Assembly (NCBI GenBank): GCA_902801845.1 | Contig: CADCJW010000005.1 | Span: 1-64,000 of the forward strand | DNA length: 64,000 nucleotides | Direction: 5' to 3' | DNA from: an uncultured Eubacteriales bacterium | GTDB taxonomy: Bacteria; Bacillota; Clostridia; Christensenellales; CAG-138 | Program-made: the position numbers and the translations under genes | In this document: positions 1 to 64,000 of the stretch, in pieces | Layout of the letters: each line of letters starts with the position of its first letter | Position numbering within the stretch: the first letter of the stretch is position 1 | Notes under the pieces: model-generated | The model's database searches: none | Told to the model about the DNA's origin: nothing | What the model saw: the letters and a program-made list of their open reading frames with translations, nothing else

Positions 1-151
1 TAACTTCGCTTGGTCGTTTCGCTCTCGCGTTGTTGTCTCTCAATTACTAAGAATCAACTTGGCTTGTTTGTTGTTTCGCTATATAGTTTTCAAGGTGCTC
101 GCTGCCCCGTTTCCACCTGCGCTCGCGCGCGTTTCTCGCGACAGCTTTGAC
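1..151 (-). other. rRNA-operon-like leader running off the left edge
   Basis: Read on the minus strand, this stretch follows a strong promoter and contains CTTGAAAACTATATAG (around 82-97), a sequence of the kind found in leaders and spacers of Firmicutes rRNA operons. There is no open reading frame and an inverted GC-rich segment lies near the promoter. The inference is that a 16S rRNA gene, or another rrn component, starts just outside the window; the structural RNA itself is not visible. Confidence 0.55.
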
Positions 152-180
152 AGTATACCTCCGACCCCTTCGCTTGTCAA
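152..180 (-). promoter_or_regulatory. Strong sigma-A promoter, probably rrn
   Basis: On the minus strand a perfect -35 TTGACA (180-175) and -10 TATACT (157-152) are separated by 17 bases. An A/T-rich tract (roughly 181-215) lies directly upstream, as expected for an UP element. The promoter fires away from alaS and out of the window. Its strength and the leader that follows fit a stable-RNA operon. Confidence 0.75.
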
Positions 181-268
181 CCCCTTTTTTTATTTTTTTC
201 TCAAAATCTTTTTGGGGGATTTTTGACGCCCTTTTAGGGGGGAGTAGAAATTATTTTACTATATCAAA

Positions 269-297
269 TTGACAAATGCAAGCCTTTTCGTTAAAAT
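269..297 (+). promoter_or_regulatory. alaS promoter
   Basis: TTGACA (269-274), 17-base spacer, TAAAAT (292-297). Transcription would begin near 304, giving a leader of about 35 bases that is too short for a T-box, so this aminoacyl-tRNA synthetase gene shows no sign of tRNA-sensing attenuation. Confidence 0.65.
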
Positions 298-339
298 ATC
301 TTCGACTATTTTCTATACTATGCTTTTAGGAGGCAAACT

Positions 340-2133
340 ATGCGCAATCTGTCCAGCCGTGAGCTTCGGCAGCTGTATCTGGACTTCTTTCGTTCCAAGG
401 GCCACGCGGTGATCCCCAGCGCGTCCCTGATCCCCGAAAACGACCCCACGGTACTGTTCACCACCGCGGGCATGCATCCTTTGGTCCCCTATCTCATGGG
501 CCAGAAGCATCCCGCCGGCACCCGGCTCACGGACGTACAGAAGTGCGTCCGCACCGGCGACATCGACGAGGTGGGCGACACCTCCCATTGCACCTTCTTC
601 GAGATGCTGGGCAACTGGTCCTTGGGCGACTACTTCAAGAAGGAGTCCATCGCCTGGAGCTGGGAGTTCCTCACCGACGAGAAGTGGCTGGGCATCCCCA
701 AGGAGAAGCTGTCCTTCACCTGCTTCGAAGGCGACGCGGACGCGCCCCGGGATACCGTCTCCCACGACCGCTGGGTGGAGATGGGCGCGGACCCCTCCCA
801 CATCGTGTACCTGCCTAAGAAGAACAACTGGTGGGGCCCCGCCGGGCTCACCGGCCCCTGCGGCCCCGACACGGAGATCTTCTACGATACCGGCCGCCCC
901 GCCTGCGGTCCCGACTGCAAGGCCGGCTGCGACTGCGGCAAGTATCTGGAGATCTGGAACAACGTGTTCATGGAATATAATAAGGTAGGCGAAGGGAAGT
1001 TCGAGCCCCTTGCCCAGAAGAACGTGGACACGGGCATGGGCCTCGATCGGACCATCGCCACGCTCCAGGGCGTGGAGAGCGTGTTCGACACCGACGCCTT
1101 CTCCGGCATCATCGAGCTCATCGGCAAGCTCAGCCACCATTCTTATAAGGAAAGCGACGCCACGGTGAAGGCCTTCCGCATCATCGCGGACCACATCCGC
1201 TGCGCCACCTTCATCCTGGGCGACCAGCGGGGCGTGACCCCCTCCAACGTGGACCAGGGATACATCCTGCGCCGGCTCATCCGGCGGAGCATCCGCTACG
1301 CTATGCAGCTCAACATCCCCCGGTACGGCATCGTGGAGATCGCCTCCGCTGTCATCGACCAGTACGGCGACATCTATCCCGAGCTGGAGGAGAACCGGGA
1401 GAAGGTGCTCTCCGAGCTGAAGCGGGAGGAGAACCGGTTCGCCGACACCCTGAAGAAGGGCATCAAGGAGTTCAACAAGACCGCCGCCAACGCCCAGGAC
1501 GGCAAGATCGACGGCATCTCCGCCTTCCACCTGTACGACACCTACGGCTTCCCCATCGAACTCACCATGGAGCTTGCCCAGGAGAAGGGCATCACCGTGG
1601 ACGTGGACGGCTTCCACGCCGCCTTCGCCGAGCACCAGAAGAAGTCCCAGGCCGGCGCGACCCAGCGCTTCAAGAGCGGCTTGGCGGACCATCAGGAGGC
1701 CACCACCGCCCTCCACTCCGCCACCCACCTGCTGCACAAGGCCCTCCGGGTGGTGCTCAACGACGACACCATCTCCCAGAAGGGCAGCAACATCACCGCC
1801 GAGCGGCTCCGCTTCGACTTCAGCTTCCCCCGGAAGCTGACGCCGGAGGAGCTTAAGGCCGTGGAGGATCTGGTGAACGAGCAGATTGGGCGGCACATGC
1901 CCATCACCTGCGAGGAGATGACCGTGGCCGAGGCCAAAGCTCAGGGCGCCATCGGTCTCTTCGAGAGCAAGTACGGCGAGCGGGTCAAGGTCTACACCAT
2001 GGGCGATTTCAGCAAGGAGATTTGCGGCGGGCCTCACGCCCAGAACACCGGGGACCTTGGTCACTTCGTCATCAAGAAGGAGGAGGCCTCCTCCTCCGGC
2101 GTTCGCCGCATCAAGGCCATTTTGGAGAAATAA
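340..2133 (+). CDS. alaS: Alanyl-tRNA synthetase, reduced form
   Basis: Charges tRNA-Ala with alanine in the cytoplasm. The N-terminal class II core is clear: FFRSKGH near residue 14, the MLGNWSLGDYF motif, GPCGPDTEIFYD and DTGMGLDR. The editing-site zinc motif is kept as H459-SAT-H463 and C562-GGP-H566. The protein is only 597 residues against roughly 875 for the usual bacterial enzyme. By comparison with E. coli AlaRS from memory, about 90 residues of the editing-domain beta-barrel are missing just before residue 450, and the whole C-Ala domain after residue 597 is absent. A good AGGAGG lies 6 bases before the ATG. The gene is intact in frame, so this looks like a natural compact form. Confidence 0.93.
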   Translation: MRNLSSRELRQLYLDFFRSKGHAVIPSASLIPENDPTVLFTTAGMHPLVPYLMGQKHPAGTRLTDVQKCVRTGDIDEVGDTSHCTFFEMLGNWSLGDYFKKESIAWSWEFLTDEKWLGIPKEKLSFTCFEGDADAPRDTVSHDRWVEMGADPSHIVYLPKKNNWWGPAGLTGPCGPDTEIFYDTGRPACGPDCKAGCDCGKYLEIWNNVFMEYNKVGEGKFEPLAQKNVDTGMGLDRTIATLQGVESVFDTDAFSGIIELIGKLSHHSYKESDATVKAFRIIADHIRCATFILGDQRGVTPSNVDQGYILRRLIRRSIRYAMQLNIPRYGIVEIASAVIDQYGDIYPELEENREKVLSELKREENRFADTLKKGIKEFNKTAANAQDGKIDGISAFHLYDTYGFPIELTMELAQEKGITVDVDGFHAAFAEHQKKSQAGATQRFKSGLADHQEATTALHSATHLLHKALRVVLNDDTISQKGSNITAERLRFDFSFPRKLTPEELKAVEDLVNEQIGRHMPITCEEMTVAEAKAQGAIGLFESKYGERVKVYTMGDFSKEICGGPHAQNTGDLGHFVIKKEEASSSGVRRIKAILEK

Positions 2134-2142
2134 GCCGGCGCC

Positions 2143-2880
2143 ATGACGGACTGGCTCACATACGAATGGGAATTACACGGGGAGCGGGCCACCTTCCGGG
2201 TGGACATGCAGTATTGGGAGCTGCTCCCCGTGCTATCCTATTCCCAGCTGGTCTACGTGTGCGTGGCCCCCAAGGACCCCTTTGCCAAGGGGTTCAGCAG
2301 CATGGAGCAGTACCGGTGCCGGATGCTCCGCCATCGGCTCATCGACGAGCTGGAGGGCCGGGCCATCCACGTGGGGAGCGTGTACACCGACACCCTGCGG
2401 ACGCTGTATTTCTACGCCGCCGAGGCGGAGGTGATCCAGCAGGCCTCCGCCATCTGCCGGGACTTCGGCACCCTGGCCATCACCTGCGCCCACGCCTCCG
2501 AGCCCCACTTCACCACCTACTACCGGTTTTTGTACCCGGATGACGCCCGGCTCCAGTCCGTGGAGAACGCGGTCTACATCGAGGCCATGCGCAAGAAGGG
2601 CGGGGACATCGATTCCGTCCGGCGGGTGACGCTGACCATGTGCTTTTTGTCCGTGGAGGATCGGGGCGCCTTTTTGAAGGAGCTGCCCCGGCTGGGCCTG
2701 GCCCCGGGGCGCACCTTCTGGCGGAAGGACAGCACCCACCCGGCCTGCTGCACCGTCAACGGGTTCACCGCCCTGTCCCTCCCCCAGCTCAACCGCTTCA
2801 CCGCCCGGGCCATCGGCGCCGCGGCACCATTGGAAGGGATGCTGTCGGACATAGAGGCGGAGTTCGTGAAGCGGTATTGA
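2143..2880 (+). CDS. DUF695 / RraB-like protein
   Basis: A 245-residue cytoplasmic protein starting 9 bases after alaS and probably cotranscribed with it. The first half (WLTYEWELHGERATFRVD onward) resembles DUF695. The second half (about residues 145-245) resembles the RraB ribonuclease-inhibitor fold that often follows it. The family role is not established; RraB in E. coli modulates RNase E. No signal peptide or membrane segment is present. The Shine-Dalgarno site is weak, so translation may be coupled to alaS. Confidence 0.6.
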   Translation: MTDWLTYEWELHGERATFRVDMQYWELLPVLSYSQLVYVCVAPKDPFAKGFSSMEQYRCRMLRHRLIDELEGRAIHVGSVYTDTLRTLYFYAAEAEVIQQASAICRDFGTLAITCAHASEPHFTTYYRFLYPDDARLQSVENAVYIEAMRKKGGDIDSVRRVTLTMCFLSVEDRGAFLKELPRLGLAPGRTFWRKDSTHPACCTVNGFTALSLPQLNRFTARAIGAAAPLEGMLSDIEAEFVKRY

Positions 2881-2890
2881 AAGGAAAGAA

Positions 2891-2923
2891 AAACCCACGC
2901 CGTCTGGCGTGGGTTTCTTTTTT
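2891..2923. terminator. Bidirectional terminator
   Basis: An 11-bp stem (AAACCCACGCC / GGCGTGGGTTT) with a 4-base loop is followed by CTTTTTT on the plus strand and preceded by an A-rich tract that gives U residues on the minus strand. It separates the convergent DUF695-like gene and the secreted protein gene. Confidence 0.85.
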
Positions 2924-2975
2924 CGTGCCGTCCGCCTGGGGCAAACAGCCGTTCCCCCTGGCTCCCGCGATGGAG

Positions 2976-3716
2976 TTATTCGGCGGCGGGTTCAGCGGGG
3001 GTGCAATAGAGGACCATGGGGCTGTCGTTAGAGATCAACGTCAGCTTAAGCATCCCATCCTCCAACAGTTCCGCATCGATGGAGAAATCGGCATTCACCG
3101 CGTCCGCGGCCGCCTTGGCGGTGAGCTTGCCCTCTGCAAAGACGGGTGCCTCCAACTTGTTCATCTTGAGAATGAGCGTCAGGATCCCATCCTCCTCATC
3201 GAAAAACTCCATGCCGGTTTCAGAGATGGTAACGTTGGGGACCCCCATTTCGACAACGGAGATATCCATCACCATGCCCTCCATCTCCACATAGACGCTG
3301 GTCCAGTTGCCATAGAATTCCTCAGCGCTTTCGGCGGCTTTCACCTCCGCCAGGGTGATCGTGGATACCTCGTCTCGAGTGAAGACCATCTCCCCGCCGT
3401 CCTGCTCCAAAACGATTGCGCCTTCAGACACGGTGCCTTCCACGGGATCGTCATCGATGGTCACGGTGATCTTGTCGCCGTCCAATGTCCAGGTGCCGGT
3501 GCTCGATTCCCCAGTGGTGGGCATGGCCATGGTCGCGCTGCCGTCCGCGTTCAACGTCATAACGATCACATAGCCGATGGAGGCGGCGTCATACTCCTGA
3601 TCGCCCATCTTCATGGTCTTCAAATACCAATCGCCGGTGACATCCTCCTCCGCCATCGTGGGGATCGCCATGCAGATCAGCAACATCACAAGGATAAGGG
3701 ATATGAGTTTCTTCAT
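2976..3716 (-). CDS. Secreted lipocalin-like protein
   Basis: A 246-residue exported protein. The start at MKKLISLILV was chosen over a longer frame because AGGAGG lies just upstream and a signal peptide begins there. Cleavage is likely after TMA (near residue 22). No lipobox cysteine is present. The mature part holds two similar beta-rich segments, each opening with GDWY/GNWT and containing GTWTLDGDKITV-like strands, which suggests a duplicated lipocalin-like barrel common in secreted clostridial proteins. The protein is strongly acidic. The ligand is unknown. Confidence 0.7.
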   Translation of the reverse strand: MKKLISLILVMLLICMAIPTMAEEDVTGDWYLKTMKMGDQEYDAASIGYVIVMTLNADGSATMAMPTTGESSTGTWTLDGDKITVTIDDDPVEGTVSEGAIVLEQDGGEMVFTRDEVSTITLAEVKAAESAEEFYGNWTSVYVEMEGMVMDISVVEMGVPNVTISETGMEFFDEEDGILTLILKMNKLEAPVFAEGKLTAKAAADAVNADFSIDAELLEDGMLKLTLISNDSPMVLYCTPAEPAAE

Positions 3717-3858
3717 GTTGGTTCCTCCTTTTTTGGTATAGGTAAATCCCCAAGATCTCTGAAACAGCGATGCCCTCGCTGCATCATGGAAAAAGCTTAT
3801 CATATCGCTTGCGAAAACGCAATCCCTTCGTTGCGTTTCCAGGGGCCAAAAACCCTGT

Positions 3859-4782
3859 TTACTGCAGGCATTTGTTCAAAAAAGCCTCCGTCATGGCCTG
3901 GTAGCGGGGGGTATCCATAAGGTAGCTCATGCCGTGGCCGGCGCCCGCGAAGGTGACGCGGGTGACCAGGATGGGGTTGGCGGCGGCCATGGGCTCGGAC
4001 ATGTAGGCGGGGACGAAGCGGTCGTCCTCCCCGTGGATGATCAGGATGGGGACGTTGGCATGTTTCACGGCCTCATGGCAGCAGACGTTTTTGAAGCGGA
4101 GGCCGTTGCCGAAGAGAAAGGCGCCGATCGTCAAAAAGGGCCACAGAAGCCCGGCCAGAGGACCGGCATGCTTCTTTGCCGTCAGGGCGATGATGTCCTT
4201 GGGCACGTCGTAGGGGCAGTCGGCCAGGATGCCCTTCACCGCCGCGGGCAGGGGCAGGGCCGAGGTCATGAGGACCGTGGCGGCGCCCATGCTGATGCCG
4301 TGGAGGAAGAGGGGCGCGCCGGGAAAGCGCTCGGCGCAGTATTCCGCCCAGAGAGCCACGTCCTCCCGCTCCCGGATGCCGAAGGTCATGGTGTGGCCCT
4401 GGCTGTCCCCCTGGGCCCGCTCATGGATGAGGAGCACCCCGTCGCCCCGGGCAAGGAGGCTTTGGGCCCCGCCGCAGAAATCCCGGACGCCCAGGCCCCG
4501 ATAGCCATGGCAGCAGATGTGGACCGGGCGGCCCGGTTGGCCGGGGTACCAGTCCCCTGCCAGCTTCAGCCCGTCCCGGGAGGTGATGTACACCCGCTCA
4601 TGGGGCAGAGCAAGGAGCTCCTTGATGAGGCTGACCATGAGATCGTGCTTCGGGTCGTACTGCTCCCCCGTGGGCAGGTGCTGGGGCACGTTTTGCGCGC
4701 CCAGAGGGGAATAGAGCACGAAGCGGTAGACGCCGAAGGAAGCGGCCAGCAGCAAAAGCAGCAGAAGGGCAAGGATGAGCAT
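3859..4782 (-). CDS. Membrane-anchored alpha/beta hydrolase
   Basis: A 307-residue serine hydrolase. The start at MLILAL follows GGAGGT; the open frame continues upstream but lacks a start signal. Residues 1-23 form a single N-terminal membrane segment, after which the hydrolase domain contains the oxyanion HG (H92), the nucleophile elbow GISMG (S164), an acidic residue in HGEDDRF (D253/D254) and the catalytic histidine in GAGHG (H283). The full triad suggests activity; the substrate is unknown. It resembles YqkD-type hydrolases. The gene stands alone with its own promoter. Confidence 0.8.
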   Translation of the reverse strand: MLILALLLLLLLAASFGVYRFVLYSPLGAQNVPQHLPTGEQYDPKHDLMVSLIKELLALPHERVYITSRDGLKLAGDWYPGQPGRPVHICCHGYRGLGVRDFCGGAQSLLARGDGVLLIHERAQGDSQGHTMTFGIREREDVALWAEYCAERFPGAPLFLHGISMGAATVLMTSALPLPAAVKGILADCPYDVPKDIIALTAKKHAGPLAGLLWPFLTIGAFLFGNGLRFKNVCCHEAVKHANVPILIIHGEDDRFVPAYMSEPMAAANPILVTRVTFAGAGHGMSYLMDTPRYQAMTEAFLNKCLQ

Positions 4783-4809
4783 GGGGACCTCCGATCGTAT
4801 TGTGGATCC

Positions 4810-4838
4810 AGTATACCGTCTTTTCCCCGAAGGCGCAA
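4810..4838 (-). promoter_or_regulatory. Promoter of the alpha/beta hydrolase gene
   Basis: Minus-strand TTGCGC (4838-4833), 17-base spacer, TATACT (4815-4810), about 28 bases before the chosen ATG. Confidence 0.6.
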
Positions 4839-4881
4839 GATGGGCCCCTGCCACCGGGTGCGCGCGCCCCAAGGGATAGAA

Positions 4882-4907
4882 GAAATGGCGCCCGGGAGCG
4901 CCATTTC
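4882..4907 (-). terminator. Terminator after the holin-like pair
   Basis: A perfect 10-bp stem (GAAATGGCGC / GCGCCATTTC) about 50 bases downstream of the minus-strand gene ending at 4958, followed on that strand by a pyrimidine-rich TTCT tail. Confidence 0.6.
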
Positions 4908-4957
4908 TGCCGGCCGGTCTCATGCAAAATGGATCGGTCCGGCCCCTTTGGGCAGCC

Positions 4958-5236
4958 CTACTCCATCTGCTCCTGGACGGAATGGTAGCTGCCCACCGCC
5001 GCCATGGCCACGATGACCCCGTTGATGAAGCAAAGCAGCACGTCCTCCGCCCGGAGGCTGTCCCCGGTGAAGATGGCCGCCGCCAGCAGGATCACCAGGG
5101 CCACCAGGTACGCCCACAGCCGGGTGGGCAGGCGGCGGATGCCGGGCAGGTCCTTGGTGAATTCGGTGATGATGAGCACGGCCATCACCGCGCCGCCGTA
5201 GGTCATAAGATCGGTCCAGGTAAAAAAGCTATCCAT
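4958..5236 (-). CDS. Small holin-like membrane protein
   Basis: A 92-residue protein with about three hydrophobic segments (near residues 13-28, 38-56 and 65-82) and a charged C-terminal tail, the layout of small phage holins. Its start overlaps the previous gene by 8 bases, so the two are translationally coupled. No endolysin, portal or tail gene is nearby, so this is either a phage remnant or a domesticated holin-like protein. The assignment rests on size and topology only. Confidence 0.5.
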   Translation of the reverse strand: MDSFFTWTDLMTYGGAVMAVLIITEFTKDLPGIRRLPTRLWAYLVALVILLAAAIFTGDSLRAEDVLLCFINGVIVAMAAVGSYHSVQEQME

Positions 5237-5552
5237 CGTGTTCCTCCTTTGTGTACAAAAGTTTCGTCAGTTCCGCTTTGAGGCCGGTCAGATCCCCGTT
5301 GCCGCCCAGCAGCTCGTGATAGATTTGATGGCCCCGGTTCCAGTTCCTAAGCTCCTCGTAGCTGATGGCGCCCCGGGCAAGATACCCAAGGGCCTGCTGC
5401 TCCAGCCGATCCTGCAGCAGCCAGCGCATGCCCTGGCTCTCCCCCGTCTCCGTCCGGCGGACGGCAGCCCGCCGTTCCAGCAGCGCGTTCACCAGCGCCG
5501 TGGCCGCGCCGCTGCCCAGCAGGGCGCATAGAATGGTGATGATCCCGTTCAT
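5229..5552 (-). CDS. Small protein with N-terminal membrane segment, partner of holin-like gene
   Basis: A 107-residue protein. The start at MNGIITILC was chosen because AAAGGAAC precedes it; the longer frame has no ribosome site. It has one N-terminal membrane helix (about residues 3-22), then a basic, helical, cytoplasmic-looking region with an AISYEELRNW segment. I do not recognise a family. The overlap with the downstream holin-like gene suggests that the two products work together, perhaps as holin and antiholin. Confidence 0.5.
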   Translation of the reverse strand: MNGIITILCALLGSGAATALVNALLERRAAVRRTETGESQGMRWLLQDRLEQQALGYLARGAISYEELRNWNRGHQIYHELLGGNGDLTGLKAELTKLLYTKEEHDG

Positions 5553-5699
5553 AGTTCCTTTCCCCCGCCCATGGACGAGGGTCCTTCGTCCTCCTCGTAT
5601 ATTTCTGACCCCGGATACAGCATACCCCAGAAAGGGGGCCCGTGCCTCCGATAATCCGTTCATATTTCAAAGAGGAGGAAAGGGCCGGCCTCTCCCCCC

Positions 5700-5727
5700 G
5701 TGTGTGTGCGCCCATAGACACACACAC
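5700..5727. repeat. (GT)n/(AC)n inverted repeat
   Basis: GTGTGTGTG (5700-5708) and CACACACAC (5719-5727) can form a 9-bp hairpin. Alternating purine-pyrimidine tracts of this type can also adopt Z-DNA. It lies in the 378-base gap between the small membrane-protein gene and the MATE gene. Confidence 0.7.
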
Positions 5728-5742
5728 ATCTTGGATCATGTT

Positions 5743-5819
5743 CCTGTTCATCTTCCTTTTCTTTTCATCTTCTTATTCTTTTTCCTGTTCTTTTTCTTTT
5801 TCTTATTCTTTTTCTTTGC
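5743..5819. repeat. Long polypyrimidine tract
   Basis: About 75 bases made almost entirely of T and C on the plus strand, built from imprecise TTCTTTTTC-like units. Open frames across it are low complexity and are not credible genes. Together with the adjacent GT/AC hairpin it is the main content of the gap from 5553 to 5893. Confidence 0.7.
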
Positions 5820-5893
5820 CATCTTCCATATGGCAAAACATGGCCTGGCCATCCTTCGCCATGCTCAAAAATGGCATATCTATGGATTCATGG

Positions 5894-5922
5894 TTGCAAT
5901 TCGGATGAAAATGGGGTATGAT
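5894..5922 (+). promoter_or_regulatory. MATE promoter, leaderless arrangement
   Basis: TTGCAA (5894-5899), 17-base spacer, TATGAT (5917-5922). The ATG of the exporter begins 8 bases after the -10 box, so the transcript should start at or within a couple of bases of the start codon. No Shine-Dalgarno site is present. Confidence 0.65.
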
Positions 5923-5930
5923 GCCTGTCT

Positions 5931-7328
5931 ATGAGGTTGCAGCGATTCAAGGAAAAGTATATCGGGGATAGAGCATTCTACAAGCTGGTGCTGACCATCG
6001 CCCTGCCGGTGATGATCCAGAACGGCATCACCAGCTTTGTGAACATGCTGGACAATCTGATGGTGGGCGGCATCGGCACGGAGCAGATGTCCGGCGTGGC
6101 CATCTGCAACCATCTGATCTTTGTGTTCAACCTGTGCGTGTTCGGGGGCCTCAGCGGCGCGGGCATCTACGGGGCCCAGTTCTCCGGCAAGCGGGATCTG
6201 GAGGGCGTGCGGAACGTGTTCCGGTTCAAGCTGTGGCTGGTGACGGTGCTGTCCCTGGTGGGGCTGGCGGTGCTGCACGTTTTCGACGAGCCGCTGCTCT
6301 CCCTGTTTTTGCACCAGGGGAGCGAGCAGGGGGACCTGGCGCTGACGCTCCAGTGCGCCAAGGCGTATCTTGCCGTGGCGCTCATCGGGCTGCCCGTGTC
6401 CGCCCTGTCCCAGGCCTACGCCTCCACGCTGCGGGAGACCGCCAGCACTACGTTGCCCATGGGGGCCGGCATCGCGGCGGTGCTGGTGAACCTGGTGGGG
6501 AACTGGATCCTCATCTACGGCCACTTCGGCGCGCCGCGGCTGGGGGTGGTGGGCGCCGCCTGGGCCACGGTGCTGTCCCGGTTCGTGGAGCTGGCCATCA
6601 TCCTGCTGTTCACCCATCTCAACACCAGGGCCCACCCCTTCGCCGCGGGGCTGTACCGGACGGTGCGGGTGCCCCGGGCGCTGACGGGGACGATCCTCAA
6701 AAAGGGGATGCCCCTGCTCGTCAACGAGGCCCTCTGGTCCCTGGGGCAGACCACGCTGGTGCAGATCTACTCCACCCGGGGCCTGGCCGTGGTAGCGGGG
6801 ATCAACATCTCCAGCACCATCTCCATGCTGTTCAACATCGTGTTCATGTCCCTGGGCGCGTCCATCGGCATCGTGGTGGGGAACCTGCTGGGGGCCGGGG
6901 ATATGGAGAAAGCGAAGGATACCAACACCAAGCTGACCGCGTTCTCCATCCTGTGCTGCTTCGCCATCGGCGGGCTGCTGGCGGCCACGGCGGGGGTGTA
7001 CCCCCGGCTCTACAACACCACGGAGGAGGTGCGGCACATCGCCTCCCGGCTGATTTTGATCACCTCCGTGATCATGCCCGTCCACGCCTACACCAACGCC
7101 TGCTATTTCACGCTCCGGTCCGGTGGCTTGACCCGGCTCACCATGGTCTATGACTGCTGCTTCGTCTGGTGCGTGTGCATCCCCCTGGCCTTCGGGCTCT
7201 GCCGGTTCACCGCCCTGCCCATCGTGCCCGTGTACGCGGCCGTCACCGCCACGGAGGGCTTGAAGGCCCTCTTCGGGCACCATTTCGTCCACCAGGAGAA
7301 GTGGGTGCGGAATATTGTGAACGAATAA
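5931..7328 (+). CDS. MATE family multidrug efflux transporter
   Basis: A 465-residue polytopic membrane protein with about 12 hydrophobic segments, the usual length for the family. The N-terminal LPVMIQNGITSFVNMLDNLMVGGIG and the GAGIYGAQFSGK region are typical of MATE antiporters, which export cationic drugs or metabolites using a sodium or proton gradient. The second half repeats the fold, beginning near the KKGMPLLVNEALWSLGQT segment. The ATG at 5931 directly follows the promoter with no ribosome-binding site. The gene stands alone. Confidence 0.9.
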   Translation: MRLQRFKEKYIGDRAFYKLVLTIALPVMIQNGITSFVNMLDNLMVGGIGTEQMSGVAICNHLIFVFNLCVFGGLSGAGIYGAQFSGKRDLEGVRNVFRFKLWLVTVLSLVGLAVLHVFDEPLLSLFLHQGSEQGDLALTLQCAKAYLAVALIGLPVSALSQAYASTLRETASTTLPMGAGIAAVLVNLVGNWILIYGHFGAPRLGVVGAAWATVLSRFVELAIILLFTHLNTRAHPFAAGLYRTVRVPRALTGTILKKGMPLLVNEALWSLGQTTLVQIYSTRGLAVVAGINISSTISMLFNIVFMSLGASIGIVVGNLLGAGDMEKAKDTNTKLTAFSILCCFAIGGLLAATAGVYPRLYNTTEEVRHIASRLILITSVIMPVHAYTNACYFTLRSGGLTRLTMVYDCCFVWCVCIPLAFGLCRFTALPIVPVYAAVTATEGLKALFGHHFVHQEKWVRNIVNE

Positions 7329-7339
7329 TACGTTTTTCT

Positions 7340-7483
7340 GCACTTTTTCTTTTCAGGTGAAAAGAAAAAGTGCCAAAAAGAAAAGCCAAATGTGATACCG
7401 TTTCTGAGCAAAAGCCAGGATATCCCCTTGGCTTCTCTTTTTTCGGTTCCTTTTTTCTCTTCACCTGAAGAGAAAAAAGGAAC
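7340..7483. repeat. Inverted pair of tailed palindromes (copy 1)
   Basis: The first unit (plus orientation) is a 16-bp palindrome (7340-7355 / 7358-7373) followed by the tail CAAAAAGAAAAGCC. The second unit (minus orientation) is an 18-bp palindrome (7446-7463 / 7466-7483) whose tail, read on the minus strand, is CGAAAAAAGAGAAGCC. The tails face each other across about 40 bases. The same architecture recurs near 13954, 14864, 25221 and 56602. Confidence 0.8.
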
Positions 7484-7510
7484 AAAAAAAGCCCCGAACC
7501 TATCGGGGCT
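7484..7510 (-). terminator. Terminator of the VOC gene
   Basis: On the minus strand, a GCCCCGA...TCGGGGC hairpin (7491-7510) is followed by a run of seven U residues (7490-7484). It lies just downstream of the VOC stop codon and abuts the second palindrome. Confidence 0.8.
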
Positions 7511-7524
7511 TTTCGATTATCCGA

Positions 7525-7893
7525 TCACCGCACGGGCACGATCTCGATCCAGTACCCGTCCGGGTCCTCGATGAAGTAGATGCCCATCTTGGGGTTCTCA
7601 AAGCAGATGATCCCCATCTTCTGGTGCTTCTCGTGGACGGCGTCGTAGTCCGGGGTACGGAAGGCCAGGTGGAACTCCCCCTCCCCCAGATCGTAGGGCT
7701 GCTCCCTGTCCCGAAGCTCCGTCAGCTCCAGAGCGAAGGGCGAGCCCGCCTCGTCCTGAAGGAACACGATGTGGTAGGACCCGTCCGCCGCCCGCTTTTC
7801 CCGCTGGGGCGTCAGGTTCAGCGCCTCCTTATAGAAGGCCAGGCTCCGCGCCATATTCAGCACGTTGAAGTTGAAATGGTTGAATGTCAGCAT
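7525..7893 (-). CDS. VOC family protein (glyoxalase-like)
   Basis: A 122-residue single-domain vicinal-oxygen-chelate protein. FNHFNFNVLNMARSLAFYKEAL at the N-terminus and YFIEDPDGYWIEIV at the C-terminus are the two beta-alpha-beta modules of the glyoxalase I type; the early histidine and late glutamate fit metal ligands. It may be a lactoylglutathione-lyase-like enzyme, but many small VOC proteins have other roles. A strong GGAGGAGG precedes the ATG, which overlaps the end of the upstream gene by 7 bases. Confidence 0.8.
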   Translation of the reverse strand: MLTFNHFNFNVLNMARSLAFYKEALNLTPQREKRAADGSYHIVFLQDEAGSPFALELTELRDREQPYDLGEGEFHLAFRTPDYDAVHEKHQKMGIICFENPKMGIYFIEDPDGYWIEIVPVR

Positions 7894-8648
7894 GTTTCCT
7901 CCTCCTTGGCGATGGTGTATAGATAGGCCTTCCCCCGGGCGCCGGCCCGGCGAAGGACGCCCATGTACGAGAGCACGTTGGCGGCGGCGCTGCCCCGTCC
8001 CCCCGGCAATCCCAGGGCCCCGGCCAGCTCCCGGGCAGTAAAGGTCTCAGACAGTCCCTCCGGCACCAGGGCGACGTAGTCGGCGGCGGTCTTCAAGGGA
8101 ACCGCGCCCAAAAAACGGGTGGGCGCAAACTCCAGCCGCCGGACGGGGCGCCACTTGCTGTCCGTCTGGATGCGGACCTCCTCCCCCTCCAGCCGCACCA
8201 GCAGCAGCGAAAAATGGGGGTCCCGCAAAAAGGGCTTCAGATACGCCAGCTCCGGCAGCACCCCGGCGGGCCGCTCCCGCTTGGGGCTCTTGCGGCGGCC
8301 CATGAGCTCCCCCGTCTCCGGGTCCATGGTGAGGAGCCATTTGGTCTCGATCACCGGTACCACCACGGTCACGGGATAGTACGGGAGCAGAGCGATGAGC
8401 TTCGGCTTCAGCTTATGGAGGTTTCGGGTCTGGACCTCGAAGACGCCCCGATCGTTCAGCACGTCCGCCACAAAGCTGCCCAGCTTCACCTCGTGGCGGC
8501 TCATATCCGGCTCGATCATGCGCTTGATCACCGCGTGGAGGGTCTTTTCCCCCAACGTGCCCACGCCCTGATCCGCCCGGCCCACGGTCTCCACCGCCCG
8601 GCAGGCGGCGGCGAAGCTCGTTTCGTCCATGCCCCAATTCGTTTCCAT
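7887..8648 (-). CDS. Hypothetical protein, nuclease-like N-terminus and winged-helix-like C-terminus
   Basis: A 253-residue cytoplasmic protein I cannot name. Residues about 52-90 (RHEVKLGSFVADV, then VFEVQTRNLHKLKPKL) have the spacing of a D/E ... ExQ core seen in PD-(D/E)XK nuclease-like folds. Residues about 200-250 (TARELAGALGLP ... VLSYMGVLRRAG) look like a winged-helix DNA-binding segment. The end overlaps the VOC gene. The promoter lies 7 bases before the ATG and there is no Shine-Dalgarno site, which predicts a leaderless transcript. The nuclease reading is an inference from short motifs. Confidence 0.5.
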   Translation of the reverse strand: METNWGMDETSFAAACRAVETVGRADQGVGTLGEKTLHAVIKRMIEPDMSRHEVKLGSFVADVLNDRGVFEVQTRNLHKLKPKLIALLPYYPVTVVVPVIETKWLLTMDPETGELMGRRKSPKRERPAGVLPELAYLKPFLRDPHFSLLLVRLEGEEVRIQTDSKWRPVRRLEFAPTRFLGAVPLKTAADYVALVPEGLSETFTARELAGALGLPGGRGSAAANVLSYMGVLRRAGARGKAYLYTIAKEEETC

Positions 8649-8655
8649 ATGGATG

Positions 8656-8684
8656 AGTATATCCTAAACGGAAGAAAGAGTAAA
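8656..8684 (-). promoter_or_regulatory. Promoter of the nuclease-like/VOC operon, leaderless
   Basis: Minus-strand TTTACT (8684-8679), 17-base spacer, TATACT (8661-8656). Only 7 bases separate the -10 box from the ATG at 8648. The -35 region overlaps the U-rich tail of the gdhA terminator. Confidence 0.6.
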
Positions 8685-8692
8685 GAAAAAGA

Positions 8693-8716
8693 ATCCCCCG
8701 GCATGGGCCGGGGGAT
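8693..8716 (-). terminator. gdhA terminator
   Basis: A 10-bp stem (ATCCCCCGGC / GCCGGGGGAT) with a 4-base loop, followed on the minus strand by TCTTTTTCTTT. Confidence 0.85.
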
Positions 8717-8745
8717 CGCATTAGGTGAGGTTTTCTATCAGGCCA

Positions 8746-10092
8746 TCAGACGATGCCCTGAGCCATCATGGCGTCGGCCACCTTCAGGAAGCCCGCGATG
8801 TTGGCGCCGGCCACCAGGTTGTAGCCAAGGCCGCACTTCTCAGCCGCTTCCACGGAGGCGCTGTAGATGTTGTCCATGATGTTGTGGAGCTGAGAATCCA
8901 CTTCCTCGGCCTTCCAGCTGAGGCGCTCGGAGTTCTGGCTCATCTCCAGGCCGCTGACGGACACGCCGCCCGCGTTGACCGCCTTGGAGGGGGCCACGGT
9001 GACGCCCTTGCCCATGAGGAAGAACAGAGCTTCGTTGGTGGTGGGCATGTTGGCGACTTCGATGTAGTACTTGATGCCGTTGTCCACCATCTGCTGGGCT
9101 TCCTTCATGCCGATCTCGTTCTGATAGGCGCAGGGCATGCAGATGTCGACCTTGCGGCCCCAGGGCTTCTCTTTCGGGAAGAACTCCACACCGAACTTGT
9201 CGGCGTAGTCCTGAGCACGGTTCCGGTTGGAGGAACGCATCTCCAGCAGGTACTCGATCTTCTCATCGGTGACGACGCCGTCGGGATCGTAGACATAGCC
9301 GTCGGGGCCGGAGATGGTCACGACCTTGGCGCCCAGCTGAGCGGCCTTCTTGCAGACGCCCCAGGCCACGTTGCCGAAGCCGGAGACCGCGATGGTCTTG
9401 CCCTTCATGTCCTCGCCATCATGCTTGAGCACGTTCTCGGCATAGTAGATGGCGCCGTAGCCGGTGGCCTCGGGGCGGATCACGCTGCCGCCGAAGGAAC
9501 GGCCCTTGCCGGTGAGCACGCCGTTCTCATAGGCGTTGACTATGCGCTTGTACTGGCCGAACAGGTAGCCGATCTCGCGGCCGCCCACGCCCAGATCGCC
9601 GGCGGGCACGTCCAGGTTGGGACCGATGTGACGATAGAGCTCGGTCATGAAGCTCTGGCAGAACCGCATGATCTCCGCGTCGGACTTGCCGGTGGGATCG
9701 AAGTCGGAGCCGCCCTTGCCGCCGCCCATGGGGAGGCTGGTCAGGCTGTTCTTGAAGGTCTGCTCGAAGCCCAGGAACTTCATAACGGACTGGTTCACAT
9801 GGGAAGCGAAACGGAGGCCGCCCTTGTAGGGGCCGATGGCGCTGTTGAACTGTACGCGGAACGCGCGGTTCACCTTCACCTCACCGGCATCGTTGACCCA
9901 GGGCACCCGGAACTGAATGATCCGCTCGGGCTCGACCAGGCGCTCCAGCAGGGCTGCCTTCTCGTACTCGGGGTGCTGCTCGACGACCTTCTCCAGGGAA
10001 CGGAGAACCTCTTCCACGGTCTGAATGAATTCCTTCTGATCCGGATCGCGGCGCTTTACATCCTCAATGACTCTCTCGATGTATGCGTTCAT
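8746..10092 (-). CDS. gdhA: Glutamate dehydrogenase
   Basis: A 448-residue enzyme interconverting glutamate and 2-oxoglutarate plus ammonia. The start MNAYIERV follows GGAGGT. The substrate domain has the GPYKGGLRF, MGGGKGGSDFDP and DVPAGDLGVGGREIGY signatures; the nucleotide domain has GFGNVAWG. Length and sequence fit the hexameric class usually specific for NADP(H). In a peptide-fermenting anaerobe it links amino-acid breakdown to ammonia and redox balance; 5-oxoprolinase and pyroglutamyl peptidase elsewhere in the window feed glutamate. Single-gene unit with its own promoter and terminator. Confidence 0.95.
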   Translation of the reverse strand: MNAYIERVIEDVKRRDPDQKEFIQTVEEVLRSLEKVVEQHPEYEKAALLERLVEPERIIQFRVPWVNDAGEVKVNRAFRVQFNSAIGPYKGGLRFASHVNQSVMKFLGFEQTFKNSLTSLPMGGGKGGSDFDPTGKSDAEIMRFCQSFMTELYRHIGPNLDVPAGDLGVGGREIGYLFGQYKRIVNAYENGVLTGKGRSFGGSVIRPEATGYGAIYYAENVLKHDGEDMKGKTIAVSGFGNVAWGVCKKAAQLGAKVVTISGPDGYVYDPDGVVTDEKIEYLLEMRSSNRNRAQDYADKFGVEFFPKEKPWGRKVDICMPCAYQNEIGMKEAQQMVDNGIKYYIEVANMPTTNEALFFLMGKGVTVAPSKAVNAGGVSVSGLEMSQNSERLSWKAEEVDSQLHNIMDNIYSASVEAAEKCGLGYNLVAGANIAGFLKVADAMMAQGIV

Positions 10093-10160
10093 AAAGTGAC
10101 CTCCATTAAAAATTTGTTGCCTCCGCCTGCACCGCATCATGCAGGTTTCATTGCATCTCT

Positions 10161-10188
10161 ATCATATCACAACGACAAATCTTGTCAA
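10161..10188 (-). promoter_or_regulatory. gdhA promoter
   Basis: Minus-strand TTGACA (10188-10183), 16-base spacer, TATGAT (10166-10161), with a leader of about 60 bases. Confidence 0.7.
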
Positions 10189-10223
10189 CCCGAAAAACTG
10201 TATATATGCTCTGAGAACGGCGA

Positions 10224-10250
10224 ACCGGGAGGCCGAAGCGGCCTCCCGGT
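10224..10250 (-). terminator. Hairpin after uraA
   Basis: A perfect 11-bp GC-rich stem (ACCGGGAGGCC / GGCCTCCCGGT) with a 5-base loop, about 25 bases downstream of uraA. There is no clear U tract after it, so it may act as an mRNA 3' stabiliser or a weak terminator. Confidence 0.6.
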
Positions 10251-10274
10251 GCAAAGTGTTTTCCCTATCTTTTC

Positions 10275-11666
10275 TTATTTGATGAGCTGCTGGGGCTTGG
10301 GCTCCTCGCCGGCGGGGGTGGCGCCCTTGCGGACCATCAGATTGGTGACGATGCCCAGGATCAGAGCGCAGGCTACGGTGGTCAGCGTGACGGTGCCGGC
10401 GCCGATGGCGAAGGAGACGGACAGGCCGCCCACGCCGGAGATCAGGATGACGGAGGCCACGAACAGGTTCCTGTTGTCGTTCAGATCCACGGGCTGGAGC
10501 ATCTTGAGACCGGACACGGCGATGAAGCCGTAGAGGGTCATGCACACGCCGCCCATGACGCAGGGCGGGATGGAGTCAAGGAAGGCCACCAGGGGGCTGA
10601 TGAAGGCCACCAGGATGGAGAGGAAAGCGGCGTAGGTCACGGTAACGACGGAGGCGTTCTGGGTGATGGCCACGCAGCCGATGGACTCACCGTAGGTGGT
10701 GTTGGGGCAGCCGCCGAAGAAGGCGCCCGCCATGGAGCCGATGCCGTCGCCCAACAGGGTCTTGTCCAGGCCCGGGTCCTTGGTGAGGTCCCGCTCGATG
10801 ATGGAGGACAGGTTCTTATGGTCAGCCAGGTGCTCCGCGAAGACCACGAAGGCCACGGGGATATAGGCGAAGGCGATGGTGCTCACGTAGGTGGCATTCA
10901 GCTCCTTCAGGCCGTCCTTGGCCACGAGGAAGGAGAACTGGGGAACGCTGAAGAAGGTCTTGAAGGAGACGCCGCCCTGGAACAGGGAGGTGAAGGGCGC
11001 AAAGTCGATGACCTTCAGGGCGTCGTTGCCGCTGCTGTTGCCGATGAGGGTGAAAACGGCGGCCACGGCGTAGCCGGCCAGGATGCCGATGATGAAGGGG
11101 ATCAGGCGGACCCGCTTGCTGCCGTAGACGGAGCAGAGGATGACCACGAACAGGGTGACCAGGGCGCAGATCAGGGCCACGTAGGGGGAGGTGGCGGCGC
11201 CGTCGCCCTTGACCATATCGCCCACGGCGTTGCCCGCCAGGCTAAGGCCGATGATGGCCACGATGGGCCCGATGATGACGGGGGGCATGAGGCGGTTGAT
11301 CCAGTTGACGCCGGAGGCCTTCACGATGAGGGCGAAGACCACGTACACGAGGCCCGCGAAGGCCGCACCCAGGATCAGGCCCAGGAACCCGAGGCTCATG
11401 GAGACGCCGCCGGCGAAGGCCGCGAACATGGAGCCCAGGAACGCAAAGGAGCTGCCCAGGAACACGGGGCTGCGGAACTTGGTGAAGAGCTGGTAGACCA
11501 GCGTGCCCACGCCGGCGCCGAAGAGGGCGGCGGAGGCGGTCATGCCGTTGCCGATGATGGCGGGGACGGCGATGGTGGCAGCCATGATGGCCAGCAGCTG
11601 CTGGAACGCAAACACGATGCGCTCGGAGATTTGAGGCTTGTCCTCCACGTTGTAGATGAGTTTCAT
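10275..11666 (-). CDS. uraA: Uracil permease (uracil/xanthine permease family)
   Basis: A 463-residue nucleobase transporter of the NCS2 type with about 14 membrane segments. The N-terminal QQLLAIMAATIAVPAIIG, the FGGCPNTTYGESIG motif (the substrate-binding segment of this family) and the PPCVMGGVCMTLYG loop are all present. It takes up uracil in symport with protons. It is the second gene after pyrR, under the PyrR attenuator upstream, so uracil uptake should fall when pyrimidine nucleotides are abundant. This supports uracil rather than xanthine as substrate. Confidence 0.9.
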   Translation of the reverse strand: MKLIYNVEDKPQISERIVFAFQQLLAIMAATIAVPAIIGNGMTASAALFGAGVGTLVYQLFTKFRSPVFLGSSFAFLGSMFAAFAGGVSMSLGFLGLILGAAFAGLVYVVFALIVKASGVNWINRLMPPVIIGPIVAIIGLSLAGNAVGDMVKGDGAATSPYVALICALVTLFVVILCSVYGSKRVRLIPFIIGILAGYAVAAVFTLIGNSSGNDALKVIDFAPFTSLFQGGVSFKTFFSVPQFSFLVAKDGLKELNATYVSTIAFAYIPVAFVVFAEHLADHKNLSSIIERDLTKDPGLDKTLLGDGIGSMAGAFFGGCPNTTYGESIGCVAITQNASVVTVTYAAFLSILVAFISPLVAFLDSIPPCVMGGVCMTLYGFIAVSGLKMLQPVDLNDNRNLFVASVILISGVGGLSVSFAIGAGTVTLTTVACALILGIVTNLMVRKGATPAGEEPKPQQLIK

Positions 11667-11706
11667 GGTTTGTACTCCTTTTCTTTTTCCTATAATTGAC
11701 CCGCCT

Positions 11707-12381
<675 letters not shown>

Positions 12382-12392
12382 TCATTGGAGGT

Positions 12393-12421
12393 ATATTAGC
12401 ACGGGATTTTGGATTTGTAAA
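12393..12421 (-). promoter_or_regulatory. pyrR-uraA promoter
   Basis: Minus-strand TTTACA (12421-12416), 17-base spacer, TAATAT (12398-12393). It yields a leader of about 135 bases, enough for the PyrR site and the attenuator. Confidence 0.7.
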
Positions 12422-12517
12422 GGGGGTTCGCGAAATTTGGCCCCATATATCTTGTGGAGGGTGACCTATGCAGATACAGCATAGGGGAAAAAGCGGGCCA
12501 TTCGTGAACCGTCCGTC

Positions 12518-13177
12518 CTACGCCCCGTAGCCGTAGACTTTCAGAAAGTAGCGGTAGAAGGGCATGAGGGCCGAGAGGCCGTCGGCGCAGAGGGCCGCGA
12601 AGTCGTGGGTGAAGAGCTTGTCGTTGAAGGGCTCCTTGTGCATCATCCACAGGTATTTCTTGTTGTACCAGGGGTCCAGGAGATCGCCGTCATGGCCCTT
12701 TTTCCGCTTATAGTCCTCGCCGCAGAGGACGAAGTAGTCCTGCCGATCGAACCAGCGGGCCAATTTTCGGAAGGTCTCGGGATCGTCGTCCATGCTCTTG
12801 CGGAAGCCGGCCATGCCCTGGGGGTCGTGCCAGAAGTCGCAGCCCAGCTGCCAGGAGAGGGGGTCGATGCCGAAGAAGAGGTTCCCGCCCCCCTCCATGG
12901 ACCGGGAGGGCTTGATGGAGAACCAGAGCTCCTCCTTATAGGGGCCCCGGCCGAAGAGGCGGCGGGCATCCCTGTAGATGCGGGAGACGTGGAGCTCGAA
13001 GGGGTCGTCGGGGAAGCGGCGGACCATTTCGGCCATGACCTCCTTCGCCAGCTCGTCCATGGGCTTTTTTAGGCTCCGCTCATAGATCTCCCGATGGCGT
13101 TCGAACCAGGGGCGGTCGTTGTTCAGCGCCAGGTCCATCATGAACTGGCTGGTCTCCTGGGAAAAACCGGTAAACAT
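12518..13177 (-). CDS. DUF2461 family protein
   Basis: A 219-residue cytoplasmic protein of the widespread DUF2461 (TIGR02453) family. The hallmark opening FTGFSQETSQFMMDLALNNDRPWFERHRE, the RIYRDARRLFGRGPYKE motif and the YFLKVYG end are present and the length is normal. Its biochemical role is unknown. The start MFTGF was chosen over a longer frame because GAGAGGA precedes it. Monocistronic by position; xpt starts divergently 165 bases away. Confidence 0.85.
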   Translation of the reverse strand: MFTGFSQETSQFMMDLALNNDRPWFERHREIYERSLKKPMDELAKEVMAEMVRRFPDDPFELHVSRIYRDARRLFGRGPYKEELWFSIKPSRSMEGGGNLFFGIDPLSWQLGCDFWHDPQGMAGFRKSMDDDPETFRKLARWFDRQDYFVLCGEDYKRKKGHDGDLLDPWYNKKYLWMMHKEPFNDKLFTHDFAALCADGLSALMPFYRYFLKVYGYGA

Positions 13178-13284
13178 GGGGCTGTCCTCTCTCGTTGTGA
13201 TTGAGACATTGTAGCCTTTTTCCGGCGCAGCTGTCAAGGGCGGCGGCTTTTTCAAAAAAGTGGAAGAAAAGGACGAATTACGTC

Positions 13285-13313
13285 TTGCATTTTTCACGGT
13301 ATACCGTCATAAT
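13285..13313 (+). promoter_or_regulatory. xpt promoter with 12-bp palindrome in the spacer
   Basis: TTGCAT (13285-13290), 17-base spacer, CATAAT (13308-13313). The spacer ends with the perfect palindrome ACGGTATACCGT (13296-13307), placed where a repressor would block RNA polymerase. No guanine riboswitch is visible between the promoter and the gene. Confidence 0.6.
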
Positions 13314-13342
13314 AGAACATATTTCATGAGGAGGAGAAACGC

Positions 13343-13942
13343 ATGGCAGAAGTGAGCAAGGGCTTCGCGCCCCTTCAGGAACGGATCCGCAGGGAGGGCC
13401 GCGTCCTGCCCGGGAACATCATCAAGATCGACGGATTCCTCAACCACCGGGTGGATATGAAGCTCATGCACGAGCTGAGCCATGAGTTCATCCGCCGGTT
13501 TGACACCTCCAAGGTGACGCTGGTCATGACCGTGGAAGCCAGCGGCATCGCCCTCGCCTCCGCCGTGGCCGCGGATCTGGGGGTGCCCCTGCTCTACGCC
13601 AAGAAGGCCAAGTCCGACAACATCGAGGGCGGCCTCTTCCAGAGCGAGATCATGTCCTACACCTATAAGAAGAAGGTGACGCTGCTGGTGTCCCGGCAGT
13701 GGCTGCATGCGGACGACAAGGTGCTGGTCATCGACGACTTCCTCGCTATGGGCGAGGCGCTTCGGGGCGTGTGCGAGATCGTGAACCAGTCCGGAGCGGA
13801 GCTGGTGGGCATCGGCGTGGCCGTGGAGAAGGGCTTCCAGCCCGGCGGCAAGAACCTGCGGGCGGCGGGACACCATGTGGAATCCCTGGCCATCATCGAG
13901 AGCGCGGACCCGGAGAAGGGGATCGTGTTCAGGGGCGAGTAA
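13343..13942 (+). CDS. xpt: Xanthine phosphoribosyltransferase
   Basis: A 199-residue purine-salvage enzyme converting xanthine and PRPP to XMP. The PRPP-binding motif VLVIDDFLAMGEALRG is clear, together with LPGNIIKIDGFLNHRVD near the N-terminus and VEASGIALA, all typical of Xpt. AGGAGGAG lies 7 bases before the ATG. In B. subtilis the xpt operon is guanine-riboswitch controlled; here the leader is only about 25 bases long and has a palindromic candidate operator instead. Monocistronic. Confidence 0.93.
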   Translation: MAEVSKGFAPLQERIRREGRVLPGNIIKIDGFLNHRVDMKLMHELSHEFIRRFDTSKVTLVMTVEASGIALASAVAADLGVPLLYAKKAKSDNIEGGLFQSEIMSYTYKKKVTLLVSRQWLHADDKVLVIDDFLAMGEALRGVCEIVNQSGAELVGIGVAVEKGFQPGGKNLRAAGHHVESLAIIESADPEKGIVFRGE

Positions 13943-13953
13943 CCATTTTTTCT

Positions 13954-14093
13954 GCGACTTTTTCTCTTTAGAAAAAGGAGAAAAAGTCGCCCAAAAAGAG
14001 AAATCAAAAAGGGGAAGATGGTATGTATACGAACCATCTTCCCTTTTTTTGAAAGGTCTTTGGGTCTGCTCCCTTTCTTTCAAGAAAGGGGGC
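13954..14093. repeat. Inverted pair of tailed palindromes around a terminator (copy 2)
   Basis: Left unit: a 13-bp stem GCGACTTTTTCTC / GAGAAAAAGTCGC (13954-13966 / 13978-13990) and the tail CCAAAAAGAGAAA. Right unit, inverted: the stem around CCCTTTCTT / AAGAAAGGG (14071-14090), with the minus-strand tail CCCAAAGACCTTTC. A terminator hairpin (14012-14043) sits between them. It separates the convergent xpt and membrane-protein genes. Confidence 0.8.
14012..14050. terminator. Bidirectional terminator between xpt and the membrane-protein gene
   Basis: GGGAAGATGGT (14012-14022) pairs with ACCATCTTCCC (14033-14043) and is followed by seven T on the plus strand. On the minus strand the U-rich tract comes from the repeat tail next to it. 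Confidence 0.85.
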
Positions 14094-14112
14094 GGGCTTT
14101 CAATCCTTCCTC

Positions 14113-14574
14113 TCACTCCTCCGGCTCGGCTTCCATGGCCTGGCGCCGCCGCTTGTACGCCGCCGCCATCAGGGACAGTAACCCGAAGCATAGAGCAAAG
14201 GAAACCGCCGCACCGAGGAAGGCGGCAGCAGCCACACCCCAGGGCTTCCCGGGGAAGCGAGTCAATCCCATCGCAAGCGTGAAAAGGCCCACGGCCAACC
14301 CCGCCACCAGGGATACCGACAGGTTTGTCTTGGCGTTCGGCTGAAAATGCCGATCCCAAATGCCGTTCTTCAGGCAGGCTGCCACCAGATAGATCGACAG
14401 GATCATGAATACGATCCATTCCCCTGCCAGCCGCCCCATGTCAGGCCCAAACGCGATAACCTGCACCATCAACGCGATCAGCAGCCCCCAGAAGGCCAGC
14501 CAGCAGCCCACATGCTCGATCTTCAGCAGAGCCTGCTCCTGCCGCTCGTCCAGATTATTTTTCCACTGTTTCAT
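14113..14574 (-). CDS. Four-helix membrane protein (DUF6773-like)
   Basis: A 153-residue protein with about four membrane helices (near residues 24-46, 52-70, 84-103 and 113-135) and a charged cytoplasmic N-terminus, KQWKNNLDERQEQALLKIEHVG, that matches small membrane proteins paired with XRE regulators in clostridia. It overlaps the upstream regulator gene by 20 bases, so the two are coupled. Such pairs are thought to sense membrane or cell-surface conditions, but the signal is unknown. Confidence 0.6.
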   Translation of the reverse strand: MKQWKNNLDERQEQALLKIEHVGCWLAFWGLLIALMVQVIAFGPDMGRLAGEWIVFMILSIYLVAACLKNGIWDRHFQPNAKTNLSVSLVAGLAVGLFTLAMGLTRFPGKPWGVAAAAFLGAAVSFALCFGLLSLMAAAYKRRRQAMEAEPEE

Positions 14575-14773
14575 TTTCTTCTTCCTCCCAAAAGATATCG
14601 TTCAGTGTGACGCCCAGCGCCCGACAGATGGCCACGCACAGCTTGATGGAGGGGTTGAACTCCCCCGCCTCGATAAGCCCGATGGTCTGCCGGGTCACGC
14701 CGGCCTTTTGCGCCAGTTCCGTCTGCGACATGCCCCGCTCGATGCGCTTGAACTTCAGTTTCAGATTTCTCAT
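14555..14773 (-). CDS. Small XRE-family transcriptional regulator (YozG-like)
   Basis: A 72-residue helix-turn-helix protein. The HTH spans about residues 6-58 (RIERGMSQTELAQKAGVTRQTIGLIEAGEFNPS), the single-domain form. The start MRNLKLKF follows AGGAGG. It is the first gene of a two-gene unit with the overlapping membrane protein and has a strong promoter, which it probably regulates itself. Confidence 0.85.
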   Translation of the reverse strand: MRNLKLKFKRIERGMSQTELAQKAGVTRQTIGLIEAGEFNPSIKLCVAICRALGVTLNDIFWEEEENETVEK

Positions 14774-14797
14774 GCCGGTTTCCTCCTGACGATGTAC

Positions 14798-14826
14798 AGT
14801 ATATATTGCATTTCCGGATTTGTCAA
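14798..14826 (-). promoter_or_regulatory. Promoter of the XRE/membrane-protein pair
   Basis: Minus-strand TTGACA (14826-14821), 17-base spacer, TATACT (14803-14798), both close to consensus. Confidence 0.75.
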
Positions 14827-14863
14827 CTATATTTTGCAAATCAATTTTATAAATTGCTTATCT

Positions 14864-14998
14864 GCCGCTTTTTCTTTTCAGGAGAAAAAGAAAAAGCGGC
14901 GCAAAAAGAAAAGCTCAGGAAGACTAACAAAGTAGAATTCCTAAGCTTTTTTGTATTCCTAAAGTTCTTTTTGGTCCTTTTTCTTTCAAGAAAAAGGA
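14864..14998. repeat. Inverted pair of tailed palindromes (copy 3)
   Basis: Left unit: 15-bp stem GCCGCTTTTTCTTTT / AAAAGAAAAAGCGGC (14864-14878 / 14886-14900) with the tail GCAAAAAGAAAAGC. Right unit, inverted: TCCTTTTTCTT / AAGAAAAAGGA (14975-14985 / 14988-14998), minus-strand tail CCAAAAAGAACTTTAGG. The middle has no clear terminator hairpin. Unlike the other copies it lies between a gene start and a gene end on the same strand, downstream of the ABC exporter operon. Confidence 0.75.
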
Positions 14999-15019
14999 TC
15001 GAAATATAAATGATTCCGA

Positions 15020-16834
15020 TTAAGACAACTCAAACATGCCCGTATACAGCTGGTAGTATCTCCCCCGCTGCGCCAGAAGGTCCCTGTGGTCGCCCCGCTC
15101 GATGATCTCCCCGTGCTCCAGGACCATGATGGCGTTCGAATTGCGGACGGTGGAGAGCCTATGGGCGATGACGAACACGGTCCGCCCCTTCATAAGCTCG
15201 TCCATGCCCCGCTCGATGTGGGCCTCGGTGCGGGTGTCGATGGAGCTGGTGGCCTCGTCCAGGATCAGCACCGGCGGGTCCGCCACGGCGGCCCGGGCGA
15301 TGGCGATGAGCTGCCGCTGGCCCTGAGAGAGATTCGCGCCGTCGGCGGTGAGGACCGTGTTATACCCCTCGGGCAGATGTGAGATGAAGAAATGGGCGTT
15401 GCTCCGCTTGGCGGCGGCCACGCACTCCTCGTCCGTGGCGTCCAGCCGGCCGTAGCGGATGTTCTCCATGACCGTGCCGGTGAACAGATGGGTATCCTGG
15501 AGCACCATGCCCAGGGAACGGCGCAGATCGTCCTTTCGGATGTCCTTCACGTTGATGCCGTCGTAGGTGATGGCGCCGGTCTGCACGTCGTAGAACCGGT
15601 TGATCAGGTTGGTGATGGTGGTCTTCCCCGCGCCGGTGGAACCCACGAAGGCGATCTTTTGGCCGGGCTTGGCGTAGAGGCTCAGATCCTTCAACACGTC
15701 CACCTTCCCGTCGTAGGAGAAGGTCACATGATCGAAGCGCACGTCACCCTTCAGGGGGATGCGCTCGTCGCCCCGGACCCAGGCCCACTGCTCCTTCCCC
15801 ACCTTCTCCAGGGTGTACTTGCCCTCGTCCACCTCCACGGGGGTGTCCATGAGATCGAAGATCCGCTCCGCTCCGGCCAGGGCGTTCAGGACGCCGGTGA
15901 CCTGCTGGGAGATCATGTTGATGGGCCGGGCGATCTGCTTGCTGTACTGGAGGTACGCGGCCAGGGTGCCGATGTCCATGAGGCCCCGGATGATGAGGCT
16001 GGTGCCGGACATGGCGCTGACGGCGAAGAGGATGTAGCTGGTGTTGCCCATGATGGGCATGAGGATCATGCCGTAGGAGTTGGCCTTGGCGGCGGCGGTC
16101 TTCAGATCCTGAGCCAGCTTACCGAACTCGGACTTCACCTTCTGCTCATGGCAGAACACCTTCACCTCCCGCTGGCCCTCGAAGTGCTCCTCCACATAGC
16201 CGCTGGCGGCGGCGATGGCGGCCTGCCGGGCCCGGAAGTACTTGGCGCTGAGGCCGGTGAGGCGACCCACCAGCATGGTCATGATGAACAGGATGCCCAA
16301 CACCAGCAGCGTCAGCTTCCAGTTCATGAGGAACATGGCCACCAGCACGCCCAGCAAGGTCACGGAGCTGCTGATCATGTTGGGGAGGGCGTTTGAAAGC
16401 ATCTCCCGCAGGGTGTCGGTGTCGTTGGTGAACCGGGACATGATCTCGCCGTGGGTGCGGCTGTCGAAGTATTTAAGGGGGAGCTTCTCCAGATGCTCGT
16501 ACATATCGCACCGGATCTCGTAGAGCACGTGGATATTCACCTTCATCAGGAGTCGGTTGACCACGTAGTTGGCCGCCACCCCCGCCACGTACACCGCCGC
16601 CAGCAGGGATATGTTCCGCAGGATGGGTCCGAAGTCACGGCTGCCGGTTTGGAACATGCCGGCGGCGATGTTGAAGATGGGTTTTAAAAGGTAGGTGCCG
16701 ACCACGCCGCTCAAGCTGTTGACCAGCAGGAGCACCGCCACCGCCAGGAGCTTGCCCAGATGAGGCCGCAGGTAGCTGAAGAGCCGGGCGAAGGTCTTGC
16801 CCACATTTTGGGGTTTTGCAAAGCCTTTAGCCAT
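15020..16834 (-). CDS. ABC exporter half-transporter, subunit 2
   Basis: A 604-residue fusion of a six-helix membrane domain (about residues 1-335) and an ATPase domain. The ATPase has Walker A GSTGAGKTT, signature LSQGQRQLI, Walker B VLILDEATSS with the catalytic glutamate, and the switch histidine in IAHRLST. It starts one base after the preceding subunit ends, with AAGGAGGT for translation. Together the two subunits should form a heterodimeric multidrug-type exporter with one fully active ATP site. Controlled by the MarR gene at the head of the operon. Confidence 0.92.
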   Translation of the reverse strand: MAKGFAKPQNVGKTFARLFSYLRPHLGKLLAVAVLLLVNSLSGVVGTYLLKPIFNIAAGMFQTGSRDFGPILRNISLLAAVYVAGVAANYVVNRLLMKVNIHVLYEIRCDMYEHLEKLPLKYFDSRTHGEIMSRFTNDTDTLREMLSNALPNMISSSVTLLGVLVAMFLMNWKLTLLVLGILFIMTMLVGRLTGLSAKYFRARQAAIAAASGYVEEHFEGQREVKVFCHEQKVKSEFGKLAQDLKTAAAKANSYGMILMPIMGNTSYILFAVSAMSGTSLIIRGLMDIGTLAAYLQYSKQIARPINMISQQVTGVLNALAGAERIFDLMDTPVEVDEGKYTLEKVGKEQWAWVRGDERIPLKGDVRFDHVTFSYDGKVDVLKDLSLYAKPGQKIAFVGSTGAGKTTITNLINRFYDVQTGAITYDGINVKDIRKDDLRRSLGMVLQDTHLFTGTVMENIRYGRLDATDEECVAAAKRSNAHFFISHLPEGYNTVLTADGANLSQGQRQLIAIARAAVADPPVLILDEATSSIDTRTEAHIERGMDELMKGRTVFVIAHRLSTVRNSNAIMVLEHGEIIERGDHRDLLAQRGRYYQLYTGMFELS

Positions 16835-16835
16835 C

Positions 16836-18572
16836 TTACGCTACCTCCTTTCTCATTTGGGACTCGTAGACTTCCTGATAGATCCTGTTCCGGGCGAGGA
16901 GCTCCTCGTGGGTGCCCACGTCGTTGATCCGCCCCTCGTCCAGGACCACGATCCGATCCGCCTCCATGACGGAGTTGAGCCGCTGGGCGATGATGATCTT
17001 GGTGGTCTCGGGGCAGACGGTCCGGAAGGCCTCCCGGATGGAGGCGTCGGTGGCCGTGTCCACGGCGCTGGTGGAGTCGTCCAGGATGAGTATCTTGGGA
17101 TTCTTCAGCAGGGCCCGGGCGATGCACAGCCGCTGCTTCTGGCCGCCGGACACGTTCACGCCCCCCTGCCCCAGGTCCGTGTCGTAGCCCTTGGGGAAGG
17201 ACAGGATGAAGTCGTGGGCGCAGGCAATCCTGCAGGCGGCCTCTATCTCCTCGTCCGTGGCGTTGGGGTCGCCCCACTTGAGATTCTCCCGGATGGTGCC
17301 GGAGAAGAGCACGTTCTTCTGGAGCACCATGCCGATGGCGCCCCTGAGCTCATCGGTGGAATAGTCCTTCACGTTCACGCCTCCCACCTTCACCGCGCCG
17401 GCGGTGGCCTCATAGAGCCGGGGGATCAGCTGGACCAGAGAGGTCTTGCCGCTGCCGGAGCCGCCGATGACACCGATGGTCTCGCCGCTTCGGATATGCA
17501 GGTCGATGTCCGTCAGGGTGGGGTTCTCGTCGCTGCCGGAGTAGGAGAAGTCCACGTGGTCGAAGTCCACGGAGCCGTCCTTCACCCGGATGGTGGAGGA
17601 CCGGTTCTCGTCGATATCGGGGACCTCGTCCAGCACCTCCCCCAACCGCTTGGCGGAGGCAGAGGACATGATGAGCATCATGAAGTACATGCTGAGCATC
17701 ATGAGGGAGATGAGGATAGAGCTGATATAGGAGATGAAGCTGATGAGCTCGCCGGAGGTCATCTGCCCCGTGGCGATATGGGTGCTGCCAATGCCCACCA
17801 CCGCCAGGATGCAGGCGTACATGGTGAGGGTCATGAGGGGCCCGTTCAGGATCAGGATCTTCTCCGCGCTGAACTGGGCGTCCCGCACGTCCTGGGCACT
17901 CTTCTTGAACTTTTTCGTCTCATAGTCCCCCCGGACGAAGGCCTTCACCACCCGGATGGCGATGAGGTTCTCCTGGGCGGAGCCGTTCATGTCGTCGTAC
18001 CGGTGGAGCATGGCGATAAAGCGGGGATAGGTGATCTTGGCGATCAGGGCAAGGCCGATGGCCAGCACTGGCAGGGCGCACAGCAGCACCAGCGACAGGC
18101 GGCCCGAGATGCGGATGGCCATGAAGGTGGCCAAAATAAGCTGGGCCGGGGAGCGCATGGCCATGCGGATGGTCATCTGAAAGGCCTGCTGCACATTGGT
18201 GATGTCGTTGGTCATGCGGGTGATCAACGACGGTGTGGTGAACTTGTCCGTGTTCTTGAAGGAGAAATCCTCCACCGCCCCGAAGACCGCATTCTGCAGG
18301 TTCATGGCAAAGCCCGTGGAGGAACGGGCGCCGAAGACGACCCCCAGCATGCCCAGGAGCATGGCGCCCAAGGTCAGCAGGATCATGACGCCGCCCATGC
18401 GGTACACGTAGGCCGTGTCGCCGAGGCTGATGCCGTTGTCGATGAGCAGGGCCATGTATTTGGGGATCAACACCTCGAAGACCACCTCGCCGATCATGCA
18501 GAAGATGGTGAGGAAGGCCGGGTACTTGTACTTCCCCACGTAGCCTAACAGCCGTTTGATGGTATCCTTCAT
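16836..18572 (-). CDS. ABC exporter half-transporter, subunit 1
   Basis: A 578-residue membrane-ATPase fusion. Walker A is GGSGSGKTS and the signature VSGGQKQRL. Walker B reads LILDDSTS, with aspartate in place of the catalytic glutamate, the usual mark of the degenerate site in heterodimeric exporters. The switch residue is glutamine (IAQRLNS), also as in degenerate sites. The start MKDTIKRLLGYV overlaps the MarR stop as ATGA; the open frame upstream of it is an artefact of GC-rich sequence. The substrate is unknown, probably a drug or a toxic metabolite. Confidence 0.92.
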   Translation of the reverse strand: MKDTIKRLLGYVGKYKYPAFLTIFCMIGEVVFEVLIPKYMALLIDNGISLGDTAYVYRMGGVMILLTLGAMLLGMLGVVFGARSSTGFAMNLQNAVFGAVEDFSFKNTDKFTTPSLITRMTNDITNVQQAFQMTIRMAMRSPAQLILATFMAIRISGRLSLVLLCALPVLAIGLALIAKITYPRFIAMLHRYDDMNGSAQENLIAIRVVKAFVRGDYETKKFKKSAQDVRDAQFSAEKILILNGPLMTLTMYACILAVVGIGSTHIATGQMTSGELISFISYISSILISLMMLSMYFMMLIMSSASAKRLGEVLDEVPDIDENRSSTIRVKDGSVDFDHVDFSYSGSDENPTLTDIDLHIRSGETIGVIGGSGSGKTSLVQLIPRLYEATAGAVKVGGVNVKDYSTDELRGAIGMVLQKNVLFSGTIRENLKWGDPNATDEEIEAACRIACAHDFILSFPKGYDTDLGQGGVNVSGGQKQRLCIARALLKNPKILILDDSTSAVDTATDASIREAFRTVCPETTKIIIAQRLNSVMEADRIVVLDEGRINDVGTHEELLARNRIYQEVYESQMRKEVA

Positions 18573-19054
18573 TTCTTCTCCTTCCGCTTGTCCGCTTCCG
18601 CCAGGGCGCCGAAGACCTGGTTGGGGTTGAGGTCCCGCCCGCCCAGGTTGTCCAGGATCCTGTCCAGCACCCGAACGAAGGCCGCCCGGTCCGATTCGTC
18701 GATGCCCTCGTAAGCCAGGGCGTTCACCCGATCCAGCATGGCCCGCTTCTCCAGCGTCAGCGTCCGCCCCTCGTCGGTGACGAACAGCTGGTTCTTCCGC
18801 CGGTTCCCCGGGTCCACCCGCCGCTCCAGCAGGCCCTCCTTTTCGAGGCGCTTGCAGCTGGTAGCCACGGAGGCCGCCGAGATATAGAGCCAGGCCGCCA
18901 CCTCCCCCTGGGTGCAGCCGGGGTGCTCCAGGATGTAGGCCATGAGGGGCACGGGGATCAGCTTTTGGTGCAGTCGCTCCCGCTCCCGGTTCAGGGCCGT
19001 GCGCCACAGGGCGTGGGCCAAAGCCATCCGCAGGAACAGTTCCTCGTTTTGCAT
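18569..19054 (-). CDS. MarR-family repressor of the ABC exporter operon
   Basis: A 161-residue winged-helix regulator. The HTH is around residues 45-80 (TQGEVAAWLYISAASVATSCKRLEKEGLLERR), followed by a basic wing (DPGNRRKNQLFVT). The start MQNEEL was chosen because AGGAGG lies just before it; an ATG 18 bases upstream would place that site inside the coding region. The gene leads an operon with two exporter subunits and faces a perfect promoter with a large palindrome, so ligand-released autorepression is the likely mode. Confidence 0.9.
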   Translation of the reverse strand: MQNEELFLRMALAHALWRTALNRERERLHQKLIPVPLMAYILEHPGCTQGEVAAWLYISAASVATSCKRLEKEGLLERRVDPGNRRKNQLFVTDEGRTLTLEKRAMLDRVNALAYEGIDESDRAAFVRVLDRILDNLGGRDLNPNQVFGALAEADKRKEKK

Positions 19055-19080
19055 ATTTCCTCCTGTTTGCATAAAATTAA

Positions 19081-19133
19081 ATAGTTAACTGTTAATCAGT
19101 TAACTATTATAAACTTAACTGTTGAAATGTCAA
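19081..19133 (-). promoter_or_regulatory. Promoter and palindromic operator of the MarR-ABC operon
   Basis: Minus-strand TTGACA (19133-19128), 16-base spacer, TATAAT (19111-19106). A 27-base near-perfect palindrome, two ATAGTTAACTG arms around a 5-base centre (19081-19107), overlaps the -10 box and the start point. This is where a MarR dimer would block transcription. An almost identical module lies at 19878-19930. Confidence 0.85.
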
Positions 19134-19325
19134 TAAGAAAAACGGAGCAAGATCGAAAACCCGGCACGGGAAGGCCCTCCCCTAACGGGGCCCGTCGTTC
19201 TTCCCCCGCAGGGGCCGCGGTTTACCCGGCCCGCCGCGTCCGTTTTTTCTCCGGAAGGGCAAACAGGCTTCGCCGATCGTCACATATGCTTCCCTCGTTC
19301 TCTGTCTGTCGTATCCTTTTTCCGC

Positions 19326-19850
19326 TCACAGCGTGATCCAGTATCGTCTGACAAGATGATGTCCTTCTGCTTCGGTATGCCTTTCAATGGTATCCCAAAG
19401 CTTTCCGCCCAGCTTTTCGCAGACATGAACGGATGCCGCATTCCGCTCGTTGATGATCAGCAGAACCTTTTCCATGCCGTGTTCTCTGGCGATTTCCAGC
19501 CCGCGGCGCAGGATCTGCGTCCCATATCCTTTATTCCACTCCGAAACTCTTACCGCATAGCCGATGCTTCCGATATCCTGCATCACTTTCGGGGGAAACT
19601 CCGTCCTCAGTTGGAACTCTCCGATAAACCTGCCGTCATCCACTGCCCAATAGTGAAAGCTGACGGGCTGCCCCTCCACAAGTCCCTTTTCCTTCCGATC
19701 GTACCAGTCCTTTGTGCGTGTAAACCAGTCGCCCACCAGATGCTTCGGATCTGAAGGCCTGAAGAACACAATGTTGTGATCATAGTATTCCTGGCAGTAT
19801 GATGTATACTCCTCCGCATACTCCGGACATCGTTTGATCAGTTGCAGCAT
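19326..19850 (-). CDS. GNAT family N-acetyltransferase
   Basis: A 174-residue acetyltransferase of the RimJ/RimL-like type. The acetyl-CoA loop appears as RVSEWNKGYGTQILRRGLE, followed by NERNAASVHVCEKLGGKLW. It would transfer an acetyl group to an amine on a small molecule or protein; the substrate is unknown. The gene is fired from a near-copy of the MarR-ABC promoter-operator, so it is probably in the same regulon and may modify the compound that the exporter pumps. GAGAGGG precedes the ATG. Confidence 0.88.
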   Translation of the reverse strand: MLQLIKRCPEYAEEYTSYCQEYYDHNIVFFRPSDPKHLVGDWFTRTKDWYDRKEKGLVEGQPVSFHYWAVDDGRFIGEFQLRTEFPPKVMQDIGSIGYAVRVSEWNKGYGTQILRRGLEIAREHGMEKVLLIINERNAASVHVCEKLGGKLWDTIERHTEAEGHHLVRRYWITL

Positions 19851-19877
19851 GTTTCCCTCTCGTTTGCATAAAACTAA

Positions 19878-19930
19878 ATAGTTAACTGTTAGTCAGTTAA
19901 CTATTGTAAACTTAACTACACAAATGTCAA
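19878..19930 (-). promoter_or_regulatory. Duplicated MarR-type promoter-operator before the GNAT gene
   Basis: Minus-strand TTGACA (19930-19925), 16-base spacer, TACAAT (19908-19903) and the palindrome with ATAGTTAACTG arms (19878-19904). Across 67 bases it matches the module at 19067-19133 at about nine positions in ten, including the bases upstream of the Shine-Dalgarno site. Confidence 0.85.
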
Positions 19931-19957
19931 TGGGGAAAACAAGAAGGAAAGGAGGCG

Positions 19958-20674
19958 TTACTCCTCCAGCAGGCTGCGCAGGATACGCTTGCGGTCGGAG
20001 AGGAAAAGGCTGGTGATCTGGTAGCTGTCCGTGTCCTCATAGGCGATGGGATGAAGGGGCCCGTCGTCGAAGGAGAGGATGGCGGCGTCCGGAAGCCCCA
20101 GCAGGATGGGCGAATGGGTGACGAGGATGAACTGGGCCCCGGCCTGGGCACAGATGTGGATCTCCCTAAGCAGGGTCAGCTGCCGCTGAGGGGACAGGGC
20201 CGCCTCGGGCTCGTCCAGCAGATAGACCCCGCCGCCCCGGAAATTGTTTTGGACCGTGGCCAAGAAGCTCTCCCCGTGGGACTTTTCGTGAAGATGTTGA
20301 GGCGTGCCGCCGCTTTGGCTGTATGCTGCCTCCGCCGTGGCCACGTTGTAGAAGCTCTCCGCCCGCAAGAAGTATCCCCATCGGGCCTTTTTCGGTCCCT
20401 TGATGAGGCGCATGTGCCGGTTCAGCTCGGAATGGGAATCGAAGGTGGAGAAGGAATAGTTCTTGGTGCCGCCCTCGGGATTGAAGCCGTAACTTACAGC
20501 CAAGGCTTCCAGGAGGGTGGATTTGCCGCTGCCGTTCTCCCCCACGAAGCAGGTGACGGGGCTTTCAAAGTCCACCCGATCCACCCCCGCGATGGCGTCG
20601 ATATCCCAGAGGTAGCTGTCCTTCCCTACCCCGTCCCAGTCCATGCAGGCCGCCCGGATAAACAGATCGTTCAT
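19958..20674 (-). CDS. ABC-type AAA ATPase
   Basis: A 238-residue stand-alone ATPase of the SMC/RecF-like class. Walker A is VGENGSGKSTLLEA near residue 45, Walker B is VYLLDEPEAALSP, and an H-loop follows as VTHSPILLGLPDA. The signature segment between them is weak. There is no TOPRIM domain, unlike OLD nucleases, and no membrane partner. Its start overlaps the end of the metallopeptidase gene by 4 bases (ATGA), so the two are coupled. The role is unknown. Confidence 0.8.
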   Translation of the reverse strand: MNDLFIRAACMDWDGVGKDSYLWDIDAIAGVDRVDFESPVTCFVGENGSGKSTLLEALAVSYGFNPEGGTKNYSFSTFDSHSELNRHMRLIKGPKKARWGYFLRAESFYNVATAEAAYSQSGGTPQHLHEKSHGESFLATVQNNFRGGGVYLLDEPEAALSPQRQLTLLREIHICAQAGAQFILVTHSPILLGLPDAAILSFDDGPLHPIAYEDTDSYQITSLFLSDRKRILRSLLEE

Positions 20675-21429
20675 GGCGTTTCTCCCGCCAGCACGGCCGC
20701 ATGAAACGCCGCTTCGATTTGATCTTTATGGATATCCAAGCATCGACCGAGGTTTTCCAACAGGGGCATATCGGACGGATAAACCTCCTGCAAGAATCGC
20801 TTCGCGCCAAGTTTTTCTATCAGAAAGGCCACGAAAGCCCCGGCGATGGGATAGGTGATCTCGGTGGGATGGGCGAAAAACGACTCGTCCGAAATCAGCT
20901 CACAAAGGGGGACGTATCGACCGTCCTTCAAAAACGCCTTCACCCACCGGTCGTTGGGCTTGCCCCAGAAGGCGCCGTCGGTATACATGGCCAAGCCCTC
21001 GCTGAGGAACTGACTTTTGGGCATGCAGAGCGCATAGGAAAACAGGTGGGTCACCTCGTGGCAGCCCACGCATTTGACCTGGTCGTCATAGGCGGCGAAC
21101 ACATACTTGGGCGCGATGCTGAACCCGTTGATCGGATACGCCCCCTCCCCGCCGAACAGCTCGCCCAGGACCGCCCCGTTCTCCTCCGGTGAGGCCGTCA
21201 GCAAGTATTCGATCTTCTCCGGCAGCTCGTACCCGAACAGGGCCTTGAGCTTCTCATAGGCCTGCTCCTGCTCCGCCGCGATATCCTCGATCTCCCGCGC
21301 CGCCGGGGACCCGGGGGCGAACCGGAACACATGGTGCTCCGTCTCCCGCGCCAGGCTCAGCCGGTCCAGGGTTTTCGATTCCACCTCTGTCAACGTATCG
21401 GACTCATCGCCCCAGATAAACAGCTTCAT
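20671..21429 (-). CDS. Zinc metallopeptidase-like protein (peptidase MA type)
   Basis: A 252-residue protein with a gluzincin site: H124-E125-x-x-H128 (CHEVTHLF) and a third ligand E144 in LSEGLAMYTDG. This is the peptidase MA-like arrangement. No signal peptide is present, so it acts in the cytoplasm. It lies 8 bases after hflX and overlaps the following ATPase gene, forming a three-gene operon. The substrate is unknown. Confidence 0.75.
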   Translation of the reverse strand: MKLFIWGDESDTLTEVESKTLDRLSLARETEHHVFRFAPGSPAAREIEDIAAEQEQAYEKLKALFGYELPEKIEYLLTASPEENGAVLGELFGGEGAYPINGFSIAPKYVFAAYDDQVKCVGCHEVTHLFSYALCMPKSQFLSEGLAMYTDGAFWGKPNDRWVKAFLKDGRYVPLCELISDESFFAHPTEITYPIAGAFVAFLIEKLGAKRFLQEVYPSDMPLLENLGRCLDIHKDQIEAAFHAAVLAGETP

Positions 21430-21437
21430 GCGCTCTC

Positions 21438-23204
21438 CTATTCCAGGCTCCGTTTCACCTTCCAGAGCTTGTCCTCAGCGATGAGGACCTTGATGCGGGT
21501 GCCGGTCTCCTCGTGGGTCTCCTCTAAGATGTTGCCCGCGGCCCGGAGGGCCTGCATGGCGTCGTACTTTTCATAGGGGATGAACAGCTCCATGAGCCGC
21601 TGGCCCTGGTTGAGCTTGTCCTCGGCCTTTATGAGGAGCTCCTCCAACCCCTGGCCCGTGAGCGCGCTGATGTGGACGAAGTCGCCCCGGTGGGCGGGCA
21701 GAGCCCCCTCCTTGTCCACCTTGTTGTACACGTCGATGCGGGGGGTGTTCCCGGCGCCCAGGGAGGTGAGGACCTGGTCCACCACCTGCATCTGGACCTC
21801 GTAATGGGGGCAGCTGCTGTCGATGACGTGGAGGATCAAGTCCGCGTCCCGGACCTCCTCCAGGGTGGAGCGAAAGGCCTCGATCAGGTCCGTGGGGAGC
21901 TTGTTGATGAAGCCCACGGTGTCGCTGAGGATGCAAGCCGTGCCCTGGGGCAGGGTGATCTGGCGGACCACCGGGTCCAGCGTGGCAAAGAGCCTGTCCT
22001 CCGCCAGGACCGAGGCGTTGGTGAGGGCATTCAAGAGGGTGCTCTTGCCTGCGTTGGTGTAACCGACGAGAGCGATGAGAGGCACGCCGGTCCGCTTCCG
22101 GGCGGTGCGGCGAAGGGAGCGCTGGCCCTCCACCTCCTTCAATTCCTCCTTCAATTCGTAGATCCGGCGGCGGATGCGGCGGCGGTCGATCTCCAGCTTC
22201 TTTTCGCCGGGGCCGCGCATACCCACGCCCGCGCCCTGGCGGGAGAGGGCCAGGCCCGTGCCCAGGAGCCGGGGCAGCCGGTATTGGAGCTGAGCGAGCT
22301 CCACCTGCAGCCGCCCCTCCCGGCTGGTGGCCCGGGTGGCGAAGATGTCCAATATGAGCATGGTCCTATCGATGACCGGGGTGCAGAGGATGTCCTCCAG
22401 GTTGCGGATCTGGATGGCGGAAAGCTCGTCGTCGAAGATGAACAGATCCGCCTCCGTGGCGCTGGCCAGCAGGCGCAGCTCGTCCGCCTTGCCGGAGCCG
22501 ATATAGGTGGCGCTGTCGATGGACCGTTTCTTTTGGCTCTCCCGACGGATCACGTCCACTCCGGCGGTCCTGGCCAATTCCTCTAATTCAGACAGGGTGT
22601 CGTAGCCCTCGTTGTTCTCGATGCCCACCAGGATGGCCCGCTCCGGCTTCGTCCCGGCCACGTCCACGGCAGGAGCCTTCAATCGCTGATCTGCCTCCAA
22701 AATGGCGTCCAGCAGCCCCCGCTGAGGGAGCCGATCCCATTTGAGAGGGCCGTAGATGAGGGGCTTTCGCTCCTGGTCCACCACCTCGCCCACGAAGGCG
22801 GCGTAAAAGCTGGTGGGGGCTCCGTCCTTCACGCCCACGGCGCACATGGCGTCCAGGCGCATGGCGTTCAGGGTACCGAGATCCACGTCCGACAGATACC
22901 CGCTGCCGTTGGGGTGGGTGTGGATGCAGCGGACGCCGCAGAGCCGATCCACGTTTCGGACCAGGCGCATCTCAGGCATGGACACGGTCCGATCGTCCCC
23001 GATGGACACGTCCTTGATGAGGCCCGCCCGGGAGATGTACACGCTGATCTCCCGGTTGATCCGGCCCGTGAAGGCGCACAAAGCTTCCAGCAGCTCCCGG
23101 GAGGCGAAGGTGCCCGCAGGCTGGTCCATATCGTACAGCGACTTCATTTCCGCCAGCAGCACGTCGCGGATGCCGCTGATGTTTCCGTTTATCTTCTGTT
23201 CCAT
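21438..23204 (-). CDS. hflX: GTPase HflX with an N-terminal JAMM-like domain
   Basis: HflX rescues or splits stalled ribosomes using GTP. The GTPase core is complete: G1 GYTNAGKS, G3 DTVGF and G4 NKVD, after the HflX glycine-rich segment [21 protein letters not shown]. The protein is 588 residues, about 160 longer than E. coli HflX. The extra N-terminal region contains E52, then H95-T-H97, seven residues, S105, two residues and D108, which matches the JAMM metal-site pattern. The promoter lies 7 bases before the ATG and there is no Shine-Dalgarno site, predicting a leaderless mRNA. It is first in an operon with a metallopeptidase and an ATPase. Confidence 0.93.
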
Positions 23205-23211
23205 GGGAAAA

Positions 23212-23240
23212 AGTATATCATGGCCCGGGGGGATTGTAAA
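23212..23240 (-). promoter_or_regulatory. hflX promoter, leaderless
   Basis: Minus-strand TTTACA (23240-23235), 17-base spacer, TATACT (23217-23212); 7 bases separate it from the ATG at 23204. Confidence 0.65.
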
Positions 23241-23250
23241 CGAAAACCGG

Positions 23251-23278
23251 TTGTATGTTCCCCGAAACCTGCTATAAT
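23251..23278 (+). promoter_or_regulatory. Promoter of the M18 peptidase/LUD operon
   Basis: TTGTAT (23251-23256), 16-base spacer, TATAAT (23273-23278). It is divergent from the hflX promoter, with about 10 bases between the two -35 boxes. Confidence 0.65.
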
Positions 23279-23307
23279 GGAAGCAGCAAAATTTGTCGGA
23301 GGTGGCT

Positions 23308-24600
23308 ATGAAACAGGATATCCAGGCGTTGATGGACTTTTTGACCCGGTCCGTGTCCCCCTATCACGGGGTGGCGGAGGTGCTGCGCATCTTGGACGAG
23401 GAGGGCTTTGCCGATCTGCCCCTCACCGGCGACTGGCGGCTCGTCCCCGGGGGTAAGTATCGGATCGACTGCCGGGGGACCATGGCCGTGGCCTTCACCG
23501 TGGGCGAGAGCTTCCGGCCCCAGGACGGGTTCCGGGTGGCGGCCAACCACATGGATTGGCCCTGCTTCTATATCAAGCCGGACCCGGAGCAGGTGGCGGC
23601 CGGTTGTCTGAAGCTGTCCGTGGAGCCCTACGGCGGCCTCATAAACAACACCTGGATGGATCGGCCCCTGTCCTGCGCGGGGCTGGTGACGGTGAAGGGA
23701 GAGCGGGCCATGGCGCCGGAGCGGCGGCTGTTCGACTTCGGCCGGCCCCTGTTCACCATTCCCAACCTGGCCATCCACATGAACCGGGAGGTGAACAAGG
23801 GCGTGGCTTTGGAGCCCGCCCGGGATCTGCTGCCCCTGTGCGCCGCGGTGGAAAAGGAGTTCAACAAGAACGGCTTCTTCCTTAAAAAGGTGGCGGACCG
23901 GCTGAGCGTGGCCCCGGAGGACATCCTCTCCTTCGACCTGGTGCTCTACAACGCGGAAGCGCCCCAGCTCATCGGCTTCGAGGAGGAGTTTTTGTCCTCC
24001 CCCCGGCTGGACAATCTGACCTCCGCCTTCGCCTGCCTGGCCGGCATCACCGGGCCCCAGCGGCCTTCCGGGGTGAACATCGCCGCCTTCTTCGATCACG
24101 AGGAGATCGGCAGCCAGACCAAGACCGGCGCCGACAGCGATACGTTGACTTTCATCACCGAAAAGATCGCCTGCGCCCTGGGCCTGGACCGGGCCGGGTA
24201 TCTGAACGCCCTGCTCTCCGGGTTCCTGCTGAGCTGCGACGTGGCCCACGCCCTGCACCCCAACCGGATGGAGCTGTATGACGGGGGGAACTGCGCCCTG
24301 ATGAACCGGGGCGTTTCCCTGAAGCTGAACTACTCCCAGCGGTACGCCACGGACGCCGTGGGCGTGGGGATCGTGGAGGGGCTGTGCAAGGCCCGGAACA
24401 TCCCCTATCAGCGGTTTATGAACAAGGCCGGCAGCCCCGGGGGCGGCACTTTGGGCAAGTTTACGGCCAGCAGCCTGTCCATGCCCTCCGCGGACATCGG
24501 CGTGCCGATCTTGGCCATGCACTCCGCCCGGGAGCTCATGGGGGCCAGGGACCAGCAGAGCATGAACGATCTGGTGTCCGCCTTCTTCGCGGAGGCGTGA
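23308..24600 (+). CDS. M18 family aminopeptidase
   Basis: A 430-residue cytosolic dinuclear zinc aminopeptidase. Signatures include the ligand segment [29 protein letters not shown] carrying the catalytic glutamate pair, and the C-terminal [18 protein letters not shown]. It trims N-terminal residues from peptides. The ATG at 23308 is preceded by GGAGGT; a TTG five codons earlier is unlikely to be used. It is followed after 3 bases by the LUD-domain gene, so the two form an operon. Confidence 0.9.
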
Positions 24601-24603
24601 GCT

Positions 24604-25209
24604 ATGGACGAGGGGCGGTTCATCGAAAACCTGAAGCGCCGGGGGTATGAGGTGACCATCTTCGACACCGGCGCGGCGGCGGCGGCGTATCTCGAGGGGG
24701 CCATCGAGGGGAAAACCGTGGGCTTCGGGGATTCGGAGACCATGCTGAGCATGGGCCTCTATGACAAGCTGGCGGCCCACAACCAGGTGTTCGACCCCAT
24801 GCACCGGCCCCAGGGGGAGAGCTTCCGGGAGACGGCGAAAAAGACATTGCTCACCGACGTGTTCCTCACCTCCCTGAACGCCATGAGCGAGACCGGGGAG
24901 CTGGTGAACATCGACGGCACGGGGAACCGGGTGGCCGGATCCCTTTTCGGCCACGAGAAGGTGTATTTCGTGGTGAGCCTGAACAAGCTCTGCCCCACCC
25001 TGGAGGACGCCGTCTTTCGGGCCCGGAACGTGGCCGCCCCCCAAAACGCCGCCCGCCACGGGTTCAGCAACCCCTGCGCCGTCCGGGGGGACCGGTGCTA
25101 CGACTGCGCCGCCAAGGATCGCATCTGCAACGCCCTGGTGGTCCACTATCGAAAGATGCGGGGGATCCGGATGGAGGTCGTGCTGATCCGGGAGCCGATG
25201 GGATTATAA
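24604..25209 (+). CDS. LUD domain protein (LutC/DUF162-like)
   Basis: A 201-residue protein of the lactate-utilisation domain family. GFGDSETMLSMGL, the TDVFLTSLNAMSETGELVNIDGTGNRVA segment and the cysteine-bearing C-terminus (NPCAVRGDRCYDCAAKDRIC) are typical. Many clostridial members stand alone without LutA or LutB, as here, and their function is uncertain. Its Shine-Dalgarno site (GGAGG) overlaps the end of the peptidase gene. Confidence 0.85.
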   Translation: MDEGRFIENLKRRGYEVTIFDTGAAAAAYLEGAIEGKTVGFGDSETMLSMGLYDKLAAHNQVFDPMHRPQGESFRETAKKTLLTDVFLTSLNAMSETGELVNIDGTGNRVAGSLFGHEKVYFVVSLNKLCPTLEDAVFRARNVAAPQNAARHGFSNPCAVRGDRCYDCAAKDRICNALVVHYRKMRGIRMEVVLIREPMGL

Positions 25210-25220
25210 AGGGCTTCTTT

Positions 25221-25356
25221 GCCGCTTTTTTCTCTTCGTGAAGAGAAAAAAGCGGCGCAAAAAAGAGAAGCACAGGGGATATAAATGGGAGTACAGCTAA
25301 GCCATACTCCCTTCTGAAAGTTCTTTGGGTGCACCCTTTCTTTCAAGAAAGGGTGC
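25221..25356. repeat. Inverted pair of tailed palindromes around a hairpin (copy 4)
   Basis: Left unit: 17-bp stem GCCGCTTTTTTCTCTTC / GAAGAGAAAAAAGCGGC (25221-25237 / 25240-25256), tail GCAAAAAAGAGAAGC. Right unit, inverted: 12-bp stem GCACCCTTTCTT / AAGAAAGGGTGC (25331-25342 / 25345-25356), minus-strand tail ACCCAAAGAACTTTC. A short GGGAGTA / TACTCCC hairpin (25287-25311) lies between. It separates the convergent LUD and radA genes. Confidence 0.8.
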
Positions 25357-25368
25357 GTCTGTTTTTAA

Positions 25369-26703
25369 TCAATCCTTACCATACATCACCAGGGAGGCGG
25401 CTTCCAGCACGTTTTGGACGGGGATGAGCCGAAGGCCCGGCAGCTCCGATTTGGTGCCCTTGGGGACGATCACGCCGGCGTAGCCCAGCCGCAGGCACTC
25501 CTTCAGCCGGGCGCTCATCTGCCCCACGGGCCGCACGTCGCCGGTGAGCCCCACCTCGCCGATAGCAGCGGTGTGGGGCGGCACGGGCTTATCGCAGCTG
25601 GCGGAAACCACGCAGAGGACAGCCGCCAGGTCCGCTCCCCGATCCTGGAGCCGCAAACTCCCCGCCACGGAAAGATAGGCGTCCTTGTCCGACAATCTAA
25701 GGCCCGCCCGCCGCTCCAGCACGGCCAGCAGCATATTGAACCGGGACACGTCCATGCCCACCGCCGTCCGCCGGGGGGACCCGTAGACCGTGGGGCACAG
25801 GAGGGACTGGACCTCCGCCAGCAGGGGCCGGGACCCCTCCAGCACGCAGCCCACGGCGCAGCCCGGCGCCGCCCGGCTCCCGGAAAGGAACAGCCCGCTG
25901 GGGTCCGGCACGGGGGCCATGCCCCGATCCGTCATCTCGAACACCCCCAGCTCGTTGGTGGAGCCGAACCGGTTCTTTTCGGAGCGTAGCAGCCGCAAGC
26001 CCTCTTGCCGGTCCCCTTCGAAATAGAGCACCGTGTCCACGATATGCTCCAACACCTTGGGCCCGGCCAGGGCCCCTTCCTTGGTCACGTGGCCCACCAG
26101 GAACACGGGGGTGCCCGTTTCCTTGGCGAAGCGGGTGAACTTGGCCGCGGAGCTTCTGATCTGGGTGACGCTCCCGGGAGACGAGGGGGCGTCCTCGGTG
26201 AACATGGTCTGGATGGAGTCCACGACGAGGAAGGACACCTTGCGGCTTTGGGCCTCCGACAGGATGGATTCCACGGAGTTCTCGCACAGCAGCAGCACCT
26301 CGCCGCCCAGGCCCAGCCGATCCGCCCGCAGGCGGATCTGGTGCCGGCTCTCCTCCCCGGAGGCGTAGAGCACGGGGCCCACCTTCGACAGGTGGTCGGC
26401 GCACTGCAAGAGCAGGGTAGACTTGCCGATGCCGGGGCTGCCGCCGATGAGCACGGTCATGCCCGAGGTGAGGCCGCCGCCCAGCACCCGGTCCAGCTCC
26501 CCGATGCCCGTGGAGGTCCGCGTTCCCGCCTGAGTGGAGACCTCCTTGAGGGGCACGGCCTTGCTGGGGGCGGAAGGCGCCTTCAGGCTCACCCGCTCCT
26601 CCTCCACGATGGTGTTCCAGCTACCGCACTGGGGACACTTGCCCATCCAGCGCGGGGTCTCATAGCCGCACTCCCCGCAGACGAACACGCTCTTTGCCTT
26701 CAT
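25369..26703 (-). CDS. radA: DNA repair protein RadA
   Basis: A 444-residue RecA-related helicase that helps branch migration in recombination. The N-terminal zinc finger (C9, C12, C23, C26) is followed by Walker A GGSPGIGKSTLLLQ, the RadA motif KNRFGSTNE and a Lon-like C-terminal domain (AIGEVGLTGDVRPV). The start MKAKSVFVCGEC was chosen because AGGAAGAGCC precedes it and the zinc finger begins there. It follows the upstream membrane protein gene by 14 bases. Confidence 0.95.
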   Translation of the reverse strand: MKAKSVFVCGECGYETPRWMGKCPQCGSWNTIVEEERVSLKAPSAPSKAVPLKEVSTQAGTRTSTGIGELDRVLGGGLTSGMTVLIGGSPGIGKSTLLLQCADHLSKVGPVLYASGEESRHQIRLRADRLGLGGEVLLLCENSVESILSEAQSRKVSFLVVDSIQTMFTEDAPSSPGSVTQIRSSAAKFTRFAKETGTPVFLVGHVTKEGALAGPKVLEHIVDTVLYFEGDRQEGLRLLRSEKNRFGSTNELGVFEMTDRGMAPVPDPSGLFLSGSRAAPGCAVGCVLEGSRPLLAEVQSLLCPTVYGSPRRTAVGMDVSRFNMLLAVLERRAGLRLSDKDAYLSVAGSLRLQDRGADLAAVLCVVSASCDKPVPPHTAAIGEVGLTGDVRPVGQMSARLKECLRLGYAGVIVPKGTKSELPGLRLIPVQNVLEAASLVMYGKD

Positions 26704-26717
26704 GGCTCTTCCTCCGT

Positions 26718-27923
26718 TTATCCCAAATCCTCTGAAAAATCGTTGAGATGCATATACTCGATGATGTCCTTGTCCCGCCAGGTCACGTCCATCCACACCA
26801 CCAGATCGCCGCCCCCCGTAAGGAACATGGCCTTTTCCTTGCCCCGGGTCAGGGCAAAGGTGGCCCCATCGTCCATAAAATACACGTACATCCGATCCAG
26901 CGTACCGTAGACGATGGCCCCGTCGGCCAGGGCATAGTCCTCCACCCCCCGGGCCACGGTGACCAGCTGCCCATCCTCCCCCACGTACACGAGGTCGCTG
27001 TCCTCCCCGTGGTAGCCGGTGAGGAAGGCGGTGACCCGCCCGTCGGTCTTGGGGTCGTGGACGGTGAGGCCGAACCGGTCCTCCCGGCTTTCGCCGGTGA
27101 CGAGATCCAGGGTCTTGAGGGTCCCCGGGGCGCTCACATAGACCAGCTTCCCGCCCCCCGCATCGAGGGCGGAGATGCCGGCGTCCACGCTGTCGAAAAG
27201 CTCCAGCGTCACGCTCTCCCCGGTCAACAGATCGCAGCCGAAGAGCTTATCCCGGCTGGTGCCCGTGCGCTCGATCCAGAAGACGGTGTCCTCCCAGAGG
27301 GCCAGGACGGGCAGGCCCAGGTGGACGGTCTTCAAGATGCGGTCCTCCCCCGTCCGCCGATCGTAGGTGCGGATCTGTCCCCCGCCGGAGGCGGCGGCGT
27401 CCAGATAGACGATCCACCGCTCGTTCATCCGGACGCGGCGGATGGATTTATAGCTCAGCGGAAGGGGCATATAGGAAGCGCGTTTGGTCTTGGTATCGTA
27501 GAGGATGGCCCGGACGAAGGCGGCGGTGCCGTCCTGGGTGTAGTTGCCCGCGGCAAAGAGGATGGCGTCCCCGAACACGGAGAAGTCCGCGGCGTACTGA
27601 TATTCCCCCACCAGGATCTCATGCTGAACCTGGGCCAGATCCAGCCCATAGAGGGGTCGCTCCATCCCCGGCTGGGGGGTGGGGCTGGGCCGGGGCGTGG
27701 GCACGGGGGACGGGCTGGGTGCCGGGGTGCTAAAGCCCAGGCAGCTCAGATCCGCCGGATGATCCGACGCTTCCCTGAGGACGGGCAGCCCGAAGCGCAC
27801 AAAGGCCGCCAGGCCCCCCGCCACCAGCGCCAGCATCAGGAGCACCTGGACCAGGGGCCCGAATCGGGTGCCCATGAGGGGCAGGGGCCGCCGCTTCTTC
27901 GGTTTTGCTTCCCGTTTGTCCAT
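26718..27923 (-). CDS. Membrane-anchored beta-propeller-like protein
   Basis: A 401-residue extracytoplasmic protein. A basic cytoplasmic N-terminus (KREAKPKKRR) precedes one membrane helix (about residues 23-45), then a proline-rich linker (PAPSPSPVPTPRPSPTPQP, near 65-85) and a C-terminal domain of repeated beta strands with about six WD/propeller-like blades (for example IVYLDAAASGG, VFWIERTGT, LVYVSAPGT, LVVWMDVTW). This resembles DUF5050-like propellers. It is cotranscribed with radA, an odd pairing that may be accidental. Leaderless arrangement: the -10 box is 6 bases before the ATG. Confidence 0.65.
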   Translation of the reverse strand: MDKREAKPKKRRPLPLMGTRFGPLVQVLLMLALVAGGLAAFVRFGLPVLREASDHPADLSCLGFSTPAPSPSPVPTPRPSPTPQPGMERPLYGLDLAQVQHEILVGEYQYAADFSVFGDAILFAAGNYTQDGTAAFVRAILYDTKTKRASYMPLPLSYKSIRRVRMNERWIVYLDAAASGGGQIRTYDRRTGEDRILKTVHLGLPVLALWEDTVFWIERTGTSRDKLFGCDLLTGESVTLELFDSVDAGISALDAGGGKLVYVSAPGTLKTLDLVTGESREDRFGLTVHDPKTDGRVTAFLTGYHGEDSDLVYVGEDGQLVTVARGVEDYALADGAIVYGTLDRMYVYFMDDGATFALTRGKEKAMFLTGGGDLVVWMDVTWRDKDIIEYMHLNDFSEDLG

Positions 27924-27929
27924 GGGAAC

Positions 27930-27958
27930 ATTGTACCCTTTTCTCCTCTGCAAGTCAA
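27930..27958 (-). promoter_or_regulatory. Promoter of the propeller-radA operon, leaderless
   Basis: Minus-strand TTGACT (27958-27953), 17-base spacer, TACAAT (27935-27930), exactly 6 bases before the ATG. Confidence 0.65.
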
Positions 27959-28026
27959 ACAAAAGCCGCCGATTTCAGCCTCCGCCGAATCTTTTGGAAA
28001 TTGCAGGAAAAAATGCAGATTTTAGG

Positions 28027-28055
28027 TTGCCACGGGGAAAGGAGCGTGGTATACT
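28027..28055 (+). promoter_or_regulatory. prs promoter
   Basis: TTGCCA (28027-28032), 17-base spacer, TATACT (28050-28055). Confidence 0.65.
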
Positions 28056-28098
28056 ACACGTGTTTCCATGATTTTTCATATCTTAGAGGGAGGGATCT

Positions 28099-29118
28099 AT
28101 GTTCAGCGGATCAGGCATCATCCGAATCTACGCCGGCCAGTCCGGCCGTCCCTTTGCCAAGCGCATGTGTGCCTATCTGGGCGCTCAGATAGGCGACTCT
28201 GAAACCATCATGTTCTCCGAGGGCAACCTGTTCGTGCGCGTCAACGAGTCCATTCGCGACAAGGACGTGTTCCTGGTCCAGCCCATCGCCCGCCATCCCA
28301 ACGACGAGTTTACGGAGCTGCTGTTCTGGATCGACGCCTTCAAGCGCTCCTCCGCCAACTCCGTCACCGCCATCATCCCCTACTTCTCCTACGCCAAGGG
28401 CGACAAGATGGACGAGCCCCGGGTGTCCATCCGGGCCCGGGTCTGCGCGGACTGCATCGAGGCCGCGGGCGTGGACCGGGTCATCTTCATGGACCTGCAC
28501 GCCGCCCAGATCCAGGGCTTCTTCAAGAAGCCGGTGGACCATCTGCGGGCCGAGCCCCTGCTCACCGAGTACGTGAAGCGGTCGGGCATCCTGGATGAGA
28601 ATCTGGTGGTGGTCTCCCCCGACGCCGGCTCCGCCAAGCGGGCCAGGGACTTCGCCAAGCAGCTGGGCTGCCCCGTGGCCATCGGCGACAAGACCCGGAC
28701 CGATCACTCTGAAAACGCCAAGGTCCTGGAGGTCATCGGCGAGGTGGAGGGCAAAAACTGCCTGGTGGTGGACGACTTCTCCATCTCCGGCGGCACCATG
28801 ATCGACATCGCCCGAGGCCTCAGAGAGAAGGGCGCCAACCGGATCTTCGGCGCGCTCTCCCATAACTGCATGAACGAGAAGGCCCTGAACCGGTTCGACG
28901 ACAGCCCCTATGAGTTCATCGTCACCACGGATACGGTGGAGTGCCCCGAGGCTCGCAAGCACCCCAAGATCAAGATCATCTCCGCCGCCCCCATGTTCGC
29001 CCAGGCCGTGAAGATCATCCACGACAAGGCCCCCATCTCCACCCTCTTCGACCAGCGCATCAGCAAGCGCATGATGGACATGAGCTTCGCCGAGCAGCTG
29101 ACGTTGCTGGGGGACTAA
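28099..29118 (+). CDS. prs: Ribose-phosphate pyrophosphokinase (PRPP synthase)
   Basis: A 339-residue enzyme making PRPP from ribose-5-phosphate and ATP, the co-substrate used by Xpt, PyrR and nucleotide synthesis. The PRPP loop is LVVDDFSISGGTMIDIA. The catalytic-loop region reads IIPYFSYAKGDKMDEPRVSIRARV, which differs from the PYYGYARQDRK of classical Prs and marks a clostridial variant. GAGGGAGG precedes the ATG. Monocistronic with its own terminator. Confidence 0.92.
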   Translation: MFSGSGIIRIYAGQSGRPFAKRMCAYLGAQIGDSETIMFSEGNLFVRVNESIRDKDVFLVQPIARHPNDEFTELLFWIDAFKRSSANSVTAIIPYFSYAKGDKMDEPRVSIRARVCADCIEAAGVDRVIFMDLHAAQIQGFFKKPVDHLRAEPLLTEYVKRSGILDENLVVVSPDAGSAKRARDFAKQLGCPVAIGDKTRTDHSENAKVLEVIGEVEGKNCLVVDDFSISGGTMIDIARGLREKGANRIFGALSHNCMNEKALNRFDDSPYEFIVTTDTVECPEARKHPKIKIISAAPMFAQAVKIIHDKAPISTLFDQRISKRMMDMSFAEQLTLLGD

Positions 29119-29134
29119 AAAGACGCAATATCCC

Positions 29135-29165
29135 AAAGAGGCCGCCGCAAGGCAGCCTCTTTCTT
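29135..29165. terminator. Terminator between prs and the XRE gene
   Basis: AAAGAGGC (29135-29142) pairs with GCCTCTTT (29155-29162), with additional inner GC pairing. U residues follow on the plus strand and A residues precede, so it can serve both convergent genes. Confidence 0.8.
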
Positions 29166-29176
29166 ATACCATTCTT

Positions 29177-29977
29177 TTATTGATAAATCTCCATGAGCGT
29201 GCCGCCGTTCCAGCCCTGCTCCATAAGCTCGGCCATGGTCCGATAGATGGAATATCCTTTGTAGAAGGTGAGCATCTCCCGGGCCTGTCGATCGATCTCG
29301 GCCTTCGCTTCATCGGTTTTGGCCTCCTCCTTGCGCATGGCCAGCATGCAGATGAGCTTGTCGATGCAAAGGTCCTCCGCCTTCTTTACGTTTTCGAGGC
29401 GCTCCTGTCCGGTCTTAATGGCCGCCGCGATCTCATAGAAAAAGAAATGCAGGGCCGGGATCTTCGTGAGATAATACTCCGCCATGGCCTGTTCGCCCAT
29501 GCTGTGGTACGTCTCCGCCAGGATCCGCAGCACGTCGATCTTCAGCTCATCGTCCCTGGTGCAGGTCAGGACCCGCTCGCCGATCTCCACGATCTCTGCG
29601 CAACGAGCTCCATCCTGGTTCTGCTCCTGCAAAAACTCCAGCAGACAGGTCAGCAGCAGGTCGTTGTTGGGATACTTCTCCAGCGCCTTGCGCAGGAACG
29701 CTTCCCCCTTCTCGGGGTCTCCCCCGGTCTGCTTGCCGCATTCGGCCACCAGGGCCGTCACCGCCGCGTCCACCTGGCTTTGATCGAAATCCAACAGATG
29801 ATCCAGGGAGGTCCCGAAAAAGATGGCCAGCTTTGGCAGCATGTCGATATCCGGGCTGGACGCCCCCGTCTCCCACTTGCTCACCGCCTGGGCGGAGATA
29901 TGCAGATACTCCGCCAGCTCCTCCTGGGTCACCCGCTTTTCCTTCCTCAGCAGCTTGATCTTCGCTCCAATGTGCAT
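29177..29977 (-). CDS. XRE-family regulator with helical C-terminal domain
   Basis: A 266-residue protein. Residues 1-65 form an HTH (KLLRKEKRVTQEELAEYLHISAQAVSKWETGASSPDIDMLPKLA). Residues about 80-260 are alpha-helical with repeat-like pairs that resemble tetratricopeptide folding (EAFLRKALEKYPNNDLLLTCLLEFL), probably a ligand- or peptide-binding sensor. The start MHIGAKIKLL follows AAGGAGA. The promoter has a 10-bp palindrome downstream, a possible autoregulatory site. Confidence 0.85.
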   Translation of the reverse strand: MHIGAKIKLLRKEKRVTQEELAEYLHISAQAVSKWETGASSPDIDMLPKLAIFFGTSLDHLLDFDQSQVDAAVTALVAECGKQTGGDPEKGEAFLRKALEKYPNNDLLLTCLLEFLQEQNQDGARCAEIVEIGERVLTCTRDDELKIDVLRILAETYHSMGEQAMAEYYLTKIPALHFFFYEIAAAIKTGQERLENVKKAEDLCIDKLICMLAMRKEEAKTDEAKAEIDRQAREMLTFYKGYSIYRTMAELMEQGWNGGTLMEIYQ

Positions 29978-30004
29978 TGTCTTTCTCCTTATTCCATGCT
30001 CTTT

Positions 30005-30014
30005 GAACCGGTTC
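30005..30014. promoter_or_regulatory. Perfect palindrome in the XRE gene leader
   Basis: GAACCGGTTC is self-complementary and sits between the -10 box and the gene, where a bound dimer would block elongation. It is a candidate operator for the XRE protein. Confidence 0.4.
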
Positions 30015-30020
30015 GATAGG

Positions 30021-30049
30021 AGTATACCTGAACCAAGCGGCAAAAGCAA
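30021..30049 (-). promoter_or_regulatory. Promoter of the XRE gene
   Basis: Minus-strand TTGCTT (30049-30044), 17-base spacer, TATACT (30026-30021). Confidence 0.6.
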
Positions 30050-30164
30050 TACGCAACCATTTGGAAATAAATCAACCGTTGGTTGTGTAACGGTCAAAGG
30101 GCCGCCTCGTGCATAGAGTAATGTTTATGCAAAGAAATGAATGAAATTACATTGGGGTTTTTGG

Positions 30165-30193
30165 TTGAAATCCTGAAAAAAAATTGATATGAT
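30165..30193 (+). promoter_or_regulatory. Amidase promoter, leaderless
   Basis: TTGAAA (30165-30170), 17-base spacer with an A-tract, TATGAT (30188-30193). The ATG begins exactly 6 bases after the -10 box, so transcription should start at the A of the start codon. Confidence 0.7.
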
Positions 30194-30199
30194 TTATGT

Positions 30200-31129
30200 A
30201 TGAAAAAGCTTTTGCTCATCTGTATACTGCTTGCCCTCGTTCTGCCGGGCTGCGCCCGGGAGGCGGCCGCACCGGCTGCGGAGGCTGCGCCCACGGCGGT
30301 GGCGGTGGCCATGGCGCCCGTCACGGCGGCGCCCACGGTCCTGCCGGAGCAGCAGATCAGCATCGACGTATCCGTGGAAGAAACGGCCGTACCCACGCCG
30401 GTGCCCACGCCCGAGCCCACCTCTACGCCGGCGCCTACCCCCACTCCCTCCCCCACGCCAGAACCCGGTCCCCTGGAGGGGATCGTCATCGGCGTCGATC
30501 CGGGGCACCAGCGGGTGTATGATCCAGCGCCGGAGCCCGTGGCCCCCAATTCCCGGGAAACCAAGCAGAAGGTGGCCGGCGGCTGCCGGGGCGTGAAGAG
30601 CGGCGTGTATGAATATGAGGTGAATCAGAACGTGGCCCTGCTCCTCAGGGACCTGTTGGAGAAGGCCGGGGCCACGGTGGTCCTGACCCACGACAATCTG
30701 GACGTGAACATCTCCAACATCGAGCGGGCCAAGATGTTCAACGAAGCCAACGTGGACTTGGGCATCCGTCTCCACTGCAACAACGGCGGCAGCGGGAAGA
30801 AATACACCGGCGCCTTCATGCTGGTGCCCACGGAGAACCGGACCCGGTTCTACGAGCAGAACGTCCAGGCGGCCACCATCATCCTGGCGGCTTACTGCGA
30901 AGCGACGGGCCTCCCCACCCGGTACAAGGACGGCATCACCTACCGGAGCGATCAGACTGGCTTCAACTGGTGCGAGCGGCCCATCATCAACATCGAGATG
31001 GGGCATCTAAGCAACCCGGCGGAGGACGCGCTCCTCAGCGACCCCGCCTTTCAGGAGAAGATGGCCCAGGGCCTGTTCAACGGCATCCTGCAGTACTTCC
31101 GCCCCGATCTATTTGGGGCCAACGAATAA
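30200..31129 (+). CDS. N-acetylmuramoyl-L-alanine amidase lipoprotein
   Basis: A 309-residue Amidase_3 enzyme that cuts the amide bond between the glycan and the stem peptide of peptidoglycan. It has a lipoprotein signal (LPGC, lipidated C18), then an Ala-rich and Pro-Thr-rich linker (about residues 20-92), then the zinc amidase domain with DPGHQ, RLHCNN and IEMGHLSNP bearing metal ligands and the catalytic glutamate. It would act at the outer face of the membrane in cell-wall turnover or division. No Shine-Dalgarno site; the transcript appears leaderless. Confidence 0.9.
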   Translation: MKKLLLICILLALVLPGCAREAAAPAAEAAPTAVAVAMAPVTAAPTVLPEQQISIDVSVEETAVPTPVPTPEPTSTPAPTPTPSPTPEPGPLEGIVIGVDPGHQRVYDPAPEPVAPNSRETKQKVAGGCRGVKSGVYEYEVNQNVALLLRDLLEKAGATVVLTHDNLDVNISNIERAKMFNEANVDLGIRLHCNNGGSGKKYTGAFMLVPTENRTRFYEQNVQAATIILAAYCEATGLPTRYKDGITYRSDQTGFNWCERPIINIEMGHLSNPAEDALLSDPAFQEKMAQGLFNGILQYFRPDLFGANE

Positions 31130-31161
31130 AGAATACTTTGAAAAAGGAGCTGCTATCCACC

Positions 31162-32382
31162 ATGGAATCCCCCATCAGCGTACGTTCCGAGGTCGGAAAA
31201 CTCAAGACCGTCCTGCTCCACCGCCCCGGCGTGGAGCTGGAGAACCTGATGCCCGACTATCTGTCCCATCAGCTCTTCGACGACATCCCCTACCTCATCT
31301 ACGCCCAGCAGGAACACGACACCTTCGCCTGCATCCTGCGGCAGTGCGGGGTGAACGTGGTGTATCTGAAGGATCTGCTGTGCGAAGCGGTGAATCGGGC
31401 CGGTGTCCGGGAGGAGCTGGTGAACGACTACGTGCGGGAGGCCCATCTCTATGGCTCCTACATGCAGGAGGCGGTGAAGGAATATCTGTTGGCCCTGCCC
31501 ACGGACAAGCTGTTCGACGCCATGGCCGGCGGCGTGCGCAAGAGCCAGATCCCCAAGCTCACCAAGTACCATCTGGTGGACTACGCCCAGGAGGACTTCC
31601 CCTTCTACGCCGAGTCCATGCCCAACCTGTACTTCACCCGGGACCCCTTCGCCTGCCTGGGCAACGGGGTCATCATCTCCCACATGGCCAACGAGATCCG
31701 GCAGCGGGAGACCCTGTTCGCGGATTACATCTTCCGGTATCATCCCATCTATAAGAACGTGCCCCACTGGTACGAGCGGAACAAGGCCTGGTCCATCGAG
31801 GGCGGCGACACCCTGGTGCTGAACGAAAGGACCATGGCCATCGGCATGAGCGAGCGCACCAGCCCCCAGGCCATCGAGGACATGGCGGAGAAGGTCCTGG
31901 GCGCCGACATGGGCGTGGAGCAGATCCTGGTCATCGACCTGCCCAAGTTCCGCACCTTCATGCACCTTGACACGGTCATGACCATGGTGGACGTGGACAA
32001 GTTCGTGGTGCATCCCAACATCCAGCGGTCCATGCGTTCCTTCCTGCTGACCAGGGGCGACGGGAAGCGGAAGCTGAACATCGAGGAGACCGACCTGCCC
32101 ATCGACGAGGCGCTGCAAAAGGTCATGGACCTGGACAAGATCACCCTGATCCGCTGCGGCGGCGCCAGCACCATCGACGCGGCCCGGGAGCAGTGGAACG
32201 ACGGCGCCAATACCTTGGCGGTGGCTCCCGGCGAGGTGATCACCTACATCCGCAACCACGTGACCAACAGCATCCTCCGGGACCACGGCATCACCGTCCA
32301 CGAGATCCCCTCCTCCGAGCTCTCCCGGGGCCGGGGCGGCCCCCGCTGCATGAGCATGCCCTTTGTGCGGGATGGGATCTAA
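31162..32382 (+). CDS. arcA: Arginine deiminase
   Basis: A 406-residue enzyme hydrolysing arginine to citrulline and ammonia, the first step of the ATP-yielding deiminase pathway. Catalytic elements are the EGGDTLVLN segment, FMHLDTVMT with the histidine, and the active cysteine C396 in GGPRCMSMP. The N-terminus SEVGKLKTVLLHRPG is typical. AAGGAG lies 12 bases before the ATG, 32 bases after the amidase gene. No arcB, arcC or arginine/ornithine antiporter is nearby, so the rest of the pathway must lie elsewhere. Confidence 0.95.
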   Translation: MESPISVRSEVGKLKTVLLHRPGVELENLMPDYLSHQLFDDIPYLIYAQQEHDTFACILRQCGVNVVYLKDLLCEAVNRAGVREELVNDYVREAHLYGSYMQEAVKEYLLALPTDKLFDAMAGGVRKSQIPKLTKYHLVDYAQEDFPFYAESMPNLYFTRDPFACLGNGVIISHMANEIRQRETLFADYIFRYHPIYKNVPHWYERNKAWSIEGGDTLVLNERTMAIGMSERTSPQAIEDMAEKVLGADMGVEQILVIDLPKFRTFMHLDTVMTMVDVDKFVVHPNIQRSMRSFLLTRGDGKRKLNIEETDLPIDEALQKVMDLDKITLIRCGGASTIDAAREQWNDGANTLAVAPGEVITYIRNHVTNSILRDHGITVHEIPSSELSRGRGGPRCMSMPFVRDGI

Positions 32383-32413
32383 GAACGACATCCATATCGA
32401 TCCAAAACAAGAT

Positions 32414-32450
32414 GCGACCCGGAGCCCCTGCTAAACAGGCTCCGGGTCGC
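32414..32450. terminator. GC-rich hairpin between arcA and the NRAMP-like gene
   Basis: A perfect 13-bp stem (GCGACCCGGAGCC / GGCTCCGGGTCGC) with an 11-base loop, placed between convergent genes. It lacks a U tract on either side but is strong enough to mark the 3' ends. Confidence 0.65.
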
Positions 32451-32473
32451 GCCGTCAGGATGGGATGATCCTG

Positions 32474-33736
32474 TTATCCGTTGATCAGCTTCATGAAGGA
32501 CTCGGTGAAGCCGGTCATGTTCTTGAAAGCGATGAGCAGCGTCAACGCCAGCACGATCACGCCCAGGATGTTGATCACGATGCCGTTGTTGTGACCGTCC
32601 ATATACTTCTTGTCGTTGCAGACGATCATCAGCAGGATGGCGGTGATGGGCAGCAGGAAGGCGTTGGCCGCCTGAGCGAAGAGGATGATCTCCGTGGGGG
32701 AGGCGCCGATGGTGCACACAGCCACCAGACCGAAGACGATGACGATGCCCCAAATGGCCATGAACCGCTTCTTCTTCATGTCCTCGCCCCAGCCCAGGAT
32801 GCCGGAGCTGGCGAAGGCCGCGGCCAGAGGCGCCGTGATAGCGGAGCTCATGCCGGCCGCGAAGAGGCCGATGCCGAAGGCCACCGTGGCCCAGTTGCCC
32901 AAAATGGGTCGGAGCTGCTCTGCCATGGCTTTGCCGCTGGCGATGGCCGCCGTGCCGGAACCGTCGTAGCAGACGGCCGCGGTGATGACGATGCACATGG
33001 AGATGATGCCGCCCAAACCGATGGACAGGATGGAGTCGGTGAGGGAGGTGCTGAGGGCTTCGTCCTTGTCCCCCTCATGGCCCCACTTCTTGGCGGAGGA
33101 GGAGGCGTGCAGGTAGATGTTGTAGGGCACGACGGTGGTGCCGATGAGGCCGGTCACATAGAACCAGGCCCGGTTCATCTGGGGCACCCGGGGCACGAAG
33201 AGGCCCTTGAGCACTTCGCCCCAGTTGGGCTGCACGGCGATGGCGGTGATGAGGAACAGGACGCCCATGAGCACCACCAGAGCGGTGAGCACCTTTTCCA
33301 CGATGTCATATTTGCCGGAGAGCAGAAGGCCTGCCGCCACGGCGAACACGAAGATGGCTACCGGGATCTTGCCGAGGCTGGGCCAGATGGCCTGCAGGCC
33401 CAGGATGCCGCCGGAGATGTTGCCGGTCTCATAGGCTACGTTGCCGATGAACACGGCGCCGATGACCAGGATCGCCAGCAGGATGCGGACGCCCTTGCCG
33501 GTGTACTTTTCACGCAGGGCCTCGCCCAGGCCCACCTTCTTCACGATGCCCAGCTTGGATGCCATGCTCTGGAGCACGATGACGGAGATCGTGGAGAACA
33601 GCAGCGCCCACAGCAGGGTGTAGCCGTAGCTGGCGCCAGAAACGGTGCAGGTAGTGACGGTGCCCGGGCCGATAAAGGCCGCCGCGACGACGGCGCCGGG
33701 GCCCACTTGCTTGAGCCTTTTCCAGAAATTACTCAT
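32474..33736 (-). CDS. NRAMP-family transporter without the metal motif (YcsG-like)
   Basis: A 420-residue protein with about 11 membrane helices of the LeuT-fold NRAMP family. The metal-binding DPGN of helix 1 is replaced by G23-P-G-T26, and the helix-6 MPHN motif by V203-P-Y-N206 before LHASSS. Both changes remove side chains that hold Mn or Fe in true NRAMP proteins. It is the last gene of the 5-oxoprolinase operon, as ycsG is linked to it in B. subtilis, so an organic substrate such as 5-oxoproline is a more likely cargo. Good Shine-Dalgarno AAGGAGGG. Confidence 0.85.
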   Translation of the reverse strand: MSNFWKRLKQVGPGAVVAAAFIGPGTVTTCTVSGASYGYTLLWALLFSTISVIVLQSMASKLGIVKKVGLGEALREKYTGKGVRILLAILVIGAVFIGNVAYETGNISGGILGLQAIWPSLGKIPVAIFVFAVAAGLLLSGKYDIVEKVLTALVVLMGVLFLITAIAVQPNWGEVLKGLFVPRVPQMNRAWFYVTGLIGTTVVPYNIYLHASSSAKKWGHEGDKDEALSTSLTDSILSIGLGGIISMCIVITAAVCYDGSGTAAIASGKAMAEQLRPILGNWATVAFGIGLFAAGMSSAITAPLAAAFASSGILGWGEDMKKKRFMAIWGIVIVFGLVAVCTIGASPTEIILFAQAANAFLLPITAILLMIVCNDKKYMDGHNNGIVINILGVIVLALTLLIAFKNMTGFTESFMKLING

Positions 33737-33812
33737 AGTTCCCTCCTTGTTTTATCTTGTTCCATATGTAGACAGGCAGATTAGCAGTTTCTGTCTGATC
33801 TATCCAGTTGCG

Positions 33813-34643
33813 TTACGCCTGGTGCTTCTTTTGTTCCAGATAGTCGTTGAGCTCGCTGTTGAGGATGTCGGTGACGAACATGTGGCCCGGGGAATGGGTG
33901 ATGACGATGGGCGGCTTGGCGTTTTCGATGGCCGCCTGGGGAGTAACGCCGCAGGGCCAGAAGACGGGCACCTCGCCGGGATACACGTCCACCGCCTCGC
34001 CGTAGTCGGGCTTCATCACATCCGGAACGCCGATGTTCTCCGGTTCTCCGATCTGGATGGGGGCGCCGTGGACGTTGGGCATGGCCGCAGTGATCTCATA
34101 GGCCCGCTTGGCGTCCTCGGGAGTCATGGGCCGCATGGAGCACACCGTAGGCCCGCAGAAGGGGCCGGCCGGTTTGGTCATGATGCTGGTCTTGTACATG
34201 GGCACGTTCCGCCCCGTGGCGATGTGGCGCACCTCGATGCCAGCCCGCATGAGCGCCTCCTCGAAGGAGAAGCTGCAGCCGATCAAAAAGCCCACCATGC
34301 CCTCCTGCCAATAGGGGGTGGCGTCGGTGCACCGGTCCACCAGCTTGCCGTCCTTGTAGATGAAGTACTCGGGGATGTCGGTGAGGATGTTGCCGTCCTC
34401 CCCCATGTCGTGGGTGTGGGGGTCGCCGTCTAGCACCTCCAGGATGGGGCAGGGACCGGGGTTCAGCCGGGCAAACTCCTTGAAGTCTTCGGCGTACTCC
34501 TTGGGCAGGATCACCAGATTCGCCTGGGCGTACCCGGCGCACATGCCGGCGGTGGGGATGCTCTTGACCTTTCCGGAGCGCACCAGGCGGCGCAGTTCTA
34601 CGGGGGCCATGTTCACATACTGGCTGATGTCAAAGTTGGGCAT
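33813..34643 (-). CDS. DUF1445 / D-glutamate cyclase-like hydro-lyase (YcsI-like)
   Basis: A 276-residue cytosolic protein of the DUF1445 family (PF07286). Typical segments are AGMCAGYAQANLVILP near the N-terminus, FLIGCSFSFEEALMRAGI, and CSMRPMTPEDAKRA. A mammalian protein with this domain converts D-glutamate to 5-oxo-D-proline, which would suit its place between pxpC and the transporter. The bacterial reaction is not proved. AAAGGAGG precedes the ATG and it follows pxpC by 11 bases. Confidence 0.85.
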   Translation of the reverse strand: MPNFDISQYVNMAPVELRRLVRSGKVKSIPTAGMCAGYAQANLVILPKEYAEDFKEFARLNPGPCPILEVLDGDPHTHDMGEDGNILTDIPEYFIYKDGKLVDRCTDATPYWQEGMVGFLIGCSFSFEEALMRAGIEVRHIATGRNVPMYKTSIMTKPAGPFCGPTVCSMRPMTPEDAKRAYEITAAMPNVHGAPIQIGEPENIGVPDVMKPDYGEAVDVYPGEVPVFWPCGVTPQAAIENAKPPIVITHSPGHMFVTDILNSELNDYLEQKKHQA

Positions 34644-34654
34644 GGGTTCCTCCT

Positions 34655-35722
34655 TTACGCGTCGTAGTTTTGTTCCTCGATGTAGATGTCGTACTCCTCC
34701 CCGTCCACATAGATCAGGAAGCGTCCTGCAGGCGCGGGCAGTTCACCCTCGCCCTCCGCCTCCGGCTTCAGGCGAGCCAGGAATCGTTTTTCCAAATCGT
34801 TCAGCGCCTTCTGCTGCCGGCGGTACACCGCCTGGGCCGCCGCCGCGGACACGGGCCGGAAGCGGACCTTATCCCCGGCTTTGAGCTGAGCGAGCAGCGG
34901 CAGATCCGCCGTGATCACGCAGCCCAGCTTGGGATAGCCTCCGGTGGTCTGCCGATCCGCCATCATGACGATGGGCTGGCCGTTGGTGATCTGGATGGCG
35001 CCGAAGCAGATGCCGTCGGAGATGATGTTCCCGTCGCTCCCCGCCGCCCGTTCTACCGGGGGACCGTCCAGCCGAAAGCCCATGCGGTCGCTCTTGTCGC
35101 TGAGGGCATACTCGCTGGATGTGAAGGTCTGCTTCCCGGTGGCGCTGAAAAGATCGTCCTGGGGGCCGTAGGTGAAGCGCACCGTGACCTCATTCATAAG
35201 CTCGGGCAGCATCTTGGCCGGAACGAACCGATCCTCTAGATCGGGTAGATACTCACAGGGGGCCCTGAGCCCGATCTCGTCCCCGTCGTGGATGGGACGG
35301 CCCTTGAAGCCGCCCACGCCGCCCTTGAGGAAGGTGGAGCGGCTGCCCATGACCTCCTCCAGATCCAATCCGCCTGCAAAGGCGATGTAGGCGCGGGCGC
35401 CGGCCTTTGCCATGGGCAGGGACAGCACGTCCCCCGCCTCGGCAAGATAGGCCCGATCGTTCTCTATGGGCTGGCCGTTCAGGGTGGGACCAAAGTCGCC
35501 GCCGGTGACGGCGAAGATCTCCGCTTCCCCGAAGACGATGGTGGGGCCCATAACGGTGGCTTCGATGACGGCCTCGCTGCGGGGATTGTTCACCAGGATG
35601 TTGGCAAGCTCCATGGCGTAGTGGTCCATGGCGCCGCATACCGGCATGCCGTACCGCTGATAGCCGATCCGGCCTAGGTCCTGGACCGTGGTCAAAAGGC
35701 CCTTCTTTTGGAAGGTGATCAC
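34655..35722 (-). CDS. pxpC: 5-oxoprolinase subunit C
   Basis: A 355-residue subunit (KipA family) of the ATP-dependent enzyme opening 5-oxoproline to L-glutamate. The N-terminal FQKKGLLTTVQDLGRIGYQRYGMPVCGAMD is diagnostic, as is MADRQTTGGYPKLG. It overlaps the end of pxpB by 4 bases (ATGA), consistent with PxpB and PxpC forming a complex. The carboxyltransferase-like fold is shared with urea-amidolyase domains. Confidence 0.93.
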   Translation of the reverse strand: MITFQKKGLLTTVQDLGRIGYQRYGMPVCGAMDHYAMELANILVNNPRSEAVIEATVMGPTIVFGEAEIFAVTGGDFGPTLNGQPIENDRAYLAEAGDVLSLPMAKAGARAYIAFAGGLDLEEVMGSRSTFLKGGVGGFKGRPIHDGDEIGLRAPCEYLPDLEDRFVPAKMLPELMNEVTVRFTYGPQDDLFSATGKQTFTSSEYALSDKSDRMGFRLDGPPVERAAGSDGNIISDGICFGAIQITNGQPIVMMADRQTTGGYPKLGCVITADLPLLAQLKAGDKVRFRPVSAAAAQAVYRRQQKALNDLEKRFLARLKPEAEGEGELPAPAGRFLIYVDGEEYDIYIEEQNYDA

Positions 35723-36435
35723 GCCTTGTCACCTCCCTCCCCGTATTCCTCGGGATAGTTCTCTCGACGGATGCGCTCATATTCCGCTTCGTCGATGGGA
35801 TAGAAGATCATGTTCATGCCCGCGTCCACCAAAATGGCCTTCTCCCGCTTGGGATCGTAGAGCCTGAGGGGCGTTTGTCCGATGAGCTGCCAGCCTCCGG
35901 GGGAGGTCAGGGGATAGATACCCGTCTGGGACCCGGCGATGCCCACGGAGCCCGCCGGGATGCTCACCCGGGGCGTGGTCAGCCGGGGCGTGTGGATGCG
36001 CTCGTCCAGACCGCCCAGATAGCAGAACCCGGGCAAAAAGCCCAGCATGTAGTTGAGGTAGACGGGGGCGGTGTGGATCTTGATGACCTCTTCCGGGGTC
36101 ATATCGTGGAGCTTGGCCACGTTCTCCAGGTCCGGCCCATGGGACCCGCCATAGAGCACGGGCACCCGGATCTCGCCGGCGGGCGGGATATCCGCCTCCT
36201 GAAGGCCGTTCACGATGCGGCTCAGCTTCTCGTAGAGCCGGGCGTAGCCGATGACCTCCGGCCGGTAATGGACCGTGACGGAGCGATAGGTGGGCACCAG
36301 CTCCGTGACCCCTTCGATCTCGGCCGCCTCGGCAGCCACGGTGAAGGAGCGGACCTGCTTGTTGATCTCCTCCGAGATTGCGTTCCCGAATTCCACGCAC
36401 AAAGAGCAATCGGAGGAAGTCAGGATCTTTGCCAT
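35719..36435 (-). CDS. pxpB: 5-oxoprolinase subunit B
   Basis: A 238-residue KipI-family subunit. Key segments are SVTVHYRP, the GFLPGFCYLGGLDERIHTPRL block and PGGWQLIGQTP. The start MAKILTSS was chosen because GGAGG lies at ideal spacing; an ATG four codons upstream overlaps that site. In B. subtilis KipI inhibits the sporulation kinase KinA, but the primary role of the family is 5-oxoprolinase with PxpA and PxpC. It follows pxpA by 15 bases. Confidence 0.93.
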   Translation of the reverse strand: MAKILTSSDCSLCVEFGNAISEEINKQVRSFTVAAEAAEIEGVTELVPTYRSVTVHYRPEVIGYARLYEKLSRIVNGLQEADIPPAGEIRVPVLYGGSHGPDLENVAKLHDMTPEEVIKIHTAPVYLNYMLGFLPGFCYLGGLDERIHTPRLTTPRVSIPAGSVGIAGSQTGIYPLTSPGGWQLIGQTPLRLYDPKREKAILVDAGMNMIFYPIDEAEYERIRRENYPEEYGEGGDKA

Positions 36436-36450
36436 AGCTTCCTCCAAATC

Positions 36451-37221
36451 TTATGAAACGAACGTATGGAAGGGAGCCAGGGCGATGCCCTCCTCCCCCA
36501 GCTTCTGCCGGATGCGGCTGGTGAAGGCAAGGGCCTTGGGGCCGTCGCCGTGGACGCAGATGGAGTCGGCCTTCACGGGGATGTCCCGACCGGTGATGGC
36601 GGTGACCTTGCCCTCCTTGATCATGCGGACCACCCGGGCGATGGCTTCCTCCTCATCCTCGATCATGGCGCCGGGCTTCTTCCGGTTCACCAAGGAGCCG
36701 TCCTCCTCATAGGCCCGGTCCGCGAAGATCTCGCTGGCGGCCTTGAGGCCCAGCTCCTGAGCCGCTTCGATGAGCTTGGAGCCGGAAAGGCCCAGCAGGA
36801 TGATCTCCGGGTCGAAATCCTTCACGGCTTTGCAGATGGCCAAGGCCAGGTTGATGTCCTTCCCGGCGGTGTTGTACATGGCGCCGTGGGCCTTCAGATG
36901 CTGGATCTCCAGGCCGTTCTTCTTGGCAAAGGCTGCAAAGGCGCCCAGCTGATAGAGGGTGTAGGCGTACTCCTCGTCGGGCGTCAGCTTCATGTCCCGC
37001 CGTCCAAAGCCCATGAGGTCAGGATAGCCGGGATGGGCACCCACGCACACGCCCTTCTCCTTCGCCATGGCCAGGGTCTTGTTCAGCACCACCGGGTCCC
37101 CCGCGTGCCAACCGCAGGCCACGTTGGCGGAGGTCACCTGCTCCAGCACCTCGGCGTCACAACCGATCTTGTACGCGCCGAAGCTTTCCCCCAGATCCGC
37201 ATTCAAATCGACTCTAAACAT
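36451..37221 (-). CDS. pxpA: 5-oxoprolinase subunit A
   Basis: A 256-residue LamB/YcsF-family protein, the first gene of the operon. DLNADLGESFGAYKIG at the N-terminus, ANVACGWHAGDP and GAHPGYPD are family hallmarks. With PxpB and PxpC it hydrolyses 5-oxoproline using ATP. Substrate would come from spontaneous glutamine cyclisation and from the pyroglutamyl peptidase at 52923-53519. AAAGGAG precedes the ATG; a consensus promoter lies 110 bases upstream. Confidence 0.94.
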   Translation of the reverse strand: MFRVDLNADLGESFGAYKIGCDAEVLEQVTSANVACGWHAGDPVVLNKTLAMAKEKGVCVGAHPGYPDLMGFGRRDMKLTPDEEYAYTLYQLGAFAAFAKKNGLEIQHLKAHGAMYNTAGKDINLALAICKAVKDFDPEIILLGLSGSKLIEAAQELGLKAASEIFADRAYEEDGSLVNRKKPGAMIEDEEEAIARVVRMIKEGKVTAITGRDIPVKADSICVHGDGPKALAFTSRIRQKLGEEGIALAPFHTFVS

Positions 37222-37330
37222 GATACACTCCTTTCTTTCCTGCCTATGCTATAAAAAAAGACTCATGTAAACATGGAATCATCAAAAACGGCCGCTCCTC
37301 AAAAAGCGAAAAATGAATATTCTTGTATAT

Positions 37331-37359
37331 AGTATACGAAGATAAGGCCGATCTGTCAA
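37331..37359 (-). promoter_or_regulatory. Promoter of the 5-oxoproline operon
   Basis: Minus-strand TTGACA (37359-37354), 17-base spacer, TATACT (37336-37331). The untranslated leader of about 100 bases is A/T-rich; it holds a short CATGT-TT-ACATG inverted repeat followed by seven T, too weak to call a terminator. Confidence 0.75.
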
Positions 37360-37428
37360 GGTCGTCCAATAAAATTACGTGATTCTCTCTGCATTTTTTT
37401 GCGCTCAAGTTTTCGAATGCTGCATATT

Positions 37429-38166
37429 TCATCTTATATACTGCATAATTGTGATTAAACCGGAGATGCCGATGAAGACGTATACGACCATCTTCATCTT
37501 GTCTATATCCAGCCGGTCCGTGAGCTTGGTGCCGAACCACTGCCCCAGCAGCACCCCCAGGATGCCCGCCACGGTGATGGGGACGAGCTGAAGGGAAAAC
37601 AGGCCCTTCATCGCCTTGTTGACGAAGATGATGACGTTTGTGATGAGGAAGATGAACTGCATGTTGGCGGTGTAGCTTTCCTTGCTGCGGGAGGCGCCGA
37701 TCAGATAGACCGCTAAAAAGGGGCCGCCGACGCCGAAAAAGCTGGCGGTAATCCCGGACAGAAAGCCGCAGATCACGCCCGCCGAAGGGGTGGGCTTGGT
37801 TTTGAGCCGCTTGGCAATCAGAAGGTAATAGAGGCACAGCAGCATCTGGAACACGCCGAACAGGATACCCAGCACCTGTAGATCGATCCTCTTCACCACC
37901 AAATTGACCAGGGTGCTGGAGATGAGGTACGGGATCAGGGGGATCAGGATCAGCTTGAACTGTATCTCCCGGCGGAGCTTCCAGGCCAGGGCCAAGCACA
38001 GGAACACGCACACCAGCAGATTGACGGCAGGCGCAGTCAGCATGTCGAAGAATTGGGATAAAACCAACATCAGCAGGACCCCGGCGCCGAACCCGCATAC
38101 GGTCTGTATGGCCCCGGCCGCCGCGGCGGCGCACAGTATGATCAATAGAACGGCCCAAGTCGGCAT
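37429..38166 (-). CDS. TauE/SafE family permease
   Basis: A 245-residue membrane protein with about eight helices. QTVCGFGAGVLLMLVL in the first half and ASFFGVGGPFLAVYL in the second are the paired family motifs. Members export sulfite, sulfoacetate or related organic anions. The start MPTWAV follows GGGAGGAG. It lies between the 5-oxoproline operon and a divergent paralogue, but its substrate cannot be read from sequence. Confidence 0.85.
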   Translation of the reverse strand: MPTWAVLLIILCAAAAAGAIQTVCGFGAGVLLMLVLSQFFDMLTAPAVNLLVCVFLCLALAWKLRREIQFKLILIPLIPYLISSTLVNLVVKRIDLQVLGILFGVFQMLLCLYYLLIAKRLKTKPTPSAGVICGFLSGITASFFGVGGPFLAVYLIGASRSKESYTANMQFIFLITNVIIFVNKAMKGLFSLQLVPITVAGILGVLLGQWFGTKLTDRLDIDKMKMVVYVFIGISGLITIMQYIR

Positions 38167-38224
38167 GCGCTGCTCCTCCCTCATTCGATCCGCGCGGGGA
38201 CATGAACTCCGTCAGGATATGAAA

Positions 38225-38253
38225 AGTATACCAGAACTTGAAGATTCACACAA
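38225..38253 (-). promoter_or_regulatory. Promoter of the minus-strand TauE/SafE gene
   Basis: Minus-strand TTGTGT (38253-38248), 17-base spacer, TATACT (38230-38225). Confidence 0.5.
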
Positions 38254-38300
38254 GCGGCCAGCGCGCCTCAGTGCTTGAAAAGGGAAAATAGAAGGAAAAA

Positions 38301-38329
38301 TTGACAGCCCTCCCCTTTTCCCATATAAT
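38301..38329 (+). promoter_or_regulatory. Promoter of the plus-strand TauE/SafE gene
   Basis: Perfect consensus TTGACA (38301-38306), 17-base spacer, TATAAT (38324-38329), about 45 bases before the gene. Confidence 0.8.
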
Positions 38330-38374
38330 CAAATCATATATAGACCCGGTGGATCAAAGAGGAGGACGAGAAGC

Positions 38375-39088
38375 ATGGTTGAGGTTTTATTCTATCTGGT
38401 GATCCTGTTCGGCGTGTTTCTGCAGGCATCGGTGGGCTTCGGCACCGTCGTCACCATGCCCCTGGGGATCCTCCTGATGGGTCTGGGCGTGACCAAGCCG
38501 GTGGTGAGCTTTATCGCCCTGCTCACGGGACTTACGGTGCTGATCACGGAGTATAAGTACATCAACTGGCGGGAGCTGGCCAAGATGGCCGGCGTGATGC
38601 TGGTGGGCGTGCTGGCGGCCCAGTGGATCGCGGGCCGAGTGAAGATGAACTTCCTTTTGGTCATCTACGGCGCGGTTGTCATCGGCATCGGCGTGAAGAA
38701 GCTCTTTTGGCCAGCCACCAAACCCGCCTCCAAAGCGGTGCAGAACCTGGCGCTGGCCGTCGCCGGCATCATGCAGGGGCTGTTCGTTTCCGGCGGCAGC
38801 TTCCTGGCGGTGTACGCCGTGGAACGGATCCCCGAGAAGCAGGAGCTCAGGGCCACCAACAATGCCCTCTGGGCCATCCTGAACACGGTGATGCTGGCCC
38901 TCAATTTTGCCGGCGGACAGGTGGACAAAAAGCTCCTCACCATGGGCGCTATCGCCATCATCCCCATGTTTCTCGGCACCTGGCTGGGCGGTGTGTTCGC
39001 CCATCGGATCAAGCAGCAGACCTTCCTGAAAATAGTGTATGTGATTCTGATCGCCTCCGGCGTCGTGCTGCTGATCTCCAACCTGTGA
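38375..39088 (+). CDS. TauE/SafE family permease (second copy)
   Basis: A 237-residue membrane protein with about eight helices, distantly similar to its divergent neighbour. The motifs are LQASVGFGTVVTMPLG and MQGLFVSGGSFLAVYAVE. AGAGGAGG precedes the ATG. A perfect promoter and a strong terminator frame the gene; an IS200-type element is inserted immediately after the terminator. Confidence 0.85.
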   Translation: MVEVLFYLVILFGVFLQASVGFGTVVTMPLGILLMGLGVTKPVVSFIALLTGLTVLITEYKYINWRELAKMAGVMLVGVLAAQWIAGRVKMNFLLVIYGAVVIGIGVKKLFWPATKPASKAVQNLALAVAGIMQGLFVSGGSFLAVYAVERIPEKQELRATNNALWAILNTVMLALNFAGGQVDKKLLTMGAIAIIPMFLGTWLGGVFAHRIKQQTFLKIVYVILIASGVVLLISNL

Positions 39089-39120
39089 CGGACCGGGCGC
39101 GCAGCCCTTCGCGACGATAC

Positions 39121-39154
39121 AAAAAAGGACCCCTTGCGCAAGGGGTCCTTTTTT
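39121..39154. terminator. Terminator of the plus-strand TauE/SafE gene
   Basis: A perfect palindrome (AAAAAAGGACCCCTTGC and its complement) that ends in six T. It is symmetrical and therefore works in both directions. Confidence 0.9.
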
Positions 39155-39212
39155 GTATAGTAAAACCACTCGTTAGACGAGTGGTACAGGAGAGGCTGCT
39201 GGCGATGAAGGA

Positions 39213-39278
39213 TTGTCCTCCCTTTGCTATAATCGAGATGCGGTCTGCCAACTGCAACGAAAAGCAAAGGGAGGACAA
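39213..39278 (+). promoter_or_regulatory. Inverted repeat sequestering the tnpA ribosome-binding site
   Basis: TTGTCCTCCCTTTGC (39213-39227) is perfectly complementary to GCAAAGGGAGGACAA (39264-39278), which contains the GGGAGG Shine-Dalgarno site of tnpA. In the mRNA this 15-bp stem would hide the site. IS200 transposase is known to be kept silent by a comparable 5' structure. Confidence 0.75.
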
Positions 39279-39282
39279 AGGA

Positions 39283-39744
39283 GTGAGCATAAACGATATA
39301 AACAGTTTATCGCATACGAAGTGGAATTGCAAATACCATATAGTATTTGCACCGAAGTATCGACGAAAAGTATTCTATGGAGAGAAGAAACAAGCGATAG
39401 GGAAGATACTGCGACAACTATGCGAGTGGAAAGGCGTAAAGATAATAGAAGCAGAGATATGTCCGGACCACGTACATATGCTAGTGGAAATACCTCCGAA
39501 GATAGCGGTATCGAGTTTTATGGGGTACCTAAAGGGGAAAAGCAGTACGATGCTGTATGAGCAATTCGGCGAGCTAAAGTACAAGTACCGGAACAGAGAA
39601 TTCTGGTGCAGAGGATACTACGTGGATACAGCGGGGAAGAATACGAGCCGAATTGCGGAGTACATTAAGAACCAACTAAAGGAAGACCAGTTAGCGGAGC
39701 AATTAACGTTACCAATTAACGGCCCGTTTACGGGCGGCAAGTAA
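39283..39744 (+). CDS. tnpA: IS200-type transposase
   Basis: A 153-residue Y1 HUH transposase. The metal-binding pair is in PDHVHMLVEIPP (H-x-H) and the catalytic tyrosine is in RGYYVDTAGKN; the family opening WNCKYHIVFAPKYRRKVFYG is present. Start is GTG, preceded by GGGAGG. It cuts and joins single-stranded ends of the element. The gene is complete, so the copy may be active, though its translation is probably blocked by the hairpin just upstream. Confidence 0.92.
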   Translation: MSINDINSLSHTKWNCKYHIVFAPKYRRKVFYGEKKQAIGKILRQLCEWKGVKIIEAEICPDHVHMLVEIPPKIAVSSFMGYLKGKSSTMLYEQFGELKYKYRNREFWCRGYYVDTAGKNTSRIAEYIKNQLKEDQLAEQLTLPINGPFTGGK

Positions 39745-39863
39745 CAGTCCTACGCAATTGGCAGATCGTACTTACGCGTTCGACGCGTGCGCGAAGAACA
39801 GAGGGCTTTGCCCGCATATGAAAAACCACCGGCTTGGCCGGTGGATGTTTATTCATGCACGGT

Positions 39864-41213
39864 CTATCCTTCCCCGCCGAAGGATACTTCCTTCACGTCC
39901 GTCCGGACTATGTCGGGATAGCTCAATAGACGGCGGGTGACGATCACCTGGGCTTTGCCCTCGGCAGGAAGGCTCTCGGGCCGAGGCACGATCAGCAGAT
40001 AGGTGTAGAAGGTGGTCCCTTCGTATGCGAACGTCTCCGTCTCCAGGCGGCAGTCGTCCCCGGGAAGGGTCTGGCCATCCACGGTGACAGTCACCGTCAC
40101 CCCGCCGGCGGGCAGGTCCTCCGCCGCCCCGTACGCCACATACAGATTCCCGTAGGGCGTGTCCTCCACGCGGACCACGAAGCAGTCAGGATAGGTGGTC
40201 TGCTCCATGAAGTAGGCCAAAAAGTCCTCCGATGGATCCTTAAGGTCGTAGCGGACGCTGATCCAGGGCTCGTAAGCCGGTTCCGCCCGCTCCGTGACGG
40301 TCTCGGTACCGGTCTCGGTGCCGGTCTCGGTGCGGAAGGTGCAGGTGACCTCCAGCACGGGATCGGGCTCGTACCCCTCCCGGAGCTGATCGAGATGCTT
40401 TTCCACATAGTCCCCGGAGAATAGGTCGTAGTCGGAAAACGCGTACTCGCCCCGACTCAGCTCCTCCGGCGTGAGATCGTGCGACCAGATCTCCTCCTCC
40501 AGGCCCCGGTCCCACATGCGGACCACCACCGCTTCCAACAGGGCCGGAGCGGTGAACCGGACCTGCCCGTGATAGACCTCAGAGGTGCGGTAGAAGACGA
40601 TCTGAGCCTCCGGTCTGGGCAGCGGGGTCGCCGTAGGTTCGGCTGTGGGCGTTGGTGTAGGCGTGGGTGTCGGCGTCGGTGTAGGCGTCGGCGTGGGCGT
40701 AGGCGTTGGTGTGGGCGTCGGCGTCGGTGTAGGCGTTGGCGTCGGTGTAGGCGTAGGCGTAGGCGTCGGTGTGGGGGTCGGCGTCGGTGTCGGTGTGGGC
40801 GTTGGCGTAGGCGTTGGCGTAGGTGTGGCTGTCGGCGTCGGCGTAGGCGTGGGCGTAGGCGTAGGCGTAGGTGTGGGCGTAGGCGTCGGTGTGGGGGTCG
40901 GAGAGGGAAGCTCCGTGGGAGCCGGTGTGTCCTCCGCCCGGGTCGCGGCCATGACGGCCGCCGCCTCCGGGGACGGCGTGGCCGTAGGGGCAGACGAGGA
41001 AAGGGTGACCCGCTGCCCGCCAAGGACGGCCGTTCCGGAGAGGAGGGCCGTGGTCAACAGCGCGATCAGATACCGGCGCATCCGCTTGTTCGTCTTGGCC
41101 GCGGGCGCACCCTGCCCGCCCCCGCCGAACTCAGGCGGCGGAGGGGATATCTGTGCCCCCGGGGCAGGAAACTCCTCCGGCAGGGGCGAAAATTCCCGGT
41201 CCAGATCGGTCAT
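39864..41213 (-). CDS. Membrane-anchored protein with a long Pro-Thr repeat stalk
   Basis: A 449-residue protein. A cytoplasmic proline-rich N-terminus is followed by a basic patch and one membrane helix (about residues 48-66), then about 43 consecutive Pro-Thr units (roughly residues 103-190), then a C-terminal domain of about 240 residues with beta-rich segments and a small [11 protein letters not shown] repeat. The stalk should hold the domain away from the membrane through the cell wall. The domain family is not recognised. It follows mscS by 12 bases and may be coupled to it. Confidence 0.7.
40645..40905. repeat. Hexanucleotide minisatellite encoding the Pro-Thr stalk
   Basis: About 43 imperfect 6-base units of the form GGCGTN (plus strand), coding Thr-Pro dipeptides on the minus strand. 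Third-position changes between units mean that the array is old, but it remains prone to slippage in multiples of 6 that keep the frame. Confidence 0.9.
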
Positions 41214-41225
41214 GGGGATCGCCGC

Positions 41226-42059
41226 TTACTTGCTGTGCACGTCCACCTGGGGGAAGGGGCACTCCACGCCCAGGGACCGGAAGCCCAACCACAGATCCCG
41301 ATTCAGGATGCGGGCCCCGGAATAGATGTCCTGCTCCGCCACTTCCACCACGAACCGGAGGATCACGGAGGACTCCGCCAGCTGCTGGACCCCCAGATAC
41401 CGGGGCGTAGAGAGCATCACGTCCTGCCGCTTGGCAAAGATGTCCTCCATGAGCTTGGGGAGCTTAGCTTCCAAAGCCTCCAGGTCCGTTTCATAGGGGA
41501 TGGCGATGTCGCTGACCGCCCGGGAGATGTTGTCGGACCGGTTCAGGATGTTCTTCATGTCGGAGTTGTTGATGATCTTGATGTTCTCCCCCGGGTCCAT
41601 GATGGAGGTGGTGCGGATGCCGATATCCTTCACCGTGCCGCGGAAGCCGTTGACCTCCACGATGTCCCCCACGTTGTACTGGTTTTCAAAGATCAGGAAG
41701 ATGCCCGTGACCACGTCGGCCACCAGGCTTTCGGCCCCAAAGCCAACGATCAGGGCCACGATCCCCACGCTGGCCACGATGGCGTTCACGTTCACGCCCA
41801 GGATGGACAGACCCCAACAGAGGATCACCAGCGCCGCTACGTACCGCAGGAGGCTGGACAGGAGGGAGACCATCGTCATGGCCTTGCGCTCCTTGGGCTT
41901 GACGAGGCTCAGCAGCAGGCCCAGCAACCGGGCCGCGAAGAGCACCATGGCCGTCATGGCCAGTACCTGGATCACGGGATGGGCATAGAGGAACCGGTCG
42001 ACAAGGGCAAAGGCGGCGAAAGCCACCAGGTACACGAGCAGCGGTTTCCAGGTTTTCAT
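41226..42059 (-). CDS. mscS: Small-conductance mechanosensitive channel (MscS family)
   Basis: A 277-residue channel that opens under membrane tension to release solutes. The pore helix and following beta domain are visible as GIVALIVGFGAESLVADVVTGIFLIFENQYNVGDIVEV, with the upstream helices in residues 1-95. The length fits the YggB/MscS type. GGAAGGAG lies before the ATG. It is followed after 12 bases by the Pro-Thr stalk protein and preceded by pepT. Confidence 0.92.
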   Translation of the reverse strand: MKTWKPLLVYLVAFAAFALVDRFLYAHPVIQVLAMTAMVLFAARLLGLLLSLVKPKERKAMTMVSLLSSLLRYVAALVILCWGLSILGVNVNAIVASVGIVALIVGFGAESLVADVVTGIFLIFENQYNVGDIVEVNGFRGTVKDIGIRTTSIMDPGENIKIINNSDMKNILNRSDNISRAVSDIAIPYETDLEALEAKLPKLMEDIFAKRQDVMLSTPRYLGVQQLAESSVILRFVVEVAEQDIYSGARILNRDLWLGFRSLGVECPFPQVDVHSK

Positions 42060-42080
42060 GGGGCGTCTCCTTCCGTGGGG

Positions 42081-43301
42081 CTATTTGGCGTAGGCTTTCA
42101 CCAGGTTCAAAGCCACCTCAACGCACTGATCCATCTCCTCCACGCAGACGTGCTCGAAGGGGCCGTGGCAGGCGAAGTCGCCGGTGCCCAGGTTCGGGCA
42201 CGGGAGGCCCATGAAGGAAAGGGTGGCCCCGTCGGTGCCGCCCCGGATGGGCTGGATGAGGGGCTTGACGCCCGCCGCCTCGCAGGCGGCCACGGCGTTC
42301 TCGATCAGATGATAGTTGTCGGGCCGGATCTTCTCCACCATGTTCCGATACTGGTCCCGGATAGCCAGCTCCACCGTGCCGGGGCCGTACTTCCCGTTGA
42401 GGAAGGCTTCGATCTGCCCCAGGGTGGCCTTGCGGCTGTCGAAACGGGGAGCGCTGTGATCCCGGACGATATAGGAGAGGGTGGCCTGCTCCACGGTGCC
42501 GCTCATGTCGGTCAGGTGGAAGAAGCCCTCGTACCCCGCCGTATGCTCGGGCCGCTCCGCCCCGGGCAGCAGGCCGTTCAGCTCCATGGCCACCTGCAGG
42601 GCGTTGATCATGACGCCCTTGGCGGCGCCGGGATGCACGTTCCGCCCGTGGACGGTGAACCGGGCGGCGCAGGCGTTGAAGTTTTCAAACTCGATCTCCC
42701 CCGCCTTGCCCCCGTCCAGGGTGTATGCAAAGTCGCAGCCGAAGCCCTCCACGTCGAAGCCGTCGGGACCGTGGCCGATCTCCTCGTCGGGGGTGAAGGC
42801 CACGCCGATGAAGCCGTGGGGGACGTCGCCCTTTTGGAGCCTCTCCACCAGGGTCATGATCTCCGCCACGCCCGCCTTGTCGTCGCCGCCCAAAACGGTG
42901 GTGCCGTCGGTGGTGATGAGGGTCTTCCCCTTCAGCTCCAGGAGGCTCGGGAAATCCCTGGGGGACAGGACGCGGCCGCAGGTGCCCAGAGGGATGTCGC
43001 CCCCGTCGTAATCGGGGACAAGGGTGGGCTTCACGTTCTCCCCGGAGAAGTCGGGCACCGTGTCCATGTGGGCGATGAAGCCCAGCTTGGGGGCCTTCTC
43101 AAAGCCGGGGGTGGCGGGCAGGGAGCCGTAGACGTAGCAGCTGTCGGTCACCCGGGCGTCGGCGACGCCCAGCTCCTTCAGCTCCCGGACCAGCAGGTTC
43201 GCCAGGTCGAACTGCCGCTCTGTAGAGGGGTTCTTTTCAAAATCCTCGCTGCTGGCGGTGTGGACTTTGGCGTAGGTGATGAACCGTTCGTAGGCGCGCA
43301 T
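42081..43301 (-). CDS. pepT: Peptidase T (tripeptide aminopeptidase)
   Basis: A 406-residue M20 zinc peptidase that removes N-terminal residues from tripeptides. Metal ligands and catalytic residues lie in GFIAHMDTVPD, GGDDKAG and FTPDEEIG; the late histidine is in GPFEHVCVE. Normal length. It starts 10 bases after the M3 peptidase gene with AAGGAGG, so the two peptidases are coexpressed and would work in series on imported peptides. Confidence 0.95.
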   Translation of the reverse strand: MRAYERFITYAKVHTASSEDFEKNPSTERQFDLANLLVRELKELGVADARVTDSCYVYGSLPATPGFEKAPKLGFIAHMDTVPDFSGENVKPTLVPDYDGGDIPLGTCGRVLSPRDFPSLLELKGKTLITTDGTTVLGGDDKAGVAEIMTLVERLQKGDVPHGFIGVAFTPDEEIGHGPDGFDVEGFGCDFAYTLDGGKAGEIEFENFNACAARFTVHGRNVHPGAAKGVMINALQVAMELNGLLPGAERPEHTAGYEGFFHLTDMSGTVEQATLSYIVRDHSAPRFDSRKATLGQIEAFLNGKYGPGTVELAIRDQYRNMVEKIRPDNYHLIENAVAACEAAGVKPLIQPIRGGTDGATLSFMGLPCPNLGTGDFACHGPFEHVCVEEMDQCVEVALNLVKAYAK

Positions 43302-43311
43302 AGGGTCCTCC

Positions 43312-45012
43312 TTATTTGATCTTGGTCATGTCGCAGCCGTCCAGCCACCTGGCGGCGGCTTCGCAGGCGGCCTTCAATCCCTCGGGCTCGAAGGGGTCGT
43401 TGAGGCCCGCGGCAGCCACCAGCTCCCGATAGGTCCGGGTGCCGGCCAGTTTCACCAGCTTGTAATACCGTTGCCAGGCCATGTCCCGATCCTGCTGCAT
43501 GAGGGCCCAGAACTGGAGCGCCACAGACTGGGCCAGGCAGTAGTCGATGTAGTAGAAGGGGGCCTCGTAGATGTGGCTCTGCCGCTGCCAGGCCTTCCCC
43601 TCCCCCCAGAAGGGCATGTCGCCCAGCCGGATCCAGGGCATGTAGATCTTGGTGAGCTCCGCCCACTTCTCGTGCCGCTGATCCGGGGTCAGGTCGGGCT
43701 GCTCGTAGACGATGTGCTGGAAGTGGTCCACCATGGTGCCGTAGGGCAGGAATTTCAAAGCCCCGGCCAGGTGGGCGTAGCGGTATTTGTCCGCCTGATC
43801 GCCGAAGAAGTCCTCCGCCCAGGGCCAGGCGAAGAACTCCATGCTCATGGAGTGGATCTCGCAGCTCTCCAGGGTGGGGCTCTGCAGATCCCCGGGGAAG
43901 ATATCCCGGGCGGTATAGCCGGCGAAGGCGTGGCCGCCCTCGTGGGTCAGCACCTCCACGTCCCCCTGGGTGCCGTTGAAGTTGGCGAAGATGAAGGGGA
44001 CCTTGTAATCCGGGATGCCGGCGCAGTAGCCGCCCCCCTCCTTGCCCTTGCGGCTGAGCACGTCCATGAGCTCGTTCTTGAACATGACGTCGATGAACTC
44101 CGCCGTCTCAGGGGACAGCTCGTGATAGAACTTCTTCCCCACCGCCAGGATGTCGTCCGCCGTTCCCTTGGGAACGGGGTTGCCGGAGAGGAACATGGGG
44201 GCGGTGTCCGCATAGCTCAGGGGATAGGGACGGCCCAGGCGCTGGGCCTGCTCCCGAAAGAGCCGGTCCGCCACGGGGACCACGTAGGCGATGATGGCCT
44301 CCCGAAACTTCTTTACGTCCGCCTCGGTGTAGCAGTTGCGGTCCATGCGATCGTACCCCAGGGGCACGTAGTTCTCATAGCCCATGTCCCGGCCCATCTT
44401 GGTCCTAAGCCGCGTGAGCTTGTCGTAGATGTCGTCCAGCTCCTGCTGGTGCTCCGTGTAGAAGGCCGCCTGGGCGAGCCAGGCCCGTTTGCGCAGCTCG
44501 GGGTCCGGGTTCTCCTTATAGGGGCCCATCTGGGCCAGGGTCAGCACCTGCCCCTCGAAGGGGATCTGGGCGGAGGCGATGAGCTTGCCGTAGGCGGTGG
44601 TGAGCTTGTTCTCCTCCTGCATGTCGGGGATCAGCTTCGGGTCGAAGGAGCGAAGCTGGATGGTCATGTTGGTAAAGAGGAGGGAGCCGTATTTCCTTTC
44701 AAAGTCCGGCCGCCAGAGGGAGTTGTACAGCACCAGGCGCACGCTCTGCTGGATGTCCTGGAGCTGGGGCATGGCCTCGTCCAGATACTCCTTTTCCGCG
44801 GCGTAGAACTCGTCCTCCGTGTTCACGGAGTGGCGGATGAAGCAGAGGGTGACGGCGGTCTCCACCCCGGAGAACACCTTCTCCAGGGCGGCGTAGGCCC
44901 GGTCCGCCTCGTCGAAGGTTTTGGCATTTTTCAGCTCCTCGGTATGCTCGTCGATCTTCTCCCGCAAAAAGTCCAGATCGGGGCGAACATAGGGCATGTC
45001 AGAAAACAGCAT
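43312..45012 (-). CDS. M3 family oligoendopeptidase
   Basis: A 566-residue cytosolic zinc peptidase that cleaves oligopeptides. The active site is HEGGHAFAG (HExxH) with the downstream ligand in LESCEIHSMSMEFF. The start MLFSDMPYV follows AGGAGGAAG. It is the first gene of an operon with pepT, mscS and the stalk protein, and differs enough from the second M3 enzyme at 54821 to suggest a different peptide range. Confidence 0.92.
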   Translation of the reverse strand: MLFSDMPYVRPDLDFLREKIDEHTEELKNAKTFDEADRAYAALEKVFSGVETAVTLCFIRHSVNTEDEFYAAEKEYLDEAMPQLQDIQQSVRLVLYNSLWRPDFERKYGSLLFTNMTIQLRSFDPKLIPDMQEENKLTTAYGKLIASAQIPFEGQVLTLAQMGPYKENPDPELRKRAWLAQAAFYTEHQQELDDIYDKLTRLRTKMGRDMGYENYVPLGYDRMDRNCYTEADVKKFREAIIAYVVPVADRLFREQAQRLGRPYPLSYADTAPMFLSGNPVPKGTADDILAVGKKFYHELSPETAEFIDVMFKNELMDVLSRKGKEGGGYCAGIPDYKVPFIFANFNGTQGDVEVLTHEGGHAFAGYTARDIFPGDLQSPTLESCEIHSMSMEFFAWPWAEDFFGDQADKYRYAHLAGALKFLPYGTMVDHFQHIVYEQPDLTPDQRHEKWAELTKIYMPWIRLGDMPFWGEGKAWQRQSHIYEAPFYYIDYCLAQSVALQFWALMQQDRDMAWQRYYKLVKLAGTRTYRELVAAAGLNDPFEPEGLKAACEAAARWLDGCDMTKIK

Positions 45013-45044
45013 GGCTCTTCCTCCTTGCATTGGGTAGTTGAAAC

Positions 45045-45073
45045 AGTATACACCTTTCCCGGAATAAAGACAA
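45045..45073 (-). promoter_or_regulatory. Promoter of the M3 peptidase-pepT operon
   Basis: Minus-strand TTGTCT (45073-45068), 17-base spacer, TATACT (45050-45045). Confidence 0.6.
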
Positions 45074-45077
45074 GTTC

Positions 45078-45106
45078 TTGCAATGTGTCGAAGACTTGTA
45101 TATAAT
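45078..45106 (+). promoter_or_regulatory. Promoter of the DUF1846 gene
   Basis: TTGCAA (45078-45083), 17-base spacer, TATAAT (45101-45106). It lies back to back with the peptidase promoter, only 4 bases between the two -35 boxes. Confidence 0.7.
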
Positions 45107-45134
45107 GCAGGGTATACTTGGGGAGGTATGGTAC

Positions 45135-46619
45135 ATGCAGCGCATCGGTTTCGACCACGATCAATATGTGAAGCTTCAATCCGAGCACATCCGGCAGCGG
45201 ATCAGCTCCTTCGGCGGGAAACTGTATCTGGAATTCGGCGGCAAGCTTTTCGACGACTATCACGCGTCCCGGGTCCTGCCCGGCTTCCAGCCCGACAGCA
45301 AGATGCAGATGCTCCGGTCCCTCAGCGACCAGGTGGAGATCATCATCGTCATCAACGCCTCGGACATCGAAAAGAACAAGGTGCGGAGCGATCTTGGGAT
45401 CACCTACGACCAGGACGTGCTCCGGCTCATCGACATCTTCCGGGATTTCGGCCTGTTCGTGGGGAGCGTGGTCATTACCCGCTATGCCCGGCAGCGGGCC
45501 GCCGTCAATTTCTCCAATCGGCTGGAAGCCCTGGGCGTCAAGTGCTACCACCACTATTCCATCCCCGGCTATCCCGCCGACGCCCAGCTCATCATGAGCG
45601 ACCAGGGCTGCGGCAAAAACGACTATGTGGAGACCAGCCGGCCCCTGGTGGTGGTCACCGCCCCCGGCCCCGGCAGCGGCAAGATGGCCACCTGCATCTC
45701 CCAGCTCTATCATGAAAACCTTCGGGGCGTGAAGGCGGGCTACGCCAAGTTCGAGACCTTCCCCATCTGGAATCTGCCCCTCAACCACCCGGTGAACCTT
45801 GCCTACGAGGCCGCCACCACGGACCTTTCGGACGTGAACATGGTGGACCCCTACCATCTGGAGGCCTACGGCAAGATCGCCGTCAACTACAACCGGGACA
45901 TCGAGATCTTCCCCGTGCTCAACGCCATGTTCGAGCAGATCTATGGCCAGTCCCCCTACAAGTCCCCCACGGACATGGGCGTGAATATGGCGGGCTTCTG
46001 CATCCGGGACGACGAGGCGGTTCGCTTCGCCGCCCAGCAGGAGATCATCCGCCGGTTCTTCGCCGCCCAGATGAGCAAAAAGCAGGGGTTCACCACGGAG
46101 GACGAGGTGGACAAGCTTCGCATCCTCATGAAGCAGGCGGGGCTCAAGACCGAGGATCGGCCGCCGGTGGCGCCTGCCCTCGCCCGGGCTGAGGAGACCG
46201 GCGGACCGGCCGCCGCCATCGAGCTGCCCGACGGGCGGATCGTCACGGGCAAATCCTCGCCGCTGCTGGGCGCGGCGTCGGCCATGCTGCTCAACGCCCT
46301 GAAGGAGCTGGGCGGCATCCGCCACGACATGAAGCTCATCTCCCCCGTGATCATCGAGCCCATCCAGCATCTAAAGGTGGACCATCTGGGGAACCGCAAC
46401 CCCCGGCTCCACACGGACGAGACGCTGCTGGCTCTCTCCATCTGCGCCGCCACGAACCCCACGGCGGAGATCGCCATGGAGCAGCTGAGCAACCTGAAAA
46501 ACTGCGAGATGCACTCCACGGTGATCCTGGCGGAGGTGGATTTGAACCTCCTTCGCAAGCTGGGCATCCACGTGACCTGTGAACCCGTGTATCAGACCAA
46601 GAAGCTGTATCATAAATAA
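45135..46619 (+). CDS. DUF1846 (UPF0371) family protein
   Basis: A 494-residue cytosolic protein of normal length for the family. The opening GFDHDQYVKLQSEHIRQRI, the VVVTAPGPGSGKMATCISQLY loop (P-loop-like) and KSPTDMGVNMAGFCI are diagnostic. Crystal structures exist for the family but the reaction is not known. The start MQRIGF at 45135 follows GGGAGG; earlier in-frame ATGs fall inside the promoter. Confidence 0.9.
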   Translation: MQRIGFDHDQYVKLQSEHIRQRISSFGGKLYLEFGGKLFDDYHASRVLPGFQPDSKMQMLRSLSDQVEIIIVINASDIEKNKVRSDLGITYDQDVLRLIDIFRDFGLFVGSVVITRYARQRAAVNFSNRLEALGVKCYHHYSIPGYPADAQLIMSDQGCGKNDYVETSRPLVVVTAPGPGSGKMATCISQLYHENLRGVKAGYAKFETFPIWNLPLNHPVNLAYEAATTDLSDVNMVDPYHLEAYGKIAVNYNRDIEIFPVLNAMFEQIYGQSPYKSPTDMGVNMAGFCIRDDEAVRFAAQQEIIRRFFAAQMSKKQGFTTEDEVDKLRILMKQAGLKTEDRPPVAPALARAEETGGPAAAIELPDGRIVTGKSSPLLGAASAMLLNALKELGGIRHDMKLISPVIIEPIQHLKVDHLGNRNPRLHTDETLLALSICAATNPTAEIAMEQLSNLKNCEMHSTVILAEVDLNLLRKLGIHVTCEPVYQTKKLYHK

Positions 46620-46653
46620 AGGCTCCCTGCTTTCCTATACTTTACCGTTCACT

Positions 46654-46685
46654 AAGCTTGTCAGATATTCTGACAAGCTTTTTTT
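46654..46685 (+). terminator. Terminator of the DUF1846 gene
   Basis: A 12-bp stem (AAGCTTGTCAGA / TCTGACAAGCTT) with a 3-base loop ending in seven T. Confidence 0.9.
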
Positions 46686-46713
46686 AAAGATGTTTTAAGG
46701 TTGAGACGCTATC

Positions 46714-48393
46714 ATGGCCAAAACAGCATGGGAAAGAAGGAATATGGCCAATTCCAGAAAGAAGAACAGAAGAAGAAAAACGCTGTCCGCCGTCCTCGTC
46801 GTCCTGGCGATCCTGATCGCCGGGGCGGCCGTAGGGGTGAAGCTCCTGCGTCAGCGGGTCACGGAAGCCTATGGCGAAAAGAGCAAATACGAAGCCCAGA
46901 AGGCCACCGTGACCGTGGGTAGCATCAGCACCACTATCTCCGGCAGCGGCACGTAGGCCGCCCAGGAAGCAACGGAAGTGAAGGTGCCCAGCAGCGTATC
47001 CCTTCGTTCCCTGTGCGTCGAAGAAGGGGATTCCGTTGAAGAAGGGGACGTTTTGGCCTATCTGGACCTTACGTCCGTGCTGACCGCCATGAACGAGCTG
47101 CAGACGGAGCTCGAGGAGCTGGACAGCGATATCGCTGAAGCGGCCCGGGAAACGCTGAGCACCGTGGTGAAATCCACCGTGACAGGCCGGGTGAAGGCGA
47201 TCTATTGTCAAAACGGCGACTCGGTCCTTTCCGCCATGTACGAACACGGGGCTCTGCTGACCATCTCCTTGGACGGATACATGGCGGTGGACGTCCCGGC
47301 TAAAGCGGTTTTGGAGGGGGATCCGCTCACGGTGACCCTGTCCGACGGCAGCACCTATTCCGGCATCGCAGGCGAGCGTAAAGGGGAAACCATCGCGGTG
47401 CTCGTCACCGACGACAAGCCCCTGTTGGGGGACGAGGCCATCGTCACCAACGGCGAGGGGCAGGAACTCGGCCGCGGCCTGCTGTACATCCATCAGCCCT
47501 TGAACGTGACCGGATATGCGGGCACGGTAAGCCGCCTTTCCGTCACGGAAAACGCCCCGGTAACCAAAAACAGAGTCCTCCTGTACCTCAGCGACACGGT
47601 CTACACCGCCAACTACGACGCCCTCCTGCAGCAGCGGGCACAGCTGGAGGAAGAGCTGAACGAGCTCATCTCCCTGTATAAGCTGGGGGTCATCCGGGCG
47701 CCCCTCTCCGGCAAAGTATCGTCCATCACGGAGGAGCAGGAAACCGTGGAGGGCGCGGAGACCCCTGCCGAATGGACCTTCGCCGTGCTGCAGCCCCAGG
47801 AGAAGATGATCGTGAGCGCCTCCATCGACGAATCGAACATTTTGGCGGTGGAACTGGGCCAGACGGCGTCCATCACCATCTCCTCCATCAGCGAGGATCC
47901 CTTCAGCGGCCAGGTCACGTCCATCGAAAAAACGGGCACCAGCAGCAGCGGTGTCACCCGATACGCCGTGGAGGTCACCCTGGACAGGACGGAGAAGATG
48001 CTGCCCAACATGTCCGCCACCGTAGCCATCCGCATTGAGGGGGTGGACGACGCGTTGCTGCTCCCTGAAGCGGCGGTGACCAAGACCCGTCAATCAGCCT
48101 ATGTGTACACCTCTGTCAACGAGACCACCGGGGAACTGGAAGGCATGGCGGAGGTGAAGACCGGTTTGACCGGCGGCGGCTACGTGGAGATCACCGAGGG
48201 CTTGCAGGAAGGGGACACCGTCTACTACACCGAGAAGCAGGCCAACGACTTCAACTCCTTCATGGGCGGCTTCAACGGCGGCATGCCCGGCAGCTCCGGC
48301 AACGGGGGCAACCGACCCGGGACCGGCAGCGGCGGCAACAGCGGCGGCGGCAGCGGCAACAGCGGCCGGCGGCGGAACGGAGGCCAGCCATGA
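46714..48393 (+). pseudogene. MacA/HlyD-like membrane-fusion adaptor interrupted by an amber codon
   Basis: Codons 1-80 (46714-46953) encode a basic start and one membrane anchor (about residues 24-46); a TAG follows at 46954-46956, then the same frame stays open to 48393. Aligned with the paralogue at 50258, the TAG falls where that protein has leucine (GYLEEQEA against GT-stop-AAQEA), so a single TTG-to-TAG change explains it. The rest has lipoyl-like, coiled-coil and beta-barrel regions and a Gly-rich tail. Restart at a GTG (46978) after AGGAA is possible but would lack the anchor. The downstream genes overlap it and are intact. Confidence 0.75.
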
Positions 48394-49061
48394 TCGTCCT
48401 GAAGGAAGTTTGCAAGACCTATCAGGTGGGCGACGAGATCGTGAAGGCGCTGGACCACGCCAGCCTGACGGTGCATGACGGAGAATTCGTCAGCATCATC
48501 GGCCCCAGCGGCAGCGGCAAGTCCACCCTGATGAACATCATCGGCTGCCTGGACATAGCGGACAGCGGAGAATATCTGCTGGACGACATCCCCATCGAAG
48601 ACTATACGGAGAATGAGCTTGCCCAGGTCCGCAGCCGCAAGATCGGCTTCGTGTTTCAAAGCTTCAATTTGATCCCGCAGCTCACCGCCCAGGAGAACGT
48701 GGAGCTGCCCCTGATCTATCAGCGGGTCAGGCGGGGGGAACGCCGCCGCCGGGTGGCGGAGGCGATGGAACGGGTCCAACTCACCGGCCGCATCCATCAT
48801 TTGCCCTCGGAGCTCTCCGGCGGCCAGCAGCAGCGGGTGGCTATCGCCCGGGCCATCGCCGCCCATCCTTCCCTTATTTTGGCCGACGAGCCAACGGGCA
48901 ATCTGGATTCCCACACGGGCCAGGACATCATGGACATCTTCCATGAGCTGCACGATGCCGGAAACACCATCGTGCTCATCACCCACGACGATTCCGTGGC
49001 CTGCCAGGCCCAGCGCAGCATCCACATCCTGGACGGTCGGGTGCGGGAGGTGGCCCCATGA
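48390..49061 (+). CDS. ABC exporter ATPase (MacB/LolD type)
   Basis: A 223-residue ATPase with Walker A GPSGSGKST, signature LSGGQQQRVAIARAI, Walker B LILADEPTGNLDS and the H-loop ITHDD. This is the class that drives MacB-like mechanotransmission exporters. It overlaps the adaptor stop and the permease start by 4 bases each (ATGA), so the operon is tightly coupled. Confidence 0.94.
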   Translation: MIVLKEVCKTYQVGDEIVKALDHASLTVHDGEFVSIIGPSGSGKSTLMNIIGCLDIADSGEYLLDDIPIEDYTENELAQVRSRKIGFVFQSFNLIPQLTAQENVELPLIYQRVRRGERRRRVAEAMERVQLTGRIHHLPSELSGGQQQRVAIARAIAAHPSLILADEPTGNLDSHTGQDIMDIFHELHDAGNTIVLITHDDSVACQAQRSIHILDGRVREVAP

Positions 49062-50248
49062 TCCAATCCGTCCGCATGGCCATCAAGTCCATCTCCGGCA
49101 ACAAGATGCGGGCCTTCCTCACCATGCTGGGCATCATCATCGGCGTCATGGCGCTGGTGATCCTGGTGAGCCTGGTCAGCGGCGCCACGGGGAACGTAAC
49201 GGACACCATCGCTCGCCTGGGGAGTGACCAAATCACCGTCCGCGTCTCAGACAACAAGGGCAATCCTATCACCATCTCCGACCTGAACAAATGGATGGAC
49301 GAGGACGCCTTCGGCCGGATGGCCCCCGCCGCCACGGAGAGCTTCACCGCCAAATACGGCACCAAGACCGGCTCTCTGACCGTCTACGGCACCACCGCCC
49401 CCTATGGGGACATCCAGAAGCTGGACCTGCTGGTGGGGCGGTTTCTGAAAACGGCCGACGAGGAGAACGTGTCCTTCGTCTGCGTCATCAATGAAACCGC
49501 AGCCACCGAGCTGGTGGGCTATGCGGATTGTCTCGGAGAGGACATCCGGCTGAACGGTCACCGATTCCAGGTAGTGGGCGTGCTGAAGGACGATGACACC
49601 TCCCTGACCAGCGCCTTCCGCAGCGGTTCCCTGGTGGCCTATATCCCCTATTCCTCCCTCATCCGCATCAGTTCCACCGCCACGGCGGAGATCACCAGCT
49701 TCTATGTGAGCGCCGGAGAAGCCAGCACGGTGGACGATGCCAAAACGCGTCTGACGGAGATTTTGAAGGAACGCTTCGACAAAGACGAGGATGCCTTTTC
49801 CATATCCTCCCAGAATGCTCTCGAAAGCGCGCTGAGCAGCGTCACGTCCATCCTGGCCGTGCTGTTGGGCGGCATCGCCGCCATTTCCCTGATCGTCGGC
49901 GGCATCGGCATCATGAACATCATGCTGGTCACCGTCACGGAGCGCACCCGGGAGATCGGCATCCGTAAAGCTATCGGAGCCAGCCGCGGCATGATCCTGA
50001 CCCAGTTCCTGGTGGAGGCGGTGGTCATCTGCATGCTGGGCTGCGCTTTGGGCATCCTGGGTTCCTGGGGCGTGCTGCGGCTCATCACCACGGTGGTTTC
50101 GGGCCTGGACATCAGCTTCCAGATGTCGGGGGGCGTCGTGCTCATCGCCGTTCTGTTCTGCTTCTTCATCGGGATCGTATTCGGCCTGTATCCGGCCAAC
50201 AAGGCGGCTCGGATGGCGCCCATCGACGCCCTGCACTATGGCGGGTGA
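49058..50248 (+). CDS. MacB-like ABC exporter permease
   Basis: A 396-residue permease with one N-terminal helix (about residues 19-43), a large extracytoplasmic domain and three C-terminal helices, the FtsX/MacB layout. The KMRAFLTMLGIIIGVMALVI opening and GIMNIMLVTVTERTREIGIRKAIGAS coupling segment are typical. With the ATPase and a membrane-fusion adaptor it would export a peptide, antibiotic or lipid; the cargo is unknown. Confidence 0.93.
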   Translation: MIQSVRMAIKSISGNKMRAFLTMLGIIIGVMALVILVSLVSGATGNVTDTIARLGSDQITVRVSDNKGNPITISDLNKWMDEDAFGRMAPAATESFTAKYGTKTGSLTVYGTTAPYGDIQKLDLLVGRFLKTADEENVSFVCVINETAATELVGYADCLGEDIRLNGHRFQVVGVLKDDDTSLTSAFRSGSLVAYIPYSSLIRISSTATAEITSFYVSAGEASTVDDAKTRLTEILKERFDKDEDAFSISSQNALESALSSVTSILAVLLGGIAAISLIVGGIGIMNIMLVTVTERTREIGIRKAIGASRGMILTQFLVEAVVICMLGCALGILGSWGVLRLITTVVSGLDISFQMSGGVVLIAVLFCFFIGIVFGLYPANKAARMAPIDALHYGG

Positions 50249-50257
50249 GGAGAAACT

Positions 50258-52849
50258 ATGAAAGCCAAACGATTTTTCTATTCCGTTCTTCTGATCCTGT
50301 TCAGCCTCGTCCTGCTGGCGGATCTGGGCCTGTGGTTCCTGGTGCCGGAGGCGGAAGCCGCCAGCGCCAACGGACCTAAAGGGGCCTTTGCCCTGCCGGA
50401 AGGCATGAGCTTGCCGGAGGGCATGACGGCTCCTGAAGGGAACAGTTTCCCTGAGAGCGCATCTTTCCCCGGTTCCGGTGAGCGAGGAGACGGCACATCC
50501 CGCCGCCGTTCCCGCCCCGCCGAGTCGGACAGCGACACGGAGGCTGTAAAAGCCGAGGAAGCGCCGGCTGTTTCGCCGCTGAAGGAATGGTTCTCGGCCA
50601 AAATTGTTGAGTTGCAGGAGTATTTGCCCCTGTCGGAGCTCACGCCCGTCCGGGAGGCGGTACGCCCCTACCGGCTGTACATCCTGATCGGCGCCGCCCT
50701 GGGCATGGCCCTCTGCATCCTGCGGCTGGTCCTCCTCGGAAAGAAGATCCGCCAATTGGAGGAGCAGAAGGACGCGCCCCTGTCTCAGCGGCGGGTGTCG
50801 CTTTGGCCCGCCATGCTGCTGTTCCTCGCCGCCCTTGGTCTGGTGGTGTTCCTGTTCCCGGTGAACGAGGAGGAGGAAAAAGCGGACGGAGCCCTTGCCG
50901 ATCTTCACGTCCTTTCCGGCACGGCGGAGGAGAAAACCCTGACCAACTTCATTCAATCTACAGGCTATCTGGAGGAACAGGAAGCCGTCTCCGTCAACAT
51001 CCCCGCCTCCATCACCGTCTCCTCCGTCTGCGTCAAAAACGGCGATACCGTCACGGCGGGCCAGATCGTGGCCAAGGCGGACAAGACCTCCGTCATGCAG
51101 GCCATCGCCTCGGTCCATGAGGCTCTCGAAGACATCGACAGCCAGCTCCAGAAGGCTCACGAAGCCAAAAGCGCCACCACCCTCTCCGCCCCTGTGGCGG
51201 GGACCGTGAAAACCGTCTACGCCCAGGTGGGAGAAACGGTGCAGGACGTGATGAACGATCACGGCGCTCTGATGCTGTTGAGCCTGGACGGGCGCATGGC
51301 CGTGCAGATCTCGGCATCGGATGATCTATTCATGGGCAGCGCGGTCATCGTCACCCTGTCCGACGGAACGGAACTCACAGGCGAAGTATCCTTCCTGGAG
51401 GAAGGCATCGCCACCGTGACCGTCGTGGACCGGGGATATCCCATCGGGGAACAGGTCTCCGTGAAAAGCCAGGAAGGCGATCTGCTGGGCAGCGGCCCCC
51501 TGTATGTACACAAAGCGCTGAATATCACCGGATATCTGGGCACCGTATCCCGCATCTATCGCACCGAGGGAAGCACCGTCTATGCAGGTGCGGCCGTGAT
51601 CGAGCTGAGCGACACGGCGGATCTTTCGGAGTACCAGAGCCTTCTTCAGCAGCGGTCCGAATACGAGGCGGAGCTAAAAACCTTGTTCGAGCTCTATGAG
51701 AGCGGGTACGTCCACGCCCCCTGCGGCGGTGTGATAGAAGGTCTTTCCGACGAGTTGGCCTATCTGTCCGTTTCCGATATGGTGACGGGGCTCACCGTGC
51801 GGCATCTTGCTTCCGGCCCCGCCGACGCGGAACCGGAGGAGTATGTGCACTACGTGGGGGAGGTCCTGGAGAACGCCGGCGGGCTGTTGTCCCTGAACAT
51901 CGGCGCAAACCCGGTGAGCGTCTCCAGCTATACCGCCCTGCCGGCCCTGCCCACCGCCACCATGACGGGCACCTATACCATCCCCAGTTCGGCCCCCATC
52001 TATCTGCTCAGCAGCGGGTGGAACACCATCTCCGCTTCCGAGATCCTGCCCGGGGATAGGCTGCTCTTCACCTTCGACGCCAACGGGAGCCTGGTTTGGG
52101 TGATCGTGGAACACACGGGGGCCAGCGCCACCCCCACGCCTACCCCTACCCCCACGCCCACACCGGCACCCACGCCTGGGCCGAGCGAGTCGGCGGCTCC
52201 TGCCGAAGGCCCGTCTAAACCCGGGGAGAGCGCAGCTCCCTCCGGCTCTCCGAGCCAGGGCGATCGTCCCGGAGGCGGACGCATCAGCATCCGCGTTCCT
52301 TCCGGAAAGGACGGCGGCGCGGCCAGCAGCAAAAAAGTCGCCTACGCCATCGCCGAGCAGGAACTGTGCACCGTCACGCCCCAGGAGAAGATGCTGATCA
52401 GAGTGTCGGTCGATGAGTTGGACGTGCTGTCCCTGTCTCTGGGGCAGGAGGCCGATCTGTATCTGGACGCCTTGTCCACCACGGATCTGACCGCCGCCGT
52501 CACCAAAATCGACCCGGAGGGGGAAAACAGCGGCGGCAACACCAAATACGCCGTCACCCTGGCTCTGGACAGACAGCCGCAGCTGTATCCCGGCATGAAC
52601 GGCACGGTCTGCTTTCCCCGAAGCGAAGGGCAGGCGGTGTTGACGGTGCCTTTGGCCGCTTTGACGGAGGAAGGCAACCGAACCGTCGTCTTCACGGCGT
52701 ATGACGAGGAGAAGGACGAGCTTCTTTCTCCTGTGACGGTCCAAACAGGGGTCTCCGACGGAACCTACGTAGAGATTCTATCCGGTCTCGATCCAGACGA
52801 CACCTACTATTATCGCTACGCCGACTCCATTTCCTATATTACAGAATGA
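50258..52849 (+). CDS. Large membrane-fusion adaptor with three membrane segments
   Basis: An 863-residue protein, much longer than the usual 400-550. Helices are near residues 7-29, 139-160 and 183-201, with a repeated PEGM-type, acidic region between the first two. From about 225 it is an adaptor domain homologous to the interrupted gene upstream: lipoyl halves, a coiled coil (SEYQSLLQQRSEYEAELKTL), a Pro-Thr-rich linker near 625-645 and a C-terminal barrel. It could take over the adaptor role lost through the amber codon. GAGGAG precedes the ATG, 9 bases after the permease. Confidence 0.8.
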   Translation: MKAKRFFYSVLLILFSLVLLADLGLWFLVPEAEAASANGPKGAFALPEGMSLPEGMTAPEGNSFPESASFPGSGERGDGTSRRRSRPAESDSDTEAVKAEEAPAVSPLKEWFSAKIVELQEYLPLSELTPVREAVRPYRLYILIGAALGMALCILRLVLLGKKIRQLEEQKDAPLSQRRVSLWPAMLLFLAALGLVVFLFPVNEEEEKADGALADLHVLSGTAEEKTLTNFIQSTGYLEEQEAVSVNIPASITVSSVCVKNGDTVTAGQIVAKADKTSVMQAIASVHEALEDIDSQLQKAHEAKSATTLSAPVAGTVKTVYAQVGETVQDVMNDHGALMLLSLDGRMAVQISASDDLFMGSAVIVTLSDGTELTGEVSFLEEGIATVTVVDRGYPIGEQVSVKSQEGDLLGSGPLYVHKALNITGYLGTVSRIYRTEGSTVYAGAAVIELSDTADLSEYQSLLQQRSEYEAELKTLFELYESGYVHAPCGGVIEGLSDELAYLSVSDMVTGLTVRHLASGPADAEPEEYVHYVGEVLENAGGLLSLNIGANPVSVSSYTALPALPTATMTGTYTIPSSAPIYLLSSGWNTISASEILPGDRLLFTFDANGSLVWVIVEHTGASATPTPTPTPTPTPAPTPGPSESAAPAEGPSKPGESAAPSGSPSQGDRPGGGRISIRVPSGKDGGAASSKKVAYAIAEQELCTVTPQEKMLIRVSVDELDVLSLSLGQEADLYLDALSTTDLTAAVTKIDPEGENSGGNTKYAVTLALDRQPQLYPGMNGTVCFPRSEGQAVLTVPLAALTEEGNRTVVFTAYDEEKDELLSPVTVQTGVSDGTYVEILSGLDPDDTYYYRYADSISYITE

Positions 52850-52862
52850 CCCTATCCAATTT

Positions 52863-52911
52863 AAAAAGCGTTGCAGCTTTCAGTCTTCCCGACAGCTGCA
52901 ACGCTTTTTTC
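52863..52911. terminator. Bidirectional terminator between the adaptor gene and pcp
   Basis: A long stem (AAAAGCGTTGCAGCT / AGCTGCAACGCTTTT) with a 15-base loop, followed by T residues on the plus strand and preceded by A residues for the minus strand. Confidence 0.85.
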
Positions 52912-52922
52912 GGTCGTTCATC

Positions 52923-53519
52923 CTATATCGCCTCGATGGCGGCCCTTAGAGCCGCGACGATCCTTTCCAAGGGCAAGGTGGGCATGTCCCGCCCCGCCGC
53001 CAGCTCCGGGGTGGCGGGCACGTGGACGAAGGCGGCGGGCACCGGTGCCTCCGCCTGCTCCAGGGCATGGAGCGTCGAATACAGCAGGGCGTTGCACACG
53101 AACCTGCCCGCGCTTTCGGAGACCTGGGCGGGGACGCCGATCTCGCGGATGGCTTCGGCCATGTCCTCCACAGGCAGGGTGGAATAGAGGATCTCCGGTC
53201 CCCCGGGGATCACGGGCTCATTTTGGGGCTGGCACCCCTCGTTGTCCGGGATGCGGGCGCTTTTCTCGTTGACCCCCTGCCGTTCCGGGGTCACCGCCGC
53301 CCGGCCTGCCGCGAGGCCGATCATCAGCACCGCGTCCGGCTCCACCTCCCGTATGGCTTCCTCTATCCCCTTGGGCGCGCCCCGGAAGGTGGCGGGCAGC
53401 TCCCGCTTATAGAGCGCCCATACCCCCACCGTCTCGGGCAGGGCCGCCACCGCCTGCCAGGCGGGGTTTATCCCATCCCCGCCGAAGGGAGAGAATCCGG
53501 TGATCAGCAGCCGCTTCAT
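52923..53519 (-). CDS. pcp: Pyroglutamyl-peptidase I
   Basis: A 198-residue cysteine peptidase that removes N-terminal 5-oxoproline from peptides. Catalytic residues are E79 (TPERQGVN), C142 (AGRFVCNALLY) and H166 (FVHVP). The N-terminal LITGFSPFGGDGINPAW is diagnostic. The released 5-oxoproline is the substrate of the PxpABC enzyme at 34655-37221. Its start overlaps the end of the aminotransferase gene by 4 bases. Confidence 0.95.
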   Translation of the reverse strand: MKRLLITGFSPFGGDGINPAWQAVAALPETVGVWALYKRELPATFRGAPKGIEEAIREVEPDAVLMIGLAAGRAAVTPERQGVNEKSARIPDNEGCQPQNEPVIPGGPEILYSTLPVEDMAEAIREIGVPAQVSESAGRFVCNALLYSTLHALEQAEAPVPAAFVHVPATPELAAGRDMPTLPLERIVAALRAAIEAI

Positions 53520-54691
53520 TTGCCCGCCTTCCGCACCACCGTCGAAAGTTTATCCATGGCCTTTTGGAGGACCCAGGCGGGACAGGCCAGATTCAGCCGC
53601 TCGAAGCCCGCGCCCTCGGATCCGAAGATGTACCCCTCGTCGAAGAACAGCTCCCCGTCGATCATGGCCTTCTCCAGGGCGTCCTTACTAAGGCCCAGCC
53701 CTCGGCAGTCCAGCCACATGAGATAGGTGCCCATGAGCTCGAAGGGCTGGATGACGGGGATATTCTTTGCCAAGTATCCCTCCACCAGCTTCTTGTTCTC
53801 CCCCAGGACCGTCCGCAGGGATTCCAGCCAGGCCTCCCCATAGGTATAGGCCAGGCGGCAGCTCTCGTAGCCCAGGGCGGTCAGGGTGGGATAGTGGCCC
53901 TCCTGCTTCAGTTTTTCCCGCAAAGCCCCGTTCGGCACGAACAGGTTGGAGCACTGCATGCCCGCCAGGTTGAAGGTCTTGCTGGGGGCGGTGCAGAGGA
54001 TGGCGTTGTTCAAATATTGCTCGGGCAGGGTGCCCACGGAGGTGAAGGTATACCCGGGCAGGATCAGATCCCCGTGGATCTCGTCCGCCACCATGACCAC
54101 GTCATGTTCAAGGCAGATATCTCCGAGACGAACGAGCTCCTCCCGCGTCCAGATCCGGCCCACGGGGTTGTGGGGGCTGCAGAGCAAAAACAGCTTCACC
54201 TGGGGCTGGGCACAGAGCTTCTCGAACAGATCGAAGTCGATGTCGTAGGTCCGCTCCCTCTCGATCAGGGGGCAGAAGACGGCCTCCCGACCCTGTTCCT
54301 GGGCGGCGAAGCGGAAGGGGTGGTACACCGGGCTCAGCATGAGCACCCCCTCCCCCGGCTCCGTCAGGGCCTTCACCAGCTCATAGAGGGCGGGGACGAT
54401 GCCGGGGCTGGTGATGAACCAGTCCCTCTCCGGCCGGTATCCGTGGCGGCGTTCCATCCAGCCCTGGACCGCGGCGAAATAGCCGTCCGTGGGGCCGGTG
54501 TAGCCCAAAACGTTGTGATCGAGATAGTCCTTCAGCCCCGCCAGCACCTCCGGCGGGTTCAGAAACTCCATGTCCGCCACGCTGAGGGGCACCGCGTCCC
54601 GGGAGACGTCGGGCTTCTTTTTCTTCATGTCCTCATACTTGAAGGCGCCGGCGGCCCAGCGGTCGGGCAGGGTGGTGAAATCGTATGCCAT
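53516..54691 (-). CDS. PLP-dependent aminotransferase / C-S lyase (MalY/PatB family)
   Basis: A 391-residue fold-type I enzyme. The PLP lysine is in CTAPSKTFNLAG; LSVADMEFLNPP and VADEIHGDL are features of the MalY/PatB cystathionine beta-lyase branch. It may cleave cystathionine or cysteine conjugates or act as a transaminase. GGAGGACC precedes the ATG. Coupled to pcp by an ATGA overlap, so amino acids freed from peptides may be its substrate. Confidence 0.88.
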   Translation of the reverse strand: MAYDFTTLPDRWAAGAFKYEDMKKKKPDVSRDAVPLSVADMEFLNPPEVLAGLKDYLDHNVLGYTGPTDGYFAAVQGWMERRHGYRPERDWFITSPGIVPALYELVKALTEPGEGVLMLSPVYHPFRFAAQEQGREAVFCPLIERERTYDIDFDLFEKLCAQPQVKLFLLCSPHNPVGRIWTREELVRLGDICLEHDVVMVADEIHGDLILPGYTFTSVGTLPEQYLNNAILCTAPSKTFNLAGMQCSNLFVPNGALREKLKQEGHYPTLTALGYESCRLAYTYGEAWLESLRTVLGENKKLVEGYLAKNIPVIQPFELMGTYLMWLDCRGLGLSKDALEKAMIDGELFFDEGYIFGSEGAGFERLNLACPAWVLQKAMDKLSTVVRKAGK

Positions 54692-54720
54692 AGGGGTCCT
54701 CCTTCCGGTTTGCTGCAAAA

Positions 54721-54748
54721 AGTATACCACACCCCCGGCCCCTTGCAA
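54721..54748 (-). promoter_or_regulatory. Promoter of the aminotransferase-pcp operon
   Basis: Minus-strand TTGCAA (54748-54743), 16-base spacer, TATACT (54726-54721), divergent from the pepF promoter. Confidence 0.6.
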
Positions 54749-54757
54749 AGGGGCCCC

Positions 54758-54786
54758 TTGCCTCGGGCGGAAAAACGCGGTATACT
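54758..54786 (+). promoter_or_regulatory. pepF promoter
   Basis: TTGCCT (54758-54763), 17-base spacer, TATACT (54781-54786). Transcription should start near 54793, which excludes the in-frame ATG at 54788. Confidence 0.65.
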
Positions 54787-54820
54787 CATGCCGAATACAA
54801 TGGGAAAGGACGAACGGCAC

Positions 54821-56590
54821 ATGAAGCGTAAGGATATGGACCCCAAGTACCAGTGGGACTTTACCCACATCTACCCGGACAAGGCGGCCTGGGAGGCGGC
54901 CATGGCTGAGGCGGAGCAGGCCGTGGCGGGGCTCGCGGCGTTGCCCGGGACCCTGAAAGCCAGCAAGGACGGGTTGAAGAAGGGGCTGGACGCGGTCTAC
55001 GCGGCCATGGAGAAGATCGAGCTGCCCTTCATCTATGCGAACCTGCACAAATGCGCCGACGGCAGCGAGCCGGAGCACCAGAACATGGACGCCCGGGCCA
55101 TGACCCTCATGGTCAAGGGCATGTCCATGGTGGCCTTTTTGAATCCGGAGATCCTGTCCATCCCGGAAGCGGACCTTGCCGCCTGGATGGCAGAGGAGGA
55201 TATGGCGGTGTATCGGTTCATCGCGGACGACATCGTCCGGGGCCGAGCCCATATCCTGGACGAGGAACGGGAGAAGATGCTGGCCATGCTGGGCGACGCG
55301 GCTCAGACGCCCGCCAACGCCTACGGGATGCTCACCAACGTGAACATGAAGCTGCCTATGGTCCACGACGAGCAGGGGAACGAGGTCCAGCTCACCCAGG
55401 GCAACTTCGGCGTGTTCCGGGAGAGCCGGGAGCGGAAGGTCCGGGAGGAGGCATTCCGGGCCATGTTCGGCGCCTATCGCCAGTTTGGGGACACCTTCGC
55501 GGCCCTGTACGGCGGCGCGGTGAAGATGGACAACTATTACGCCACGGTCCGCGGGTACAACTCCGCCTGCGAAGCGGCTCTCGACGGCGGGAACGTACCC
55601 GTGAGCGTCTATGACAGCCTCATCGAGGCGGTCCACGAGAGCCTGCCCGCCATGAAGAAGTATCTGAAGCTTAGGCAGCGGGTGCTGGGCCTGGAGAAGA
55701 TCGATATCTTCGACCTGTATACGCCCATGGTGGAGGACGTGGACTTCCCCGTGCCCTTCGAAAACGTGAAGGAGCTGGTGAAGGGGGCCACCAAGCCTCT
55801 GGGCGAGGAGTACGGACAGCTTTTGGATCGGGCGTTCGCCGAGCACTGGATGGACGTGTACGAGAACGAGGGCAAGCGCAGCGGCGCTTTCTCCATGGGC
55901 GTGTTCGGCGTGCATCCCTACGTGCTGCTGAACTACACCAACACCCTGGACGACGCCTTCACGGTGGCCCACGAGCTGGGGCACTCCATGCACTCCTTCT
56001 TCTCCGATCGGACCCAGCCCTACCCCCTCCATGACTATCGGATCATGGTGGCGGAGGTGGCCTCCACGGTGAACGAGGTGCTGCTCACCAAGTACCTGCT
56101 GAAGACGGAGAAGGACCCCAAGCGCCGGGCCTACGTGCTGAATCACTTCCTGGAGGGGTTCCGCACCACCCTGTTCCGCCAGACCCTGTTCGCGGAGTTC
56201 GAGCGCAAGGCCCACGAACTGGCCGCCGCGGGCACGCCGCTCACCGCGTCCACGCTGAACCAGGTGTATCATGATCTGGTGGCCCTCTACTACGACGGGG
56301 CTGAGATCGACCCGGACATCGACCCGGAGTGGAGCTATATCCCCCACTTCTATCGGGGCTTCTACGTGTACCAGTACGCCACCGGCTTCTCCTCCGCCGT
56401 GGCCATCGCGGATCGGATCCTCACCACCGGCGACGCTTCCGGCTACCTCAAATTTCTCACCACCGGCGGCAGCGATTACCCGCTCAACGAGCTGAAGATC
56501 GCGGGCGTGGACCTGACGAAGCCGGATACGGTGAAGAACGCCCTGAAGGTATTCGCGGAGACCGTGGACGAGCTGGAGAAGCTTTTGTAA
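54821..56590 (+). CDS. pepF: Oligoendopeptidase F (M3B)
   Basis: A 589-residue zinc endopeptidase for medium-length peptides. The motif VAHELGHSMHSFFS (HExxH) and the following VAEVASTVNEVLL with the third ligand are clear, and YQWDFTHIYPDKAAWE is the usual PepF opening. The start MKRKDMDPK was chosen because AAAGGA lies 10 bases upstream; ATGs at 54788 and 54800 are in frame but the first precedes the transcription start. A plus-strand open frame much longer than this is a GC-rich artefact. Confidence 0.94.
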   Translation: MKRKDMDPKYQWDFTHIYPDKAAWEAAMAEAEQAVAGLAALPGTLKASKDGLKKGLDAVYAAMEKIELPFIYANLHKCADGSEPEHQNMDARAMTLMVKGMSMVAFLNPEILSIPEADLAAWMAEEDMAVYRFIADDIVRGRAHILDEEREKMLAMLGDAAQTPANAYGMLTNVNMKLPMVHDEQGNEVQLTQGNFGVFRESRERKVREEAFRAMFGAYRQFGDTFAALYGGAVKMDNYYATVRGYNSACEAALDGGNVPVSVYDSLIEAVHESLPAMKKYLKLRQRVLGLEKIDIFDLYTPMVEDVDFPVPFENVKELVKGATKPLGEEYGQLLDRAFAEHWMDVYENEGKRSGAFSMGVFGVHPYVLLNYTNTLDDAFTVAHELGHSMHSFFSDRTQPYPLHDYRIMVAEVASTVNEVLLTKYLLKTEKDPKRRAYVLNHFLEGFRTTLFRQTLFAEFERKAHELAAAGTPLTASTLNQVYHDLVALYYDGAEIDPDIDPEWSYIPHFYRGFYVYQYATGFSSAVAIADRILTTGDASGYLKFLTTGGSDYPLNELKIAGVDLTKPDTVKNALKVFAETVDELEKLL

Positions 56591-56601
56591 GTTTTCTTTC
56601 T

Positions 56602-56722
56602 GCGACTTTTTCTTTTCAGTGAAAAGAAAAAGTCGCCCAAAAAGAAAAGCTTAAGAAGGGATCCATGTCTTCATAACGAGGCAGGATCCCTTCTTATGAT
56701 TCTTTTGGGCGGTCTTCAATCA
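56602..56722. repeat. Tailed palindrome with terminator and degenerate partner (copy 5)
   Basis: Left unit: 17-bp palindrome (56602-56618 / 56620-56636) with the tail CCAAAAAGAAAAGC. The right unit is reduced to a minus-strand tail, CGCCCAAAAGAATC (56711-56698), without its hairpin. A 13-bp terminator stem (56652-56664 / 56684-56696) lies between. It separates the convergent pepF and MFS genes. Confidence 0.75.
56652..56696. terminator. Terminator between pepF and the MFS gene
   Basis: TAAGAAGGGATCC pairs with GGATCCCTTCTTA. On the minus strand the next bases are GCTTTTCTTTTT, a U tract supplied by the repeat tail; on the plus strand TGATTCTTTT follows. Confidence 0.8.
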
Positions 56723-56730
56723 TCTTTTAA

Positions 56731-57921
56731 TTACAAAGTTTGCTCCTTTGCCGTTCTCCTGCCGAACAGTACCAGGGCAACGATCAGCACCAACGGGAAT
56801 ACGCTCCCTGCCAGCATGCCGGACTGCAGGCTGTCGCCTGCCCGTTGGGAAACTGTGCCGACCAGACTCGGCCCGAATGCGCCGCCCAAATCGCCGGCCA
56901 TGGCAAGAAAAGCGAACAGCGCCGTGCCGCCCTGGGGCAGGCGGGGTGAGGTGATGCTGATCGTGCCGGGCCACATGATGCCCACGGAAAATCCGCAGAA
57001 GATGCATCCGATCAATCCCAGGGCCGGACTCGAAGACAGGGACGCCAACAGATAGCAGCACAAACACAGGATACCGGAGGCGATCATATACCGCTCCAGC
57101 TTGATTTTGGCGCCGTATTTCCCGTAGATCACCCGGCTGATACCCATGGTCACCGCAAACATACAGGGGCCTATCAGGTCGCCTACGGATTTTGAGAAGC
57201 CAAGCGCCGCTTCCGTATAGGCTGAAGCCCACTGCGCCATGGACATTTCCGATGCGCCCGCGCAGACCATCAGCACGATCGCCACCCAAAACAGCGGATT
57301 TCTGAACAGCTGCCCAATGGTCATCCCCTTGCCGTCTTCCGTCAGATGCTCAATCGGACATGCGGCAAAGTTGAATATGTTGTACAGCGGGATCAGCGCC
57401 CACACGCATGCAAGGATCCGCCAGCTGCCGATGCCAAAAACGGTGAAAAAGAGAGATGACAAAAGAATGACGCCCACAGATCCCCAGCAGTAGAACGAGT
57501 GCAGCAGACTCATGACCGCTTCCTTATGATCGAAGGGGCAGGCTTCCACAATGGGACTGCACAGCACCTCGATCAGCCCGCTCCCTATGGCGTAGACGAT
57601 GACACAGGCGATAATGCCCGCAAAGGGATCGGCGCACAGATCCGGCACGAAGGCCAGGCCGACCAGACCCAGGACGGACATCACCTCCGAGGCGACGACG
57701 CTTTTGCGATACCCGATCTTATCCACGAACCTGGCGCAAAACACATCCACCACCAGCTGTGTGAAGTAGAACGCGGTGGAGATCAGGGCGATCCTGCCCA
57801 GTGAGATGCCGTAATCGGCATGGAATTTCAGAAACAACAGCGGCGCGAAATTTGCCGCGATGGCCTGAGTGATGAAGCCCAGGTAGCAGGCTTTCAATGT
57901 CCTTTGGTAATTCTTTTGCAT
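56731..57921 (-). CDS. Major facilitator superfamily transporter
   Basis: A 396-residue, 12-helix permease. The cytoplasmic loop after helix 2 is DVFCARFVDKIGYRKSV, the MFS loop motif; the second half repeats it near VIYGKYGAKIKLERY. It resembles fucose/sugar-type MFS members but the substrate is unknown. GGAGGGG precedes the ATG. It is divergent from an AraC regulator, a common arrangement for a regulated carbohydrate or metabolite uptake system. GC content is a little lower than in neighbouring operons. Confidence 0.85.
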   Translation of the reverse strand: MQKNYQRTLKACYLGFITQAIAANFAPLLFLKFHADYGISLGRIALISTAFYFTQLVVDVFCARFVDKIGYRKSVVASEVMSVLGLVGLAFVPDLCADPFAGIIACVIVYAIGSGLIEVLCSPIVEACPFDHKEAVMSLLHSFYCWGSVGVILLSSLFFTVFGIGSWRILACVWALIPLYNIFNFAACPIEHLTEDGKGMTIGQLFRNPLFWVAIVLMVCAGASEMSMAQWASAYTEAALGFSKSVGDLIGPCMFAVTMGISRVIYGKYGAKIKLERYMIASGILCLCCYLLASLSSSPALGLIGCIFCGFSVGIMWPGTISITSPRLPQGGTALFAFLAMAGDLGGAFGPSLVGTVSQRAGDSLQSGMLAGSVFPLVLIVALVLFGRRTAKEQTL

Positions 57922-57987
57922 GTCAGTGCCCCTCCAACGCGCCTCCGATCATGCTCTGAAGTATATACCGCTTATCTTTCTTTTTCA

Positions 57988-58017
57988 TTGGACATAATGC
58001 CGGTTTCATAGTATAAT
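57988..58017 (+). promoter_or_regulatory. Promoter of the AraC gene
   Basis: TTGGAC (57988-57993), 18-base spacer, TATAAT (58012-58017). Confidence 0.5.
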
Positions 58018-58047
58018 ATGCCAAGATAAAAAACGGGAGGGACGTCC

Positions 58048-58953
58048 ATGCCTGCGCCAAAGCCTTTTTCCCGGATCACGACGGATGAGACCCTGCTGGA
58101 AAATGCCCGGCATGGAAATCCGGCTTTCCCGTTTCAGTATTATTATGAGGACATATGGGACTTTGACTTTCATTGCGTGGATTGGCATTGGCACCCGGAG
58201 CTGGAATACGTGTACGTGCAGTCCGGCCAGGCCGTCTGCTTTGTGGGGGAAGAAAAGCTGACCGTCAGTGCCGGATACGGCCTGCTGATCAACAGCCGGG
58301 TGCTCCATCGTTTGGAGGCAAAATCCAGCACGGTCATCCCGAACGTGGTATATTCTCCCTTTTTGCTGGCTCCTGAAAACAGCCTGCTCTATCAGAAGTA
58401 TCTTCAGCCATTCATCAACAGCGGAACCGATTGCATCCTGTTCGATCCTTCCGTTCCCTGGCAAGGCGTATGCATTCATAGGATGATGGAGGTCTTTGCA
58501 AGCCAGGAAAAGCAGGATGTGGAGGAAATCGTCACGGTGGCAGCCCTGCTTGAATTCTGGAATGAAATGTATCAGCACAAACCGCCGGAGCATGCTATCT
58601 CAGAGGAAAAAGTTGACCGCACAAACCAGATCCGTCTCCAGATCATGATGCAGTTTGTCCAGGAGCATTATCAGGAAAGCCTTCGGCTGGAGGACATAGG
58701 CGCAGCCGTTCATGTTGGCAGGAGCCTGGCCCTTCAGGTGTTTCAGCAGGGCATTCATCAGTCCCCCATCTCTTACCTGATCGAATTCCGCCTGAAACAG
58801 GCGGCGAAGCTGCTCACCTTCACCGAAAAAACCGTAGCCAGGATCGCAGAGGATACCGGCTTTGAAAGCTCCACCTATTTTTGCCGGAGGTTCAAGGAGC
58901 TTTACGGGATGACGCCAAAGGCGTATCGAACCAGGTATTCCAGAGCGATGTAA
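58048..58953 (+). CDS. AraC-family regulator with cupin sensor
   Basis: A 301-residue protein. Residues about 40-110 form an AraC-type cupin (DWHWHPELEYVYVQSG ... YGLLINSRVLHRLEA), a small-molecule sensor. Residues about 195-300 hold two helix-turn-helix motifs, the second with the consensus RIAEDTGFESSTYFCRRFKELYGMTPKAYR. ACGGGAGGG precedes the ATG. It probably activates the divergent MFS gene in response to the transported compound. Confidence 0.9.
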   Translation: MPAPKPFSRITTDETLLENARHGNPAFPFQYYYEDIWDFDFHCVDWHWHPELEYVYVQSGQAVCFVGEEKLTVSAGYGLLINSRVLHRLEAKSSTVIPNVVYSPFLLAPENSLLYQKYLQPFINSGTDCILFDPSVPWQGVCIHRMMEVFASQEKQDVEEIVTVAALLEFWNEMYQHKPPEHAISEEKVDRTNQIRLQIMMQFVQEHYQESLRLEDIGAAVHVGRSLALQVFQQGIHQSPISYLIEFRLKQAAKLLTFTEKTVARIAEDTGFESSTYFCRRFKELYGMTPKAYRTRYSRAM

Positions 58954-59053
58954 TGATCCCTCTGCGCACATGAATAAGCCAGGGAAGCCATGGCTTTCCC
59001 GGCCCGTTTTTGTGCGAAACTTGGGTGGAATGTCCTTGGACGCCGTGCCCCTG

Positions 59054-59527
59054 TTATCCGTTCAGCTGGTACGCCGTCAGGTTCAGGTAGAGGGCGAAGC
59101 AGAGCCACAGGGTGTAGGGCAATTGGAGCCAGGCGGCAGTCTTGTTCAGGGGCCGGTACCGGACCACCGTGCCGATGGCCAGGGCGATCATGACCAGCAG
59201 CACCACCAGGGCCGCCAAACGCAGCTCCAAAGCGAAGAAGAGCACCGGCCAGAGGAAGTTGAGCAGCAGCGTCCCCGCGTACAAGAGATGCTGATCCTTT
59301 AGCCCCCGAGGCTCCACCCGATAGATGAGGGCCGCGGAGACTCCCATGAGGACGTAAAGGATGGACCAGACGATGGAGAACACCACCGGCGGCGGGGTCA
59401 GGGGCGACTGGGGCAGGTTCTGAAACGCCCGCATCCCGTCCACGGACACCAAGGTTGCAAGGCCGCCCACCAGGAGCGAAAGCAGGATAAAAGCGGCATA
59501 GGGCCAAAAATCGTTTTTCTTTTCCAT
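59054..59527 (-). CDS. TspO/MBR family protein
   Basis: A 157-residue, five-helix membrane protein of the tryptophan-rich sensory/translocator family. Signatures are SPLTPPPVVFSIVWSILYVLMG and LLNFLWPVLFFALE. Bacterial TspO binds porphyrins and is tied to oxidative stress. There is no Shine-Dalgarno site; TACAAT lies 6 bases before the ATG, suggesting a leaderless mRNA, although the -35 match is poor. Divergent from the metallopeptidase-like gene. Confidence 0.9.
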   Translation of the reverse strand: MEKKNDFWPYAAFILLSLLVGGLATLVSVDGMRAFQNLPQSPLTPPPVVFSIVWSILYVLMGVSAALIYRVEPRGLKDQHLLYAGTLLLNFLWPVLFFALELRLAALVVLLVMIALAIGTVVRYRPLNKTAAWLQLPYTLWLCFALYLNLTAYQLNG

Positions 59528-59566
59528 AGGCCTATTGTATACGGCCGAGGCTCCGTTTATGCTTTC

Positions 59567-59595
59567 TTGACGGCACCTTTCGCCCATGCTATAGT
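59567..59595 (+). promoter_or_regulatory. Promoter of the small metallopeptidase-like gene, leaderless
   Basis: TTGACG (59567-59572), 17-base spacer, TATAGT (59590-59595), exactly 6 bases before the ATG at 59602. It lies within the region upstream of the divergent TspO gene. Confidence 0.7.
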
Positions 59596-59601
59596 GGGTC
59601 C

Positions 59602-60036
59602 ATGAAAAAATGGCAGATAGCTGCATACCGGATTTGGCAGTGGACCTGGGGCCTGCCCCAAACGCTTCTCGGCCTGGCCATGGCCTTGAAATACCGCCGC
59701 TGCCCCCGCAAGCGGGTGGGCGGCGCCATCGCCACCCTTCACGACGGGGACTGGGGCGGCGTATCCTTGGGCATGTTCATCTTTGTGCCCAAGGGGCTCA
59801 GGCCCGAGCGAGAGGCGAAGCTCCTGGCCCATGAATACGGGCACACCTTCCAGTCCGCTCTGCTGGGGCCTCTGTACCTGTTCGCGGTGGGCATCCCCTC
59901 CTTCCTTTGGGCCAATCTGCCCCGGAACGTGAAAAGGCGGTCGATGCAGCACATCCCTTACGAATCCCATTACCCGGAGAACTGGGCCGAGCATCTGGGC
60001 CGCCGGCATTACCCCTGGCAGGAGGAACGGGCATGA
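59602..60036 (+). CDS. Small HExxH metallopeptidase-like protein
   Basis: A 144-residue protein with the zinc motif H77-E78-Y-G-H81 in KLLAHEYGHTFQS, preceded by a short N-terminal hydrophobic stretch and followed by a hydrophobic helix (about residues 85-104). I do not see a third ligand with certainty. The family function is unknown. No Shine-Dalgarno site is present. It overlaps the DUF1294 gene by 4 bases. Confidence 0.65.
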   Translation: MKKWQIAAYRIWQWTWGLPQTLLGLAMALKYRRCPRKRVGGAIATLHDGDWGGVSLGMFIFVPKGLRPEREAKLLAHEYGHTFQSALLGPLYLFAVGIPSFLWANLPRNVKRRSMQHIPYESHYPENWAEHLGRRHYPWQEERA

Positions 60037-60305
60037 AAGTGTTATTGTTAGTCTTGACTGCTTTGAATCTGACATCCTTCGCCCTGTACGGGCTCGACAA
60101 GCTGAAGGCGAAGCGGGGCGCCTGGCGCATCCCGGAAGCGACTCTCCTGCTCGTCGCCCTCCTTGGGCCTCTCGGCGCTCTCCTGGGCATGGAGCTGTTC
60201 CGCCACAAGACGAAGCATGCGAAATTCAGGATACTGGTGCCCCTGTTCCTCGTTTTGCATATCGCTTTGGGCGTATACATCCTCAAAAGCGGGCTTCTCC
60301 CCTGA
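60033..60305 (+). CDS. DUF1294 membrane protein
   Basis: A 90-residue protein with three helices and the DUF1294 signatures YGLDKLKAKRGAWRIPE and LLGPLGALLGMELFRHKTKHAKF. The family function is unknown. GGAGGAA lies just before the ATG, which overlaps the preceding stop as ATGA. Confidence 0.85.
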   Translation: MKVLLLVLTALNLTSFALYGLDKLKAKRGAWRIPEATLLLVALLGPLGALLGMELFRHKTKHAKFRILVPLFLVLHIALGVYILKSGLLP

Positions 60306-60335
60306 AAAAAGGCGGAAAAACCTGCAAAAAAGGCC

Positions 60336-60364
60336 TTGACAGGGGCGAAGTCGGTCGCTATAAT
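60336..60364 (+). promoter_or_regulatory. infC operon promoter
   Basis: Perfect consensus TTGACA (60336-60341), 17-base spacer, TATAAT (60359-60364). Confidence 0.85.
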
Positions 60365-60370
60365 AAATAC

Positions 60371-60489
60371 GCTTAAGCAGAGGCGCCCGCCTCTCACCTG
60401 CCGATTGAAAAAGATCAGGCACGGTATGATGGGACTTTTTTCGTGGTGGGCGCGTTTGCGTCCGCTATTTTTTTAGGAGGTGTTGACCC
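60371..60489 (+). promoter_or_regulatory. L20-type leader with attenuator
   Basis: The 119-base leader has an early hairpin AGAGGC-GCCC-GCCTCT (60379-60394) and a late terminator hairpin (60446-60465) followed by TATTTTTTT. GCGCCCGCC (60383-60391) is complementary, with one wobble, to GGTGGGCGC (60445-60453), the 5' arm of the terminator, so two exclusive folds are possible. Ribosomal protein L20 represses this operon in B. subtilis through such a leader. Confidence 0.75.
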
Positions 60490-60999
60490 ATCGCTACCCA
60501 AGAACTGCCTATCAACGAGGAGATCCGGGATCCGGAGGTCCGTCTGATCGACGAAAACGGCGTCCAGCTGGGCATCATGGATGTCCGGGCCGCCCAGCGC
60601 CTGGCCGACGAGCGGGAGCTCGATTTGGTCAAGCTCTCCAACGCCAATCCCCCCACCTGCAAGCTCATGGACTATAGCAAGCACCGCTATGACATGATGA
60701 AGCGGGAAAAGGAGCAGCGGAAGAATCAGAAGATCATCGAGGTCAAGGAGATCCGCCTCTCCGCCACCATCGACCAGCATGACATGGAAGTCAAGGCCAA
60801 GGCCTGCTCCCGTTTCCTGCAGGACGGCAACAAGGTGAAGGTGAGCATCCGCTTCCGTGGCCGCCAGATCACCCGGGGCGACATCGGCGAGGAGGTCATG
60901 AACACCTTCTACAACATGGTCGCCGACAAGGCCAACCAGGAGAGGGCGCCTAAGCAAGAGGGCAGGAACATGTACATGGTGTTGGCACCGAAGAATTAA
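60490..60999 (+). CDS. infC: Translation initiation factor IF-3, with AUC start
   Basis: A 169-residue factor that keeps ribosomal subunits apart and checks the start codon. The ORF reads ATQELPINEEIRDPEVRLIDENGVQLGI onward and ends GRNMYMVLAPKN, the full IF-3. No ATG, GTG or TTG starts this frame: an in-frame TGA at 60484 closes it upstream, and ATC at 60490 lies 7 bases after AGGAGGTG. AUU or AUC starts in infC are known and allow IF-3 to repress its own synthesis. First gene of infC-rpmI-rplT. Confidence 0.93.
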   Translation: MATQELPINEEIRDPEVRLIDENGVQLGIMDVRAAQRLADERELDLVKLSNANPPTCKLMDYSKHRYDMMKREKEQRKNQKIIEVKEIRLSATIDQHDMEVKAKACSRFLQDGNKVKVSIRFRGRQITRGDIGEEVMNTFYNMVADKANQERAPKQEGRNMYMVLAPKN

Positions 61000-61020
61000 A
61001 ATCTATCAGGAGGAAAGAAC

Positions 61021-61218
61021 ATGCCAAAGATCAAGACCCATCGCGGCGCTGCTAAGCGTTTTGACGTGACCAAGTCCGGCAAAATCAAGCGCGGCAAGGC
61101 TTACAAGAGCCACATCCTCACCAAGAAGTCCACCAAGAGGCTGCGCGGCCTCCGCCAGATCGGCTATATCGCCGAGGAAGAGCAGAAGAAGATCCGCGAG
61201 CTGATTCCCTATAAGTAA
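61021..61218 (+). CDS. rpmI: Ribosomal protein L35
   Basis: A 65-residue, very basic protein of the large subunit: [23 protein letters not shown] and [15 protein letters not shown] are the family signatures. AGGAGGAA precedes the ATG, 21 bases after infC, in the standard order. Confidence 0.97.
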
Positions 61219-61231
61219 GGAGATGTGAACC

Positions 61232-61591
61232 ATGGCAAGAATTAAGAGAAGCGTCAATTCCATCAAGAAGCGCCGGAAGGTGCTGCGCCTGGCGAAGGGT
61301 TACTTCGGCGCCAAGTCCAAGCAGTATAGGGCAGCCTCCCAGCAGGTGATGAAGTCCATGGCCTACGCCTACGTGGGCCGCAAGAACAAGAAGCGTGAGT
61401 ACCGCCGCCTCTGGATCGCCCGTATCAACGCCGGCGCCCGTATCTGCGGCACCAACTACTCCAACCTGATCAACGGCCTCAAGCTGGCCGGTGTCGAAGT
61501 GAACCGGAAGGTCCTGGCCGACCTGGCCGTCACCGACATGAACGCCTTCAAGGCCCTGGTGGACAAGGCCCTGGCCGCCAAGAAAGCGTAA
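61232..61591 (+). CDS. rplT: Ribosomal protein L20
   Basis: A 119-residue 23S rRNA-binding assembly protein: [29 protein letters not shown] at the N-terminus and RIYSNL-type globular domain ([26 protein letters not shown]). It is the likely effector of the leader at 60371. AAGGAGAT precedes the ATG. Last gene of the operon. Confidence 0.97.
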
Positions 61592-61601
61592 GCGAAAGAA
61601 A

Positions 61602-61635
61602 ACGAAAGAGCTTCCCGACCAAGGGAGGCTCTTTT
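61602..61635 (+). terminator. rplT terminator and left direct repeat
   Basis: AGAGCTTCCC pairs with GGGAGGCTCT (with a bulge) and ends in five T. The 34 bases here are identical to 62952-62985, exactly 1,350 bases downstream. Confidence 0.85.
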
Positions 61636-61697
61636 TCATGTTTGCATTGTCAGATCCTTTTGTAGAAAGGTGGACGCTATATGCTTTCTTCCATCTG

Positions 61698-62636
61698 TCA
61701 GCCTAATTCTTCCAGCGCTCCATATAGCATTGCAAAAATTCGGCCTGTCACTTCTGCATAATAAGCCGCGTCTGCAGGCGACATATCTTTATCCTCTAAA
61801 GCATCTATTTCATCTGTATATTGAGAATATAGTAGTGATAGCTGTGCCATTCTTGCGAGCGCTGCATAATCAAACGAATCGTTCTCTAAACTTTTTAACA
61901 ACTGCACATATTCAGTGAAGAACGCCTCATAGCCATCCATGAGCGTCTTGAATTCTGGCGTTACCCCTGTTGGTACAGTACTTGTCGGAATAGCGGTCGC
62001 TGGATCCGTTTGTTTCGGTACGGATGTTTTTTCTGTTTTCGGAACAACCGTAGGTGTCGGAGCCGTTGTTGGCTTGACGGCCTTAAGGCTGCGATCTTGG
62101 GGTGTTGCTTTCGGGGCCTTTGTGGTTTCTGTAATTACTGATATAATTCTGCTCAATGCTCTTGATGGTTCACTGTCGATGAATGGATTTTGCGGTAAAG
62201 CACAAACCAAGGCTACACCAACAGCAGCAGTCAACAGCAATTTGAGCCCGCCTTTCAGTTTGTCGCATTTCCAAATAGCGATAACTGCCATGATCGGAAA
62301 AAGGAAAACCCAAAGCAAGATCCTCCATACAGTAACCTTTTTCTTGGGCTTCTCCTCCCGATAAACATGGGTAACTGTCACGTTCTGCGTGGGAGCATTA
62401 TTTTTACTTGCAGGAGAATATCCACAACGGGGACAAGCAAGTGTGAAAAAAATATTGCCGCATGTGGGACAGACATGTGGTTTAGTTCCTGCTTTGACGC
62501 CACAATTAGGACAAAATGAACCTTCATGAACAGTACCGCAATTGGAGCATTTGTTCTGGAATTCACTTGCTCCACACCCACGGCACTTTTTTGCTTCATC
62601 CCCGTTTTCTAAACCACAATATTTACAAATCTTCAT
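61698..62636 (-). CDS. Zinc-ribbon membrane protein with DUF6591-like C-terminal domain
   Basis: A 312-residue protein. Residues 4-71 contain six CxxC pairs (C4/C7, C18/C21, C30/C33, C42/C45, C56/C59, C68/C71), enough for three zinc ribbons facing the cytoplasm. Two hydrophobic segments (about 101-121 and 129-147) follow, then a Thr/Pro/Lys linker (about 168-220) and a helical C-terminal domain (EFKTLMDGYEAFFTEYVQLLK) like DUF6591. GC content and codon use are clearly lower than in flanking genes, suggesting acquisition. It is the main gene of a segment bounded by direct repeats. Confidence 0.8.
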   Translation of the reverse strand: MKICKYCGLENGDEAKKCRGCGASEFQNKCSNCGTVHEGSFCPNCGVKAGTKPHVCPTCGNIFFTLACPRCGYSPASKNNAPTQNVTVTHVYREEKPKKKVTVWRILLWVFLFPIMAVIAIWKCDKLKGGLKLLLTAAVGVALVCALPQNPFIDSEPSRALSRIISVITETTKAPKATPQDRSLKAVKPTTAPTPTVVPKTEKTSVPKQTDPATAIPTSTVPTGVTPEFKTLMDGYEAFFTEYVQLLKSLENDSFDYAALARMAQLSLLYSQYTDEIDALEDKDMSPADAAYYAEVTGRIFAMLYGALEELG

Positions 62637-62754
62637 TATTCCCTTTGCTCCTCAGGAAAAACTATATGAATATAGTCTTAAATATACTACATAATATTAG
62701 TATAGGAATATCGACCTTGTCAAGATACAATGTCCATATTGAGGTAGATGTCAA

Positions 62755-62949
62755 ATGTCAGATGAAATCAAAATCACAAAAAAAGTTCAACGCAAGGGCG
62801 ACGACGGTTATAAGATCGTTTCCGTCCGCATGAAAGATGAACTGATTACACGACTGGATGAGTTATCAATAAAGACCAATCGCTCGCGTAATGAATTGAT
62901 CAATTTGCTGCTAAACGGAGCCATCGGTATTGTCAAAATTGAAGAATGA
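62755..62949 (+). CDS. Ribbon-helix-helix DNA-binding protein
   Basis: A 64-residue CopG/Arc-like protein: a beta strand (YKIVSVRMK) followed by two helices (DELITRLDELSIKTNRSRNELINLLLNGAI). Such proteins bind operators as dimers. It is divergent from the zinc-ribbon gene and has a similar low GC content. No toxin partner follows; its stop is 2 bases before the right repeat, which acts as its terminator. GAGGTAG lies upstream of the ATG. Confidence 0.8.
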   Translation: MSDEIKITKKVQRKGDDGYKIVSVRMKDELITRLDELSIKTNRSRNELINLLLNGAIGIVKIEE

Positions 62950-62951
62950 TC

Positions 62952-62985
62952 ACGAAAGAGCTTCCCGACCAAGGGAGGCTCTTTT
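62952..62985. repeat. Right copy of the rplT terminator (direct repeat)
   Basis: Identical to 61602-61635 over 34 bases, then CAT in both copies after one extra T in the left copy. It can terminate the ribbon-helix-helix gene and ends on the stop codon of the convergent SLOG gene. Confidence 0.9.
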
Positions 62986-63443
62986 CATTTCTCATCCTTT
63001 TCTTGCAAGGCAATGATGCGGATCAAACCCTTCCTCTCTTGCCGCCGAGCATGCTCTAAAACTTTCCAGGCATTGCCGGTCTCGTGGGGCGCATAGGCCA
63101 CCAGGAAGTCGCAGATGTCCACCATGGCCCGATTAGCGCGCAGGATGGCAAACCGTCGGGGCACCGATTCCAGGCCCTCCGGGAACACGCTCCCCGTGAA
63201 CCCTTCTGATAGCTCCTCCCCTATCGGTGGCAGGTAAGCCAACACCAGGTACAGACGGATTTGAGGATATGTCTCCATAAGTTTCCGCACCGACGCCCCT
63301 GCCATCCTGTCAAAGTTTCCTCGATGGCCCACATAGAAATCCGTCACACCTTCACGGAGGATCAGATTTTCCACGGCCGCCTGTATGCGCGCGAGCAGCT
63401 CATTTCCTGCATCCCGATGGCCGACGAAAAAACAGGATGGCAT
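62985..63443 (-). CDS. SLOG family protein
   Basis: A 152-residue Rossmann-like protein of the DUF1273/SLOG type. CFFVGHRD near the N-terminus, FYVGHRGNFDRMA, and the C-terminal DFLVAYAPHETGNAWKVLEHA are family features; SLOG proteins are thought to bind nucleotide-derived ligands. The start MPSCFFVG follows CGGAGG; an ATG eight codons upstream contains that site. Divergent from an XRE regulator. Confidence 0.8.
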   Translation of the reverse strand: MPSCFFVGHRDAGNELLARIQAAVENLILREGVTDFYVGHRGNFDRMAGASVRKLMETYPQIRLYLVLAYLPPIGEELSEGFTGSVFPEGLESVPRRFAILRANRAMVDICDFLVAYAPHETGNAWKVLEHARRQERKGLIRIIALQEKDEK

Positions 63444-63474
63444 GTTTTTTCCTCCGTTTTTCGCCATTATTTGA

Positions 63475-63545
63475 TATCCAAATAGATATCATTCAACCAT
63501 TGTAAGGCCAATATAAGGTACTGTCAATATATCCAAATGGCGATA
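63475..63545. promoter_or_regulatory. Repeated TATCCAAAT...GATA motif between SLOG and XRE genes
   Basis: TATCCAAATAGATA (63475-63488) and TATCCAAATGGCGATA (63530-63545) share the left half and a GATA right half. They flank the intergenic region and could be operators of the adjacent XRE protein. Confidence 0.4.
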
Positions 63546-63556
63546 CTGGAGGATAT

Positions 63557-63769
63557 ATGGCGTACTACAAGCGAATTCGAGAATTACGAGAAGATCATGA
63601 CATGACTCAACGACAGGTGGCCGACTATCTGAACATGCCGCAGCCTCAGTATTTTCGCTATGAGCAGGGGTATCGGGACGTCCCTACGGATGTGCTGATC
63701 GCATTGGCGGACTTGTATAAGACTTCTACGGATTATATTCTGGGCAGGACTGATAAAGCTGACCAATAA
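63557..63769 (+). CDS. XRE-family transcriptional regulator
   Basis: A 70-residue single-domain helix-turn-helix protein: RELREDHDMTQRQVADYLNMPQPQYFRYEQGYRDVPTDVLIALADLYKTSTDYILG spans nearly all of it. GGAGG precedes the ATG. Probably autoregulated through the intergenic motif and perhaps controlling the divergent SLOG gene. Confidence 0.88.
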   Translation: MAYYKRIRELREDHDMTQRQVADYLNMPQPQYFRYEQGYRDVPTDVLIALADLYKTSTDYILGRTDKADQ

Positions 63770-63792
63770 AAGCAGGCGCTGTGTCTGCTTTT
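63768..63792 (+). terminator. Terminator of the XRE gene
   Basis: AAAAGCAG (63768-63775) pairs with CTGCTTTT (63785-63792). The stem overlaps the stop codon. Confidence 0.6.
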
Positions 63793-63811
63793 CCAATTTC
63801 TTCTTGAGCTT

Positions 63812-63975
63812 TTCTTTTTGCGCCGCTTTTTGACCAGGGGCAAATCATAGTCAACAGCTTCGCTATCGCTTGCTTTTTCCTTGCTTCGCCCGTGCTCCGC
63901 CTCGCTGCATCTGCCACTGGCAGCGCTCGGCTTCACACCCTTTCACCGAAAAAAAGCGGCAAAAGAAAAATCGAA
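63812..63975. repeat. Split copy of the tailed palindrome at the right edge
   Basis: GAGCTTTTCTTTTTGCGCCGCTTTTT (split here: tail 63813-63827, arm 63828-63838) is the inverted tail plus one hairpin arm of the dispersed repeat. The matching arm and another tail (AAAAAAAGCGGC then AAAAGAAAAATCG) appear about 110 bases later. The space between, which is loop in other copies, has no convincing gene. Confidence 0.5.
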
Positions 63976-64000
63976 TCATTTCCTCATCAATTCATATAGC

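Follow-up and report, generated by a model that had tools for sequence, protein, structure and literature searches.

A transporter gene at the end of a 5-oxoprolinase operon

The window, the whole 64,000-nucleotide stretch of DNA analyzed here, carries on its minus strand five co-directional genes in the order pxpA, pxpB, pxpC-like, D-glutamate cyclase, and transporter. The first three encode 5-oxoprolinase subunits: PxpA, a LamB/YcsF protein (36451-37221 (-); PF03746, 340 bits; NF003814 above cut-off), PxpB, a CT_C_D protein (35719-36447 (-); PF02682; TIGR00370 above cut-off), and a PxpC-like CT_A_B protein (34655-35722 (-); PF02626, 309 bits; TIGR00724 above cut-off, with the NCBIfam PxpC equivalog model below its cut-off). 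The fourth is a D-glutamate cyclase family gene of the YcsI/MumU type (33813-34643 (-); PF07286, 225 bits; NF003969 above cut-off); this family, PF07286 D-Glu_cyclase, is the same as DUF1445 and as the "putative hydro-lyase". The last, at 32474-33736 (-), is an open reading frame of 420 amino acids that scores 299.8 bits to the Pfam Nramp model PF01566, cut-off 29.8. Counted from pxpA to the transporter, the spacings between successive genes are 3, -4, 11, and 76 nt, the negative value being an overlap. The Pfam and NCBIfam matches, with these coordinates, confirm the initial annotation in its reading of the transporter as the final gene of a pxpA-pxpB-pxpC-DUF1445-transporter series. No second PF01566 match was found in the genome to which the window belongs.

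A promoter-like site before pxpA (TTGACA-17-TATACT, 37331-37359 (-)) has 11 of 12 matches, and is weak evidence by itself because one such site was found where shuffled sequences give 1.4. At the other end, a hairpin 3' of the transporter (32414-32450 (-); RNA fold of 32395-32480, -40.6 kcal/mol, z -3.79; weak T-tail) probably marks the end of the operon; it was not among the matches of a terminator scan. Directly upstream of pxpA lies a TauE/SafE family permease gene (37429-38184 (-)), with the promoter-like site between the two, and an arginine deiminase gene (30970-32382 (+)), another nitrogen-related neighbor, converges on the operon. The open frame of 439 amino acids opposite the transporter gene (32465-33784 (+)) is probably an artefact of codon composition.

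Ligand positions, predicted fold, and two families

In the translated reading frame, residues 23-26, in the unwound part of TM1, read GPGT in place of DPGN (codons at 33659-33670 (-)), and residues 203-206, in the unwound part of TM6, read VPYN in place of MPHN (codons at 33119-33130 (-)), exactly as first annotated. An AlphaFold2 model of the protein (mean pLDDT 92.1) has the NRAMP fold, with TM1 broken at residues 21-23 and TM6 at 202-203. Its best fold matches are NRAMPs (for DraNramp, 6c3i, Z 53.3 and rmsd 2.0 over 382 residues, at 24% identity), and the amino-acid carriers AdiC and ApcT come next, at Z about 29-30. In APC amino-acid carriers TM1 and TM6 are unwound, and backbone amides of a GxG segment hold the carboxylate of the substrate. 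The TM1 GPGT and TM6 TTVVPYN segments may be unwound in the same way, so that the GxG backbone amides, with Thr26 and Thr28, would hold a substrate carboxylate, while Tyr102, Asn106, Tyr205, Asn206, and Asn358 would line the rest of the pocket; these assignments are read from a ligand-free model. A neutral polar pocket around the GxG turn, as predicted, would be better suited to a small carboxylate than to a bare divalent cation.

The window protein belongs to a family that we designate G1, whose members are 42-72% identical to it. Across 35 aligned G1 sequences, the Asp of DPGN is Gly and its Asn is Thr in all 35, the TM6 Met is Val and the His is Tyr in all 35, and the TM3 Glu is Asn in 34 and Asp in one, while canonical NRAMP sequences keep D, N, M, H, and E in 13 of 13. 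The signature described for NRMTs, DxxG in TM1 and TxxA/T in TM6 (PMC8806188), is not found either, the window protein having GxxT and TxxV. That the change of motif might be a one-off is ruled out by this alignment together with the Bacillota sample and the named loci described below.

Pxp-linked NRAMP-fold proteins form two distant families, G1 and a second, G2, with an identity of about 22% and a range of about 20-25% in the pairs compared. In a tree built without the motif columns, the G1 clade (35 rows, window included) has support of 97/95 and G2 of 100/100; the deeper order depends on branches of SH-aLRT 93-94 in a quick tree with a midpoint root, which does not show the two to be sisters. 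The G2 motifs are GPGF in TM1 and GGTVGGY in TM6, and the window protein lacks the IGPGF/GGTVGGY signature; at 22-24% identity to the G2 members of Bacillus badius and Acinetobacter baumannii, it also falls short of the more than 40% taken as a mark of that group. Common to both families, in all or nearly all rows, are Gly at the Asp position, Thr28, a (Y/F)..GN motif in TM3, Thr201 and Tyr205 in TM6, Ser298 in TM8, and Asn358 in TM10; neither has an acid at the site.

G2 is the commoner pxpABC partner in Bacillota. One genome, with a subtilisin 97% identical to subtilisin E, encodes a 404-residue GPGF/GGY G2 protein in the order pxpA-transporter-DUF1445-pxpB-pxpC, and B. subtilis YcsG (PDB model 9a52) is 18-20% identical to the window model; YcsG is therefore not a G1 protein. 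The window protein was accordingly rejected as an orthologue of YcsG/PxpT, YcsG-type proteins being G2 members 18-25% identical to it. Corynebacterium glutamicum PxpT is placed in G2 solely through its published 50% identity to YcsG (PMC13274462). MumT of A. baumannii, with AMGPGFLTQ and GGTVGGY, is a G2 protein as well. The mum locus has the order LysR, MumT, LamB/YcsF, D-glutamate cyclase, KipI-type fusion, biotin carboxylase. Its MumL belongs to the PxpA family and its MumU to the D-glutamate cyclase family, and the operon looks pxp-like. This mum-type locus (L339; CAKLQH020000001.1, 56830-69987) was read from a 328-kb record labelled "Acinetobacter phage MD-2021a", which looks like a mislabelled bacterial contig. 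Biotin carboxylase genes accompany G2 in Moraxella and Shinella plasmids too. In another NRAMP-like group (L262 and L263; contexts L327 and L328) TM1 has LGPGS; this group adjoins a dihydrodipicolinate synthase family gene in L327, and by eye L328 has a similar neighbor.

Linkage to oxoprolinase genes

A sample of 299 Bacillota genomes, in which sequences were chosen by Pfam family without regard to motif, gave 130 PF01566 rows of at least 29 bits, which were compared with the PxpA matches of the same genomes; a row was taken as linked if it lay within 12 kb of PxpA by start coordinates. Thirty-four of the 130 rows are linked. Four of these are partial matches outside the motif count (in genomes G167, G005, G082, and G127), and the 30 sequences read all have Gly at the position of the metal-ligand Asp, nine being GPGT/VPYN (G1, window included) and 21 GPGF/GGY (G2). 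Every G1 protein of the sample, nine of nine with the window included, is encoded within 12 kb of pxpA. Unlinked NRAMPs have Asp at the first motif position in 79 of the 81 sequences read (50 DPGN, the rest NRMT-like or related), the two others having GTGT (L080) and GSGE (L090). No Asp-bearing NRAMP was thus found beside pxpA, and nearly all the Gly-bearing ones were found there. The check proposed in the initial annotation, whether NRAMP genes linked to pxpABC share the missing motif, has a clear outcome in this sample. The lone GTGT/VPYN relative of G1 (L080:6914-8194 (-)) lies away from pxpA, adjoining a gene for a DUF6282 protein, and may carry something else. For 60 Bacillota loci the query set covered genes other than HyuA and HyuB, so Hyu neighbors are uncounted there; within 1.5-kb flanks, no Pxp or Hyu match was found at canonical or NRMT loci.

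G1 ranges over Bacillota, Actinomycetota, Pseudomonadota, Bacteroidota, and haloarchaea. A profile of the family (alignment A2) was run on genomes of Actinomycetota (119), Bacillales (120), and Pseudomonadota (199), in samples centered on genomes chosen for holding G1. Scores split cleanly, with 16 G1 matches above 420 bits and all others at or below 240. Six of the 16 G1 genes lie within 12 kb of PxpA, or 4 of 13 once the three seed genomes are set aside, as against none of 207 other full-length matches. Fisher values for linkage over all the samples, that of Bacillota among them, ignore shared ancestry and are 3.3e-13 (window included), 5.0e-8, and, without the seeds, 7.5e-6. A further four of the 16 adjoin HyuA/HyuB genes or a fused HyuAB gene. 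No oxoprolinase gene was found close by for the remaining six (G376, G550, G456, G308, G746, and G565), and all six genomes carry PxpA elsewhere, which says little for the two Bacillales among them since PxpA occurs in 116 of the 120 Bacillales genomes. In one of the six, an actinobacterial genome (G376, contig 7; L231/L316), the G1 gene is split by an in-frame TAG, and its 8.6-kb contig has no oxoprolinase gene.

Named G1 loci are the best 80 of 577 listed, and the peptide patterns of the scan favor the motif; their motif count is for both reasons not independent evidence, as the Pfam-drawn sample is. Among these best 80, TM1 has GPGT in all 80, and TM6 has VPYN in 67, VGYN in 11, and VTYN in two. 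These variants, together with VPYT in L258, rule out a strictly VPYN motif in TM6. Pxp genes adjoin 61 of the best 80 (A, B, and C together in 59 cases) and Hyu genes adjoin 13, while six have neither as a neighbor. In Haloferax mediterranei the transporter, HyuA, and HyuB genes stand in series, as they do in the haloarchaea among the named loci, and in two Bacteroidota loci the transporter adjoins a HyuAB-type gene, a single frame of 1254 amino acids in L104.

The Pfam families matched by HyuAB-type enzymes are not those of PxpABC. The conserved linkage claimed in the initial annotation is not only borne out but extends to a second, non-homologous type of oxoprolinase. On the quick tree, the Hyu label changes five times among G1 rows, at least four of the changes being forced by starred branches, and sister rows with different enzyme partners include L104/L119 and L288/L290. 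This pattern suggests repeated exchange of the enzyme around a constant substrate. Several changes of partner between PxpABC and unrelated HyuAB/OPLAH-type enzymes suggest that this substrate is 5-oxoproline or a close relative. HyuAB-type enzymes also open hydantoins and caprolactam, so we can only infer that Pxp-linked and Hyu-linked G1 proteins share one. The best NCBIfam match of G1-linked HyuAB is a caprolactamase model, below cut-off, and the best solved chain for the fused form is an N-methylhydantoinase.

Substrate of G1 and comparison with known systems

In our judgment the window protein probably imports 5-oxoproline (pyroglutamate), as the L form, the D form, or both, or else a very close lactam acid. 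The imported compound would feed the neighboring PxpABC, an ATP-dependent 5-oxoprolinase, and probably the D-glutamate cyclase also, and the cell would thereby regain glutamate as carbon and nitrogen. Two distant families of NRAMP fold, G1 among them, would then fill this role. The initial annotation had proposed 5-oxoproline or a related organic acid, rather than a metal, as substrate. The absence of the metal ligands, the conserved linkage, and the second oxoprolinase type all point to an organic acid, but published data on G2 are at odds, 5-oxoproline uptake standing against Mn import. The six of 16 sampled and six of the best 80 named G1 genes that lack an oxoprolinase neighbor count against the 5-oxoproline reading. 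Searches of the available literature found no substrate, uptake, or mutant data for any G1 protein, and the experiments found concern G2. As reported, deletion of pxpT in C. glutamicum abolishes growth on 5-oxoproline, with complementation in trans, and a metal role is left possible (PMC13274462). B. subtilis YcsG has been renamed MntG: its overexpression raises cell Mn, an mntH mntA ycsG triple mutant was not obtained, and the paper remarks that the 5-oxoproline phenotype described earlier for YcsG might be polar (PMC10448178). Induction of MntG is further described as letting an efp mutant grow again with no iron or manganese supplement (PMC13055313). MumT is reported to be needed for Mn accumulation and urea use, and mumT deletion to lower cell Mn (PMC5050338).

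These Mn phenotypes of YcsG/MntG and MumT are the main ground for supposing that G1 proteins import Mn or Mg through an unusual site and are kept in the operon for metal-needing enzymes, as has been argued for MumT and MntG. The window model also shares its fold with DraNramp, EleNRMT, and BfraNramp (Z about 49-53), and NRMTs, which lack the Asn and Met ligands but keep the Asp, are reported to transport Mg and Mn (PMC8806188). We nevertheless consider metal import unlikely. G1 has no conserved acidic residue at the TM1, TM3, or TM6 ligand positions, whereas canonical NRAMPs and NRMTs alike keep the TM1 Asp; the other full-length NRAMP matches of the three samples are never near pxpA; and the C. 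glutamicum pxpT mutant, which failed on 5-oxoproline, is described as equal to wild type on glucose (PMC13274462). Export of 5-oxoproline or glutamate, relieving the build-up of a metabolite that is reported to form spontaneously inside cells (PMC13274462), seems very improbable, given that the G2 protein PxpT is needed for growth on external 5-oxoproline (PMC13274462) and that the window transporter gene is co-directional with catabolic genes at gaps of no more than 76 nt.

The neighboring enzymes might instead convert some other small lactam, hydantoin, or amino acid brought in by the carrier, D-glutamate or a hydantoin for example, with 5-oxoproline not the main substrate. The breadth of the enzyme class in HyuAB-linked members would accommodate such a carrier, as would the D-glutamate cyclase genes in the window and at several other loci. 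It is nonetheless rather unlikely, the partner being PxpABC, with 5-oxoproline as its published substrate, in 61 of the best 80 of the 577 loci listed.

Where the initial annotation spoke of loss of the metal site, the absence of the ligands from G1 stands, but the direction of change is probably wrong, as published trees place such proteins at the base. Nramp-related proteins are described there as paraphyletic at the family base, with one "G-motif 3" group holding MntG, so Gly may be the older state (PMC12873925). A broader reading, which we offer tentatively and would not yet favor, makes the TM1 GPG an old carboxylate site that amino-acid carriers with this fold also have. NRAMP metal transport would have arisen with the change of Gly to Asp, and G1 and G2 would be two surviving organic-acid branches serving 5-oxoprolinases. 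The effects of MntG and MumT on Mn would be secondary to 5-oxoproline or nitrogen metabolism.

The window protein scores 107.8 bits (cut-off 50) to NCBIfam model NF037982 and so receives its name, "Nramp family divalent metal transporter". If 5-oxoproline is indeed the substrate, this automatic name is wrong for an entire clade, one that spans at least five phyla. The literature on G2 is split between a Mn importer (MntG, MumT) and a 5-oxoproline carrier (PxpT, YcsG). Since both families lack the Asp and occur with oxoprolinase genes, and G1 is found with an unrelated oxoprolinase class as well, the dispute is directly testable. The question also bears on the origin of NRAMP metal selectivity.

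Among groups already described, the "orphan" Slc11 outgroup of Cellier 2023 has Y and N changes in TM3 and V and Y changes in TM6 that fit G1 (PMC10606218), and as a set of sequences the group therefore seems to have been published already; the available parts of that paper, and of the one describing the "G-motif" groups (PMC12873925), propose no substrate or pxp link for them. NRMTs, known for Mg and Mn transport and a signature of their own (PMC8806188), resemble G1 in fold, in the TM10 Asn, and at 25-27% identity (EleNRMT), but keep the TM1 Asp in 10 of 10 and have T/A-P-W/Y in TM6. Canonical NRAMP/MntH/SLC11 proteins share PF01566 with G1, which lacks their DPGN/MPH ligands and TM3 Glu and differs in genomic company. 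YcsG/MntG, PxpT, and MumT, of G2, differ from G1 in TM1 GPGF and TM6 GGTVGGY, in forming a separate supported clade, and in their low pairwise identity to it. They are like G1 in the NRAMP-like fold, in Gly for the TM1 Asp, in the TM3 GN and TM6 Tyr, and in their place in pxpABC or pxp-like operons, often with a D-glutamate cyclase.
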